Source: an uncultured SAR116 cluster alpha proteobacterium
Lineage (GTDB): Bacteria; Pseudomonadota; Alphaproteobacteria; Puniceispirillales; Marisalimonadaceae
Assembly: GCA_902517275.1 (NCBI GenBank)
Contig: CABYBQ010000007.1
Coordinates: 1-45,250, forward strand
DNA length: 45,250 nucleotides
Direction of reading: 5' to 3'
The position numbers were made by a program, and so were the translations under genes. Of this stretch, positions 1-45,250 are shown in pieces. Within the stretch, counting starts at the first letter, position 1, and every line of letters begins with the position of its first letter. The notes below the pieces were generated by a model that saw only the letters and a list, made by a program, of their open reading frames with translations, did not search any database and was not told the origin of the DNA.

Positions 1-2
1 AC

Positions 3-410
3 CTAGAAGGATTTGGTGCATGGTCTGTAAATGTAATGAATGCTGGCAATGGCAATCTGTCTGTAACATATGATGGTTTATTCAGTGGCGTTGCTATGAA
101 TGGGACTAAATTTGGAAATAATTCATCTGTTCAGTGTGTGGGTGGACTTACTACATCAAAAGGTAAATTTAATGACGAAACTGGTATATGTAAATTTCTA
201 TTTGCTAATGGTGATACTGCTTTCACAAAATATAAAGGTTCAGGTGAAGTAGGTAAGAGTGGTTCAGGAACTTTTGAGTTTATTGGAGGCACTGGCAAAT
301 ATAAATCTATATCTGGGTCAGGAACTGTTACGCGAATTACAATTCAGGCAGCAAAAAAAGGTTTTTCGCAGAGTAAGAATATATTTAAGGGTAGTTATAA
401 ACTGAATTAG
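3..410 (+). CDS. Hypothetical protein, 5'-truncated, glycine-rich beta-barrel type
   Basis: The reading frame is open from the window edge to a TAG stop, so the gene starts outside the window. The internal ATG at 36 is probably not the true start because codons 3-35 are open and the same kind of sequence continues. The visible part of about 135 residues is rich in Gly, Ser and Thr with alternating polar and hydrophobic strands. It contains the stretch IGGTGKYKSISGSGTV, which resembles repeats in small secreted beta-barrel proteins of the allene-oxide-cyclase or DUF3224 type. There are two cysteines (VQCVGG and GICKFL), consistent with an exported protein with a disulfide. I do not recognise the family firmly. 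Function unknown. Confidence 0.7.
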   Translation, partial: LEGFGAWSVNVMNAGNGNLSVTYDGLFSGVAMNGTKFGNNSSVQCVGGLTTSKGKFNDETGICKFLFANGDTAFTKYKGSGEVGKSGSGTFEFIGGTGKYKSISGSGTVTRITIQAAKKGFSQSKNIFKGSYKLN

Positions 411-442
411 ATTTAATAGTTTAGGTTTAATTTTTTAAAGAA

Positions 443-778
443 ATGGATAAAAATATGAAATTTATAGTTCTAGCGAAATATACAAAACAAGGTACTGACG
501 GTTGGCTGGATAATCCAGACGAAGACCGTCGTGCTATGGTTCGTAGTATATCAGAAAAAATTGGAGGAAAATTACTTGATATATCTTATACGCGCGGAAT
601 TTATGACGTAGTGGTAAATGTTGAAGCACCAAGTTCAGATACAATGACAGCATTGAAATTGTCAATGATTAAAACTGGAGCATTTGATGAATTAACTATC
701 TTGGAAGATATAGATCTCAATGCAATTGCAAGAAAAGGTGCTGAAATGATTGGATTATACAAGGCACCTGGAAAGTAG
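443..778 (+). CDS. GYD domain protein
   Basis: A protein of about 107-111 residues matching the GYD family (Pfam PF08734), small alpha/beta-barrel proteins of unknown function common in alphaproteobacteria. The start MKFIVLAKYTKQG and the core stretch ISYTRGIYDVVVNVEAP are typical: the family name comes from a conserved G-Y-D, here G-I-Y-D. Family members usually begin at MKF, so the ATG at 455 may be the real start rather than the one at 443. It lies 32 bases after the preceding gene on the same strand and is followed by a strong hairpin terminator, so it ends a transcription unit. No catalytic residues can be named. Confidence 0.85.
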   Translation: MDKNMKFIVLAKYTKQGTDGWLDNPDEDRRAMVRSISEKIGGKLLDISYTRGIYDVVVNVEAPSSDTMTALKLSMIKTGAFDELTILEDIDLNAIARKGAEMIGLYKAPGK

Positions 779-803
779 TAAAAACTTATTTTTTTTCGTA
801 ACA

Positions 804-830
804 AAAAGAGAGTCTTTTGGGCTCTCTTTT
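804..830 (+). terminator. Rho-independent terminator
   Basis: The arms AAAAGAGAG (804-812) and CTCTCTTTT (822-830) form a 9-bp stem around a 9-base loop, and the descending arm ends in a short T run. It sits 26 bases after the GYD gene stop and fits termination of that unit. Confidence 0.8.
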
Positions 831-943
831 ATTATTAGGGAGGAAGAAAATTACTTTGTTTAAATTTGCAAATTTTATACCTTTTATCTCATTAATTTAA
901 ATTATATATTTATGAATTGATACAAATAAGCAATACTAAAATA

Positions 944-1135
944 ATGGATAATCAAAAGTACAAATTAGAAAAATTAAAAAAAGCACAAAAAGCAAAGTCT
1001 AGCAGAGATGAGTTATTTAATTCCTATTTAGATAAAACAACTAAATTTGAAGATAAAATTGCTCTGGTTAAATTTAAACAAAAAGACAATAATTCTGTAT
1101 TTCTTTCAAGCCTTAAGACTTTGATGAAACAATAG
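944..1135 (+). CDS. Small lysine-rich hypothetical protein
   Basis: A 63-residue ORF starting MDNQKYKLEKLKKAQ. It is strongly basic and charged, with heptad-like Leu/Lys spacing in the first half that suggests a helix. An in-frame start further upstream at 917 exists, but ATG 944 gives the more natural protein. No strong ribosome binding site is visible, and I recognise no family. It lies between the GYD terminator and the truncated tRNA copy at 1174, so it is the last chromosomal ORF before the island, or a chance ORF. Codon use is like the neighbours. Confidence 0.45.
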   Translation: MDNQKYKLEKLKKAQKAKSSRDELFNSYLDKTTKFEDKIALVKFKQKDNNSVFLSSLKTLMKQ

Positions 1136-1173
1136 AAAGTATATTTCGATCTAGTAAATTCCGTTAAATAATT

Positions 1174-1237
1174 ACTTTATTAAGATTATTGGTAGCGGAG
1201 GAGGGACTTGAACCCCCGACACCCAGATTATGATTCC
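1174..1237. repeat. Left direct repeat: truncated tRNA-Met copy (attachment-site like)
   Basis: 64 bases matching 3712-3775 with two mismatches (1189 T for A; 1225 A for G). It contains the CCA end, acceptor 3' strand, T arm, variable region and anticodon loop of tRNA-Met, then diverges at 1238, so no D arm or 5' acceptor strand exists. It also includes 16 bases beyond the tRNA 3' end. It cannot be a functional tRNA. Read as the distal attachment scar of the island. Confidence 0.85.
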
Positions 1238-1425
1238 CTTTTCCTAAATCTATTTTATTAGTAAAATCAATAGTTTATACAATTAATATTTAAAGTGTAT
1301 AACTCTTGTGTGTAACTTTTTGTGCCTAAAAACTAATTTATTTAAAAATATATTTATGTAGTCCCCTACTCTACAGCGTTAAACACATTTTAATTTATAA
1401 ATTTTGTAATTATTATGTCAGATTT

Positions 1426-1728
1426 TTAAATTATAACTTCAAAACCTTCAAATACTGGATGACCTAGATATATATCACTATGTTGACCTGCACCTTTATG
1501 TGCTTGCCTAAAAGCATCCGATTTTGTCCAATTTACAAAATCTTGTTCTGAATTCCATTCGCTGTGGGACGCATAAAGTCTAAAGGTATCTTGTTTTTTT
1601 CCCTTTATTAAGTTGAACTTTTTAAAACCGGGCACATCGTCTAAATGAGTATCCCGTTCCTTCCAAATCTTTTCAAATTCAGTTTCACGTCCTAAAATAA
1701 TTTTAAACCTATTCATTGCTATATACAT
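1426..1728 (-). CDS. Antibiotic biosynthesis monooxygenase (ABM) domain protein, IsdG/HmuQ-like
   Basis: 100 residues from MYIAMNRFKIILGRE to the C-terminal GHPVFEGFEVII. Landmarks of the dimeric alpha/beta ABM fold are visible: VPGFKKFNLI, LYASHSEWNSEQDFVNWTKSDAFRQAHKG and the YLGHPVFEGFEV end. In alphaproteobacteria this subgroup includes heme-degrading monooxygenases of the HmuQ/HmuD kind, under iron control in Bradyrhizobium. A heme-degrading role here is an inference from similarity and from the Fur-type operator at 2324-2344 upstream of the preceding gene. It lies 77 bases downstream of that unknown gene on the same strand, so both may be on one iron-responsive transcript. Other ABM proteins act on quinones, so the substrate is not certain. 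Confidence 0.8.
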   Translation of the reverse strand: MYIAMNRFKIILGRETEFEKIWKERDTHLDDVPGFKKFNLIKGKKQDTFRLYASHSEWNSEQDFVNWTKSDAFRQAHKGAGQHSDIYLGHPVFEGFEVII

Positions 1729-1805
1729 TATTCAACTCCAATATTGAACATTTGAATTTTAATGTTCATTATTTTAAAACCAGACTTTAGTTAAATTTAA
1801 TTAAA

Positions 1806-2291
1806 TTAAACATATTTATTATTTTTAAAATCATAATTAATAATATTATTTATTTTTGGTTGTAAGTTAGAATAGTTAACTGGGTCGTTAAAAAATAATC
1901 CAACATCAGTAAAATCCTTACATATTAATTTTGAACATGAAATTGCTATATTTCTATACGTTTTATCAACCATTTTATCGATCAATTTTGTTGCCACTTC
2001 GTCTTTTTTAATTTGATAATTATACATTACTGACAATAAATCTTTTTCACTTTCTCCCAAAAAACAACAATTTGAAACTCTAAAATCAAGTTTCTTAACA
2101 CGAGATAAAACGACTGATCTCATTAAATCATCTATTGGTATCATTGTTTTTGGAATTTTATGGTTAGAGAGCAAATATTTTAAAATAGGCATTGGATTTT
2201 GAGCATAAAAAACTGCTTTAACCCATTCCCTGACACATCCAATGAAAAGACCATCAACATCATTGAGTTCTGAAATTTTAATAGAATTCAT
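1806..2291 (-). CDS. Hypothetical protein behind a Fur-type operator
   Basis: 161 residues starting MNSIKISELNDVDGLF. The frame is open further upstream to 2360, but that extension would translate the Fur-type palindrome as a run of isoleucines, so the ATG at 2289-2291, with AAGAAAGA ahead of it, is the better start. The protein has no signal peptide or membrane segment and looks alpha-helical. It contains five cysteines (CVREW, SNCCFLG, SCSKLIC) but no recognised metal motif. I cannot assign a family. Its position, directly downstream of a perfect iron-box palindrome and upstream of an IsdG/HmuQ-like gene, suggests a role in iron or heme metabolism (inference only). Confidence 0.75.
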   Translation of the reverse strand: MNSIKISELNDVDGLFIGCVREWVKAVFYAQNPMPILKYLLSNHKIPKTMIPIDDLMRSVVLSRVKKLDFRVSNCCFLGESEKDLLSVMYNYQIKKDEVATKLIDKMVDKTYRNIAISCSKLICKDFTDVGLFFNDPVNYSNLQPKINNIINYDFKNNKYV

Positions 2292-2323
2292 AAAAAATCT
2301 TTCTTGAATTAAACATTTATTAA

Positions 2324-2344
2324 TAATGATAATGATTATCATTA
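2324..2344 (-). promoter_or_regulatory. Fur-type iron box
   Basis: A perfect inverted repeat with arms TAATGATAA (2324-2332) and TTATCATTA (2336-2344) around TGA. It contains the core GATAATGATTATC and closely follows the classical Fur box built from GATAAT units. It ends 33 bases upstream of the start of the minus-strand gene at 2291, a normal operator position. In alphaproteobacteria iron control is often by Irr/RirA, so a Fur-family binder is inferred from the motif. Confidence 0.8.
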
Positions 2345-2387
2345 CTTGAAAATAAGTCAAAGTTTTTTTAAATTTCTTTTTGTTTAG

Positions 2388-2424
2388 CGTGATTTATAGA
2401 TTAGATTTTGGTTGTAAGACTTAA
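2388..2424. repeat. Imperfect direct repeat, copy 1, flanking the cupredoxin gene
   Basis: 37 bases starting CGTGATTTATA that match 2969-3005 at 30 of 37 positions. The two copies lie on either side of the cupredoxin gene in the same orientation. It may be a shared promoter element or a trace of insertion or duplication. Function unknown. Confidence 0.45.
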
Positions 2425-2461
2425 GAGTTGGAGTAAGTGTTATTTTTTTAATAAAATATAT

Positions 2462-2860
2462 TTAGTTATTATTTATTGACTTGATTAACTTTTGCATAAC
2501 TGCTTCTGCAGTGCTAGAGAGTTTTATTTTTTCTATTTCTTTTAAATTATGTAAATCATTCCCTACAATAACTAAACCCAACATTCCCATATTACCATGT
2601 GGTTCACAATGGTATAAGAATACTCCAGATGCATCAAAAGTGATTGAGTGGAAAGCATCAACTTCTGAACTCTCTGGGAGAGAACTCATATTAGGACCTC
2701 CAAGAAACTCAACATTATGCCCCTCATTTTTGGGTAACCACTCTATAGTGTCTCCTACATCAATATAAGCAATCTCTTTACTAAATGTGTCATCTTCAGT
2801 GAATTCAATTTGTATGGTTTTAGCATTTACAGTGTTTGAAATCACTATAATAAAAAGCAA
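2462..2860 (-). CDS. Cupredoxin (pseudoazurin/plastocyanin-like blue copper protein), exported
   Basis: About 130 residues with the type 1 copper ligands of pseudoazurins: His48 in EGHNVEF, then Cys85, His88 and Met93 in HCEPHGNMGM (numbered from the TTG at 2860). A small periplasmic electron carrier is expected. The mature domain begins after an Ala-X-Ala-like site (NTVNA|KT). A tail of about 30 residues rich in Lys and Glu follows the fold and is not typical. From TTG the signal peptide would have only 13 residues and no basic start. The open frame continues upstream to a TAG with residues KRIHILVNIISL, a proper signal sequence, but without ATG, GTG or TTG. The true start is therefore probably non-standard, near 2887. 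Confidence 0.85.
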   Translation of the reverse strand: MLFIIVISNTVNAKTIQIEFTEDDTFSKEIAYIDVGDTIEWLPKNEGHNVEFLGGPNMSSLPESSEVDAFHSITFDASGVFLYHCEPHGNMGMLGLVIVGNDLHNLKEIEKIKLSSTAEAVMQKLIKSINNN

Positions 2861-2968
2861 TGAAATTATGTTAACTAATATATGGATTCTTTTATCCTAA
2901 ATAATTACAGTCTAATCAAAATACTCCTAAAATGTAAAGAGTAATCGATATTTCTCTCTGGATACTAT

Positions 2969-3005
2969 CGTGATTTATAAGTTAGAATTTGATTTTAAGT
3001 TTTAA
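2969..3005. repeat. Imperfect direct repeat, copy 2, flanking the cupredoxin gene
   Basis: Second copy of the 37-base repeat (81% identical to 2388-2424). It lies about 70 bases upstream of the Cys-rich gene start and could belong to its promoter. Confidence 0.45.
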
Positions 3006-3075
3006 ATGGTATGTTTTAAAGGTATACTTATTGCAGATATGTAATAATATTATGTTAAATAAAGGAAGTTTTATT

Positions 3076-3228
3076 ATGACCGAACAAAGAGATAATGTAG
3101 ATACTTGTTGTAAAGATACTTGTTGTGCAAATGGTTGTTGCAGTGATGGTTGTAAAACAGGAGAATGTAGCAGCAATTGTTGTAGTGACGGATGTTGTAG
3201 TGAGTCAGTTAACTGCTGCTCTGAATAA
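3076..3228 (+). CDS. 50-residue cysteine-rich protein, metallothionein-like
   Basis: A tiny protein with 14 cysteines in 50 residues (positions 11, 12, 16, 17, 21, 22, 26, 31, 35, 36, 40, 41, 47 and 48). Pairs of Cys recur at about 5-residue steps, as in CCKDTCCANGCCSDGC, separated by Gly, Ser, Asp and Asn. There is no signal peptide. AAAGGAAG lies 7 bases before ATG 3076, a good ribosome binding site, so this is the start rather than the longer upstream frame. The composition fits thiolate-cluster metal binding (Cu, Zn or Cd), but it matches no metallothionein family that I can name. A modified-peptide precursor is a less likely alternative, as no modification enzyme is nearby. It converges on the CxxC gene at 3233 with a 4-base gap. 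Confidence 0.8.
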   Translation: MTEQRDNVDTCCKDTCCANGCCSDGCKTGECSSNCCSDGCCSESVNCCSE

Positions 3229-3232
3229 GAAG

Positions 3233-3415
3233 TTATTTCTTGTTACTCTTCCAAGTGCCCCCATATTGGTAAGTATTTTCAAATAAACTTTTAATTTGTT
3301 TTAAACAATCTTTACAAAGAAATACCCAATCTTTTACTTCATCGTATCTACAACGATACATCACCTCTTTTTGTTTAGAACATTTAAAACATTCTTTTAT
3401 TCTTAGTTTGGACAT
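3233..3415 (-). CDS. CxxC zinc-ribbon-like miniprotein A
   Basis: 60 residues starting MSKLRIKECFKCSKQ. Two knuckles are visible, CFKC and CKDC, about 25 residues apart, with an extra Cys in MYRCRYDEVKDWVFLC; this fits one zinc site. The linker is aromatic and basic. It is the second of two similar small genes: the partner at 3422-3589 has the order CYIC...YKCKID...CINC. Both share the pattern CxxC-x8-YxC(K/R)-x12-16-CxxC, so they are probably paralogues. The 6-base gap suggests one transcript. No family recognised. Confidence 0.7.
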   Translation of the reverse strand: MSKLRIKECFKCSKQKEVMYRCRYDEVKDWVFLCKDCLKQIKSLFENTYQYGGTWKSNKK

Positions 3416-3421
3416 TACATA

Positions 3422-3589
3422 TTATAAGTTATTAGTATTATGATTTTCATCCAATAATTTGAAGTTTTTATTATTTAATGCTTCGAACTTGGCACAATTT
3501 ATACATACATCATAAAAGTTAAAATTTTCATCAATTTTGCACTTGTAAAACTCTTCGTGTGGAAATTTACATATGTAACATTTTTTCAT
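3422..3589 (-). CDS. CxxC zinc-ribbon-like miniprotein B
   Basis: A 55-residue ORF from the ATG at 3587-3589 to the TAA at 3422-3424. It starts MKKCYICKFPHEEFYKCKID and later has DVCINCAKFE: two CxxC knuckles plus one Cys between them, the same layout as the next gene. The tail is rich in Asn and Lys. A likely cytosolic zinc-binding miniprotein of unknown role. It lies 94 bases downstream of a 15-bp Fur-like palindrome (3683-3697), which suggests metal control. The shared cysteine pattern with its neighbour is the main support that this short frame is real. Confidence 0.65.
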   Translation of the reverse strand: MKKCYICKFPHEEFYKCKIDENFNFYDVCINCAKFEALNNKNFKLLDENHNTNNL

Positions 3590-3682
3590 AATTATAATTT
3601 ATTCTGAATACTAAAGTTTTAATAGTAAGGAATTTATTTATTTATTTTTTTAATTTAAAATTAATTCAAATATTATACACAT

Positions 3683-3697
3683 AAATAATGATTATTT
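3683..3697 (-). promoter_or_regulatory. Fur-like palindrome upstream of the CxxC pair
   Basis: A perfect 7-1-7 inverted repeat, AAATAAT-G-ATTATTT. It agrees with the 7-1-7 Fur half-site pattern TGATAAT-N-ATTATCA at 10 of 14 positions. It is weaker than the box at 2324 and AT-rich enough that chance is possible. Confidence 0.4.
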
Positions 3698-3711
3698 TAT
3701 CAAATTGTATA

Positions 3712-3775
3712 ACTTTATTAAGATTAATGGTAGCGGAGGAGGGACTTGAACCCCCGACACCCGGATTATGATTCC
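3712..3775. repeat. Right direct repeat, inside and beside tRNA-Met
   Basis: Partner of 1174-1237 (62 of 64 bases identical). It overlaps tRNA-Met from the 3' CCA to the 5' strand of the anticodon stem and runs 16 bases past the tRNA end. It marks the inferred tRNA-side attachment site of the island. Confidence 0.85.
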
Positions 3776-3804
3776 GGTGCTCTAACCAGCTGAGCTACTC
3801 CGCC
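3728..3804 (-). tRNA. tRNA-Met (CAT), elongator type
   Basis: 77 bases with encoded CCA. Acceptor GGCGGAG pairs with CTCCGCT (one G-T at position 1), the D arm contains AGCTCAGCTGGTTAGAGC, the anticodon stem CCGGA/TCCGG encloses ATCATAA with anticodon CAT, and the T arm has GGGGGTTCAAGTCCC. Sequence and arms resemble alphaproteobacterial elongator tRNA-Met rather than the initiator, which lacks a paired first base. tRNA-Ile2 (lysidine-modified CAT) is less likely. The gene is the integration target of the adjacent island. Confidence 0.95.
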
Positions 3805-3867
3805 TTTCAGTAAGGTAGTTACTAAATATAAATTATTTTGCAGTCAAGTTATTACGAAGAAAAAAAC

Positions 3868-4536
3868 TTATAACGTAATAATTGTATCTCTTATTTTGTC
3901 TTCTATATTTATTTTTAGTTTGGGATAATCAACCGTTGACGAATTATTTTTTTGTTTGGTTATTGAAAATGTAAGTTTTTCAATAGCTCCTAAAGAGTTT
4001 ATAAAATTCTTATAGGTTGATTGGCTTTCTGATAATAGAACCTCTATTTTTTCTAAATTTAAGTGGTTATCTTGCATTTTATTAATAGGCTTTTCACTTT
4101 CCCAGTTTATTAGACTTGGAATAATGCCATTAAGATGAGTTTGATCTGCTAAAATGCTAGCTTTAGTGCCTGGCATAGCAAATTTCCATTTATAGTCACC
4201 TCGTGATGCTTTAAAAAAAGGTTCATAATATTTTAGGATTTTTATATCCACATTTTCAATAACATAACCAATTACTTGAGGTGATTTTCTCAATTGGGAT
4301 TGTAATTTCAGACTATCTAAATTAAACCATCTTTTAGAATTTAAATGTCCACAGTTAGGATCTATTGAAATAACTTCTAAGTAAACACTCTTACTTATCT
4401 TAACTACCCTATTATGTGTACCCATATCTCTATGGTAACCAATATTACTTAGTTTAACATTTAACTTATTTTCTACGTAAGAAGTTCCCTCATCCAAATT
4501 ATTAGCCGCTATAACAACATGATCTAATTTATGCAT
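3868..4536 (-). CDS. Glyoxalase-like domain protein (VOC superfamily)
   Basis: 222 residues starting MHKLDHVVIAANNLDEG, the standard opening of a glyoxalase/bleomycin-resistance (VOC) domain with an early metal-ligand His. The next stretch (MGTHNRVVKI, VYLEVISIDP) matches the second strand set of PF13468-type proteins, where a Glu closes the metal site. The C-terminal third is less conserved. A metal-dependent lyase, isomerase or dioxygenase activity is possible but the substrate is unknown. The start overlaps the end of mnmA by 8 bases, so translation is probably coupled and it is the last gene of the sulfur cluster. Confidence 0.8.
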   Translation of the reverse strand: MHKLDHVVIAANNLDEGTSYVENKLNVKLSNIGYHRDMGTHNRVVKISKSVYLEVISIDPNCGHLNSKRWFNLDSLKLQSQLRKSPQVIGYVIENVDIKILKYYEPFFKASRGDYKWKFAMPGTKASILADQTHLNGIIPSLINWESEKPINKMQDNHLNLEKIEVLLSESQSTYKNFINSLGAIEKLTFSITKQKNNSSTVDYPKLKINIEDKIRDTIITL

Positions 4537-5722
4537 TAATAAAATTATTCAAATCTAGCATATTTGGGGCATCTGTTATCCATCCACCACCTAAAACGTG
4601 GGAATGATCTTTAGTATTATAAAATACGGCCGCCTGCCCTATTGAAACTCCAAATTGAGGTTCATCAAAGTCTAATTCAGAAGTACCAGTTTTAAAATCA
4701 ACTTTAATTTTTCCTACAACTGGATTTGAAGTATTTCTTAATTTTACTAAAATTTTAAATTCTTTATTATGAGGTTTATCTAATATCCAATTACATTCTG
4801 TAATTTTAATTTTTTTACAAGCCAAATAATCTTTAGGGCCTACTATCACCTGTTTTTTTTTTGCATCCAGGGCAATAACATATAAGAGTGAATTATTGTC
4901 ATCAACTCCTTTTCTGCCACCAATTCCTATGCCCTTTCTTTGTCCTATAGTAAAGTCAATGATACCATTATGTTGACCCAATTTTTTTCCCTCAATATCA
5001 ACAATATCTCCAACATCGATACTTCCTGGTCTTAATTTACGAACAACATCTGCATACTTCCCATCTGGAACAAAGCATATATCTTGACTGTCTGGTTTTT
5101 CTGCGACATCGAGATTATATTTTCTTGCTACAGACCTAGTTTCTTTTTTTGTTAATGAACCTAAAGGAAATCTTAAGAACTCAAGTTGATTTTTTGTTGT
5201 TGCAAACAAAAAATATGACTGGTCTTTAGAAGAATCTATTCCCTTATACAAACTTGGGATACCTGTATGTTTTTTTCTTCTGATATAATGTCCAGTTGCC
5301 ATAGCACTCGCACCTAATTTTTTAGCCCTATCGAACATGTCTATAAACTTAACTGTTTGATTACATCTTATACAAGGAATAGGTGTTTCTCCTCGAAGGT
5401 ATGAATCTGCAAAGTCTTCCATTACTTGATCTTGAAAAAGATTTTCATAGTTTAATACATAATGTGGAATTTGAAGTTTACTTGACACTAATCTCGCATC
5501 TTTTATATCAGATCCTGCACAACATGCTCCCTTTTTTTGAAGTGCCTGACCATGATCATATAACTGCATAGTTAAACCAACAACATCAAAACCTGCTTCA
5601 ACAAGTAAAGCCGCTGTAACAGAAGAGTCAACTCCTCCAGACATGGCTACAACTACTCTGTGTTCGGAAGGATTACCCTTTAAATCCATATCTTCAATTA
5701 CTTGGTTAATGTTAATCATCAA
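4529..5722 (-). CDS. mnmA: tRNA-specific 2-thiouridylase MnmA
   Basis: 397 residues, slightly longer than the 360-380 typical of the family. The enzyme adenylates U34 of Lys, Glu and Gln tRNAs and replaces O2 with sulfur. The PP-loop is SGGVDSS (28-34). The nucleophile is the Cys in CIRCN (Cys120) and the persulfide Cys is in DSQDICFVP (Cys217); both are present. GHYIRR and the C-terminal barrel (FGVSIGQAAVFY) also match. It starts 2 bases after the ferredoxin gene (stop at 5725). Sulfur should come from a cysteine desulfurase, and a broken desulfurase gene sits two genes upstream. Two adjacent ATG codons make the start uncertain by one residue. Confidence 0.97.
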   Translation of the reverse strand: MMININQVIEDMDLKGNPSEHRVVVAMSGGVDSSVTAALLVEAGFDVVGLTMQLYDHGQALQKKGACCAGSDIKDARLVSSKLQIPHYVLNYENLFQDQVMEDFADSYLRGETPIPCIRCNQTVKFIDMFDRAKKLGASAMATGHYIRRKKHTGIPSLYKGIDSSKDQSYFLFATTKNQLEFLRFPLGSLTKKETRSVARKYNLDVAEKPDSQDICFVPDGKYADVVRKLRPGSIDVGDIVDIEGKKLGQHNGIIDFTIGQRKGIGIGGRKGVDDNNSLLYVIALDAKKKQVIVGPKDYLACKKIKITECNWILDKPHNKEFKILVKLRNTSNPVVGKIKVDFKTGTSELDFDEPQFGVSIGQAAVFYNTKDHSHVLGGGWITDAPNMLDLNNFINA

Positions 5723-5724
5723 CC

Positions 5725-6036
5725 TTACTCTTCTGGTATAGTCATTCGTAAACCGTCTAACTCATTTGATACCTCTATTTGGCATGAAAGACGCGAGGTT
5801 GATTGTAAACCCACAGCTAAATCTAACATATCTTCTTCATCAGGATTAGGAGCACCTACAATTGAGTACCAATCTTTATCAATAATCACATGACATGTAC
5901 AACAAGAGATTGAACCACCACATGTACCCTCAATTTCTAAATCATTATCTCTAGCAACTTCCATTACAGACAATCCATTTTCTGCTTCAACAGATTTTTC
6001 AGTTCCTTCTGAGTCAACAAATATAAGTTTAGGCAC
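5725..6036 (-). CDS. [2Fe-2S] ferredoxin, adrenodoxin/ISC type
   Basis: 103 residues. Cluster ligands follow the C-x5-C-x2-C spacing: Cys39, Cys45 and Cys48 in TCGGSISCCTCH, with Cys85 in SRLSCQIEVS. Cys46 is an extra cysteine next to a ligand. The acidic patch before the last ligand (NPDEEDMLDLA) is the partner-docking region of vertebrate-type ferredoxins. It lies 25 bases after the cysteine desulfurase gene and 2 bases before mnmA, so it likely supplies electrons for Fe-S assembly or thiolation (inference from context). Fdx of the ISC system is the closest known role. No isc scaffold genes are in the window. Confidence 0.93.
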   Translation of the reverse strand: MPKLIFVDSEGTEKSVEAENGLSVMEVARDNDLEIEGTCGGSISCCTCHVIIDKDWYSIVGAPNPDEEDMLDLAVGLQSTSRLSCQIEVSNELDGLRMTIPEE

Positions 6037-6061
6037 CTTTTACTCCAAAATTTATTAATAT

Positions 6062-7182
6062 TTATTTTAAATCAAGCCAACATTCGGCCAAGTTATCTAA
6101 TTCTTCAGTAGTTATCAAGCCCTCTGATTCTAAAATTGTATCGTTTGGTGGAAATGACAACCTAATTGAATTTGACGCAAGATCTTTATAACCCATTGCA
6201 TCAACCACATGACTTTTACTTATTTTACCAGAACTACAAGCTGAACCTGAGCTTACTGAAAATGATGCAAGATCTAATTTCATTAATGCTAAATCACCGG
6301 GTATATTTGGTAAAGCCATAAGTAAGGTATTGCTTACCCTATTACTCTTATGCCCAAAAAAATTGTTTCTGGTCTTATTTTTTTAATTTTATTACTTAGA
6401 TAATCTCTAAGGTATTTCACTTGATTATCATTTTTTTTAGGCATTTCTGACATAATAAGAGCAGCTTCACCAAAACCAAGTATTCCAAATATATTTTCAG
6501 TCCCTGCTCTTATACCCTTTTCTTGTCCCCCTCCTAATATTTGAGGAGCCAAATTAAATTGATTGTTATTAATCAGTGCTCCTATACCACTTGGAGCTCC
6601 TATTTTGTGCCCTGAGAGAGTTAAAAAATCTATTTCTATTTCATTTAAATTTATTTCAATTTTACCTAAGGCTTGTGCGGCATCACAATGAACCAAACAT
6701 CCATATTTTTTTGCAATACTTATAACCTCTTTGATGGGCTGTATTACACCAGTTTCATTGTTAACCCACATGACTGAAACCAAAATTTCTTTTCTATTTT
6801 TGTTGATGCTTTTAAGTAATGTTTCCATAGCATTTAAGTCAACTATTCCATTTTTATTTACAGGAATAATTAAGTTACTTTTTGAAGAAGACAAGACTGC
6901 CAAATGTTCTATAGAACTTACGACAATAGTATTAAAGTTACTGAAAACTAAATTTATAGCCTCTGTTGCAGAACTTGTAAAAATTATATTATCACTCTTT
7001 GCATTTACTAATCTAGCTATATTTAGTTTAGCTTTTTCTACTAAATTTTTACCTTTTCTTCCATAATAATGAACTGAGGACGCATTTAATGGACCAAAAT
7101 TCATACAGTTAATTAAAGAATTTTTTACTTCTTCTAAAACTGGTACAGTTGCATTGTAGTCTAGGTAAATTTGTCTATTCAT
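6062..7182 (-). pseudogene. Cysteine desulfurase (NifS/IscS family), frameshifted
   Basis: Two frames encode one protein. Part 1 (7182-6334) has IYLDYNATVP, PLP-site His93, NNETG, DAAQA and the Schiff-base Lys193 in SGHK. Part 2 has NRVSNTLLMALP and the loop SSGSACSSG with the catalytic Cys. The join lies at a run of 7 T on the coding strand (plus-strand A run at 6356-6362); with 8 T the reading would be ETIFFGHKSNRVSNTLL, as in intact relatives, giving 373 residues. So one base is missing: true mutation, assembly error, or slippage during expression. Part 1 alone lacks the active Cys. The gene starts 5 bases after cysE and precedes the ferredoxin and mnmA genes, so a sulfur donor for tRNA thiolation is the natural role. 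Confidence 0.9.
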
Positions 7183-7187
7183 TTTAC

Positions 7188-7907
7188 TTATTTTGTTTTT
7201 AAAAAACTATTGTAATTATTTTTTGAATTTTTACTCTTATCATCACTTTCAAATTTTTTAATTTTTTTCTCTAAATTTTTAACTTTTTTTAATAATGATA
7301 CTAATGCCTTTTCTCTTGGATCTGCATCACCAACTGAAATAGCATAAGGTTTAAAGGTTTCTTTTTTTGCTGATCTTGCAAATTCTCTAGCAGGAACTCC
7401 TGCAACTGTTACGTTTGCAGGAACATCTCTTGAAACAACTGAGTTTGCTCCAATTCTTGCGTCATCACCAATATTAATCGCCCCTAAAATTTGAGCTCCT
7501 GAACCAATTATAACGTTGTTTCCGACTGTAGGATGTCTTTTTTGATTTCTTTGTAAGTCACTTTCTACTGACGGCATTATACCACCAAGAGTTACTCCTT
7601 GATAGATCGTAACATTTTCTCCTATTTCAGTAGTTTCACCTATGACTATACCTAGACCATGATCCATAAAAAAGTTTGATCCTATTTTGGCAGCAGGGTG
7701 AATTTCAATACCTGTAAATATTCTGGCAAAATGCATTATTAGTCTTGCTAAAAATTTAAAATTATATCTCCACAGAATATTTCCAATTTTGTAAAAAAGC
7801 ATTACGTGAAAAGATGGATAAAGAAAAATCACACCAAGTCTACTTCCAGCGGCAGGATCTCTTTCTATAATAGAATCTATTTCTTTAAAAAGGTTTTTAA
7901 TATTCAT
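7188..7907 (-). CDS. cysE: Serine O-acetyltransferase CysE
   Basis: 239 residues from MNIKNLFKEIDSIIERD. The enzyme makes O-acetylserine, the carbon backbone for cysteine. The N-terminal helical domain has RDPAAGSRLGVIFLYPSFHV, followed by the left-handed beta-helix hexapeptide repeats with ligands in GIEIHPAAKIG, MDHGLGIVIGETTEIG and KRHPTVGNNVIIGSGAQILG (catalytic Asp-His and His). The C-terminal tail is Lys-rich and charged. An upstream in-frame ATG at 7919 would add MCKL but looks less natural. First gene of the minus-strand cluster feeding cysteine to the desulfurase next door. Divergent from the hydrolase gene across 220 bases. Confidence 0.95.
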   Translation of the reverse strand: MNIKNLFKEIDSIIERDPAAGSRLGVIFLYPSFHVMLFYKIGNILWRYNFKFLARLIMHFARIFTGIEIHPAAKIGSNFFMDHGLGIVIGETTEIGENVTIYQGVTLGGIMPSVESDLQRNQKRHPTVGNNVIIGSGAQILGAINIGDDARIGANSVVSRDVPANVTVAGVPAREFARSAKKETFKPYAISVGDADPREKALVSLLKKVKNLEKKIKKFESDDKSKNSKNNYNSFLKTK

Positions 7908-8008
7908 TAATTTACACACTGATTTTTGAAATAATATATACTATAACTTTATCTAAAATTGTTCAAAAATATTAAGTATTAAATATATTTCTATTTAATT
8001 CATTAATA

Positions 8009-8037
8009 TTGACAGATAGAAAATAAATTATTATTCG
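8009..8037 (+). promoter_or_regulatory. Possible sigma-70 promoter for the hydrolase-tyrS unit
   Basis: A perfect -35 box TTGACA at 8009-8014, 17 bases, then a poor -10 TATTCG at 8032-8037, about 90 bases before the hydrolase start. Seen by eye in very AT-rich DNA, so weak support. Confidence 0.3.
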
Positions 8038-8127
8038 ATAATTATGAAATTCAATAGAAGTGTTCTTTTAATTTTATAGCCATATCATTTATGTTATAAA
8101 TATTTTTAAATTCACTGGAGAAATTAA

Positions 8128-8787
8128 ATGCCTGAAGTAATTCTAAATGGTCCACACGGAAGAATTGAATGTAGATACCATTCAGGAGTTTCAACAGATT
8201 CTCCTATAGCCCTTATTTTACACCCAGAACCTAATCAAGGTGGCAGTATGAATAATAAGGTTTCGTATGGAATGTATCATGAATTTAGAAATAGAGGTTT
8301 TTCAGTTTTACGTTTTAATTTTAGAGGTGTTGGAAGAAGTGAAGGTATATACGAAGGTGGTGAGGGAGAATTGGCTGATGCTGCCGCAGTTTTAGACTGG
8401 GTACAATCTCAAAATATACATTCAAGATATACCTTTATTGCTGGATTTTCTTTTGGTTCTTGGGTTGGAATGCAGTTAATGATGAGAAGACCTGAGATTT
8501 TTGGTTTTATCTCAGTATCACCACCAGCAGATAAATTTGATTTTTCTTTTCTTGCGCCTTGCCCAGCATCTGGCTTAATAATTCACGGAGAAAATAACAA
8601 TAGAGTACCAAGCGAAGTAATTCAAAAAATTGTTGACAAAATTTCTATTCAAAAGGGTATCAAAATAGATGTTGAATTCATAAAAGAAGCTAATCATATG
8701 TTTTCTAATCATGATGAAGAATTAATGGAAGCTATAAGAAAATATTTAAACAATGCTCTAGATTCATCAGAATATAGAGAGATATAG
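8128..8787 (+). CDS. Alpha/beta hydrolase (COG2945 type)
   Basis: 219 residues. Begins MPEVILNGPHGRIECRYH with HPEPNQGGSMNNKV, the hallmark of this small cytosolic hydrolase family. The nucleophile elbow is GFSFG (Ser108) and the catalytic His is His190 in EANHMF. The usual Asp position in HGDxDxxVP reads HGENNNRVP, with Glu154 and no Asp, a departure from the classic triad. Substrate unknown; family members are assumed esterases. Ends 19 bases before tyrS on the same strand, so probably co-transcribed. In alphaproteobacteria this gene is often found near cysteine desulfurase genes, as here. Confidence 0.88.
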   Translation: MPEVILNGPHGRIECRYHSGVSTDSPIALILHPEPNQGGSMNNKVSYGMYHEFRNRGFSVLRFNFRGVGRSEGIYEGGEGELADAAAVLDWVQSQNIHSRYTFIAGFSFGSWVGMQLMMRRPEIFGFISVSPPADKFDFSFLAPCPASGLIIHGENNNRVPSEVIQKIVDKISIQKGIKIDVEFIKEANHMFSNHDEELMEAIRKYLNNALDSSEYREI

Positions 8788-8806
8788 TATCAAAAGAGAA
8801 TTACTA

Positions 8807-10048
8807 ATGAATAAATCTATGAATTCTGATTTTCTGAATGTTATGAATGAAAGAGGTTTTATTCATCAAATTACTGATAAAAATAATCTAGACCAAGAAT
8901 TATCTACAAATATAATGACTGGTTACATAGGATTCGATTGCACAGCACCCTCACTCCATGTGGGATCATTAATTCAAATAATGATGCTTCGATGGTTTCA
9001 AAAAACAGGGCATAAACCAATTGTTCTTATGGGTGGGGGTACGACTAAAATTGGTGATCCGTCTGGTAAAGATAGTGCTCGACCTGTTCTTTCCTCAGAA
9101 AACATAGAAATAAATCAAAATAATATTAGAACTATTTTTGAAAAATTTTTAAAATTTGGATTAAGTAAAAATGATGCAATTATGGTTAATAATTCAGAAT
9201 GGTTAGAAAAGCTTAATTATGTGTCATTTTTAAGAGATTTTGGGTCCTTTTTTTCTGTTAACAAACTTATAAATTTGGAAAGTGTTAAACAAAGATTAGA
9301 TAGAGAACAAAATTTATCTTTTCTAGAATTTAATTATTCTTTGCTTCAGGCATATGATTTTTTGCATTTGTATAAAAATTACGGTTGTAAAATACAAATG
9401 GGTGGGTCGGATCAATGGGGAAATATAGTCACTGGCTTAGACTTAATTAGAAAGAAAAATTCAAAACAAACATTTGGTTTTACTTCTCCATTATTAACTA
9501 CCAGTAGTGGTGCAAAAATGGGCAAAACAGCAAATGGCGCAGTCTGGCTAAATGTAGAGCAATTGTCTGATTGGGACTTTTGGCAATATTGGAGGAATAC
9601 TGAAGATTTGGATGTTATAAAGTTTTTAAAACTGTTTACAGAAATACCAATTACAGAGATTAATAAATTAGAGCAATTAAAAGGTGTAGAATTAAATGAT
9701 GCCAAAATAATCTTAGCAAATGAAGTTACAAAATTGTGTAGAAGTGGAGAAGCTGCTAAAAAAATTTCAACCTCTGCTTCTAATTTATTTAATAAAATCA
9801 TAGATGATGAAGGATTACCCACTGTTAATATATCAAAGCCTGAAATATCGTTTATCAATGCTTTAAAAGATTTAAATTTTCTGAAAACAAATGGAGAAGC
9901 AAGAAGGTTAATAAGAGGAAACGGTGCTAAAATTAACGATATTGTGGTAAGTGATGAAAATTATATTTTAAAAATAGATGATTTTAGAAATGGTAAGGTA
10001 AAAATTTCATCAGGGAAAAAAAGACATGGACTATTAATTTGTTCCTAG
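8807..10048 (+). CDS. tyrS: Tyrosyl-tRNA synthetase
   Basis: 413 residues, normal length. Class I signature LHVGSL (HIGH equivalent, residues 50-55), tyrosine-binding stretch YSLLQAYDFLHLYKNYGCKIQMGGSDQWGNI, and KMSKS equivalent AKMGKT. The C-terminal S4-type RNA-binding domain is visible in GEARRLIRGNGAKINDIVVSDE. It charges tRNA-Tyr. An alternative ATG lies four codons later. The stop overlaps by 4 bases with the end of the convergent AsmA-like gene. Confidence 0.97.
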   Translation: MNKSMNSDFLNVMNERGFIHQITDKNNLDQELSTNIMTGYIGFDCTAPSLHVGSLIQIMMLRWFQKTGHKPIVLMGGGTTKIGDPSGKDSARPVLSSENIEINQNNIRTIFEKFLKFGLSKNDAIMVNNSEWLEKLNYVSFLRDFGSFFSVNKLINLESVKQRLDREQNLSFLEFNYSLLQAYDFLHLYKNYGCKIQMGGSDQWGNIVTGLDLIRKKNSKQTFGFTSPLLTTSSGAKMGKTANGAVWLNVEQLSDWDFWQYWRNTEDLDVIKFLKLFTEIPITEINKLEQLKGVELNDAKIILANEVTKLCRSGEAAKKISTSASNLFNKIIDDEGLPTVNISKPEISFINALKDLNFLKTNGEARRLIRGNGAKINDIVVSDENYILKIDDFRNGKVKISSGKKRHGLLICS

Positions 10049-13000
10049 TTTAAATCATTTGACTTATTAATAAAAAAATTATTGTCATTTAACCAATCAT
10101 CTGCAAACAAATCTCTCAAAATACCTGGCGCAAATGATAGAGTATTTAATTCAACCTTAGGACTTTCAATTGGTCCAACCATTTTAAATTGGCCTGCAAA
10201 TAGTCCTTCTTTTTTTAATCCTGTTATTAACTTACCAACAGCAGGTACAACACTTATAATTTGCGATATTAATTTAATTGGCGCGACTGATGCTCTCATA
10301 TCTAAAAATTTTCTTTTTAAATTTATTTTTCCTTTGGCAGCAATTCCTAATGATTCACTAGAAAGATATACCTTATCAAACGTAAAGTTATGTTTCTTGA
10401 CGTTTATATTCGCCCTACCTTTATCAAAATAAACTCCTTCCCCAGAAATGACAGACTGAATACCAGAAAAGCTTAAAACAGATAAGGAGTTAATTATTCC
10501 TGGTGTATTAATTAGACTAAAATTTTTTGATTTAATAACGCCTTTATAATGATCGTATGTATCATTTAAAAAATTTATATTTATTTTCATTTTGCCACTT
10601 TTTATATTTTTTGTGAAACCAAGAGCATTAAGAAGTTTACCTCCATCAGAGGTGTCAAAAATAATATTAGGAAATTTATTTTTGTTTTTTTCCATAATGA
10701 TTTTTGTTTCTGCACCACCGACTAACCCAAAACCTCTAAGCTTCGATATTCTATCGTCTATGTAAATTTCAAATTTGCCACTATCTAACAACGATGATTT
10801 ATCAAGCCATATTTGTCCAAATGCATTTGCTTCAAAGATAGATTTATTTATTGTTCCCCTAAGGCTACCTGCCAAAGAAATTTTAGGGTCTAAGATAATC
10901 TTATCAGCAGTTATTTCAAAACTTATATTCATATTATTATCAGATTGTATTTTTAAATTATCTTTGAAATAAGAGAAATCTATTTTTTTTCCTGAAAAAT
11001 TTAAGTTAAATATTTTATTTTTTTTATCAATAGATATTTGTTTTAAATCTAATTCTGGAGTCTTAATATTTCTTAATAAAATTTTGGTTGGAGATATACC
11101 ATCTAATTTGACAATACCAATTTTATAATTATTTTTTTTCTTTTTTAAATTTATATCCTTTATAAAAGCTAGTTTACCCTTTTGATAAATAATTTCAGTT
11201 TTTATTGAGGATTTTATGTTTTTTTTCTTTACGAGGTTTAAATAATTTATTTTTAAATCAGTATCAGTTAAGTCTGAATTTAACTTTAAATTTAGATCTA
11301 AATTGCTAATGTCTCCCGTCAATCTAAAATTAAACTCAGTATCACCAATAACATCTACATTGAAATTTTTCTTTAGGTAATCAGAAAACTCCTTATTATT
11401 TTTTACGTTCAGTAGACCATTTTTAATAAATTGATTCTTAACTACTATATCTTTTAAAGCATATTGTAGTTTATTATCTTTAAATAGCATTGCTTTTTTA
11501 ATTCTATAATTACTTTCATTAATTTCAACTTCATCAATTAGATACTGTAAGTTATCTTTTTCAAACTTAGCTTTACTAATAATAGAATTATTTTTATGAA
11601 TTTTAAATTTTATTTTGGCGTGATCGAATTTATAATCTAAATTATTGCCTCTTAATAATATAAAACCTGTCGAAGCATTTAGATCAAAATTAGCCCAACT
11701 TTGGTCAATTATTATTTCGTTATTACGTTTGTTCAGTTCAAATTCAACGTTACCAGATAAGGTACAAAATACTTTTTTAAAGATTTTATCATTGTGTTCA
11801 TACCTAATGTTACTGAATTTTGACCGCCCACTTATTTTGAAAATATTAATTTTTTTAAAAAATGAAAAATTTAAATCTAAATTTATGTTATTTAAACTAC
11901 CACTTTTGAAATTACCATTATATTGTTTTAAAACATTTAAATTAACGAATGAATTATAATACTTTTTATAATAACTAAGATGGGTTTTTAATGATTTTGT
12001 TGATAATCTTTTTATTACAAAATTAGAAAAACCAGTTTTAGAATTAAAATCTATCTCAGAGTACGCTAATATTTCATCGTTTATTGATAAATTATTAATC
12101 TTCAATAAACTATCTTTTTTGTTCCATAATAATTTACCACTCAATTCTGAGTTTAAAATAATATCATTATTATTTTTTATAATTAAGTTTGATTTCTTAG
12201 AAAAAAAATTAAAACTTTCTAAATTAAAATTCTTATCCGTAACAATATTAAATCTACCCTTTAAAAAACCAGAAATAGTCTCTGTTTCAAATTTTAAATT
12301 TTCTTGCAACAAATTACTTAAAAATAATTTAAGGTCGATATTTTCTATTTTAAATTTAAATTTATTAAAACTTTCTAAAAAGTTAGCTTTTACTGAAAAG
12401 TTTAATCTTTTATTTTTACTACAATTCATGTTGAGTGAACGGGAATTATTTAAATATTGTGAAACAAAGACGTTTTCACAATTAATTTTTAAAATTCTTT
12501 GTTTAAGTGCTTCTCTCTGATCTGAGATAAAAAGGCTAATATTTCCCACTATGATTTTATTTTGTAATAATTTTTTTAATGAATGCTGTTCATCAAAACC
12601 TTTTTGATTTATTGATAAAAAAATTTCAAATAATGGTCCTGGTATAAGTTTATTTTTCTCTAATTTTCCATACAAAGATAGATCTCTGAAATTTAGGTAA
12701 CTAAATTCAGGATTACCTTTATTAAAAAAAATATTTCTAAAAAAGGAATCATACGAAAACCCTAATTCAATCAGCTTGATATTTGATTTTTCTTTTTGAT
12801 CAATTGTATGAACTTTTGTATTATTCAATTCGATTTTTAGAATATTAGGCCAGTTAGGTTTTAATATCTTTATAGAACTAATTTCAATTATTATGTTTTC
12901 GTTATTAATTTTTCTTGAAATAAAACCTTTTACCTTTTTGTTAAGAATACCTTTTAAATTAAATGATTTAATTATAAAATTTTGTGTTTGTTCTGAATAA

Positions 13001-13074
13001 ACAAACATTGTTGTGACTACCCCAAATATAAAAAAAGGTAATATCAAAAGAAGAATTATAACTTTTTTCATCAT
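10045..13074 (-). CDS. AsmA-like / DUF3971 envelope protein
   Basis: 1009 residues. One N-terminal membrane anchor (IILLLILPFFIFGVVTTMFV) followed by a very long, Lys/Asn-rich stretch of alternating beta strands, ending with the conserved AsmA-like C-terminal region: LLNALGFTKNIKSGKMKIN, LSFSGIQSVISGEGVYFDKG and GLFAGQFKMVGPIESPKVELN. This matches the YhdP/TamB/AsmA group of inner-membrane proteins that span the periplasm and are thought to move phospholipids to the outer membrane. The middle is poorly conserved, as is usual. Divergent from bcp across 103 bases. Confidence 0.85.
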   Translation of the reverse strand: MMKKVIILLLILPFFIFGVVTTMFVYSEQTQNFIIKSFNLKGILNKKVKGFISRKINNENIIIEISSIKILKPNWPNILKIELNNTKVHTIDQKEKSNIKLIELGFSYDSFFRNIFFNKGNPEFSYLNFRDLSLYGKLEKNKLIPGPLFEIFLSINQKGFDEQHSLKKLLQNKIIVGNISLFISDQREALKQRILKINCENVFVSQYLNNSRSLNMNCSKNKRLNFSVKANFLESFNKFKFKIENIDLKLFLSNLLQENLKFETETISGFLKGRFNIVTDKNFNLESFNFFSKKSNLIIKNNNDIILNSELSGKLLWNKKDSLLKINNLSINDEILAYSEIDFNSKTGFSNFVIKRLSTKSLKTHLSYYKKYYNSFVNLNVLKQYNGNFKSGSLNNINLDLNFSFFKKINIFKISGRSKFSNIRYEHNDKIFKKVFCTLSGNVEFELNKRNNEIIIDQSWANFDLNASTGFILLRGNNLDYKFDHAKIKFKIHKNNSIISKAKFEKDNLQYLIDEVEINESNYRIKKAMLFKDNKLQYALKDIVVKNQFIKNGLLNVKNNKEFSDYLKKNFNVDVIGDTEFNFRLTGDISNLDLNLKLNSDLTDTDLKINYLNLVKKKNIKSSIKTEIIYQKGKLAFIKDINLKKKKNNYKIGIVKLDGISPTKILLRNIKTPELDLKQISIDKKNKIFNLNFSGKKIDFSYFKDNLKIQSDNNMNISFEITADKIILDPKISLAGSLRGTINKSIFEANAFGQIWLDKSSLLDSGKFEIYIDDRISKLRGFGLVGGAETKIIMEKNKNKFPNIIFDTSDGGKLLNALGFTKNIKSGKMKININFLNDTYDHYKGVIKSKNFSLINTPGIINSLSVLSFSGIQSVISGEGVYFDKGRANINVKKHNFTFDKVYLSSESLGIAAKGKINLKRKFLDMRASVAPIKLISQIISVVPAVGKLITGLKKEGLFAGQFKMVGPIESPKVELNTLSFAPGILRDLFADDWLNDNNFFINKSNDLN

Positions 13075-13177
13075 CTTTCCTATTTTATGAAATATTAGAT
13101 AAATCGTAGTTGATATATTCTTTTGATGTAATATAACTTAATAAAAGTTTTAATACTAATTATAAGAGAATTTATTA

Positions 13178-13642
13178 ATGATAAAAATAAATGACGAAAT
13201 ACCTAAGTTTGAAATTTTAACTGATACAGGCGTTTTTAAAATTTCAAATTATAAAGAAAAAAAAATTGTTGTTTTCTTTTTTCCTAGAGCGGATACCTCT
13301 GGTTGTACAGCTGAATCTATTGCTTTTACAAATCTACAATATGAGTTTGATAAATTAGATTGTATTGTTATTGGTATTTCTAAAGATAATCAAAAAAAAC
13401 AGAGTAAATTTAGAGAAAAATATAATCTTACTTGTGAACTTGGTGCTGACTTTGAAAATGATGTATGCGAACAATTTGGTGTTTGGATAGAAAAATCTAT
13501 GTATGGAAAAAAATATATGGGTATTCAAAGATCTACATTTTTATCAAACGAAAAGGGTATAATAACAAATATTTGGGAAAAAGTGAAAGTTCCTGGTCAT
13601 GCAGAAGAGGTTTTAGAAACTGTAAGAAGTCTTAATAATTGA
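13178..13642 (+). CDS. bcp: Peroxiredoxin, Bcp/PrxQ family
   Basis: 154 residues. The peroxidatic motif is PRADTSGCTAES with Cys43. The resolving Cys found five residues later in many PrxQ enzymes is absent (Ile48 there), so this may be a 1-Cys form or use Cys62, Cys86 or Cys95. Later landmarks VIGISKDNQKKQSKFREKYNL and the C-terminal GHAEEVL fit. It reduces hydroperoxides in the cytosol with thioredoxin. The stop is 1 base from the stop of convergent prfB, so there is no room for a separate terminator. Confidence 0.93.
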   Translation: MIKINDEIPKFEILTDTGVFKISNYKEKKIVVFFFPRADTSGCTAESIAFTNLQYEFDKLDCIVIGISKDNQKKQSKFREKYNLTCELGADFENDVCEQFGVWIEKSMYGKKYMGIQRSTFLSNEKGIITNIWEKVKVPGHAEEVLETVRSLNN

Positions 13643-13643
13643 T

Positions 13644-14750
13644 TTATCTTTTCATTCCAACTTTTAGTGCTAAAGCAGATTCAATAAAAATGTCTATATC
13701 GCCATCTAATACAGATTGAGTGTTTCCTACTTCTACATTTGTACGGAGATCTTTGACCATTTGATAAGGATGGAGAACGTAAGATCTTATTTGACTTCCC
13801 CAACCTATTTCTCCTTTATCGCTTGTACTTTTGTTATTAACTTCTTCTCTTCGTTTCAGTTCAATTTCGTATAACTTTGCTTTTAGCATGGACATTGCTT
13901 GAGCTTTATTTCTGTGCTGAGATCTATCATTCTGACATTGTACTACTGTGTTTGTTGGTAAATGTGTAATTCTTATTGCGGAATCCGTTTTATTTACATG
14001 TTGTCCGCCTGCACCAGAAGCTCTGTATGTGTCAATTCTTAGATCTTTGTCTTCAATTTCAATATCTATTTCATCATTAATTTGGGGATAAACCCATATT
14101 GAAGCAAAACTAGTATGTCTTCTTGATGAAGAATCAAAAGGAGATATCCTTACTAATCTATGAACACCTGACTCTGTTTTTCCCCAACCATATGCGTTAA
14201 ATCCTTCTATTAATAAAGTACAAGATTTAATACCTGCTTCATCTCCTGAGCTTTCTTCAATAGTTTGAATTTCATATCCTTTTTTATCTGACCATCTAGA
14301 ATACATTCTTTGTAACATTAAAGCCCAATCTTGAGCTTCTGTGCCACCTGCCCCAGCATGTATTTCAATAAAACAATTGTTTGTGTCAGCTTCACCAGAT
14401 AACAAACTTTCCAACTGAAGTTTATCACATTTTTTTACTAAATTATCTATTTGAGAAATTGTTTCGTCAATTAGTTCTTCATCATTTTCTTCTTCTGCTA
14501 GATCTATAAGCTCGTATAAATTACTTTTCTCAATTTCGATGAATTTTATAAGATCTAAAATTTTTTCAATTTGCTTTTTTTCTCTCATAATTACTTTAGC
14601 TTTAGATGAGTCACTCCAAAAATTTTCAGTTTCAATTAATTCATCTAATTCTTTAGTTCGATTTAAAGACTGTTCCCAATTAAAATGTTTTTTTAAAATA
14701 TTTAATCCATTGTCAATATCTTTAAATTTTACTTGAATTTCAGTTTGCAT
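13644..14750 (-). CDS. prfB: Peptide chain release factor 2
   Basis: 368 residues. SPF (203-205), which reads the second and third stop-codon bases, and GGQ (248-250) in RASGAGGQHVNKTDSAIRITH are both present. It releases peptides at UGA and UAA. Unlike many bacterial prfB genes there is no in-frame UGA with programmed frameshift near codon 25: the frame is continuous from ATG 14750 through NWEQSLNRTKELDELIE. Follows mrcA by 18 bases in the amiC-mrcA-prfB order common in alphaproteobacteria. Confidence 0.97.
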   Translation of the reverse strand: MQTEIQVKFKDIDNGLNILKKHFNWEQSLNRTKELDELIETENFWSDSSKAKVIMREKKQIEKILDLIKFIEIEKSNLYELIDLAEEENDEELIDETISQIDNLVKKCDKLQLESLLSGEADTNNCFIEIHAGAGGTEAQDWALMLQRMYSRWSDKKGYEIQTIEESSGDEAGIKSCTLLIEGFNAYGWGKTESGVHRLVRISPFDSSSRRHTSFASIWVYPQINDEIDIEIEDKDLRIDTYRASGAGGQHVNKTDSAIRITHLPTNTVVQCQNDRSQHRNKAQAMSMLKAKLYEIELKRREEVNNKSTSDKGEIGWGSQIRSYVLHPYQMVKDLRTNVEVGNTQSVLDGDIDIFIESALALKVGMKR

Positions 14751-14768
14751 TAATTATTACCTACAAAA

Positions 14769-17501
14769 TTAATATAGAGGCGAAAGATTTTGTATAATTG
14801 TATTTGAGTTTTTTAAGTCTATAAAATTTTTATTAAAGCTTAAATTTGGTAATTGCCCTGGTTTAAAAGCTTCCAAAATAGATTTTTTATCTTTAGCACT
14901 TACTTGAAGACCACTGTTGGGGTTTACAGATATAAGTTTTATTCCTGGTGGTCTCCTAAATGGAATATCTGGAATATTCAAAAGTGCTTCTTTCATAAAA
15001 TCTTTAAATATTGGCGCAGCGACTGAACTGCCTGTTTCTTTGAAACCTAGTGGCCTTGGATCGTCAAACCCTACAAACACCCCAACAACTAAGTCACTTG
15101 AAAAACCTATGAACCATGCATCAGTATTTGAATTCGTTGTTCCAGTTTTGCCAGCCAGGTTTTTACCCAGTGAGTTTATAACAATACCTGTGCCTCTATC
15201 TATTGCTCCTTTTAACATTGATACCATTTGATAAGCAGAGGATGATGAGATAACTTTCTTCCTTGTATCTTTGATTGCTACTAAAGGAATATTTTTAGAA
15301 TTGGTGTGTTGACCTTTACAATTTTCACAATTTCTCTTGTCATGTTTAAAAATAGTAACACCTCTTCTATCTTGAATACGATCAATTAGGGTCGGAGTAA
15401 TTTTTTTCCCTCCATTAATTATCATCCCATAAGCATTAGTTAAACTTAGTAGATCAGTTTCACCCGCTCCTAATGACATTGATAAAAAAGGAGGCAAATT
15501 ATTACTTATTCCAAATTTATGTGCGTAATCTTGAATAATATTTTTAATAGATAAAGAGTTCAGTAAATTCTTTATTAATTCCTTATCTATAAAGGTTCTA
15601 TTATATATTTGATCAACATTTAAATTTTGGTTTATATATCTAAACAATTGTTTTTCATTAAGATTATGCTTATTAGAAAAACTTTCTATAATTTTTTTGT
15701 TAACTTTTTCTGTGTTTTTCTTTTTTTCAGTAATATAATCAACCATAAAATTCACAAATCGAATGTCTTTTTTTAATTTTTCTCCAATTAATTTATTAGT
15801 GAAGCCCTTTTCAATATAATTTTTAATTAGCTCTTCTTCTTTAATAAGTTTAATAGCTAATCTAGCAGTCATAAGATTTCTAGATTTTTCAATACCTAGT
15901 CTCATTGGGCTAGGACCATAGAATTTTTTTGTGTAATTAGCAGGTTTCCATTTTTTACAGCCTGAACATTGATCATAAGCTAATGCTGCATCTAAAATCA
16001 GATCTGTAGGTTTGTAATATCTCTCTAAACCTGCCAAATATACAAATGGTTTGAATGCAGAACCTGGTTGACGTTTTGCTTGGGTAGATCTATTGAACTC
16101 ACTTTTTTCAAAGTTATATCCTCCACTCATTGCTAATACCCTTCCTGTGTGGGGATCTAGAGCAACAATTGCTCCATTCACATTAGGAAACTGGGAAAGA
16201 GAGTAAAAGGAGTTTCCCTCATAATCGTTTTTTTTAGCTATAATTACATCCCCAACTTTAATAAATTTCTTAAAGTTTTTAAATTTAGCACCTAAATAAA
16301 TATTTAATTTATTTTTGTTATCTTTTTTAACCGTCTGTGGTCTAGCCCAATTTGCATGTAAGAATTTAATCTTAGCTGAAATTCCTTTAAGTAATAAAAT
16401 TTTTATGAAATCTTCATTTACCTGAGTGACAATAGATGCATACCTGTTTTTTGGAAGGTTTAGTTGAATTTTTTGTAAATATTTTGTTATTGAATCATCT
16501 TTAAGGTCTAATAAATCAATATTATCTATGGGACCTCTCCAACCTTGTCTTTTATCTAAATTCTCTAATCCATTTATGAGTGAATTATCAGCATAAAGTT
16601 GCATTAAAGGATCTAAAGTAGTTCTAACTGAATACCCATTTGTATATAATCTCGATCCAATTTTTTTATCTTCTGACAAAATTTTTCTTACTTCTTCGGT
16701 AAAATAAGGTGCATAACCTTCGTCAATACCACTTGATTTACGTATATTTATTAGTTTATTACTCTCTATTTCTTTTGTTTGCTTATCAATATAACCATTC
16801 TTATTCATTTGGTTTAAAACCCAATTCCTTCTATAAACTGCATTTTTTGTTTTATGAATTGGATTATAATTATTTGGAGCTTTTGGCAAAGCAGCTAAAA
16901 AAGCTGACTCAGCCAAATCAAGATTATCTAAACTCTTATCAAAATAATTCAAAGCAGCAGCTGCAACCCCATAAGATTTAAACCCTAAATAAATTTCATT
17001 TAAATATAATTCTAGAATTTGATTTTTGGAAAATGCTCTTTCAATTCGAATTGCCAGTATGGCTTCCTTTATTTTTCTTTCAAAAGACACCTCAGAAGTT
17101 AATAGAAAGTTTTTAGCAACCTGTTGAGTAATTGTTGACGCTCCAATTAGTCTTTTTCCCGAACCTATATTTTTCACATTTGTTAATAAAGCTCTTAATG
17201 TAGCTTTTACATCCAAACCAAAATGATTATAAAATTCTTTATCCTCAGCTGATATAAATGCATTAATAACACTTTTTGGAATCACGTTAATTGGAACAAA
17301 AACTCTTTTCTCGATAGCATACTCAGCAAGAAGCGCTCCATTACCTGCATGAATTCTAGTAACTACATTTGGATTATATTTTGACAATTCTTTATAATCT
17401 GGAAGTTGCTTTCCAAAGTACCATAAACCATAAAAGAAAACTATTATTCCTGATAATAACAATAAAAATGAAGTAGTTAAAAGATAAGCAAAAATTTTCA
17501 T
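14769..17501 (-). CDS. mrcA: Penicillin-binding protein 1A (bifunctional peptidoglycan synthase)
   Basis: 910 residues, longer than the usual 800-850. N-terminal anchor (residues 5-28), then the GT51 glycosyltransferase domain with catalytic Glu86 in SAEDKEFYNHFG and GASTITQQVAKN. The OB-like linker precedes the transpeptidase domain: SxxK at Ser481-Lys484 (GSAFKPF), SRN at 540-542, KTG at 785-787. Between SRN and the conserved FGISNNLPPFLSMSLGAGE an extra Lys/Asn-rich helical segment occupies about residues 552-655, where relatives have about a dozen residues. A CxxC pair (NCENC, about 724-727) is another oddity. 42 bases after amiC, so probably co-transcribed for cell-wall synthesis. Confidence 0.96.
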   Translation of the reverse strand: MKIFAYLLTTSFLLLLSGIIVFFYGLWYFGKQLPDYKELSKYNPNVVTRIHAGNGALLAEYAIEKRVFVPINVIPKSVINAFISAEDKEFYNHFGLDVKATLRALLTNVKNIGSGKRLIGASTITQQVAKNFLLTSEVSFERKIKEAILAIRIERAFSKNQILELYLNEIYLGFKSYGVAAAALNYFDKSLDNLDLAESAFLAALPKAPNNYNPIHKTKNAVYRRNWVLNQMNKNGYIDKQTKEIESNKLINIRKSSGIDEGYAPYFTEEVRKILSEDKKIGSRLYTNGYSVRTTLDPLMQLYADNSLINGLENLDKRQGWRGPIDNIDLLDLKDDSITKYLQKIQLNLPKNRYASIVTQVNEDFIKILLLKGISAKIKFLHANWARPQTVKKDNKNKLNIYLGAKFKNFKKFIKVGDVIIAKKNDYEGNSFYSLSQFPNVNGAIVALDPHTGRVLAMSGGYNFEKSEFNRSTQAKRQPGSAFKPFVYLAGLERYYKPTDLILDAALAYDQCSGCKKWKPANYTKKFYGPSPMRLGIEKSRNLMTARLAIKLIKEEELIKNYIEKGFTNKLIGEKLKKDIRFVNFMVDYITEKKKNTEKVNKKIIESFSNKHNLNEKQLFRYINQNLNVDQIYNRTFIDKELIKNLLNSLSIKNIIQDYAHKFGISNNLPPFLSMSLGAGETDLLSLTNAYGMIINGGKKITPTLIDRIQDRRGVTIFKHDKRNCENCKGQHTNSKNIPLVAIKDTRKKVISSSSAYQMVSMLKGAIDRGTGIVINSLGKNLAGKTGTTNSNTDAWFIGFSSDLVVGVFVGFDDPRPLGFKETGSSVAAPIFKDFMKEALLNIPDIPFRRPPGIKLISVNPNSGLQVSAKDKKSILEAFKPGQLPNLSFNKNFIDLKNSNTIIQNLSPLY

Positions 17502-17543
17502 AATTGTTTAATATAAATTAAATTAGACATTTTTAGGACAAGT

Positions 17544-18818
17544 TTATTCTTTATAGTTATTAAAATAGTTTTTTACTGCAACTGCTAAACCGTTACAAAG
17601 TTCATTTAAATATTGAGTACTTAACAATTTTTTTTCTTCTTGTTTGTTTGATAAAAACCCAACTTCTACAAGCACAGATGGAATATCGTAAGATTTTAAA
17701 ACTGAAAATCCAGCAAATCTATGCCCTCTATTTACAGCTAATTTTGTTTTTTCAAGATTTGAAAGAATTTTTTTGGCTAAATATGAACTATCATTCATTG
17801 CTTTTCTTTGAAACATTTTAATCAAAGTATCAAATATAATAGGGTCTCTAATTTTATTCTTGTTAGCTAGAAAATTATCAACTTCATTTTCTCTTTTAGC
17901 TAACATTTTAGCTTCTTTATCTGACGCTTTATCAGAAAGACTGAATACAGAAATTCCTTTAGCTTTTTTATTTTTACTAGAATCTGCGTGTATAGAAATA
18001 AAAATATCTGCATTATTTATTTTTGCTAAGTTTGTTCTATCTTTTAAAGATAAATATATATCTTTATCTCGAGATAATATTGTATTTATATTTTTGTACT
18101 TTTTTAGAGCCTCTTTTAGCATAATAGATGTTTTTAACGTTATATTTTTCTCTAGCGTTCCTAAATGACCTATTGCTCCAGGATCTCTACCACCATGGCC
18201 AGGATCAATAAAGACAAAATATTTATTTTTTGAAATATTCTTTTTAAGACTTTTTGGTTTTATCTTTGGTAACTCGATTGATCTAGATTTGAGAGTTTTT
18301 TTACTTTTTAAACCATTAATTTGTTTTTCAAGAGATAAAATGTTTCCATTATTTATTTTTAAAACGTGCTTAGCAATAGCAAAATTAGTAAAACTTGACT
18401 TTGATAACTGGATTTTTAAATTAGAAAAATTTCTACTATTTGCATTATCATATATTATATCGGAAATAATTGCAGGTTGTTTCAATTCTAAAACTAGTAT
18501 GTGGCCGGAAATATTTTCTTTATTAAGCTTTACATTCCTGATTAATTTTTTTTTTGTAATTTTTTTATTATTAAGAATAATTTTTTTTTCAAAATTTAAA
18601 ATTATCCTATATGGATTATCTAACAAATTAACTTTGAAACCATCTTTTTTTGTAATGTTAAAACATATAAACTTATTCTCCTGAATTTCACAACTTGCAT
18701 AAAGTTTATCCAATTTACTTTTTTGATCCGCAAACGCTATTGAGTCAGTTAAATTTAATGAGGTAAAAAAAACAAAAAATAAAAGAGAACTAATAATGTT
18801 ATTTTGGAATTTTATCAC
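17544..18818 (-). CDS. N-acetylmuramoyl-L-alanine amidase, AmiC type
   Basis: 424 residues. A signal peptide (residues 1-31, ending IAFADQK) is followed by an AMIN domain (about 35-140), which targets AmiC to septal peptidoglycan. After a Lys/Ser linker comes the Amidase_3 catalytic domain with zinc ligands in FIDPGHGGRDPGAIG, the conserved Glu in LEKNITL, FISIHADSS, and the terminal VLVEVGFLSNKQEE with the catalytic Glu. It splits septal murein for daughter-cell separation in the periplasm. First gene of the amiC-mrcA-prfB unit, divergent from rne. Confidence 0.93.
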   Translation of the reverse strand: MIKFQNNIISSLLFFVFFTSLNLTDSIAFADQKSKLDKLYASCEIQENKFICFNITKKDGFKVNLLDNPYRIILNFEKKIILNNKKITKKKLIRNVKLNKENISGHILVLELKQPAIISDIIYDNANSRNFSNLKIQLSKSSFTNFAIAKHVLKINNGNILSLEKQINGLKSKKTLKSRSIELPKIKPKSLKKNISKNKYFVFIDPGHGGRDPGAIGHLGTLEKNITLKTSIMLKEALKKYKNINTILSRDKDIYLSLKDRTNLAKINNADIFISIHADSSKNKKAKGISVFSLSDKASDKEAKMLAKRENEVDNFLANKNKIRDPIIFDTLIKMFQRKAMNDSSYLAKKILSNLEKTKLAVNRGHRFAGFSVLKSYDIPSVLVEVGFLSNKQEEKKLLSTQYLNELCNGLAVAVKNYFNNYKE

Positions 18819-19229
18819 AATACTACTTGATGGTTAAAATAATTTTGTTGATAATTTAATACTACAAAAAATAAAGTTTGTCTTGATTAGGTTAAAGTTA
18901 TATAACTCTTTATGGAATTTATTTGATTAAGTGTTTATTAAGTTTATTGAAGGTTATGGAATTATAGTTAAATTTACTAAGACACATAATACGTGTTTAA
19001 ATAGAATGAGTTAAAATCAAGTCTGACTTTATCATTTATAAGAAAGTTGTTATTATATTATTTGTTTAAAAGGTTTTTTTATTTTTAAAATATCACATAT
19101 ATAATTCTTACATTTAAATATCTATTATTTATATTTAAATGTATTTACTTTTAATTTCATAAATACTCATTCATGTAGATAGTGTGCTATTGAACTATTT
19201 TTTATCGCACATAGATTTGGAGAGGAATT
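18819..19229. other. Intergenic region between amiC and rne
   Basis: 411 AT-rich bases without a convincing ORF. It must hold the divergent promoters of amiC and rne. A long rne leader is expected because RNase E usually controls its own mRNA through the 5' region. The only structure I can point to is a weak stem near the start codon (TGTGC about 19180 with GCACA about 19206). The rne ribosome binding site is GGAGAGGA just before ATG 19230. Confidence 0.4.
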
Positions 19230-21293
19230 ATGAGTAAACGTTTACTAATTGATGCGAGACAAATTGAAGAAACTAGAGTTATTACAACTACAAATGATAT
19301 AATAGATGATTTTGAATATGAAGTTCACTCAAGACGGCAGCTAAAAGGAAATATTTATCTTGCGAGAGTAACTAGAGTTGAACCCAGTCTTCAAGCAGCT
19401 TTCATAGAGTATGGAGGAAATAGACAAGGCTTTTTAGCTTTTAGTGAAATCCATCCAGATTATTACAGAATTCCTGTCGAAGATAAAAAAAAGTTAATAG
19501 CTGAAGCATCAGCACAGACAGATGAAGAATTAAAATTAATAGAAAGTATTAATGAAGATGCTGCATTAGATTATAATGAAGAAGATCTTAAAAAAGTCAA
19601 AAAGAACCTTTATAGAAATTATAAAATTCAAGAAGTAATAGCACGTCGACAAATTTTGTTAGTCCAAGTAGTAAAAGAAGAACGTGGGACAAAAGGGGCT
19701 GCTTTAACTACCTATATTTCAATAGCTGGTAGGTATTGTGTGCTAATGCCAAATACTCCAAGGGGTGGAGGAGTAAGTAGAAAAATTGCCAATGTTACTG
19801 ATAGAAAAAGATTAAAAAAAATTGTTGACGAACTTGAGGTTCCTACTGGAATGGCTGTTATAGTTAGAACTGCAGGCAGTAAACGTACAAAAACTGAAAT
19901 TAAAAGAGATTACTCTAATTCAACAAGTATATGGGAAAGTGTTAAAAATTTAACACTTGAATCTAATGCACCTTTTCTTATTCATGAAGAGGGATCGTTA
20001 GTTAAAAGAGCTATTAGAGATTTATATCATAGCGATATCGATGAAGTTTTAGTTGATGGGAATGAAGCTTATAAAACGTGCAAAAACTATATGAAATCAT
20101 TAATGCCAAGTCATGCAAAAAAAGTTCAACAATATAACGACGATAAAAATCCATTATTTCAAAAATATAAACTAGATTCTCAATTACATGATATTTTTAA
20201 TCCTAAAGTAACTCTTAAATCTGGAGGTTATTTGATTATCGATCAAACAGAAGCATTAGTTGCGATTGATGTTAATTCAGGAAAAGCAACAAGAGAAAGA
20301 TCTATTGAGGATACTGCTTTAAAAACAAACCTTGAGGCTGCTGAAGAATTTGCTCGCCAAGCAAGATTAAGAGATTTATCGGGTTTGATAGTTATTGATT
20401 TTATTGACATGGAGGAAAATAAAAACCGCATAAATGTAGAAAAAAAATTAAAAGAAACCATGCGAAAAGATAGAGCACGTATCCAAATAGGTGATATAAG
20501 TAATTTTGGCCTCCTTGAATTATCAAGGCAACGCCTTAGACCCTCTGTAGTAGAAAATTCTTCAGAATTATGTTCACATTGTGGAGGATCAGGTAGGATT
20601 CAATCAGTAGAAGTAAGTGCAATTCAAATTTTGAGATCTATCGAAGAAGAATGTAGCTCTGAAGAAAATATGGCAATAAGCGTTTCGGCACACTCAGATA
20701 TTATAATTCACATTTTAAATAATAAAAGATCTCATCTTAATGAAATTGAAATTAGATATGATATATCAATTGATTTTATATATGATAATACAATTATTCC
20801 ACCTTTAAGAAAATTAGAAGTAATCAAAAAAAATAATTTTAAACAAAGTAATTCTCCTGGAGATAAGCAAGATAACTCATCATCTGATAATGATGAAAAA
20901 CAAATTAGAAAGAAAAGAGGCAAAAGACCTGCTAAAAAAAGAAGAATAGAGGAAAATAAAACTAAAAGTAATAGTTCTTCTAATTCAACAGACGAAGCTA
21001 AGAATAATATAGCCAAAGAAACAGACTCAGATGAAAATAAAGAGCGAAAAACAAAGAAAGGTAATACTAAAAAAATTGACGCAAAACAAAAAAATGTAAA
21101 TAAGAAAGTAATTCGAAAATCAAAAACGAAAATAGATACAAAAATCAAAAACGATCAAGATAAACTGGATGAAACAGCTAAAAATAAGATTGATTTGAGA
21201 AAAACGCAATCATCTGCACCAATAGAAATTATGAAAGTAGATGGAAAATTAAATTCTGACAAAACAAAGAAAAAAGGTTGGTGGTCAACATAA
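19230..21293 (+). CDS. rne: Ribonuclease E
   Basis: 687 residues. The S1 domain starts about residue 37 (GNIYLARVTRVEPSLQAAFIEYGGNRQGFLAF). The DNase I-like catalytic centre carries the Mg ligands in AIDVNSGKATRERSIEDT and LIVIDFIDME. The zinc-link Cys pair is CSHCGG, which joins subunits into dimers. The C-terminal 150 residues are very rich in Lys, Asn, Ser and Asp with no conserved domain, the usual disordered degradosome scaffold, shorter than in E. coli. It ends KKKGWWST, a conserved tryptophan-containing tip. It is the central endonuclease for mRNA decay and rRNA processing. It overlaps the next gene by 16 bases. Confidence 0.97.
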   Translation: MSKRLLIDARQIEETRVITTTNDIIDDFEYEVHSRRQLKGNIYLARVTRVEPSLQAAFIEYGGNRQGFLAFSEIHPDYYRIPVEDKKKLIAEASAQTDEELKLIESINEDAALDYNEEDLKKVKKNLYRNYKIQEVIARRQILLVQVVKEERGTKGAALTTYISIAGRYCVLMPNTPRGGGVSRKIANVTDRKRLKKIVDELEVPTGMAVIVRTAGSKRTKTEIKRDYSNSTSIWESVKNLTLESNAPFLIHEEGSLVKRAIRDLYHSDIDEVLVDGNEAYKTCKNYMKSLMPSHAKKVQQYNDDKNPLFQKYKLDSQLHDIFNPKVTLKSGGYLIIDQTEALVAIDVNSGKATRERSIEDTALKTNLEAAEEFARQARLRDLSGLIVIDFIDMEENKNRINVEKKLKETMRKDRARIQIGDISNFGLLELSRQRLRPSVVENSSELCSHCGGSGRIQSVEVSAIQILRSIEEECSSEENMAISVSAHSDIIIHILNNKRSHLNEIEIRYDISIDFIYDNTIIPPLRKLEVIKKNNFKQSNSPGDKQDNSSSDNDEKQIRKKRGKRPAKKRRIEENKTKSNSSSNSTDEAKNNIAKETDSDENKERKTKKGNTKKIDAKQKNVNKKVIRKSKTKIDTKIKNDQDKLDETAKNKIDLRKTQSSAPIEIMKVDGKLNSDKTKKKGWWST

Positions 21294-22636
21294 AAATATT
21301 ATTAATTATAATTTTAATTTTTGTTTCAAGACAAGCATATACCGCTCAAAGTATTTCGATTATAAGAGATGCAGAAATTGAATTTTTTTTGCATAAAGTT
21401 ATACAAACTACAATTGATAAAAAAGTTAAAAATAAAATTTATTACCCTAGGTTAATCTCGAATGATCAATATAATGCTTTTGTGACGGGGTCCAACAAAA
21501 TTTATATAAATACAGGTTTAATCAAAAAATCTAAATCATTAAGCGAAATACAAGGTGTTCTTGCTCACGAAATTGGCCATTTAGTTTTAAACCATCATAA
21601 TTCAAGATCTATCAATAATAAAAATTTGTCTAATTATGGAAAATTTGCTTCAATAGTCGGTATTGCACTATCTGCAAGTGGAAAATTAAATGCTAATTCT
21701 GCAATTGGCTTAATTGTAGGATCACAAGATCTGGCTACAAAATCTTCATACCAATTTTCTAGAATTCAAGAACAAGAAGCTGATAGATTTGCGTTTGATA
21801 TAATGCTAAAAAAGAAAATTCCTTTTAATGGCTTAGAACGCCTATTACTTAATTTAAGTGATAATGAAGCATTAAATGAAAATTCATTCACAAACTATTA
21901 TAGATCACATCCATTTTCTAAGCAAAGACTAGATCAATTAAAAAAATATAAATTTAGAATGAAATATACTAAGAAAGAAACCCAGTACGTATTAATAAAC
22001 AACAATAAAATTTCATTGGAATATATTAAAAATAAAATTAATTCATATAAAAGTGAACCAGATAAAATTTTAAAAAATAAAGAAAATAACAATAAAATTT
22101 TATTGAACTATTCTCGAGTAATAGCGTCTTATAAAGCTGGAAAATATGATTTAGCCCGTAAATATCTAAATACTTTAGAAAAAAAGTTTAAAAATTATCC
22201 ATACTTTTTTGAATTATCTGGAGATATTTATTTTAAAAATGGAAGTTTTGAAAAAGCAATAACTGAGTATAAAAAAGCTATTGAAGTTGTTAATGAAGAA
22301 TTTACACCATCTACAGACCTTATTAAATTTTCACTAGTTAAATCATATATACAAACAAATAAAAAAAAATATTTAAACAATTCTATTATTGTTTTAGAAC
22401 AATTACTCCAAAATAATCCCAAATGGAGCTATTTATGGAGATTATTAGCAAAGTCGTCTAATAAGGTTGATAGAATAGGTGTTTCTTATATTGCTTTGGC
22501 AGAGGAAGCTCTAATTAAAAAAAACTTTATTAAAGCAAAGAAATATGTAGATTTAGCAAATGGTGATCCATCTATACCTAACTCTTACAAACTAAGAGGT
22601 GCAGACATTATAGCAAGAATAAAAATAAAAAATTAA
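21278..22636 (+). CDS. M48 family metalloprotease with TPR repeats (BepA-like)
   Basis: About 452 residues. Signal peptide IKILLIIILIFVSRQAYTA, then the zinc site HEIGH (His97, Glu98, His101) in VLAHEIGHLVLNHH with the third ligand in QEQEADRFAFDIM. The C-terminal half has TPR-like helices (ELSGDIYFKNGSFEKAITEYKKAIE). In the periplasm such proteins degrade or rescue misassembled outer-membrane proteins. The start is TTG 21278 or GTG 21281, within the end of rne, with AAGG upstream. Followed 27 bases later by a DsbA-like gene, which fits a shared envelope quality-control role. Confidence 0.92.
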   Translation: MVVNIKILLIIILIFVSRQAYTAQSISIIRDAEIEFFLHKVIQTTIDKKVKNKIYYPRLISNDQYNAFVTGSNKIYINTGLIKKSKSLSEIQGVLAHEIGHLVLNHHNSRSINNKNLSNYGKFASIVGIALSASGKLNANSAIGLIVGSQDLATKSSYQFSRIQEQEADRFAFDIMLKKKIPFNGLERLLLNLSDNEALNENSFTNYYRSHPFSKQRLDQLKKYKFRMKYTKKETQYVLINNNKISLEYIKNKINSYKSEPDKILKNKENNNKILLNYSRVIASYKAGKYDLARKYLNTLEKKFKNYPYFFELSGDIYFKNGSFEKAITEYKKAIEVVNEEFTPSTDLIKFSLVKSYIQTNKKKYLNNSIIVLEQLLQNNPKWSYLWRLLAKSSNKVDRIGVSYIALAEEALIKKNFIKAKKYVDLANGDPSIPNSYKLRGADIIARIKIKN

Positions 22637-22663
22637 TCTGCTTATTATTTGAAAGATTCTAAT

Positions 22664-23371
22664 ATGAAACAAAAAATTCAAGCATTACTTATGATTTTGA
22701 CCTCAGTTTTTTTACTTATTTTTCCATCTTACTCACATGAAGTTAAAATAGAAGAAATTGAAAAAATAATAAAAAATTATTTACTTAAAAATCCAAAACT
22801 GATTAAATCTACTCTTGAAGAGTATAAAAAAACAGTTGAAATAAACAAAAAAAATAATGCTATTACTTTACTTCAAAACATTAAAAATCCTGGTATTTTT
22901 AATAAAAATTCTGATATTACAGTATATGAATTTTTTGACTATAATTGTGGTTACTGTAAATCAGTTGTTAACACAATTATGGATGTTATTTCTGAAGATA
23001 AAAAAGTCGACTTTGTTTTTGTTGAACTTCCTATATTATCACAAAGTTCATATATAGCAGCTACTGCTGCTCTTGCTTCAGAAAAACAAGGTTTATATAA
23101 TGATTTTCATCTGTCACTCATGAAAAAAAGTGGTAGAATAACAGAGGATGTAATTTTTAATATTGCAGAAAAAACTGGTCTAAATATCAATCAACTAAAA
23201 AATGATATGAGAAGCAAAGAAATTGAAAACAAACTTAAAAAAAATAGAGACGTGGCAAAATTACTAAATTTAAATGGAACTCCAGCTTTTATTATTGGGG
23301 ACATTATATATCCTGGGGCTTTACAAAAAAGTAATTTAAAGCAAATGATAAAAAGTTTCCGGGAGAAATAA
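22664..23371 (+). CDS. DsbA family thiol-disulfide oxidoreductase, exported
   Basis: 235 residues from ATG 22664 (GAAAG 8 bases before; a TTG 15 bases upstream is less likely). Signal peptide IQALLMILTSVFLLIFPSYS. Active-site CGYC (Cys95, Cys98) in YEFFDYNCGYCKSV and the cis-Pro loop LNGTPAFIIGD are as in Com1/ScsC-like DsbA proteins. An N-terminal helical segment (EIEKIIKNYLLKNPKLIKSTLEE) resembles the oligomerisation region of DsbG/ScsC-type members, so it could act as an isomerase rather than an oxidase. Part of the rne-M48-DsbA-aroQ run conserved in alphaproteobacteria. Confidence 0.92.
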   Translation: MKQKIQALLMILTSVFLLIFPSYSHEVKIEEIEKIIKNYLLKNPKLIKSTLEEYKKTVEINKKNNAITLLQNIKNPGIFNKNSDITVYEFFDYNCGYCKSVVNTIMDVISEDKKVDFVFVELPILSQSSYIAATAALASEKQGLYNDFHLSLMKKSGRITEDVIFNIAEKTGLNINQLKNDMRSKEIENKLKKNRDVAKLLNLNGTPAFIIGDIIYPGALQKSNLKQMIKSFREK

Positions 23372-23435
23372 TTTATTTTACTTAATGTCTTAAAATCGAC
23401 AATTTTAAATTTTATTTGGACACTGGAGCCTTATT

Positions 23436-23876
23436 TTGAAAAAAAAACTATACATTATTAATGGACCAAATCTAAATCTTCTTGGTAGAAGAGAACCCGA
23501 AAAATATGGTAACGCTTCACTAGAAACTGTAAAATCTTTATGCCTAGAAAAATGTAAAGATTACAGCTTAGACTTACATTTTTTTCAATCAAATGTAGAA
23601 GGCGAATTGATTAGTGAAATACATAAAGCGATTAATGATGGATGTGGAGTTATAATTAATGCTGGTGCATTAACACATACATCTATCGGTATTTTTGATG
23701 CTTTAAGTATGTTTAATGGTCCTAAAATTGAAATACACATAACTAACGTTTACGCTAGAGAAAATTTTCGACATAAATCTTTTATTTCTCCAGTTGTGAC
23801 AGGTATAATCGCTGGTTTAGGAGTGAACTCATATTTGCTTGCTCTAGATGCAGTTCATGACCTTATAAAAGATTGA
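23436..23876 (+). CDS. aroQ: 3-dehydroquinate dehydratase, type II
   Basis: 146 residues. Catalytic Tyr in REPEKYG, Arg in GRREPE, catalytic His in VYAREN-FRHKSF region and the substrate loop in NAGALTHTSIGIFDAL are present, with HITN also matching. It forms a dodecamer and makes 3-dehydroshikimate in aromatic amino acid synthesis. The start codon is TTG (23436) with TGGAG 7 bases before; the family start KKLYIINGPNLNLLG begins immediately after it, so there is no room for another start. Confidence 0.97.
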   Translation: MKKKLYIINGPNLNLLGRREPEKYGNASLETVKSLCLEKCKDYSLDLHFFQSNVEGELISEIHKAINDGCGVIINAGALTHTSIGIFDALSMFNGPKIEIHITNVYARENFRHKSFISPVVTGIIAGLGVNSYLLALDAVHDLIKD

Positions 23877-23895
23877 ACAAAAAATAGGTGACATA

Positions 23896-24369
23896 ATGAA
23901 TAAAAAGAATTCGCATAAAGAAAACCTTAATATAGTTCAAGACTTTGTCGATATTGTTAATAAGAATGATTTATCAGAGTTAGAATATGAAGCTGAGCAT
24001 TTTAAAATAAAAATTAAAAATAATCTGAATATTTCACCAAGTTCTCAAAAAACTATTGTTAAAACTCCGAAAGCTGATATTTCAGAAAATAATATCAAAA
24101 TAGAGGAAAAACTTGAAAAGTTTAACGACAAACACCCAGGTGCAGTCAATTCGCCAATGGTTGGCACAGCGTATTCATCTCCAGAGCCAGGTAAAGAAAC
24201 ATTTATTAAATTAAATTCTTTAGTGTCAATCGGCGATACATTACTCATTATTGAGGCAATGAAAGTAATGAATTCAATTAATGCACATAAATCTGGAAAA
24301 ATAGTTCACATAGGTTTTGAAGATGGTCAACCAATAGAATTCAATCAATTACTAGTAGTGATTGAGTAA
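23896..24369 (+). CDS. accB: Biotin carboxyl carrier protein of acetyl-CoA carboxylase
   Basis: 157 residues. N-terminal helical part, a flexible linker (about 45-80) with Lys, Glu, Ser and Thr rather than the Ala/Pro typical of high-GC relatives, then the biotinyl domain with the modified Lys123 in EAMKVMNSI. The [14 protein letters not shown] thumb-type loop is present. It carries CO2 from AccC to the carboxyltransferase. 19 bases after aroQ and 10 bases before accC, the standard aroQ-accB-accC operon. Confidence 0.97.
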
Positions 24370-24379
24370 TAGGTTCATC

Positions 24380-25723
24380 ATGTTTTCAAAGATTTTAATA
24401 GCAAACCGAGGTGATGTAGCTTTAAGAGTGTTAAGGGCCTGTAAAGAACTAAATATCAAAACCGTTGCTATTCATTCCACAGCTGATAATGATGCAATAC
24501 ATGTCCGATTAGCTGATGAAAGTGTATGTATCGGCCCTGCTCTGTCTTCAAAGTCATATTTGAATATCCCAGCAATAATAACTGCCGCTCAATTAGTCGG
24601 AGCTGACGCTATTCATCCCGGCGTTGGTTTTTTGTCTGAAAATCCAGATTTTGCTGAAATTGTTGAAGCCCATAACATTGTTTTTATAGGACCAAAACCG
24701 GAACATATAAGATGCATGGGAGATAAAATAGAAGCAAAGATAACAGCGCAAAATTTAGGGATACCTCTTGTTCCTGGTTCTAAAAATGATATTTATGATT
24801 TCGAAAATGCTTATGAAGAGGCAAAAAAAATTGGCTACCCTGTCTTAATTAAAGCAGCTTCTGGAGGTGGCGGTAGAGGAATGAAAGTTGCTTTAAATGA
24901 AGAAGAACTTGAATCAGCTTTTACTGCAGCTAAAAGTGAAGCAAAAGCTGCGTTTGGTGATGACCGTGTATATATTGAAAAATATCTTCAAAATCCGAGA
25001 CACATAGAAGTGCAAATAGCGGCTGATAAATTCGGTAATACTGTTCATCTTGGTGAAAGAGAATGTTCTATTCAAAGACGACATCAAAAGGTTATTGAAG
25101 AAGCCCCTTCACCCGCAATAAATGATAAAATAAGAAATACTATAGGTGAAATAGCCTCAAATGCTGTATCAAAAATGGGATATTTAGGTTTAGGCACTAT
25201 TGAATTTTTATATGAAAACAATGAGTTCTTTTTTATAGAAATGAATACTAGGCTTCAGGTAGAGCATCCTATTACTGAGGCAATTACAGGAATAGATTTA
25301 GTAAGAGAACAAATAATGATTGCAGCTGGCCTCCCACTATCCTTTAAACAAAATGATGTAAAAATTAATGGTCATGCAATTGAATGTAGAATTAATGCAG
25401 AAGATCCCAAAACATTTATACCTTCTCCTGGTAAAATTTTACAATTTCACCCTCCTGGTGGGCTTGGTATCAGAATTGAGTCTTGTATATACTCAGGATA
25501 CGAAGTTCCGCCATATTACGATAGTTTAATTGCTAAACTGATTGTGCATGGAAATAACAGAGATCAATGCATTTTAAGACTTAAGCAAGCTTTAAAAGAA
25601 ATTGTAATAGAACCAATTTCTACGACAATAGATTTACATAGGGATATTTTAAACACCGAAGTAATGAAAAAAGGTTCCTATGATATTAGGTGGTTAGAAA
25701 ATAAATTATTAAGTGCCAATTAA
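24380..25723 (+). CDS. accC: Biotin carboxylase subunit of acetyl-CoA carboxylase
   Basis: 447 residues from ATG 24380, which gives the conserved beginning [24 protein letters not shown]; an in-frame ATG 18 bases upstream lies in the accB stop region and is less likely. ATP-grasp landmarks: GGGGRGMK glycine loop, [43 protein letters not shown] with the catalytic Arg, and the C-terminal [10 protein letters not shown]-like stretch ([11 protein letters not shown]). It carboxylates biotin on AccB, the committed step of fatty acid synthesis. Confidence 0.98.
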
Positions 25724-25745
25724 TAACCGTTAGATATATAAGAAA

Positions 25746-26426
25746 ATGTATTTGAGCAATAGATACCCTTCATCAATATCACTAGAACAATTAATTAGAG
25801 CTTATAAGCATGGTATTTTTCCAATGGCTGATAGCAGAAAAGATAAGAAAATTATTTTTATTGATCCTGAATATCGAGCTCTTATACCAATCAGTAAATT
25901 TAAGACTTCAAAAAGTCTTGTTCGTTTAGCAAAAAAAAGACCTTTTGAAATAAGTATGAATAAAGCTTTTGCAGAAGTGATTAGATCATGTGCTACAATA
26001 AACAGAACTGAAACTTGGATAAACTATGAAATAGAAAATTTATTTATCTCTTTAAATAAATTGGGATATGCACATTCAGTTGAATGTTGGCAAAACAAAC
26101 AACTAATCGGAGGGATTTACGGAGTTGCTCTAGGAGGAGTTTTTTTTGCGGAATCAATGTTTAGCTATATTTCAAATGGAAGTAAAATTGCCTTAATAAA
26201 CCTAGTTGCAAGATTGTGGAAGAGTGATTTTAAAATATTAGACGTGCAATTTCTAAATGACCATTTAATACAGTTTGGTGCATATGAAATTAACAAAACT
26301 AAATTTAAACAACGTCTTGATAAAGCCATTGGACTAAAAACTAACTTTTATTTTTTACCTTCAACTGATAATGATTTTTTTAATTGTTTATCAACTTTTT
26401 TACAAGCAAGGATTGAAACATCATAA
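25746..26426 (+). CDS. aat: Leucyl/phenylalanyl-tRNA--protein transferase
   Basis: 226 residues. Conserved LIRAYKHGIFPMA near the N-terminus, RTETWINYEI, HSVECWQNKQLIGGIYGVALGGVFFAESMFS, and LDVQFLNDHLIQFGAYEI are the signature of this GNAT-like enzyme. It adds Leu or Phe to N-terminal Lys/Arg so that ClpS-ClpAP can degrade the protein; clpA and clpS are in the same window (32919-35626). The last 26 codons overlap the 3' end of the convergent DUF2155 gene by 79 bases. Confidence 0.96.
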   Translation: MYLSNRYPSSISLEQLIRAYKHGIFPMADSRKDKKIIFIDPEYRALIPISKFKTSKSLVRLAKKRPFEISMNKAFAEVIRSCATINRTETWINYEIENLFISLNKLGYAHSVECWQNKQLIGGIYGVALGGVFFAESMFSYISNGSKIALINLVARLWKSDFKILDVQFLNDHLIQFGAYEINKTKFKQRLDKAIGLKTNFYFLPSTDNDFFNCLSTFLQARIETS

Positions 26427-26761
26427 ACTGAATTCTCTAAAGCATTGAGAGCTGGACTAGATGCAAACATCCAGCCATTAAACTTTACTTCTGAGAGTCT
26501 ATCGGAGTTATCTTTTATTTTTATAAATGCTAGTGACTCAGGTTTAAATATAGGTTTTGAAAAAACACATCTTTCCACAAAAATATCTAATACCCCAAAC
26601 TTATAAGTTTGACCAACATCTACTTCAAAAGTTTGTATTCTTGCTGTGATTTTATCAAGACCTTGAATAACCAACTTATTTCCTTCAATCCATTGGGACG
26701 AAAATGCAATTTTAGAAAAAAGAAAAAAAATTATAACAAAAATTAAATCTATTAGTTTCAT
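26348..26761 (-). CDS. DUF2155 domain protein, exported
   Basis: 137 residues. A signal peptide (LIDLIFVIIFFLFSKIAFS) is followed by the compact DUF2155 domain: LQGLDKITARIQTFEVDVGQTYKF-like start, FGVLDIFVERC and the hallmark FNGWMFASSPALNALENSVYDVSILAC. Two conserved Cys could form a disulfide. Function unknown; the family is nearly always next to aat/accC in alphaproteobacteria, as here. The C-terminal tail after the last Cys (about 20 residues) overlaps the end of aat on the other strand by 79 bases. Confidence 0.93.
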   Translation of the reverse strand: MKLIDLIFVIIFFLFSKIAFSSQWIEGNKLVIQGLDKITARIQTFEVDVGQTYKFGVLDIFVERCVFSKPIFKPESLAFIKIKDNSDRLSEVKFNGWMFASSPALNALENSVYDVSILACKKVDKQLKKSLSVEGKK

Positions 26762-26779
26762 TGGAAAACCTAAATTTTG

Positions 26780-27223
26780 TTACTTTCTATTGCCTGAAAA
26801 TATAACTTTTCCAAGCATATCTGTAAAACTTACGGGATCTGTCGTATCGTATATTATATCACTTGGTCCCAAATTTTGCTCAGATGAGCCAGGTATTATA
26901 TCTAAAAAGTTTCCTCCTAAAAGACTGGAAGAGGTAATTTTAGCTGAAGAGTCATCTGGGATTTTTATTTTGTTATCGATAATAATATTTACTTTTGCGT
27001 TATAATCATCTAAATTAAGTTCTAATTTAGTAATTTTTCCAACACTAATTCCAGATATTTTTACATCATCCCCATTTTTCAAACCTGCTGTTGAACCAAA
27101 TATTAACGAAATATTATAACCATCTTTTTGACGATTTATTGACTGCATACCTAAAGTTAAAAATCCTATTGCGGTAAGCAAAACAATAGCTCCCAATAAT
27201 ATTTCGACCAAACTATATCTCAT
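26780..27223 (-). CDS. MlaD-type lipid transport protein
   Basis: 147 residues. One N-terminal membrane helix (LLGAIVLLTAIGFLTLGMQSI) then the MCE/MlaD domain: GLKNGDDVKISGISVGKITKLEL and DDSSAKITSSSLLGGNFLDIIPG. In Mla systems MlaD forms a hexameric ring in the inner-membrane ABC complex that moves phospholipids between membranes. Here it stands without mlaE or mlaF in the window. It lies 18 bases upstream of DUF2155 on the same strand. In many relatives an NDUFA12-like gene lies between DUF2155 and mlaD; it is absent here. Confidence 0.93.
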   Translation of the reverse strand: MRYSLVEILLGAIVLLTAIGFLTLGMQSINRQKDGYNISLIFGSTAGLKNGDDVKISGISVGKITKLELNLDDYNAKVNIIIDNKIKIPDDSSAKITSSSLLGGNFLDIIPGSSEQNLGPSDIIYDTTDPVSFTDMLGKVIFSGNRK

Positions 27224-27399
27224 TAAATAACTTCCTAATAAATTTATATTTATAGATATTATAGCTTATTTATAAAAATAATAAATATTGATTATAATAT
27301 TTATATTATTAAATCCTTTATTAAATAGTAAAAAAATTAAGTAAAATTAGATAGTTAAAAAAAAAATTAAAAAAATTGAATTATACTCTTTACGAATGC

Positions 27400-27446
27400 A
27401 TACCAAATCATGTAGTTTAGATATTCGTTGTTACTATATATTGTGT
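27400..27446 (+). promoter_or_regulatory. Tandem NrdR boxes upstream of nrdJ
   Basis: The NrdR consensus is acaCwAtATaTwGtgt. Box 2 (27431-27446) has the full core CTATATATTG and fits 14 of 16 positions. Exactly 31 bases upstream, box 1 (27400-27415) has the weaker core CCAAATCATG, about 6 of 10. The three-turn spacing is the known layout for NrdR pairs. NrdR is the ATP/dATP-sensing repressor of ribonucleotide reductase genes, so the site fits the gene downstream. NrdR itself is not in the window. Confidence 0.7.
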
Positions 27447-27455
27447 TTATCCACA
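27447..27455 (+). promoter_or_regulatory. DnaA box 1 in the nrdJ upstream region
   Basis: A perfect consensus TTATCCACA, directly adjoining NrdR box 2. Suggests control of nrdJ by the replication initiator DnaA, as described for nrdAB of E. coli. Confidence 0.6.
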
Positions 27456-27566
27456 AGTTCGTATTAATTAACGATAATCAAATAAAAAAAATTAAATTAA
27501 GGAAAAACAAGAGTTTATTTATAGGAAATTGTAGACATCATAGAATTTTGTTAAAATTTAAACAAT

Positions 27567-27575
27567 TTATCCACA
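27567..27575 (+). promoter_or_regulatory. DnaA box 2 in the nrdJ upstream region
   Basis: A second perfect TTATCCACA in the same orientation, 120 bases downstream of the first and 77 bases before the nrdJ start. Two perfect copies this close are unlikely by chance in AT-rich DNA. The region 27224-27651 otherwise holds no ORF; it has A/T runs at about 27351-27378. Confidence 0.6.
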
Positions 27576-27651
27576 AGAGTTTATGAGGTTTTAGCAACAA
27601 AACCTGACAAATATACAATTATTGTTTTCTTTATTGTAAAAAGGAAAAAAG

Positions 27652-30600
27652 ATGAAATTTAAAAGGCAATTTACAAAAAAAGGAAACGATGCTTATGCAG
27701 GTTTGGAGTTCAAAACCACTTCTAGCGAAATTAAAAACCCAGATGGCACAATAGTTTTTAGTGCTCCAAACATTGAAGTTCCTGGCAACTATTCTCAAGT
27801 AGCAGCAGATATAATTGCACAAAAATATTTTCGTAAAGCAGGTGTTCCCACTTTTGTTAAAAAGGTGAAAGAAAAAGATGTTCCTAATTGGTTATGGCGA
27901 TCTGAGCCTGATTCTGAAAAATTAAATAAAATATCAAAAGATAAAAGATATAAAGGCGAAGAGTCGGCTAAACAAGTTTTTGATAGGTTGGCAGGAACAT
28001 GGACCTATTGGGGATGGAAAGGTAAATACTTCACCACAGAACAAGATGCAAAAATATATTTTGACGAAATGAGGTTTATGCTTGCAGCTCAAATGTGCGC
28101 ACCAAACTCACCGCAATGGTTTAATACAGGGTTACATTGGGCATACGGAATAGATGGCCCAAGTCAAGGACATTATTATGTTGATTTTGAAACTAAAAAA
28201 TTAGTGAAATCACAATCATCCTACGAACATCCTCAACCTCATGCTTGTTTTATTCAATCTGTTCAAGATGATCTTGTAAACGAGGGCGGAATTATGGATC
28301 TTTGGGTAAGAGAAGCTAGACTTTTTAAGTATGGATCTGGAACAGGATCAAATTTTTCAAAATTAAGAGGCAGTACCGAGGGTTTATCTGGTGGTGGAAG
28401 ATCATCAGGAATGATGAGTTTTTTGAGAATTGGTGATAGAGCTGCCGGAGCCATTAAATCTGGTGGAACAACTAGAAGAGCAGCGAAGATGGTAACTGTT
28501 GATATAGATCATCCTGATATTGAAGAATATATTAATTGGAAAGTTGTTGAAGAACAAAAAGTTGCTGCATTAGTTGCAGGATCAAAATTAACAGCCAAAA
28601 ATTTAAAGTCCGTAATGGATGCATGTAATTTAGATAGTTATGGTGACAAAGAAAGATTAAACCCTAAAATCAATGCTGAACTTAAAAAAGCAGTCTTAAA
28701 TTGCCGTGCGGTTATGATACCCGAAAACTATATTCAAAGAGTCATACAATTTGCTAGTCAAGGGTTTAAAGAAATTGAGTTTCAAACTTATGATACAGAT
28801 TGGGATAGTGAGGCATATTTAACAGTTTCTGGGCAGAATTCTAATAATTCAGTGAGAGTGAGCAATGAATTTTTAGAAAAAGTTCAGCAAAAAAGTGAAT
28901 GGGATCTCATCAGAAGAACAGATGGAAGTGTTCACAAAACAATTAATGCACCCGACTTGTGGTCTAAAATCTCTGAGGCTGCGTGGGCCTGTGCAGACCC
29001 TGGGCTCCAATATGACACTACTATCAATGAATGGCATACTTGTCCAGAAGCTGGAAGAATAAATGCTTCTAATCCTTGTTCAGAATATATGTTTATTGAT
29101 GACACAGCATGTAACTTAGCATCCATAAATTTATTGCAATTCAAAAAAGATGACTCGTCTTTTGATATAGAGGCATATGAATATACTACAAGGCTATGGA
29201 CATTAACTCTCGAAATTTCTGTAATGATGGCACAATTTCCTTCAAAAGAAATTGCACAAAAGTCTTATGAATACAGAACACTTGGATTAGGATATGCAAA
29301 TATAGGTGGCTTATTAATGTCTTGGGGTATTCCTTACGATAGTGATCAAGGAAGGTCAATATGCGCAGCGCTTACATCTATAATGACTGGTATTTCATAT
29401 GCAACGTCAGCGGAAATTGCTGGAGAACTTGGTCCATTTCCAAAATATAACGAAAACGCAAATAGTATGTTGAAAGTTATGCGTAATCACAAACGAGCTT
29501 CAGAAGGTAAAACCAGAGGCTACGAAGATTTATCTATTAATCCGGTTCCTCTTATGTCTCAAGATTGTCCAGATCAAAATTTAATTTCTGCCGCTAAAGA
29601 GGCATGGACAAAAGCTTTAACTCTGGGTAAAAAAAATGGATATAGAAATGCTCAAGCTACTGTAATAGCTCCTACTGGAACAATTGGTCTAGTTATGGAT
29701 TGTGATACTACTGGTATAGAACCAGACTTTGCTATGGTTAAATTTAAAAAATTGGCTGGTGGTGGATATTTTAAAATTATAAACCGGGTGGTTCCTGAAG
29801 CTTTAGCACATTTAGGATATGACGCAGATCAAATTGATGATATGCAAAGATATGCAGTTGGAGCTGGTAGCCTGAAAGATTGTCAAGCAATTAGCCATAA
29901 TGCATTAATTTCAAAAGGATTTACCAACAAAGAAATCAAGTTAATTGAAGATTCTTTAGAGTCTGCATTTGACATTAAATTTGTATTTAATCAATTTACT
30001 CTTGGTGAAGATTTTTGTAAAAATACACTAGGAATATCTACAGAGCAAATGAATGATTTCACATTTAATATGTTAGAATTTCTAGGTTTTACTGCTGAAG
30101 AAATTGACGTTGCAAATATTCATGTTTGTGGCGCAATGACACTTGAAGGCGCACCCCACTTAAATAAAGATCATCTTGACGTATTTGATTGTGCTAATGT
30201 TTGTGGTCGAATAGGCAAAAGATTTTTATCTGTAGATAGTCACATTAAAATGATGGCAGCCGCACAGTCTTTTATATCTGGTGCCATTTCTAAAACAATC
30301 AATATGCCAAATGATGCATCTATAGATGACTGTAGCGATGCCTACATGCTTTCTTGGCAACTAGGTATTAAAGCAAATGCATTATACAGAGATGGTTCAA
30401 AATTAAGTCAACCACTTAACTCCGCTTTGCTAGATGAAGACGACGTAAGTGAAGACCAAGATAACATTACAAATGAACAAAACATAACAAAACGTACTAG
30501 TGAAGTTGTTGAAAAAATTGTAGAGCGATTTGTAAGGGCTGAAAGAGATAAATTACCTCATAGAAGAAAAGGCTATACGCAAAAAGCAACAGTAGGAGGC

Positions 30601-31263
30601 CATAAAGTTTATCTAAGAACTGGTGAATACGAAAATGGGAAGTTAGGTGAAATATTCGTTGATATGCACAAAGAAGGAGCTGCATTTAGATCATTGATGA
30701 ATAACTTCGCTATTGCCGTATCTATTGGATTACAGTATGGGGTACCTTTAGAAGAATTTGTAGAAGCTTTTACTTTTACTCGTTTTGAGCCGCAAGGAAT
30801 GGTTACTGGTAATGATACAATAAAAATGTCAACATCGATTTTAGACTATATTTTTAGAGAATTAGCCATATCTTACCTAGATAGAAATGACTTAGGCCAC
30901 GTAGGACCAGAGGATTTAGATTCAAGTACGACAGGTTCAGGAAATAGCAAGGCCTTAATTTCAGAAAAAGTAGCAAGTAGAGGTTTTGTGAGAAGAGAGC
31001 TCAAAGTTGTCTCAGGTGGTACAAATAACGTAACGCTAATGCCGCAAACGACCTCACTTAAAGAGGATAAAATTGAAATAAATACTAATGATACTACTGT
31101 TGTTATTAATGAGGTAAAGTCCCCGAACCTTGCTCAAGAAATTGAAGCTAAAATAAAAGGCTATGAAGGGGAAGCATGTGGTGAGTGTGGCAACTTTACA
31201 CTTGTAAGAAACGGAACATGTATGAAATGTAATACATGTGGTGCCACTTCTGGCTGTTCATAA
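27652..31263 (+). CDS. nrdJ: Adenosylcobalamin-dependent ribonucleotide reductase, class II
   Basis: 1203 residues, the long alphaproteobacterial form. It makes deoxyribonucleotides from ribonucleotides using a B12-generated thiyl radical, so growth depends on cobalamin. Visible: N-terminal [39 protein letters not shown], the catalytic NPCSEYMF with its Cys, VIAPTGTIG, and the C-terminal redox-active/zinc ribbon [18 protein letters not shown]. An insertion of about 150 residues ([13 protein letters not shown] to VSNEFLEKV) in the N-terminal third is typical of this subgroup. AAGGAAAAAAG precedes ATG 27652. Preceded by NrdR and DnaA boxes. No class I genes in the window. Confidence 0.97.
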
Positions 31264-31278
31264 ACTAAAGGATTTTTA

Positions 31279-31749
31279 ATGAATAATGACGTCAATTCTA
31301 AATTAGAAGAATTAAACATTCAACTTGAAGAGGCTAGTACTCCAGCTGGTAGCTATGTCCCGTTTGTCATTTTGAATAATCTAGTTTTTATCTCAGGACA
31401 ATTGCCTTTTATAAATGGTAAACTGACCATAAAAGGAAAAGTTGGAGATTCAGTATCTCTAGATGATGGTATAAAAATGGCAGAAGCTTGCGCCAAAGCT
31501 TTACTAAGCCAGCTTAAATCTGCTTGTGGCGGCAATCTCAACAAAGTCAAAAGAGTTGTCAAATTAGGAGGATTTGTAGCATCGACATCAGACTTTACTG
31601 ATCAACCAAAAATAATTAATGGTGCATCAGACTTGTTTGTAAAAATATTTGGCGAAAAAGGCAAACATTCACGCTTTGCCGTTGGGACAGCCTCACTTCC
31701 ATTAAATGTACCTGTTGAAATTGAAGGTATTTTTGAGATTGAAAATTAG
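31279..31749 (+). CDS. RidA family protein (YjgF/YER057c/UK114)
   Basis: 156 residues. Typical beginning KLEELNIQLEEASTPAGSYVPFVILNNLVFISGQLPF and the core GDSVSLDDGIKMAEACAKALLSQLKSACGGNLNKVKRVVKL; the C-terminal stretch AVGTASLPLNVPVEIEGIFEI matches. RidA trimers deaminate reactive enamines from PLP enzymes; this longer subfamily is less well characterised and the catalytic Arg near the C-terminus is not obvious. 15 bases after nrdJ on the same strand, so likely co-transcribed. Confidence 0.9.
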   Translation: MNNDVNSKLEELNIQLEEASTPAGSYVPFVILNNLVFISGQLPFINGKLTIKGKVGDSVSLDDGIKMAEACAKALLSQLKSACGGNLNKVKRVVKLGGFVASTSDFTDQPKIINGASDLFVKIFGEKGKHSRFAVGTASLPLNVPVEIEGIFEIEN

Positions 31750-31782
31750 GCTATTTTTTCTTAAAATACTACAGATGAACTA

Positions 31783-32922
31783 ATGAAATGTGAATTAGTA
31801 TTTAGCTTAGCTGAAGTTAATAGAAATGAATGGGACGCACTGAATACGAGTAACCACCCTTTTACCTCGTACGATTTTTTAAATTCATTAGAAATATCAC
31901 AGTCTGTGTCAGCTAAAACTGGCTGGAATCCTCAGCACATAATTGTAAAAAATGATAAAGGAAACATAGTAGGTGCTTCTCCTAATTATTTGAAAATGCA
32001 TTCTTATGGAGAATATATATTTGACCACGCTTGGGCAAATGCATTTGAAAATGCTGGTGGTCAATATTATCCAAAATTACTTTCCGCCATACCTTTTACT
32101 CCTGCAACAGGGCCTAGAATTTTAATTGATCCAAAAAATCCTGATAATAATGAAATATTCGAGTTAATAATAAAGATGTTTGAAGTAATAGTTCAAAATA
32201 ATAATTTAAGTTCGGCACATATTAATTTTATTACATACAACTTAAATAAAAAATTGAAAAATGAAAAATGGATCAAGCGAAAAGGTCTTCAATTTCATTG
32301 GCATAATAAAGACTATAACTCATTTGATGATTTTTTGAGTAAATTAAAAAGTTCAAAGAGAAAAGCTATTAGAAAAGAGCGAAGAACTATTCTGAATAAT
32401 AACTTAATTATTCAAAAAGTAACTGGTAATGAATTGAATAGTCAAATGTGGGATTCTTTTTATAACTTTTATCTCAATACCATTGATAAAAAGTGGGGTG
32501 GAGCATATTTAACAAAAAGTTTTTTTTCTTTGATCAATAATACTATGAAAAATAAAATTTTGTTGATCATAGCTAGGCAAGATAATAAAATTGTAGCAGG
32601 TGCATTGAATTTTATTGGTGGCGATACACTTTATGGAAGAAATTGGGGCTCTATAGTTGATATTCCATTTTTACATTTTGAACTTTGTTACTATCAGGCT
32701 ATAGAATATGCAATAGACAATAATATTAGAGTAGTTGAAGCAGGTGCCCAGGGGCATCATAAAATACAAAGAGGATACGTTGCTGAAACAATATACAGCA
32801 GTCATTTAATTCAAAATGAATCTTTTGCTAAAGCAGTTAGAAGTTTTGTTCAATTAGAAGCAAAAGAAATTGACAAACAGATACAACTCATTAATGAACA
32901 AGGTTCACCATATTCAAATTAA
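31783..32922 (+). CDS. FemAB-like / COG3146 acyltransferase
   Basis: 379 residues of the GNAT-fold PF04339 family, annotated as a putative peptidoglycan biosynthesis acyltransferase. Landmarks: NEWDALNTSNHPFTSYDFLNSLE at the start, YLKMHSYGEYIFDHAWANAFENAGG, SSKRKAIRKERR and GGDTLYGRNWGS followed by HFELCYYQAIEYAIDN and EAGAQGHHKIQRGY. No signal peptide; expected in the cytosol. Real substrate unknown. The end overlaps the end of convergent clpA by 4 bases. Confidence 0.9.
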   Translation: MKCELVFSLAEVNRNEWDALNTSNHPFTSYDFLNSLEISQSVSAKTGWNPQHIIVKNDKGNIVGASPNYLKMHSYGEYIFDHAWANAFENAGGQYYPKLLSAIPFTPATGPRILIDPKNPDNNEIFELIIKMFEVIVQNNNLSSAHINFITYNLNKKLKNEKWIKRKGLQFHWHNKDYNSFDDFLSKLKSSKRKAIRKERRTILNNNLIIQKVTGNELNSQMWDSFYNFYLNTIDKKWGGAYLTKSFFSLINNTMKNKILLIIARQDNKIVAGALNFIGGDTLYGRNWGSIVDIPFLHFELCYYQAIEYAIDNNIRVVEAGAQGHHKIQRGYVAETIYSSHLIQNESFAKAVRSFVQLEAKEIDKQIQLINEQGSPYSN

Positions 32923-35243
32923 GTTAGCTCTGGTGTATCTTTACTTTTAAATTTAGACCCTATGATTTTCTTTTTTTTATCTTTATTACCTAAACCTTCT
33001 GTTTTAAGAATTAACTTATCTTTTGATAAATCTACATTAACAATACCACCATCAACTAATCTTCCAAACAATAGTTCTTCAGCCAACGGCTTTTTGATAT
33101 GTTCTTGGATAACTCTTCCTAGAGGTCTGGCACCAAATGTTTTATCATAACCCTTTGTTGCTAACCAATCTCGAGCTTTGTCCGTTAATACGACTGAAAC
33201 ACCTTTTTCAGATAATTGTACTTCTAGTTGCATAATAAATTTATCAACAACCATTCTAACAACTTCTAAAGGTAAATATCCAAACGGGATTATTGCATCT
33301 AGTCTGTTCCTAAATTCGGGTGCAAAAAGTTTTTCGATAGCCTCACCATCAGCACCTTCACGACTTTCTTGTTTGAAACCAATTGCTGCTTTTGATAATT
33401 CTTGTGCACCAGCATTAGTAGTCATAATTAGGATTGTATTTCTAAAATCTATAGACTTACCATTATTATCCGTTAGTTTACCATGATCCATAACTTGCAA
33501 AAGTAAATTAAACAGATCAGGGTGCGCTTTCTCAATTTCATCTAATAATAGTACCGAATGAGGATTCTGGTCAATCGCGTCAGTTAAAAGACCACCTTGA
33601 TCGAACCCTACATAACCTGGGGGAGCACCTATCAATCTAGAAACAGTGTGTCTTTCCATATATTCTGACATGTCAAATCTGATAAGTTTTACACCTGTGG
33701 CTTCAGCCAATTGCTTTGCGACTTCAGTTTTACCAACACCTGTTGGGCCAGAGAACAAGTAACAACCAATAGGCTTCTCACCTTCTCTTAAACCTGCCCT
33801 AGACAATTTAATGCTAGAAACCAATTCCGTAACTGCTTTATCTTGTCCATACACCATTCTTTTTAAATCATCTTGTAACTTAGAAAGTGCTTTTCTATCG
33901 TCTGTTGAGACGTTTCTAGGAGGAATTCTTGCAATTAATGCAACAGTTTCTTCTATTTCAGCCTTCCCTATAATACGCTTACGTTTAGATTTATTTTTCA
34001 GCATTTGTGCTGCTGCTGTTTCATCTATAACATCTATAGCCTTATCAGGTAATTTTCTGTCATTTATATACCTAGCAGATAATTCAACTGCCGTTTTGAT
34101 AGCTATATTTGTGAATTTTAACTTATGATGTTCTTCATAACGGGATTTAAGTCCCATTAAAATTTTTACTGTGTCATCAACATTTGGTTCTGCAACATCT
34201 ATTTTTTGAAAACGCCTAACTAATGCTCTGTCTTTATCAAAATAACCTCTATATTCTTTATATGTAGTTGATCCTATACATTTTAATCCACCATTTTGAA
34301 GTGCTGGCTTTAGTAAGTTAGAGGCATCCATAGCACCACCACTGGTAGCACCAGCACCAATTATAGTATGTATTTCATCAATAAATAGAATTGCATTTTC
34401 ATTAGATTCAATTTCTTTCATAACAGCTTTTAGACGCTCCTCAAAATCGCCTCTATATCTAGTTCCTGCAAGCAATGCACCCATATCTAGAGCGTATATT
34501 TCAGAATTTAGTAAAACTTCTGGTACATTTCCTTTTACAACTCTATCAGCCAAACCCTCAGCAATAGCAGTTTTACCAACTCCAGGGTCACCAACCAACA
34601 AAGGATTATTTTTGGTTCTTCTACATAAAACTTGAATAGTTCTATCTAGCTCAGATTGTCTTCCTATTAAAGGATCAATCTTTCCTTCTGCTGCCTTCTC
34701 ATTTAAATTTACAGCATATTTATCTAAAGCTTTTTCAGATTTTTTGTTTTCTGTATCTTCTACATCACCTTCAGCACCAGAAGGCGAAGTAGATTTTGAG
34801 TAATTTGGATCTTTTGCTAGACCGTGACTAATAAAACTAACCGCGTCAAGACGTTTCATATCTTGTTTTTGTAGCAAATAAACTGCATAACAATCTCTTT
34901 CAGAGAACATTGCTACTAAGATATTGGCACCAGTTGCTTCGGTTCTGCCGGACGATTGAGTATGTATTACAGCTCTTTGTACAACTCTTTGAAACCCAGC
35001 TGTAGGCTGGGTATCAGTTTCAGAATCTGAGGTAATAATTGCCTTCAAATCTTCTTTTAGATATTTATTTATATCTTCACCTAAAGTTTTTACATTGACT
35101 GAACAGGCTTTTAAAACCTCAATAGCGTCTTGATCCTCTAATAAAGCAAAAAGTAAATGTTCTAATGTAGCAAATTCGTGCTTTAACGAAGATGCATTTG
35201 TCATTGCTCGTCTTAAAGTTTCTTCTAAGGATTTAGATAGCAT
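32919..35243 (-). CDS. clpA: ATP-dependent Clp protease ATP-binding subunit ClpA
   Basis: 774 residues. Two N-terminal Clp_N repeats (MLSKSLEETLRRAMTNAS), then D1 with Walker A GDPGVGKTAIAEG and Walker B LFIDEIHT, and D2 with GPTGVGKTEVAKQ and LLLDEIEKAHPD. D1 pore loop GTRYRGDFEE; C-terminal D2-small domain ARPLGRVIQEHIKKPLAEELL. It unfolds substrates for ClpP. It sits 2 bases after clpS, the standard clpS-clpA operon. A Ser/Glu/Asp-rich linker at about 150-175 separates the N domain. Confidence 0.98.
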   Translation of the reverse strand: MLSKSLEETLRRAMTNASSLKHEFATLEHLLFALLEDQDAIEVLKACSVNVKTLGEDINKYLKEDLKAIITSDSETDTQPTAGFQRVVQRAVIHTQSSGRTEATGANILVAMFSERDCYAVYLLQKQDMKRLDAVSFISHGLAKDPNYSKSTSPSGAEGDVEDTENKKSEKALDKYAVNLNEKAAEGKIDPLIGRQSELDRTIQVLCRRTKNNPLLVGDPGVGKTAIAEGLADRVVKGNVPEVLLNSEIYALDMGALLAGTRYRGDFEERLKAVMKEIESNENAILFIDEIHTIIGAGATSGGAMDASNLLKPALQNGGLKCIGSTTYKEYRGYFDKDRALVRRFQKIDVAEPNVDDTVKILMGLKSRYEEHHKLKFTNIAIKTAVELSARYINDRKLPDKAIDVIDETAAAQMLKNKSKRKRIIGKAEIEETVALIARIPPRNVSTDDRKALSKLQDDLKRMVYGQDKAVTELVSSIKLSRAGLREGEKPIGCYLFSGPTGVGKTEVAKQLAEATGVKLIRFDMSEYMERHTVSRLIGAPPGYVGFDQGGLLTDAIDQNPHSVLLLDEIEKAHPDLFNLLLQVMDHGKLTDNNGKSIDFRNTILIMTTNAGAQELSKAAIGFKQESREGADGEAIEKLFAPEFRNRLDAIIPFGYLPLEVVRMVVDKFIMQLEVQLSEKGVSVVLTDKARDWLATKGYDKTFGARPLGRVIQEHIKKPLAEELLFGRLVDGGIVNVDLSKDKLILKTEGLGNKDKKKKIIGSKFKSKDTPELT

Positions 35244-35245
35244 TA

Positions 35246-35626
35246 TTATTCCTTCTCTAACTGTACTTGTAAAGGATGCTCATATTTACGGGCATAATTC
35301 ATTACTTGCATTGCTTTTGTTTCTGCTAAATCATATGTATAAATTCCACAAATACCAACCCCACGTTGGTGAACATGAAGCATAATTTGTGTTGCTTCTT
35401 CTCTATTTTTTTGAAAAAATTTTTCTAAAACTTCAATCACAAATTCCATTGGCGTATAGTCGTCATTCATCATCAATACCCTGTAAAGCGATGGAATTTT
35501 TGTTTTTGGCTTTGTAGCCAATTTTGTATTTCCATCAATCTCATCATTATCTTTACTCATAACTGATGATGGCATAGTTATCATGTTATGCTCTATGTGA
35601 AATTTTAATTCTTTATTGCTATTCAA
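35246..35626 (-). CDS. clpS: ATP-dependent Clp protease adaptor ClpS
   Basis: 126 residues with a charged, flexible N-terminal extension of about 45 residues before the core [25 protein letters not shown]. The NDDYT motif and [23 protein letters not shown] form the N-degron-binding site and ClpA contact. It presents N-end rule substrates, including those tagged by Aat (gene at 25746-26426), to ClpAP. Starts divergent from the carboxypeptidase gene. Confidence 0.96.
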
Positions 35627-35936
35627 TGTCTTTGGACTTTCAGATTAATAGATATATTACATTAATAATATAATAACGATATTAACGTTCAACAAGTTTA
35701 AGTTAATAATTTTTTTAATATATTCTTCCATAATTATTGCTTGTATTTTATACTAAATATAGTGTTTTGTTAAAAAAGTAATCTAAATGATGTGTATTTT
35801 ATTTAGTTTAGATTATACTTTTTTAATATTTATGCTAAAGAACATTATTAAATTTTATCTTTAGATATAAAGTTTGTTTAGAAATTATATTAATATGGTT
35901 AATATCCATAAAATCTTATCATACAAAAAAGACAAT
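35627..35936. other. Divergent intergenic region between clpS and the D,D-carboxypeptidase gene
   Basis: About 310 very AT-rich bases. Promoters for both genes must lie here, but I see no convincing -35/-10 pair, palindrome or ORF. The open frame of the carboxypeptidase extends back to a TTG at 35874, judged less likely than ATG 35937. Confidence 0.35.
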
Positions 35937-37148
35937 ATGTCTTATTTAAAAAAGCTAAAGTTGATTTATATATTTATTTTAACTTCTCTAATTTTTTTAT
36001 CTACTGCTAATGCTAAATATGCTTCTTTTGTTATAAATGAAAACACTAAACGTATTTACCATAATACCAATGCTGATACGCGAAATTATCCAGCTTCTTT
36101 AACAAAAATCATGACTTTATATATGATATTTGATGCGCTAAAATCTAAAAAAGTCTCTATGAACACTAAATTTAAAATTTCTAAACGTGCAACAAAACAA
36201 CCACCTTCTAAATTAAACCTTGCTGCAGGCTCTAAAATTACCGTTAAAAATGCGATTTTGGCTTTGATCACTAAATCAGCAAATGATGTAGCTACAGTTG
36301 TAGCAGAAAACCTAGGAAAATCTGAAAGAAATTTTGCTAAACTAATGACTAAGAAAGCCAAAAAGCTAGGTATGAATCGTACAATATTTAAAAATGCGTC
36401 AGGCTTACCTAATAGGGGCCAATTATCTACTGCAAGAGATATGGCAACTCTCGGTATGGCCATTAGGAAAAATCATCCTAATTTATTTAAATTATTTAAA
36501 ACTAAATCTTTTGTTTATAAAGGCATTAAATATACCAACCATAATAATTTATTGGGTAGTTACTCTGGTACTGACGGTATCAAGACAGGTTATACTAATG
36601 CTTCTGGCTTTAATCTTGTTGCTTCAGTAGAAAGAAACGGTCAAAGAATTATCGGTGTTGTTTTTGGTGGTAAAAAAGCAAGGTCACGCGACAAACATAT
36701 GATTAAATTACTTAATAAATACTTTAAAACAGTTCCTTCTAAACCTCTTGTTAGAATAGCAAAACCGTCAGAACTTCCTAAAAATCGTCCTAAACTTGCT
36801 ATTGTAGATAAAAATGTAAAAAGTTTTAGTACACCTTCTAAAGTTATCAATCTTTCATCGTCCAATAGTTTACAAGATGACTGGTTTATACAAATAGGTG
36901 CTTTTAAGAATAGATTAAATGCCCATAAAGCCGCCCGTAATGCCAGAAACATTGTTCCAGAACAACTTGGTAATTTGCCAGCTTCTCTAAGTAAAATAAC
37001 TAAAACTAACGACGAAAATAAAAAATTAGAATATCTATGGAGAGTTAGATTTATTGAATTGGCCGAATACCAGGCACGTTCAGTTTGTGCAGAGCTATGG
37101 ACTTCAGGTCTAAGTTGTATTCCTCTTCCTTCAAATAACAAATCTTAG
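35937..37148 (+). CDS. D-alanyl-D-alanine carboxypeptidase (PBP5/6 family) with SPOR domain
   Basis: 403 residues from ATG 35937, which places the signal peptide (LIYIFILTSLIFLSTANA) at the N-terminus; in-frame ATG 35895 is an alternative. Serine-peptidase motifs: SxxK Ser54-Lys57 (PASLTKIM), SxN in KSANDVATV, KTG in GIKTGYTNASGFN. The C-terminal part after about residue 310 has a SPOR domain (DDWFIQIGAFKNRLNAHKAARNA), which binds denuded septal glycan. It trims pentapeptides in the periplasm. No obvious C-terminal amphipathic membrane anchor, so septal binding by SPOR may replace it. Confidence 0.94.
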   Translation: MSYLKKLKLIYIFILTSLIFLSTANAKYASFVINENTKRIYHNTNADTRNYPASLTKIMTLYMIFDALKSKKVSMNTKFKISKRATKQPPSKLNLAAGSKITVKNAILALITKSANDVATVVAENLGKSERNFAKLMTKKAKKLGMNRTIFKNASGLPNRGQLSTARDMATLGMAIRKNHPNLFKLFKTKSFVYKGIKYTNHNNLLGSYSGTDGIKTGYTNASGFNLVASVERNGQRIIGVVFGGKKARSRDKHMIKLLNKYFKTVPSKPLVRIAKPSELPKNRPKLAIVDKNVKSFSTPSKVINLSSSNSLQDDWFIQIGAFKNRLNAHKAARNARNIVPEQLGNLPASLSKITKTNDENKKLEYLWRVRFIELAEYQARSVCAELWTSGLSCIPLPSNNKS

Positions 37149-37161
37149 TATTACCATTATT

Positions 37162-38484
37162 CTATGATACTTTTAATATATCATTCCAATTGGTAGTATA
37201 GAAAGGGGATTTGTAACCAGACCGCATTCTCCATTTGTCTTCTTCTTTTTTTTCTCTTCTTCGTTGCTTTATAATTCCTTGAGAACCATAAAATATTGTC
37301 ATTTTTCCCATTTTAGCATTTATGCCATCTAAAATTTTCATATGAATGTCGGATTGACTAGCATTTATCTTTTCATTTTTGTTATATGTGAATAAGTTAC
37401 TCTGGATGATATAATCTTTATTTATAAAATCTTTTTTCCTTTGTTTTAGATCAAGTAATATAACTCCAATTTTTTTGTAATTATAATTTGGACGATAAAG
37501 ACTTTCTAATAACTTGAATGCTTGTTGAATTATGACAGCTGTATTATTAGTCAAATCATTAAAAATTAATGTTGCGCTATTGTTATATTGTAAATCTTTT
37601 TTTCTAAAACGATTAGTATTAATAAAAACACAAATTTCTCCACATAAACAGCCTTGATGCCTAAGTTTCTCTGCTGCTCTTGCTACATGATTTGCCAGTG
37701 CTTCTTTTAGATTATATTTATCATTAATCATTTTGCCAAAAGATCTAGAAACTGTAATAGATTTTTTATTCACTACCTCTTCTAAAGCAAGACAAGAATT
37801 TCCTCTTAACTCATAAACAATACGTTCACCAACAACTGAAATTGACTTTCTTATCTTACAAGGATCTGATTGTTGTAATTGAAGAGGATTATTAATTCCT
37901 ATAGACTTCAAACGGTTAGCCCAACCTTTTGATATTCCCCAAATATCTTCTAACTGAAGATCATTTAATATATTAGTCAATTGATTTGATATCGTTAAAA
38001 TATAAATACCGTTAGACGAATGTTTCTTAGCCATCTTATTTGCTAATTTTGCTAATGTTTTAGTAGGACCTACTCCAATTGAAACAGGTATACCCGTCCA
38101 TTGATAAACAGATTGTCTAATTGTAAACATTTCATCCAATAAAGTTTTATTATTAAATTTTTTTAAACTAAGAAAGGCTTCGTCAATAGAATATATTTCC
38201 ATATCAGGTACAAAATAATTTAGTGAATTCATTACTCGAGAAGACATATCTCCATACAAAGTATAGTTTGAAGAATATACCAAAATCTTATTTTGCTTTA
38301 TCAGTGTCTTATATAAGTGTAATGGAGCACCCATGGGTATACCTAGAGTTTTTGCTTCATTAGATCTGGCAATAACACAGCCATCATTATTGGATAATAC
38401 TACGACAGGCTTATCTCTCAACGATGGATTGAATACTCGCTCACAGGAAACATAAAAATTATTACAATCAACTAATCCATACAT
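37162..38484 (-). CDS. umuC: DNA polymerase V catalytic subunit UmuC
   Basis: 440 residues, Y-family polymerase. Catalytic acids in [18 protein letters not shown] and [28 protein letters not shown] and the helix-hairpin-helix region [20 protein letters not shown] follow. The C-terminal UmuC-specific region (after about 330) has many Lys and a clamp-binding candidate QSNLF. It copies damaged DNA with UmuD'. The umuD stop is 1 base away, so translation is coupled, and expression should follow the SOS box at umuD. umuDC is uncommon in alphaproteobacteria, most of which use ImuAB-DnaE2, so acquisition by transfer is plausible. Confidence 0.96.
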
Positions 38485-38485
38485 A

Positions 38486-38995
38486 TCATAAAAAATGAAC
38501 CGAGCTTGTAACTACTCCCCAAATTTCCATGTTCATATGATCTTGGATTTCAATTGGTTTGTATAAGTCATTTTCTGGCATCAATATTATTTTACCAGAA
38601 CGCTTATATAATCTTTTAACAGTCATTTGCCCGTCTAAAACAGCAATAATTACTTTTCCATGTGCTGGTTTAATACTTCTATCCACAACCAGAATATCAT
38701 TATCATTGATACCAGCATTAATCATTGAGTCACCGTTAACACGAACAAAAAAGGTTGCCGCTGGACGTTTAATTAAATAACTGTTTAAATCTAAACTTTT
38801 TTCTAAGTTATCATCTGCAGGAGAAGGAAAACCCGCCGAAACTTTAGAGCTATAAAGAGGAAAAGTTTGAGAACGATTTAGGCACGGCTTAAATACTTCT
38901 AGTTTATTAGGAGTTTTATAGTGTCCATTTTGGGCTAGGATTTTTTTAGTTACTTCTAAATTCATCATTTTTAATTCCAGACATTTTTTGTTCAT
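38486..38995 (-). CDS. umuD: UmuD, S24 family self-cleaving SOS protein
   Basis: 169 residues from ATG 38995, with AGGAG just upstream. Cleavage site Ala54-Gly55 in [14 protein letters not shown] (E. coli uses Cys-Gly), nucleophile Ser90 in GDSMI, general base Lys127 in DGQMTVKRL. The N-terminal extension before the cleavage site is about 28 residues longer than in E. coli UmuD; a second start at ATG 38965 would shorten it by 10. RecA filaments trigger cleavage to UmuD', which joins UmuC as Pol V. No helix-turn-helix, so it is not LexA. Confidence 0.94.
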
Positions 38996-39004
38996 GTTTT
39001 GTTC
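38990..39004 (-). promoter_or_regulatory. LexA-type SOS box overlapping the umuD start codon
   Basis: GTTC at 38990-38993, seven bases, GTTC at 39001-39004: a perfect match to the alphaproteobacterial LexA operator GTTC-N7-GTTC (GAAC-N7-GAAC on the coding strand). It covers the ATG at 38993-38995 and the end of the ribosome binding region. By chance such a match within 50 bases of a start is rare in AT-rich DNA. Confidence 0.8.
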
Positions 39005-39082
39005 TCCTATAAAATTAACTAAGAGTCAAGTCTTAAAAAAATGTTGAAGTATTGAAATATGATTACAACAGAATTGAACAAA

Positions 39083-40693
39083 TTAATGAGTTTTTCCAAA
39101 AACTCCTGGTTTCACGCCATAGTCAACAGCCAAACCGTAACTAGGATCGTCATCAGCATCTACGACTAACTGACCAGCCTTCCTTAGTAAGGAATGACAG
39201 TCTGTTGACAGATGTCTCAATTGTAACTGTTTCTTTCTTTTTCTATATTTAACAGCAAGATCCTCTATTGCTTGTAACGCTGACTGATCTACGACACGAC
39301 TATTGATAAAATCAACAACTACGATGTCAGTATCGCTTTCTATATTGAATATTTCTGAAAAGCCTTGGACAGATCCAAAAAACAAAGGACCCTCTATATA
39401 ATAAATTGTGTTACCATTATCATCTATTGCAACATTACCTGTTATTCGAATTGCGTTATTCCAAGCGTAGGCAAGAGCCGAAACAATAACTCCACATATA
39501 ACAGCAATTGCCAAATCGTAGATAACAGTAATGGCAGTTACAATTATCATAACGACCACATCTGTTCTTGGAATACGTTTAATAACCAAAATACTCTGCC
39601 AAGCAAAAGTACCAATGACTACCATAAACATGACACCAACTAACGCTGCTAAGGGAATTTTCTCGATAAAAGAAGATCCAATTACAATGAATAAGAGTAA
39701 AAACAAAGATGCCGTAATACCAGATATTCTTGTACGGCCACCAGATTTTACATTAATCATTGATTGGCCAATCATTGCACAACCACCCATACCACTAAAA
39801 AAACCAGTTACCATATTAGCAATACCTTGAGCAACACACTCCTGAGATGCCCCTCCAATTTTTCCAGTAATATCACCCACTAAATTGAGCGTTAATAAAC
39901 TCTCAATCAAACCGATTGTTGCTAAAATCAAGGCATATGGAAGTATTATTAAAAGAGTGTCGGCATTAAGAGGAACTGATGGAATATGAAATGTTGGTAA
40001 CCCTCCTTTTATGGAAGCAAGATCACCCACACGAGGAACATCTATATCTAGTGATATAACAAGCATAGCTACGAAGATTATGCCTGCTAAAGGGGCTGGA
40101 ATAATAGTAGTTATTTTAGGTATCCCCCATATTACAATCATGGTAATAATTACAAGCAAAAGCATAATTAGCAAAGTTTGTCCTTCCATCCACTGTTTGT
40201 TTCCAGATAAATCTGTTATTTGAAATTGGGACATTTGAGCTAAAAAAATAACAATAGCTAAACCATTCACAAAACCAAGCATAACAGGATAAGGAACTAG
40301 TCTAATAAATTTCCCTAATCTTAAAAAAGCAGCGGTAATTTGAAAGATTCCCATTAATACAACCGTAGCAAATAAGTACTCAACACCGTGTATAGAAACT
40401 AAAGCAACCATAACAACCGCTAATGCACCTGTTGCACCGGAAATCATACCGGGCCTCCCTCCAATTAAAGCCGTAATTAATCCAACTATAAAAGCCGCGT
40501 ATAAGCCTACTAAAGGATGAACTCCAGCGACAAATGAAAAAGACACAGCTTCAGGTACTAATGCTAGAGCAACTGTTAAGCCTGCTAAAATTTCTGTTTT
40601 AAACTTTAATATTGATGAAAATTTTAGACTCGAAAACTGTAATTCATTATCTGATATTTTTTGGGATAATTCTTTAAAGATTTTTTGTATAAT
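39083..40693 (-). CDS. SulP family inorganic anion transporter with STAS domain
   Basis: About 536 residues. Membrane domain with SulP hallmarks ALVPEAVSFSFVAGVHPLVGLYAAF (first helix), FVNGLAIVIFLAQ, GMGGCAMIGQSMINVKSGGRTRISGI, and a C-terminal STAS domain from about ADNGNT to SLLRKAG (ISNSRVVDQSALQAIEDL core). A GTG at 40546 would cut off the first helix: homologous codons continue upstream (KFKTEILAGLTVALALVPEA). Between the upstream in-frame stop and 40546 there is no ATG, GTG or TTG, so initiation likely uses ATT 40693 or the ATA after it, with AGGAG at 40698-40702. Substrate (sulfate, bicarbonate or other anion) unknown. Confidence 0.88.
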   Translation of the reverse strand: MIQKIFKELSQKISDNELQFSSLKFSSILKFKTEILAGLTVALALVPEAVSFSFVAGVHPLVGLYAAFIVGLITALIGGRPGMISGATGALAVVMVALVSIHGVEYLFATVVLMGIFQITAAFLRLGKFIRLVPYPVMLGFVNGLAIVIFLAQMSQFQITDLSGNKQWMEGQTLLIMLLLVIITMIVIWGIPKITTIIPAPLAGIIFVAMLVISLDIDVPRVGDLASIKGGLPTFHIPSVPLNADTLLIILPYALILATIGLIESLLTLNLVGDITGKIGGASQECVAQGIANMVTGFFSGMGGCAMIGQSMINVKSGGRTRISGITASLFLLLFIVIGSSFIEKIPLAALVGVMFMVVIGTFAWQSILVIKRIPRTDVVVMIIVTAITVIYDLAIAVICGVIVSALAYAWNNAIRITGNVAIDDNGNTIYYIEGPLFFGSVQGFSEIFNIESDTDIVVVDFINSRVVDQSALQAIEDLAVKYRKRKKQLQLRHLSTDCHSLLRKAGQLVVDADDDPSYGLAVDYGVKPGVFGKTH

Positions 40694-40743
40694 GCAACTC
40701 CTAGTTTATCGGCAAAAAACAAAAGATAATATTTGTCTAAATA

Positions 40744-41004
40744 TTAACGATCTTTGAATTTTTTGAATAAATCTTCTAAATCATGGTCCACTTGCTCATC
40801 AAATCCATGTCGAGAAGAAAAGAAAGCCAAGGACATTAGACCAGAACCTAACAATATAGTAAAAAAAGCGCCCAAAAAAATTGCAATCTTACCATTATAG
40901 CTAATTGCAACGTCTGACATTTGCAACCACAGATTGATCGCAAAAAATGTTATTATTAGAAGAACACATGATGCCACAATTATTAGTAATAAAATGTTTT
41001 TCAT
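40744..41004 (-). CDS. Small membrane protein with two helices
   Basis: 86 residues. Two hydrophobic segments, NILLLIIVASCVLLIITFFAIN and IAIFLGAFFTILLGSGLMSLAFF, with a short polar loop, then an acidic-basic tail (DEQVDHDLEDLFKKFKDR) on the cytosolic side by the positive-inside rule. I recognise no named family, though small proteins of this layout are common in alphaproteobacteria. It lies between the M20 gene (42 bases) and the SulP gene (about 50 bases), all minus strand, so may be on the same transcript. Confidence 0.75.
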   Translation of the reverse strand: MKNILLLIIVASCVLLIITFFAINLWLQMSDVAISYNGKIAIFLGAFFTILLGSGLMSLAFFSSRHGFDEQVDHDLEDLFKKFKDR

Positions 41005-41046
41005 ATATGAATATATATTAGTAAACTGTAAACAAGTCTATTAATA

Positions 41047-42234
41047 TTATCTAAGAGGTAATTCTGATTTAACTAATTGCTCCCAGTATGAAATACCCAA
41101 AGGTATAATATTATCATTAAAATCGTATTTAGTATTATGAAGCATACAGCCTAACTTTCCCTCTCCCGCACCCAACCAAATATATGATCCTGGAGTTTTT
41201 TCTAACATGTAAGCAAAATCTTCTGCCCCCATAGAAGGAGCCATGTTAGTTTTTACTGAGTCTTTACCAAATAAATTGGACGAAACTTCAATTGCTTTTT
41301 CACTAGATTGAACATCATTTACCGTTACTGGATAACCTTTAATAACAGACACCTCTGCTACACATCCATAAGCTAGTGCCGTTGCATTACATATTTCTGT
41401 AAACTGTTTATGAACATTTATTCTTGTATCAGGATTAATAGTCCTAATAGTACCAATAAAATCTGCTTTTTGAGGTATAATATTAAATCCAGATCCTGCA
41501 TTAATTTGAGTTACAGAAACAACAACTGCATCAAGTGGATTTTGTTTACGTGAAACTATTTGCTGCAAGGCTTGAACAATAGCAGTGACTGCTAAAACAG
41601 GATCATTTGTTACTTGAGGCATCGCCGCATGACCACCATTTCCAATTATGGTAACTTCAAATTTATCGGCAGCAGCCATCACAGAACCTTTATGTATAGC
41701 AACAGTACCTTCATTCATACCTGGCCAATTGTGCATTCCCCACACACTATCCATAGGAAATTGTTCAAACAAACCGTCATCTATCATTGCAAGGCCACCA
41801 CCACCACCTTCTTCTGCTGGCTGGAATATGAAGTATACTGTTCCATTAAAATCATTTTTTAAGGATAATAATTTAGCTGCTCCAAGTAGCATGGCTGTAT
41901 GACCATCGTGACCACATGCATGCATGCGGCCTTCAAATTTTGATTTATAAGAAAAGTCATTTTCTTCAGTCATTGGTAAAGCATCCATGTCTGCTCTTAA
42001 ACCAATTGCCTTATTCCCTCCACCACCAAGGGTAGGGTCAAGACCCTTTAAAACCCCAATAATTCCAGTTTTTCCTAACCCCCTATGAATCTCTAAGCCA
42101 AAAGATTCTAATTTTTCTGCAACAAAATTAGATGTCCATTCCTCTTCGTATCCAAGCTCTGGATGAGCATGCAATTGTTGCCTCCATTTTTTTATTTCAG
42201 GAACAATATTTATAATTTCATTAGATATTCTCAT
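41047..42234 (-). CDS. M20 family amidohydrolase (hippurate hydrolase type)
   Basis: 395 residues from ATG 42234, which has AAGGAG 7 bases upstream; a longer frame from 42255 lacks this. Metal-site motifs: RQQLHAHPELGYEE, GLRADMDALPMTEE, MHACGHDGHTAMLLGAAKLL with Cys-His ligands, the catalytic Glu in PAEEGGGG, and the C-terminal SMGAEDFAYMLEKTPGSYIWLGAG. Family members remove acyl groups from amino acids (hippurate, N-acetyl amino acids, indole-3-acetyl conjugates). The exact substrate cannot be told from sequence. Confidence 0.94.
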   Translation of the reverse strand: MRISNEIINIVPEIKKWRQQLHAHPELGYEEEWTSNFVAEKLESFGLEIHRGLGKTGIIGVLKGLDPTLGGGGNKAIGLRADMDALPMTEENDFSYKSKFEGRMHACGHDGHTAMLLGAAKLLSLKNDFNGTVYFIFQPAEEGGGGGLAMIDDGLFEQFPMDSVWGMHNWPGMNEGTVAIHKGSVMAAADKFEVTIIGNGGHAAMPQVTNDPVLAVTAIVQALQQIVSRKQNPLDAVVVSVTQINAGSGFNIIPQKADFIGTIRTINPDTRINVHKQFTEICNATALAYGCVAEVSVIKGYPVTVNDVQSSEKAIEVSSNLFGKDSVKTNMAPSMGAEDFAYMLEKTPGSYIWLGAGEGKLGCMLHNTKYDFNDNIIPLGISYWEQLVKSELPLR

Positions 42235-42394
42235 ATAACTCTCCTTGCCAATCATTATAAATACTCTTAAAAGAAAACGTCAACTTTCTAATCATTATGC
42301 TACAATTATAAGAGTTGATATACTAATTTGATCGAATCTAATTTCAAAGTCTATAAATCATTTATTCAACAATATTTTTTGGAGTTTTACAGAT

Positions 42395-43657
42395 ATGAAA
42401 CGAATGAATATTCTTCCTGAAACAAACTTTCAAAAATTTACTTTTATTTTTTTACCTTTCGCTTGCGGATATTTTTTATCTTACCTTTATCGATCTACTA
42501 ATGCGGTTCTTGCACCCTACTTAAGTAATGATTTAAGTCTGAATGCAGAACAACTTGGCTTAATTACATCTGCATATTTTTTAACATTTGGTTTGTTTCA
42601 ATTACCCTTAGGAGTTCTACTTGATAAATATGGCGCTAGAAGAGTTCAAAGTATTCTATTTTTAGTAGCTGCTACCGGAGCTATATTATTCAGTCTGGGA
42701 AATGACGTTTGGTCACTTGTTATAGCTCGTGGTTTAATAGGGTTAGGAGTTTCCGGTGCATTAATGGGAGCATTTAAAGCTTTTGCCGTTTGGTTCCCCA
42801 AAGAACGACTCCCACTTCTAATAGGTCTATTCATGTCAGCAGGTGGCATGGGCGCTATTGTGGCGTCAACACCCTTGGAAATGGCATTACAAATAACTGA
42901 TTGGCGAGGGGTTTATTTATTCCTTGGAGTAACTACAATCTTTATTGGATTACTGATTTTTTTCGTCGTTCCAGAAAAAAAAGAAACTCTTAGAAATGAA
43001 GAAACATTACCAATTTTGAAAGTGTTAAAAGATATTTATACTAGCTATGCTTTTTGGAGAATTGGTCCATTATCCGGAGTTGCCGGAGGAACTGGACTTG
43101 CAATATTAGGGTTATGGGCAGGACCCTGGCTTTCTGATATAGGTAATTTTAATAAAAATGAAATTGCTAACATCCTTTTTATTTCTACAATCATGATGAC
43201 CATTGGGACAACATCTTTAGGTGTAATTACAGATTATTTAAGAAAATTTAATATTTCTCCAGTTGGGGTAATGGGTGGAGCGTTGTTAGTTTTTATAATA
43301 CCATTCACTATAATAACATTTGGATTAATGCCCAAAGCTATATGGCCATGGGTTATTTTAAGTATAACATCATTGGCTGCGACATTAGCTTACGCTGGTT
43401 TAAGTCAGCACTTTCCAACAAGTTATGCGGCACGCGCGTCTACAGCTATAAATTTAATATGCTTTTTGATGGCTTTTATCGTTCAGTATGCAATTGGATT
43501 TATAATGCAGATAATTGAACCAGGAAAACAAAGCGGGTATTCAATAGAGGCATACAAAGCAGGCTTTGGTTTATTTTTGGGATTGCTAATAATTTTCTAT
43601 CTTATTTTTATAATAATGAGCTTAATGGAGTTAAAGAAAAACAGATATAGATCCTAA
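42395..43657 (+). CDS. MFS transporter
   Basis: 420 residues with 12 predicted membrane segments. First helix FIFLPFACGYFLSYLYRSTNAVLAP, then the loop 2-3 motif GVLLDKYGARRVQS, GRGLIGLGVSGALMGAFKAFAVWFP and loop 8-9 GVITDYLRKF. Resembles the nitrate/sugar-phosphate-antiporter-like group of small-solute MFS proteins in marine bacteria; substrate not assignable. GGAG at about 42381 precedes the ATG. It converges with pdxH by a 4-base overlap. Confidence 0.93.
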   Translation: MKRMNILPETNFQKFTFIFLPFACGYFLSYLYRSTNAVLAPYLSNDLSLNAEQLGLITSAYFLTFGLFQLPLGVLLDKYGARRVQSILFLVAATGAILFSLGNDVWSLVIARGLIGLGVSGALMGAFKAFAVWFPKERLPLLIGLFMSAGGMGAIVASTPLEMALQITDWRGVYLFLGVTTIFIGLLIFFVVPEKKETLRNEETLPILKVLKDIYTSYAFWRIGPLSGVAGGTGLAILGLWAGPWLSDIGNFNKNEIANILFISTIMMTIGTTSLGVITDYLRKFNISPVGVMGGALLVFIIPFTIITFGLMPKAIWPWVILSITSLAATLAYAGLSQHFPTSYAARASTAINLICFLMAFIVQYAIGFIMQIIEPGKQSGYSIEAYKAGFGLFLGLLIIFYLIFIIMSLMELKKNRYRS

Positions 43658-44247
43658 GGATAATGACGTTTAGCAATCCATTTGTTTTTTATTTTTGTGG
43701 GGCTCAAAATAAATCTGTCGTGTAATCTAAAATCACCATCTTCCCAAAATTCAAATTCAACAGGCTTTAGAGCAAAGCCACCCCAAAAATTTGGACGAGG
43801 TATATCATCATTATACTTAGCTTCAAATAATTTTACTTCTTCCATCAAAACTTCTCTTGATTCTAATTCTTTTGATTGTTTTGAAGCCCAAGCGCCAATT
43901 CGACTACCCTTTGACCGAGATTTGTAATATTTGTCAGAAATCTCACCAGAAACCTTTTGTATACTTCCAACCAATCTCACTTGACGGTTTAAACTTTTCC
44001 AATAAAAGCAAATAGCACCTTTTGATGTTTCATTTATTTCTTCAGATTTACGACTTTCATAATTTGTATAAAAAACAAAATCTCCATTAATAATATCTTT
44101 TAATAAAACAGTCCTCACTGAAGGCATTCCATTTTTGGATACAGTTGCTAACTGCATAGCATTAGGGTCTCTAATTTCTTTTTTTTCAGCTTCAGACAAC
44201 CATTCTTTAAATAATAGTATTGGATCGACTATCTTTTCTAATTCCAA
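43654..44247 (-). CDS. pdxH: Pyridoxamine 5'-phosphate oxidase
   Basis: 197 residues. FMN and PLP site motifs: AMQLATVSKNGMPSVRTVLLKD, FVFYTNYESRKSEEI, FYWKSLNRQVRLVG, SRIGAWASKQS and the C-terminal FWEDGDFRLHDRF with RHYP end. It oxidises PNP/PMP to pyridoxal phosphate. PLP-dependent enzymes in this window include the cysteine desulfurase. In alphaproteobacteria pdxH and fabI are usually neighbours, here with one gene between. Confidence 0.96.
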   Translation of the reverse strand: MELEKIVDPILLFKEWLSEAEKKEIRDPNAMQLATVSKNGMPSVRTVLLKDIINGDFVFYTNYESRKSEEINETSKGAICFYWKSLNRQVRLVGSIQKVSGEISDKYYKSRSKGSRIGAWASKQSKELESREVLMEEVKLFEAKYNDDIPRPNFWGGFALKPVEFEFWEDGDFRLHDRFILSPTKIKNKWIAKRHYP

Positions 44248-44360
44248 CCATTGGCTCCATTTTAATTATTTTATTTTTATATTTTAGTACTAATTTTGCC
44301 ATATTTCATAACTATATATAATTAGTAAATTTGAATTTAAAAGAATAATATGAGGTTTAA

Positions 44361-44891
44361 ATGCTTAAAAAATTTATTTTATTCGTTGGATGTGTAATAG
44401 CAATTTCTAGCAACAGTTACTCTAAAACAAATTTTTATCAAGTAACTGGATCTATATCATCTGTTGAAGTGCTTAAAACATATTCTACACAGAAAGTACC
44501 AAGAGATGAGAAAAGATGCTCAATTCAAAGAGTCCCAGTAAATCAAGAAGCTAATAAATTTGGAGCAGATAATTTTATAGGAGCGCTAATTGGAGGTGCA
44601 ATTGGAAATAGACTTGGCGAAGGTGGAGGTAAGTCAGGAGCTACAGCTTTAGGAGCTTTAATTGGATCAGAAGTTGTTAGAAGTGATAAGGCAACTGCAA
44701 ACCAAAATTTTGTTGAGAAAGAAGTTTGTCGTATCCAAAAAGTTATACATACTGAAACAACAGAACGAATAAGTGGATATAAATTAATTATAGATGTAGA
44801 TGGTGAAACTATATCTTTCAATAGTAATAGATCGTATAACCCTGGTGATTTAATAACATTAACAAAGAAAGTAAGTTACTCTCTTAATTAA
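44361..44891 (+). CDS. Glycine-zipper envelope protein (17 kDa antigen / YmgG-like)
   Basis: 176 residues. N-terminal signal segment FILFVGCVIAISSNSYS; the Cys in VGC could be a lipobox but lacks the usual LxxC pattern. The central glycine zipper (DNFIGALIGGAIGNRLGEGGGKSGATALGALIGSE) is the hallmark of the Gly-zipper_2TM family (PF05433). Flanking parts contain Cys residues (KRCSIQRVP and EVCRIQKVI), likely a disulfide in the periplasm. Function unknown; such proteins sit in the outer membrane or its inner face. Confidence 0.85.
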   Translation: MLKKFILFVGCVIAISSNSYSKTNFYQVTGSISSVEVLKTYSTQKVPRDEKRCSIQRVPVNQEANKFGADNFIGALIGGAIGNRLGEGGGKSGATALGALIGSEVVRSDKATANQNFVEKEVCRIQKVIHTETTERISGYKLIIDVDGETISFNSNRSYNPGDLITLTKKVSYSLN

Positions 44892-44940
44892 ATTTCAAAT
44901 TTTAATATTAGATATATTAAATTAGAGTAATTAACTATAT

Positions 44941-44984
44941 GATAGTATTATATAATATTATCTTAATTTAGTTGCTTAACTAAA
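44941..44984 (+). promoter_or_regulatory. Two inverted repeats in the fabI upstream region
   Basis: First, a 22-base near-palindrome (44941-44962) with arms GATAGTATTAT and ATAATATTATC and one mismatched pair; it contains a perfect -10 hexamer TATAAT at 44951-44956, though no good -35 is spaced for it. Second, a hairpin TTTAGTT (44967-44973) with AACTAAA (44978-44984), loop GCTT, just before the ribosome binding site AGGAAG. May be promoter plus operator, or leader structure. Confidence 0.4.
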
Positions 44985-45000
44985 AACCAGGAAGTTAATT

Positions 45001-45250
45001 ATGGAACAAGAAAAACTCAATAACGGAATCATGAATGGTAAACGTGGTGTAGTTATGGGGGTGGCTAATGACAGGTCTATAGCTTGGGGTATAGCTGAAG
45101 CAGTTGCCAAACAAGGAGCAGAAATAGCATTCACTTATCAAGGTGATGCACTTGAGAAAAGGGTTAAACCTCTAGCCGAAAAAGTTGGTTCTAATATTAT
45201 AATACCGTGCGATGTTTCTAACGATGAAGCAATTGAAGAAACCTTCAAAT
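45001..45250 (+). CDS. fabI: Enoyl-[acyl-carrier-protein] reductase FabI, 3'-truncated by the window edge
   Basis: 83 residues visible from ATG 45001, with AGGAAG 7 bases upstream. After MEQEKLNNGIMNGKRG comes the SDR/FabI nucleotide-binding signature VMGVANDRSIAWGIAEAVAKQGAE, then FTYQGDALEKRVKPLAEK and PCDVSNDEAI, as in NADH-dependent FabI. It performs the last step of the fatty acid elongation cycle and is the triclosan target in other bacteria. The catalytic Tyr-Lys lie beyond the window. Works in the same pathway as accBC earlier in the window. Confidence 0.95.
   Translation, partial: MEQEKLNNGIMNGKRGVVMGVANDRSIAWGIAEAVAKQGAEIAFTYQGDALEKRVKPLAEKVGSNIIIPCDVSNDEAIEETFK

Follow-up and report, generated by a model that had tools for sequence, protein, structure and literature searches.

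A 50-residue protein with 14 cysteines, encoded in a 45,250-nucleotide stretch of DNA from an uncultured SAR116 alphaproteobacterium (hereafter the window), belongs to a real, conserved protein family and is probably a small, cytosolic metallothionein-like protein, more likely to bind zinc or cadmium than copper, whose job would be zinc buffering or storage together with detoxification of cadmium or excess zinc. What is new here is the family itself, a Cys-rich bacterial family without a name that matches none in Pfam, NCBIfam, PHROGs, PADLOC or PDB: the window protein retrieved no Pfam family and no NCBIfam model at E ≤ 10 and nothing in PHROGs or PADLOC, while the sole match of a PDB profile search, to a venom toxin, was a chance one. 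Full-text searches of the open-licence literature on bacterial or marine metallothioneins found no paper describing it, as far as the accessible text of those papers goes. Few types of bacterial metallothionein have been described, and how the dominant heterotrophic bacteria of the sea handle zinc is poorly known.

Translation of positions 3076–3228 on the forward strand gives MTEQRDNVDTCCKDTCCANGCCSDGCKTGECSSNCCSDGCCSESVNCCSE (50 aa), and thus bears out the 14-Cys, 50-residue protein described in the first-pass annotation. The cysteines make up 28% of the protein, more than a quarter of its residues, and occupy positions 11, 12, 16, 17, 21, 22, 26, 31, 35, 36, 40, 41, 47 and 48, in the order CCx3CCx3CCx3Cx4Cx3CCx3CCx5CC. 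The pattern reported earlier (CCxxxCCxxxCC, a single Cys, then further pairs) is therefore correct, with two single cysteines (26 and 31) set among six doublets, all of them CC. The protein contains no CxC, no His and no aromatic residue, and its net charge is about −6. An AAGGAAG ribosome-binding sequence lies about 10 bases 5' of the ATG. At the base composition of the window, the probability of finding at least 14 cysteines in 50 open codons is about 7e-11, and the runner-up open 50-codon stretches of the window, in all six frames, have 6. By eye, no signal peptide or leader is apparent, the Cys core following a short polar stretch and starting at residue 11. The protein is small, rich in conserved cysteines and devoid of aromatic residues, as metallothioneins in the broad functional sense are expected to be (few or none of the latter). 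A single-sequence AlphaFold2 model of the metal-free protein is of low confidence (pLDDT 65, pTM 0.38) and uninformative.

The earlier proposal of a metallothionein had been made dependent on homologues with conserved cysteine spacing, and these were found when searched for: the exact 14-Cys spacing is kept in 48 distinct DNA sequences, encoding 45 distinct proteins. The median dN/dS of the family is about 0.13 (407 usable pairs), indicating strong purifying selection, each Cys position shows both TGT and TGC among the 48 sequences, and several non-Cys residues inside the Cys core are conserved as well. With so many DNA versions sharing an identical spacing under purifying selection, the reading frame is not a chance one. 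The protein occurs in 20 of the 40 genomes of the window's genus, in 29 of the 136 of its order and in 17 of 32 in another alphaproteobacterial family (f12). Wider samples yielded far fewer, 4 of 289 genomes across the class and 1 of 398 across the phylum, the latter being the window's own genome; the family is thus frequent in a few marine lineages but rare outside them. Among named genomes, a scan found 51 loci, in records labelled as alpha-, beta- or gammaproteobacteria, either marine or uncultured. The versions with the exact spacing come from SAR116 and other marine alphaproteobacteria, and from genomes of marine gamma- and betaproteobacteria. Three scans of viral contigs (protein, A1 and A3), and the phage and plasmid collections, contained no relative. 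The source genome itself is a 1.2-Mb assembly in 94 contigs, 53% complete; among named relatives, SAR116 single-cell genomes are the closest.

Variants of this plan also occur. One five-residue CC unit has been naturally deleted in three loci (L023, L051 and L074), L042 encodes a 12-Cys paralogue, and a second subfamily (L067–L070) has the order CCx3CCx3CCx3Cx3Cx3CCx3CC.

Table 1. Features of the window around the 14-Cys gene, with positions counted from the first letter of the window.
Feature	Position	Strand	Basis or remark
Left direct repeat (att-like, 67 bp) of the tRNA-Met 3' end	1171..1237		64/67 identical to 3709–3775
HmuQ-type heme-degrading ABM-domain protein	1426..1728	-	NF053649, 154 bits against a cut-off of 130
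161-aa protein, no function assigned	1806..2291	-	ORF called from 2360 at first TTG; likely ATG start near 2291
Pseudoazurin-like cupredoxin	2462..2860	-	Copper-bind PF00127, E 7e-10
14-Cys metallothionein-like protein, 50 aa	3076..3228	+	Ribosome-binding site present; 14-Cys spacing invariant among homologues; purifying selection
zr60, 60-aa CxxC...CxxC (zinc-ribbon-like) protein	3233..3415	-	Convergent with the Cys-rich gene; no Pfam family above cut-off
zr55, second small CxxC protein of the same broad type	3422..3589	-	Kept beside zr60 only among close relatives
Right att-like repeat, overlapping the 3' half of tRNA-Met	3709..3775		Repeat pair 64/67
tRNA-Met(cat), insertion site of the island	3728..3804	-	ARAGORN

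The surroundings cited in the first-pass annotation (a cupredoxin, CxxC proteins and Fur-type boxes) all exist (Table 1), but two of them, the cupredoxin and the Fur-like box, are not conserved context. The window segment that holds the cupredoxin gene (2419–2965) is missing from the same island in three relatives (G034, G001 and G031), and the cupredoxin cannot therefore be counted as such. A near-perfect Fur-like box lies at 2328–2344, upstream of the gene for the 161-aa protein and about 730 bp from the Cys-rich gene; Fur control of the latter was considered and rejected, as the box adjoins another gene, on the side of hmuQ and the 161-aa reading frame. The gene for the 161-aa protein recurs beside the Cys-rich gene at several SAR116-group loci. 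No zinc gene adjoins the Cys-rich gene in the window, where HmuQ and the cupredoxin point to iron and copper; hmuQ-type genes also flank it in two distant loci (L033 and L069), the second subfamily being present at one of them. A zr60-like gene lies convergent just 3' of the Cys-rich gene in about 14 SAR116 loci (with a gap of 10–12 bp where measured), Gln-rich antisense reading frames of the Cys-rich gene having been separated from the zr60 cluster in the synteny clustering. Small CxxC...CxxC proteins (zr60, zr55, zr69 and zr73 types) occur in several copies on SAR116 islands (window 3233–3589; L026, L060, L063 and L065) and match no known family.

Elsewhere, the sole recurring metal-specific context of the family is zur/zrg, which is confined to one genus of f12: in ten genomes of this genus, a zur gene lies on the same strand, 0.1–0.7 kb downstream of the Cys-rich gene. 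The best NCBIfam model for the linked Zur-like regulator is Zur (E 3e-28, below the curated cut-off), and the gene order continues with a zrgE-type gene (DUF3299), a zrgB-type gene for an FtsX permease whose loop is rich in His, and, in the position of zrgC, an ABC-ATPase-like gene, assigned through its clustering with an ABC protein and not through a profile scan of its own. In Vibrio, ZrgABCDE is described as a Zur-regulated zinc uptake system, of which zrgE encodes a DUF3299 protein, zrgB the permease and zrgC the ATPase (PMC9817125). Does this linkage reflect a shared function? It may instead reflect island placement rather than functional pairing, since it is seen in one genus only and tmRNA 3'-end repeats accompany one member. 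A scan for Zur boxes in the upstream regions of the Cys-rich gene, zur and zrgC in the zur-linked genus revealed no shared operator and no convincing box. For comparison, Zur of marine Synechococcus is described as activating a metallothionein gene and thereby banking zinc (PMC9337993). No recurring copper gene was seen among the neighbours of the family. Most gammaproteobacterial copies lie 16–30 bp past the 3' end of glmS, and several alpha- and betaproteobacterial ones 0.25–1.7 kb past that of guaA; the neighbours thus vary among lineages, as is expected of a mobile cargo.

Among known metallothioneins, the SmtA/BmtA/NmtA/PmtA proteins (PF02069) are the most obvious comparison, being similarly short (about 50–56 aa), Cys-rich and cytosolic, with a marine example under a zinc sensor. 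According to PMC10612145, SmtA-type proteins combine His with Cys ligands and adopt a zinc-finger fold, whereas the 14-Cys protein has no His, carries CC doublets at five-residue steps and does not match the profile; judged by that profile, it is not a member of PF02069. The domain was found in none of the 40 genus genomes, most of which, including the source, are incomplete, while the S. elongatus control was positive. The earlier remark that the protein is unlike SmtA/BmtA therefore holds, and the family could fill the SmtA-type role in this genus, given the absence of PF02069 there. MymT, the mycobacterial copper metallothionein, resembles the protein in being small and in the Cys-only ligands expected of both; searches of the Pfam and NCBIfam libraries, which may lack a MymT model, gave the 14-Cys protein no match at E ≤ 10, and its family has no conserved copper context. 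A chemical likeness, for which no homology is claimed, is found in the Cd/Zn metallothioneins of Tetrahymena subfamily 7a, which are described as repeated modules with most Cys in CC or CCC clusters (PMC1808422), but which are eukaryotic, much longer and built on another module.

The same source on Tetrahymena associates CC/CCC clusters with metallothioneins that respond to and bind Cd/Zn, and their lack with those that respond to Cu (PMC1808422). A preference for Zn/Cd over Cu would follow from this precedent, the 14-Cys protein having CC and not CxC, together with the zur/zrg context and the lack of a conserved copper neighbour. The mode of action that we infer, from metal binding, metal identity and stoichiometry to cytosolic location and regulation, would run as follows. 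The protein would be unfolded when empty, and its 14 thiolates would enclose several divalent metal ions to form a metal-thiolate cluster, with perhaps 4–5 Zn(II) or Cd(II) per protein if general metallothionein chemistry applies. It would thereby serve ocean bacteria that meet a very low and patchy supply of metals, and its gene would spread as cargo of small islands inserting at tRNA-Met and similar 3' ends. The proposal of a new metallothionein class thus survives as the best reading of a real, conserved and unnamed family, but not on the strength of the cupredoxin and Fur context cited for it, which is weak.

Could the metal be copper after all? A Cu(I) metallothionein-type protein, functioning like MymT or the fungal Cu-thioneins in protection against copper, or in its supply and buffering for cupredoxins and oxidases, would make sense of the Cys-only, His-free ligands, which suit Cu(I), and of the pseudoazurin-like cupredoxin gene adjoining the gene in the window. 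Such a role is nevertheless unlikely, as the cupredoxin gene is lacking in the homologous islands of close relatives, no copper gene recurs near the family, doublets without CxC are the Cd/Zn-type pattern of Tetrahymena (PMC1808422), and zur/zrg is the recurrent metal neighbourhood. The 14 thiols per 50 residues could alternatively act as a redox buffer or scavenger (of peroxide, hypochlorous acid or electrophiles), with metal binding secondary. Surface-ocean organisms do face photo-oxidative stress, but a spacing of cysteines that is fixed across alpha-, beta- and gammaproteobacteria exceeds what bulk thiol content would need, making this improbable.

The other option named in the first-pass annotation, a precursor of a modified or disulfide-rich peptide (a RiPP, a bufferin-like or a secreted Cys-rich peptide), has lost ground and appears slightly more improbable again. 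The protein is indeed short, Cys-rich and repetitive, and the number of cysteines is even in nearly all members. MNIO enzymes (PF05114) modify Cys-rich peptides; however, this MNIO/DUF692 domain was detected in none of the 40 genus genomes (most of them, with the source, incomplete) while the controls were positive, neither a modifying enzyme nor an exporter was recognised among the recurrent neighbours scanned, the Cys core starts near the N-terminus with no leader or signal that the eye can discern, and conserved non-Cys residues are found inside it. As for a non-functional low-complexity reading frame carried passively on genomic islands, decayed copies do exist (L055/L019, with lost cysteines, and L074/L018, with an early stop), but the low dN/dS and the 14 cysteines invariant in 48 sequences largely refute it, and little credence is left to it.

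The metallothionein-like gene of the window is probably a horizontally moving cargo, as suggested by its island and the corresponding empty site, and by tRNA, tmRNA and glmS 3'-end repeats near other members. The island measures 2,538 bp between its 67-bp direct repeats. In G021 (= L179), a close relative in which the Cys-rich gene was not found, window positions 1–1237 join 3711–6000 with a single repeat, forming an exact empty site. The tRNA-Met lies beside the same VOC-like gene in 13 of the 13 genus loci checked, and carries other or tandem islands in G001, G031, G062 and G012. No recombinase was recognised among the reading frames between the window repeats, hence a helper enzyme must be assumed. 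A candidate integrase noticed by eye in the G062 island was rejected, its only match being a weak one to Phage_int_SAM_5 (E 0.012, below cut-off). The situation recalls tycheposons and other tRNA-targeted islands of marine bacteria, with cargo inserted at the 3' end of a tRNA-Met between direct repeats, and a relative that has the empty site; tycheposons, however, are reported to span 4–200 kb and to carry a tyrosine recombinase (PMC10872708), in contrast to the 2.5 kb of the window island and its lack of a recognised recombinase of its own.

Comparable arrangements surround other copies. Members beside tRNA-Arg (L063 and L065) have flanking repeats identical at 56 of 61 positions, and in L068, of the second subfamily, a perfect 62-bp direct repeat (62/62) of a tRNA-Pro 3' end, at 83–144 and 9521–9582, encloses the copy. 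Three tmRNA 3'-end repeats of L036 (4081–4155, 6566–6642 and 7469–7545), upstream of the Cys-rich gene and zur, would form a tandem integration site at ssrA, and in L056 a glmS 3'-end repeat adjoins the Cys-rich gene; around the guaA-linked copies, no convincing guaA 3'-end repeat was found. Between a gammaproteobacterial and an alphaproteobacterial locus (L041 and L061), identity is 92% in the core protein but 47% in GlmS; between L030 and L066, it is 92% in GuaA but only 74% in the 14-Cys core. Over 38 codons, this discordance is suggestive of lateral spread and not proof. Would the family then be a new type of metallothionein, unrelated to SmtA/BmtA, that moves from one class of marine Proteobacteria to another on very small islands without a recombinase, at tRNA, tmRNA and glmS 3' ends, as an exchangeable zinc-banking module for streamlined oligotrophs? 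This wider proposal is possible, and we put it forward tentatively.

The mobile-island setting adds interest to a metallothionein-like family: with the empty site marking it as probable mobile cargo, gain and loss of the Cys-rich gene can be related to metagenomic metal gradients. With half of the genomes sampled in a SAR116 genus and over half of those of f12 encoding it, and zur/zrg beside it in one genus, the family offers a concrete candidate, easy to express, for the storage of zinc or the tolerance of Cd/Zn in the open ocean.

Two further observations concern promoters and the tRNA-Met site. The sole promoter motif found, TAGTCGTAACTATT, has exact copies at the Cys-rich gene only and does not mark a metal regulon; the motif AGTCGTAACTAT, conserved in part of SAR116, was rejected as the mark of a regulon, its one-mismatch copies being at control level and its exact copies restricted to the Cys-rich gene. 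In part of SAR116 (L062 to L066, L059, L060, L055 and L030–L033), a motif AGTCGTAACTATT (or AGTCGTAAAT.TTGA), which may be an operator or an RNA element, is present near the promoter, again with exact copies at the Cys-rich gene only. Upstream of the tRNA-Met in L181 (G012) lies an island that encodes an AlpA-like regulator and a protein of 756 aa that by eye resembles a primase, which suggests that satellite-type elements use this site.
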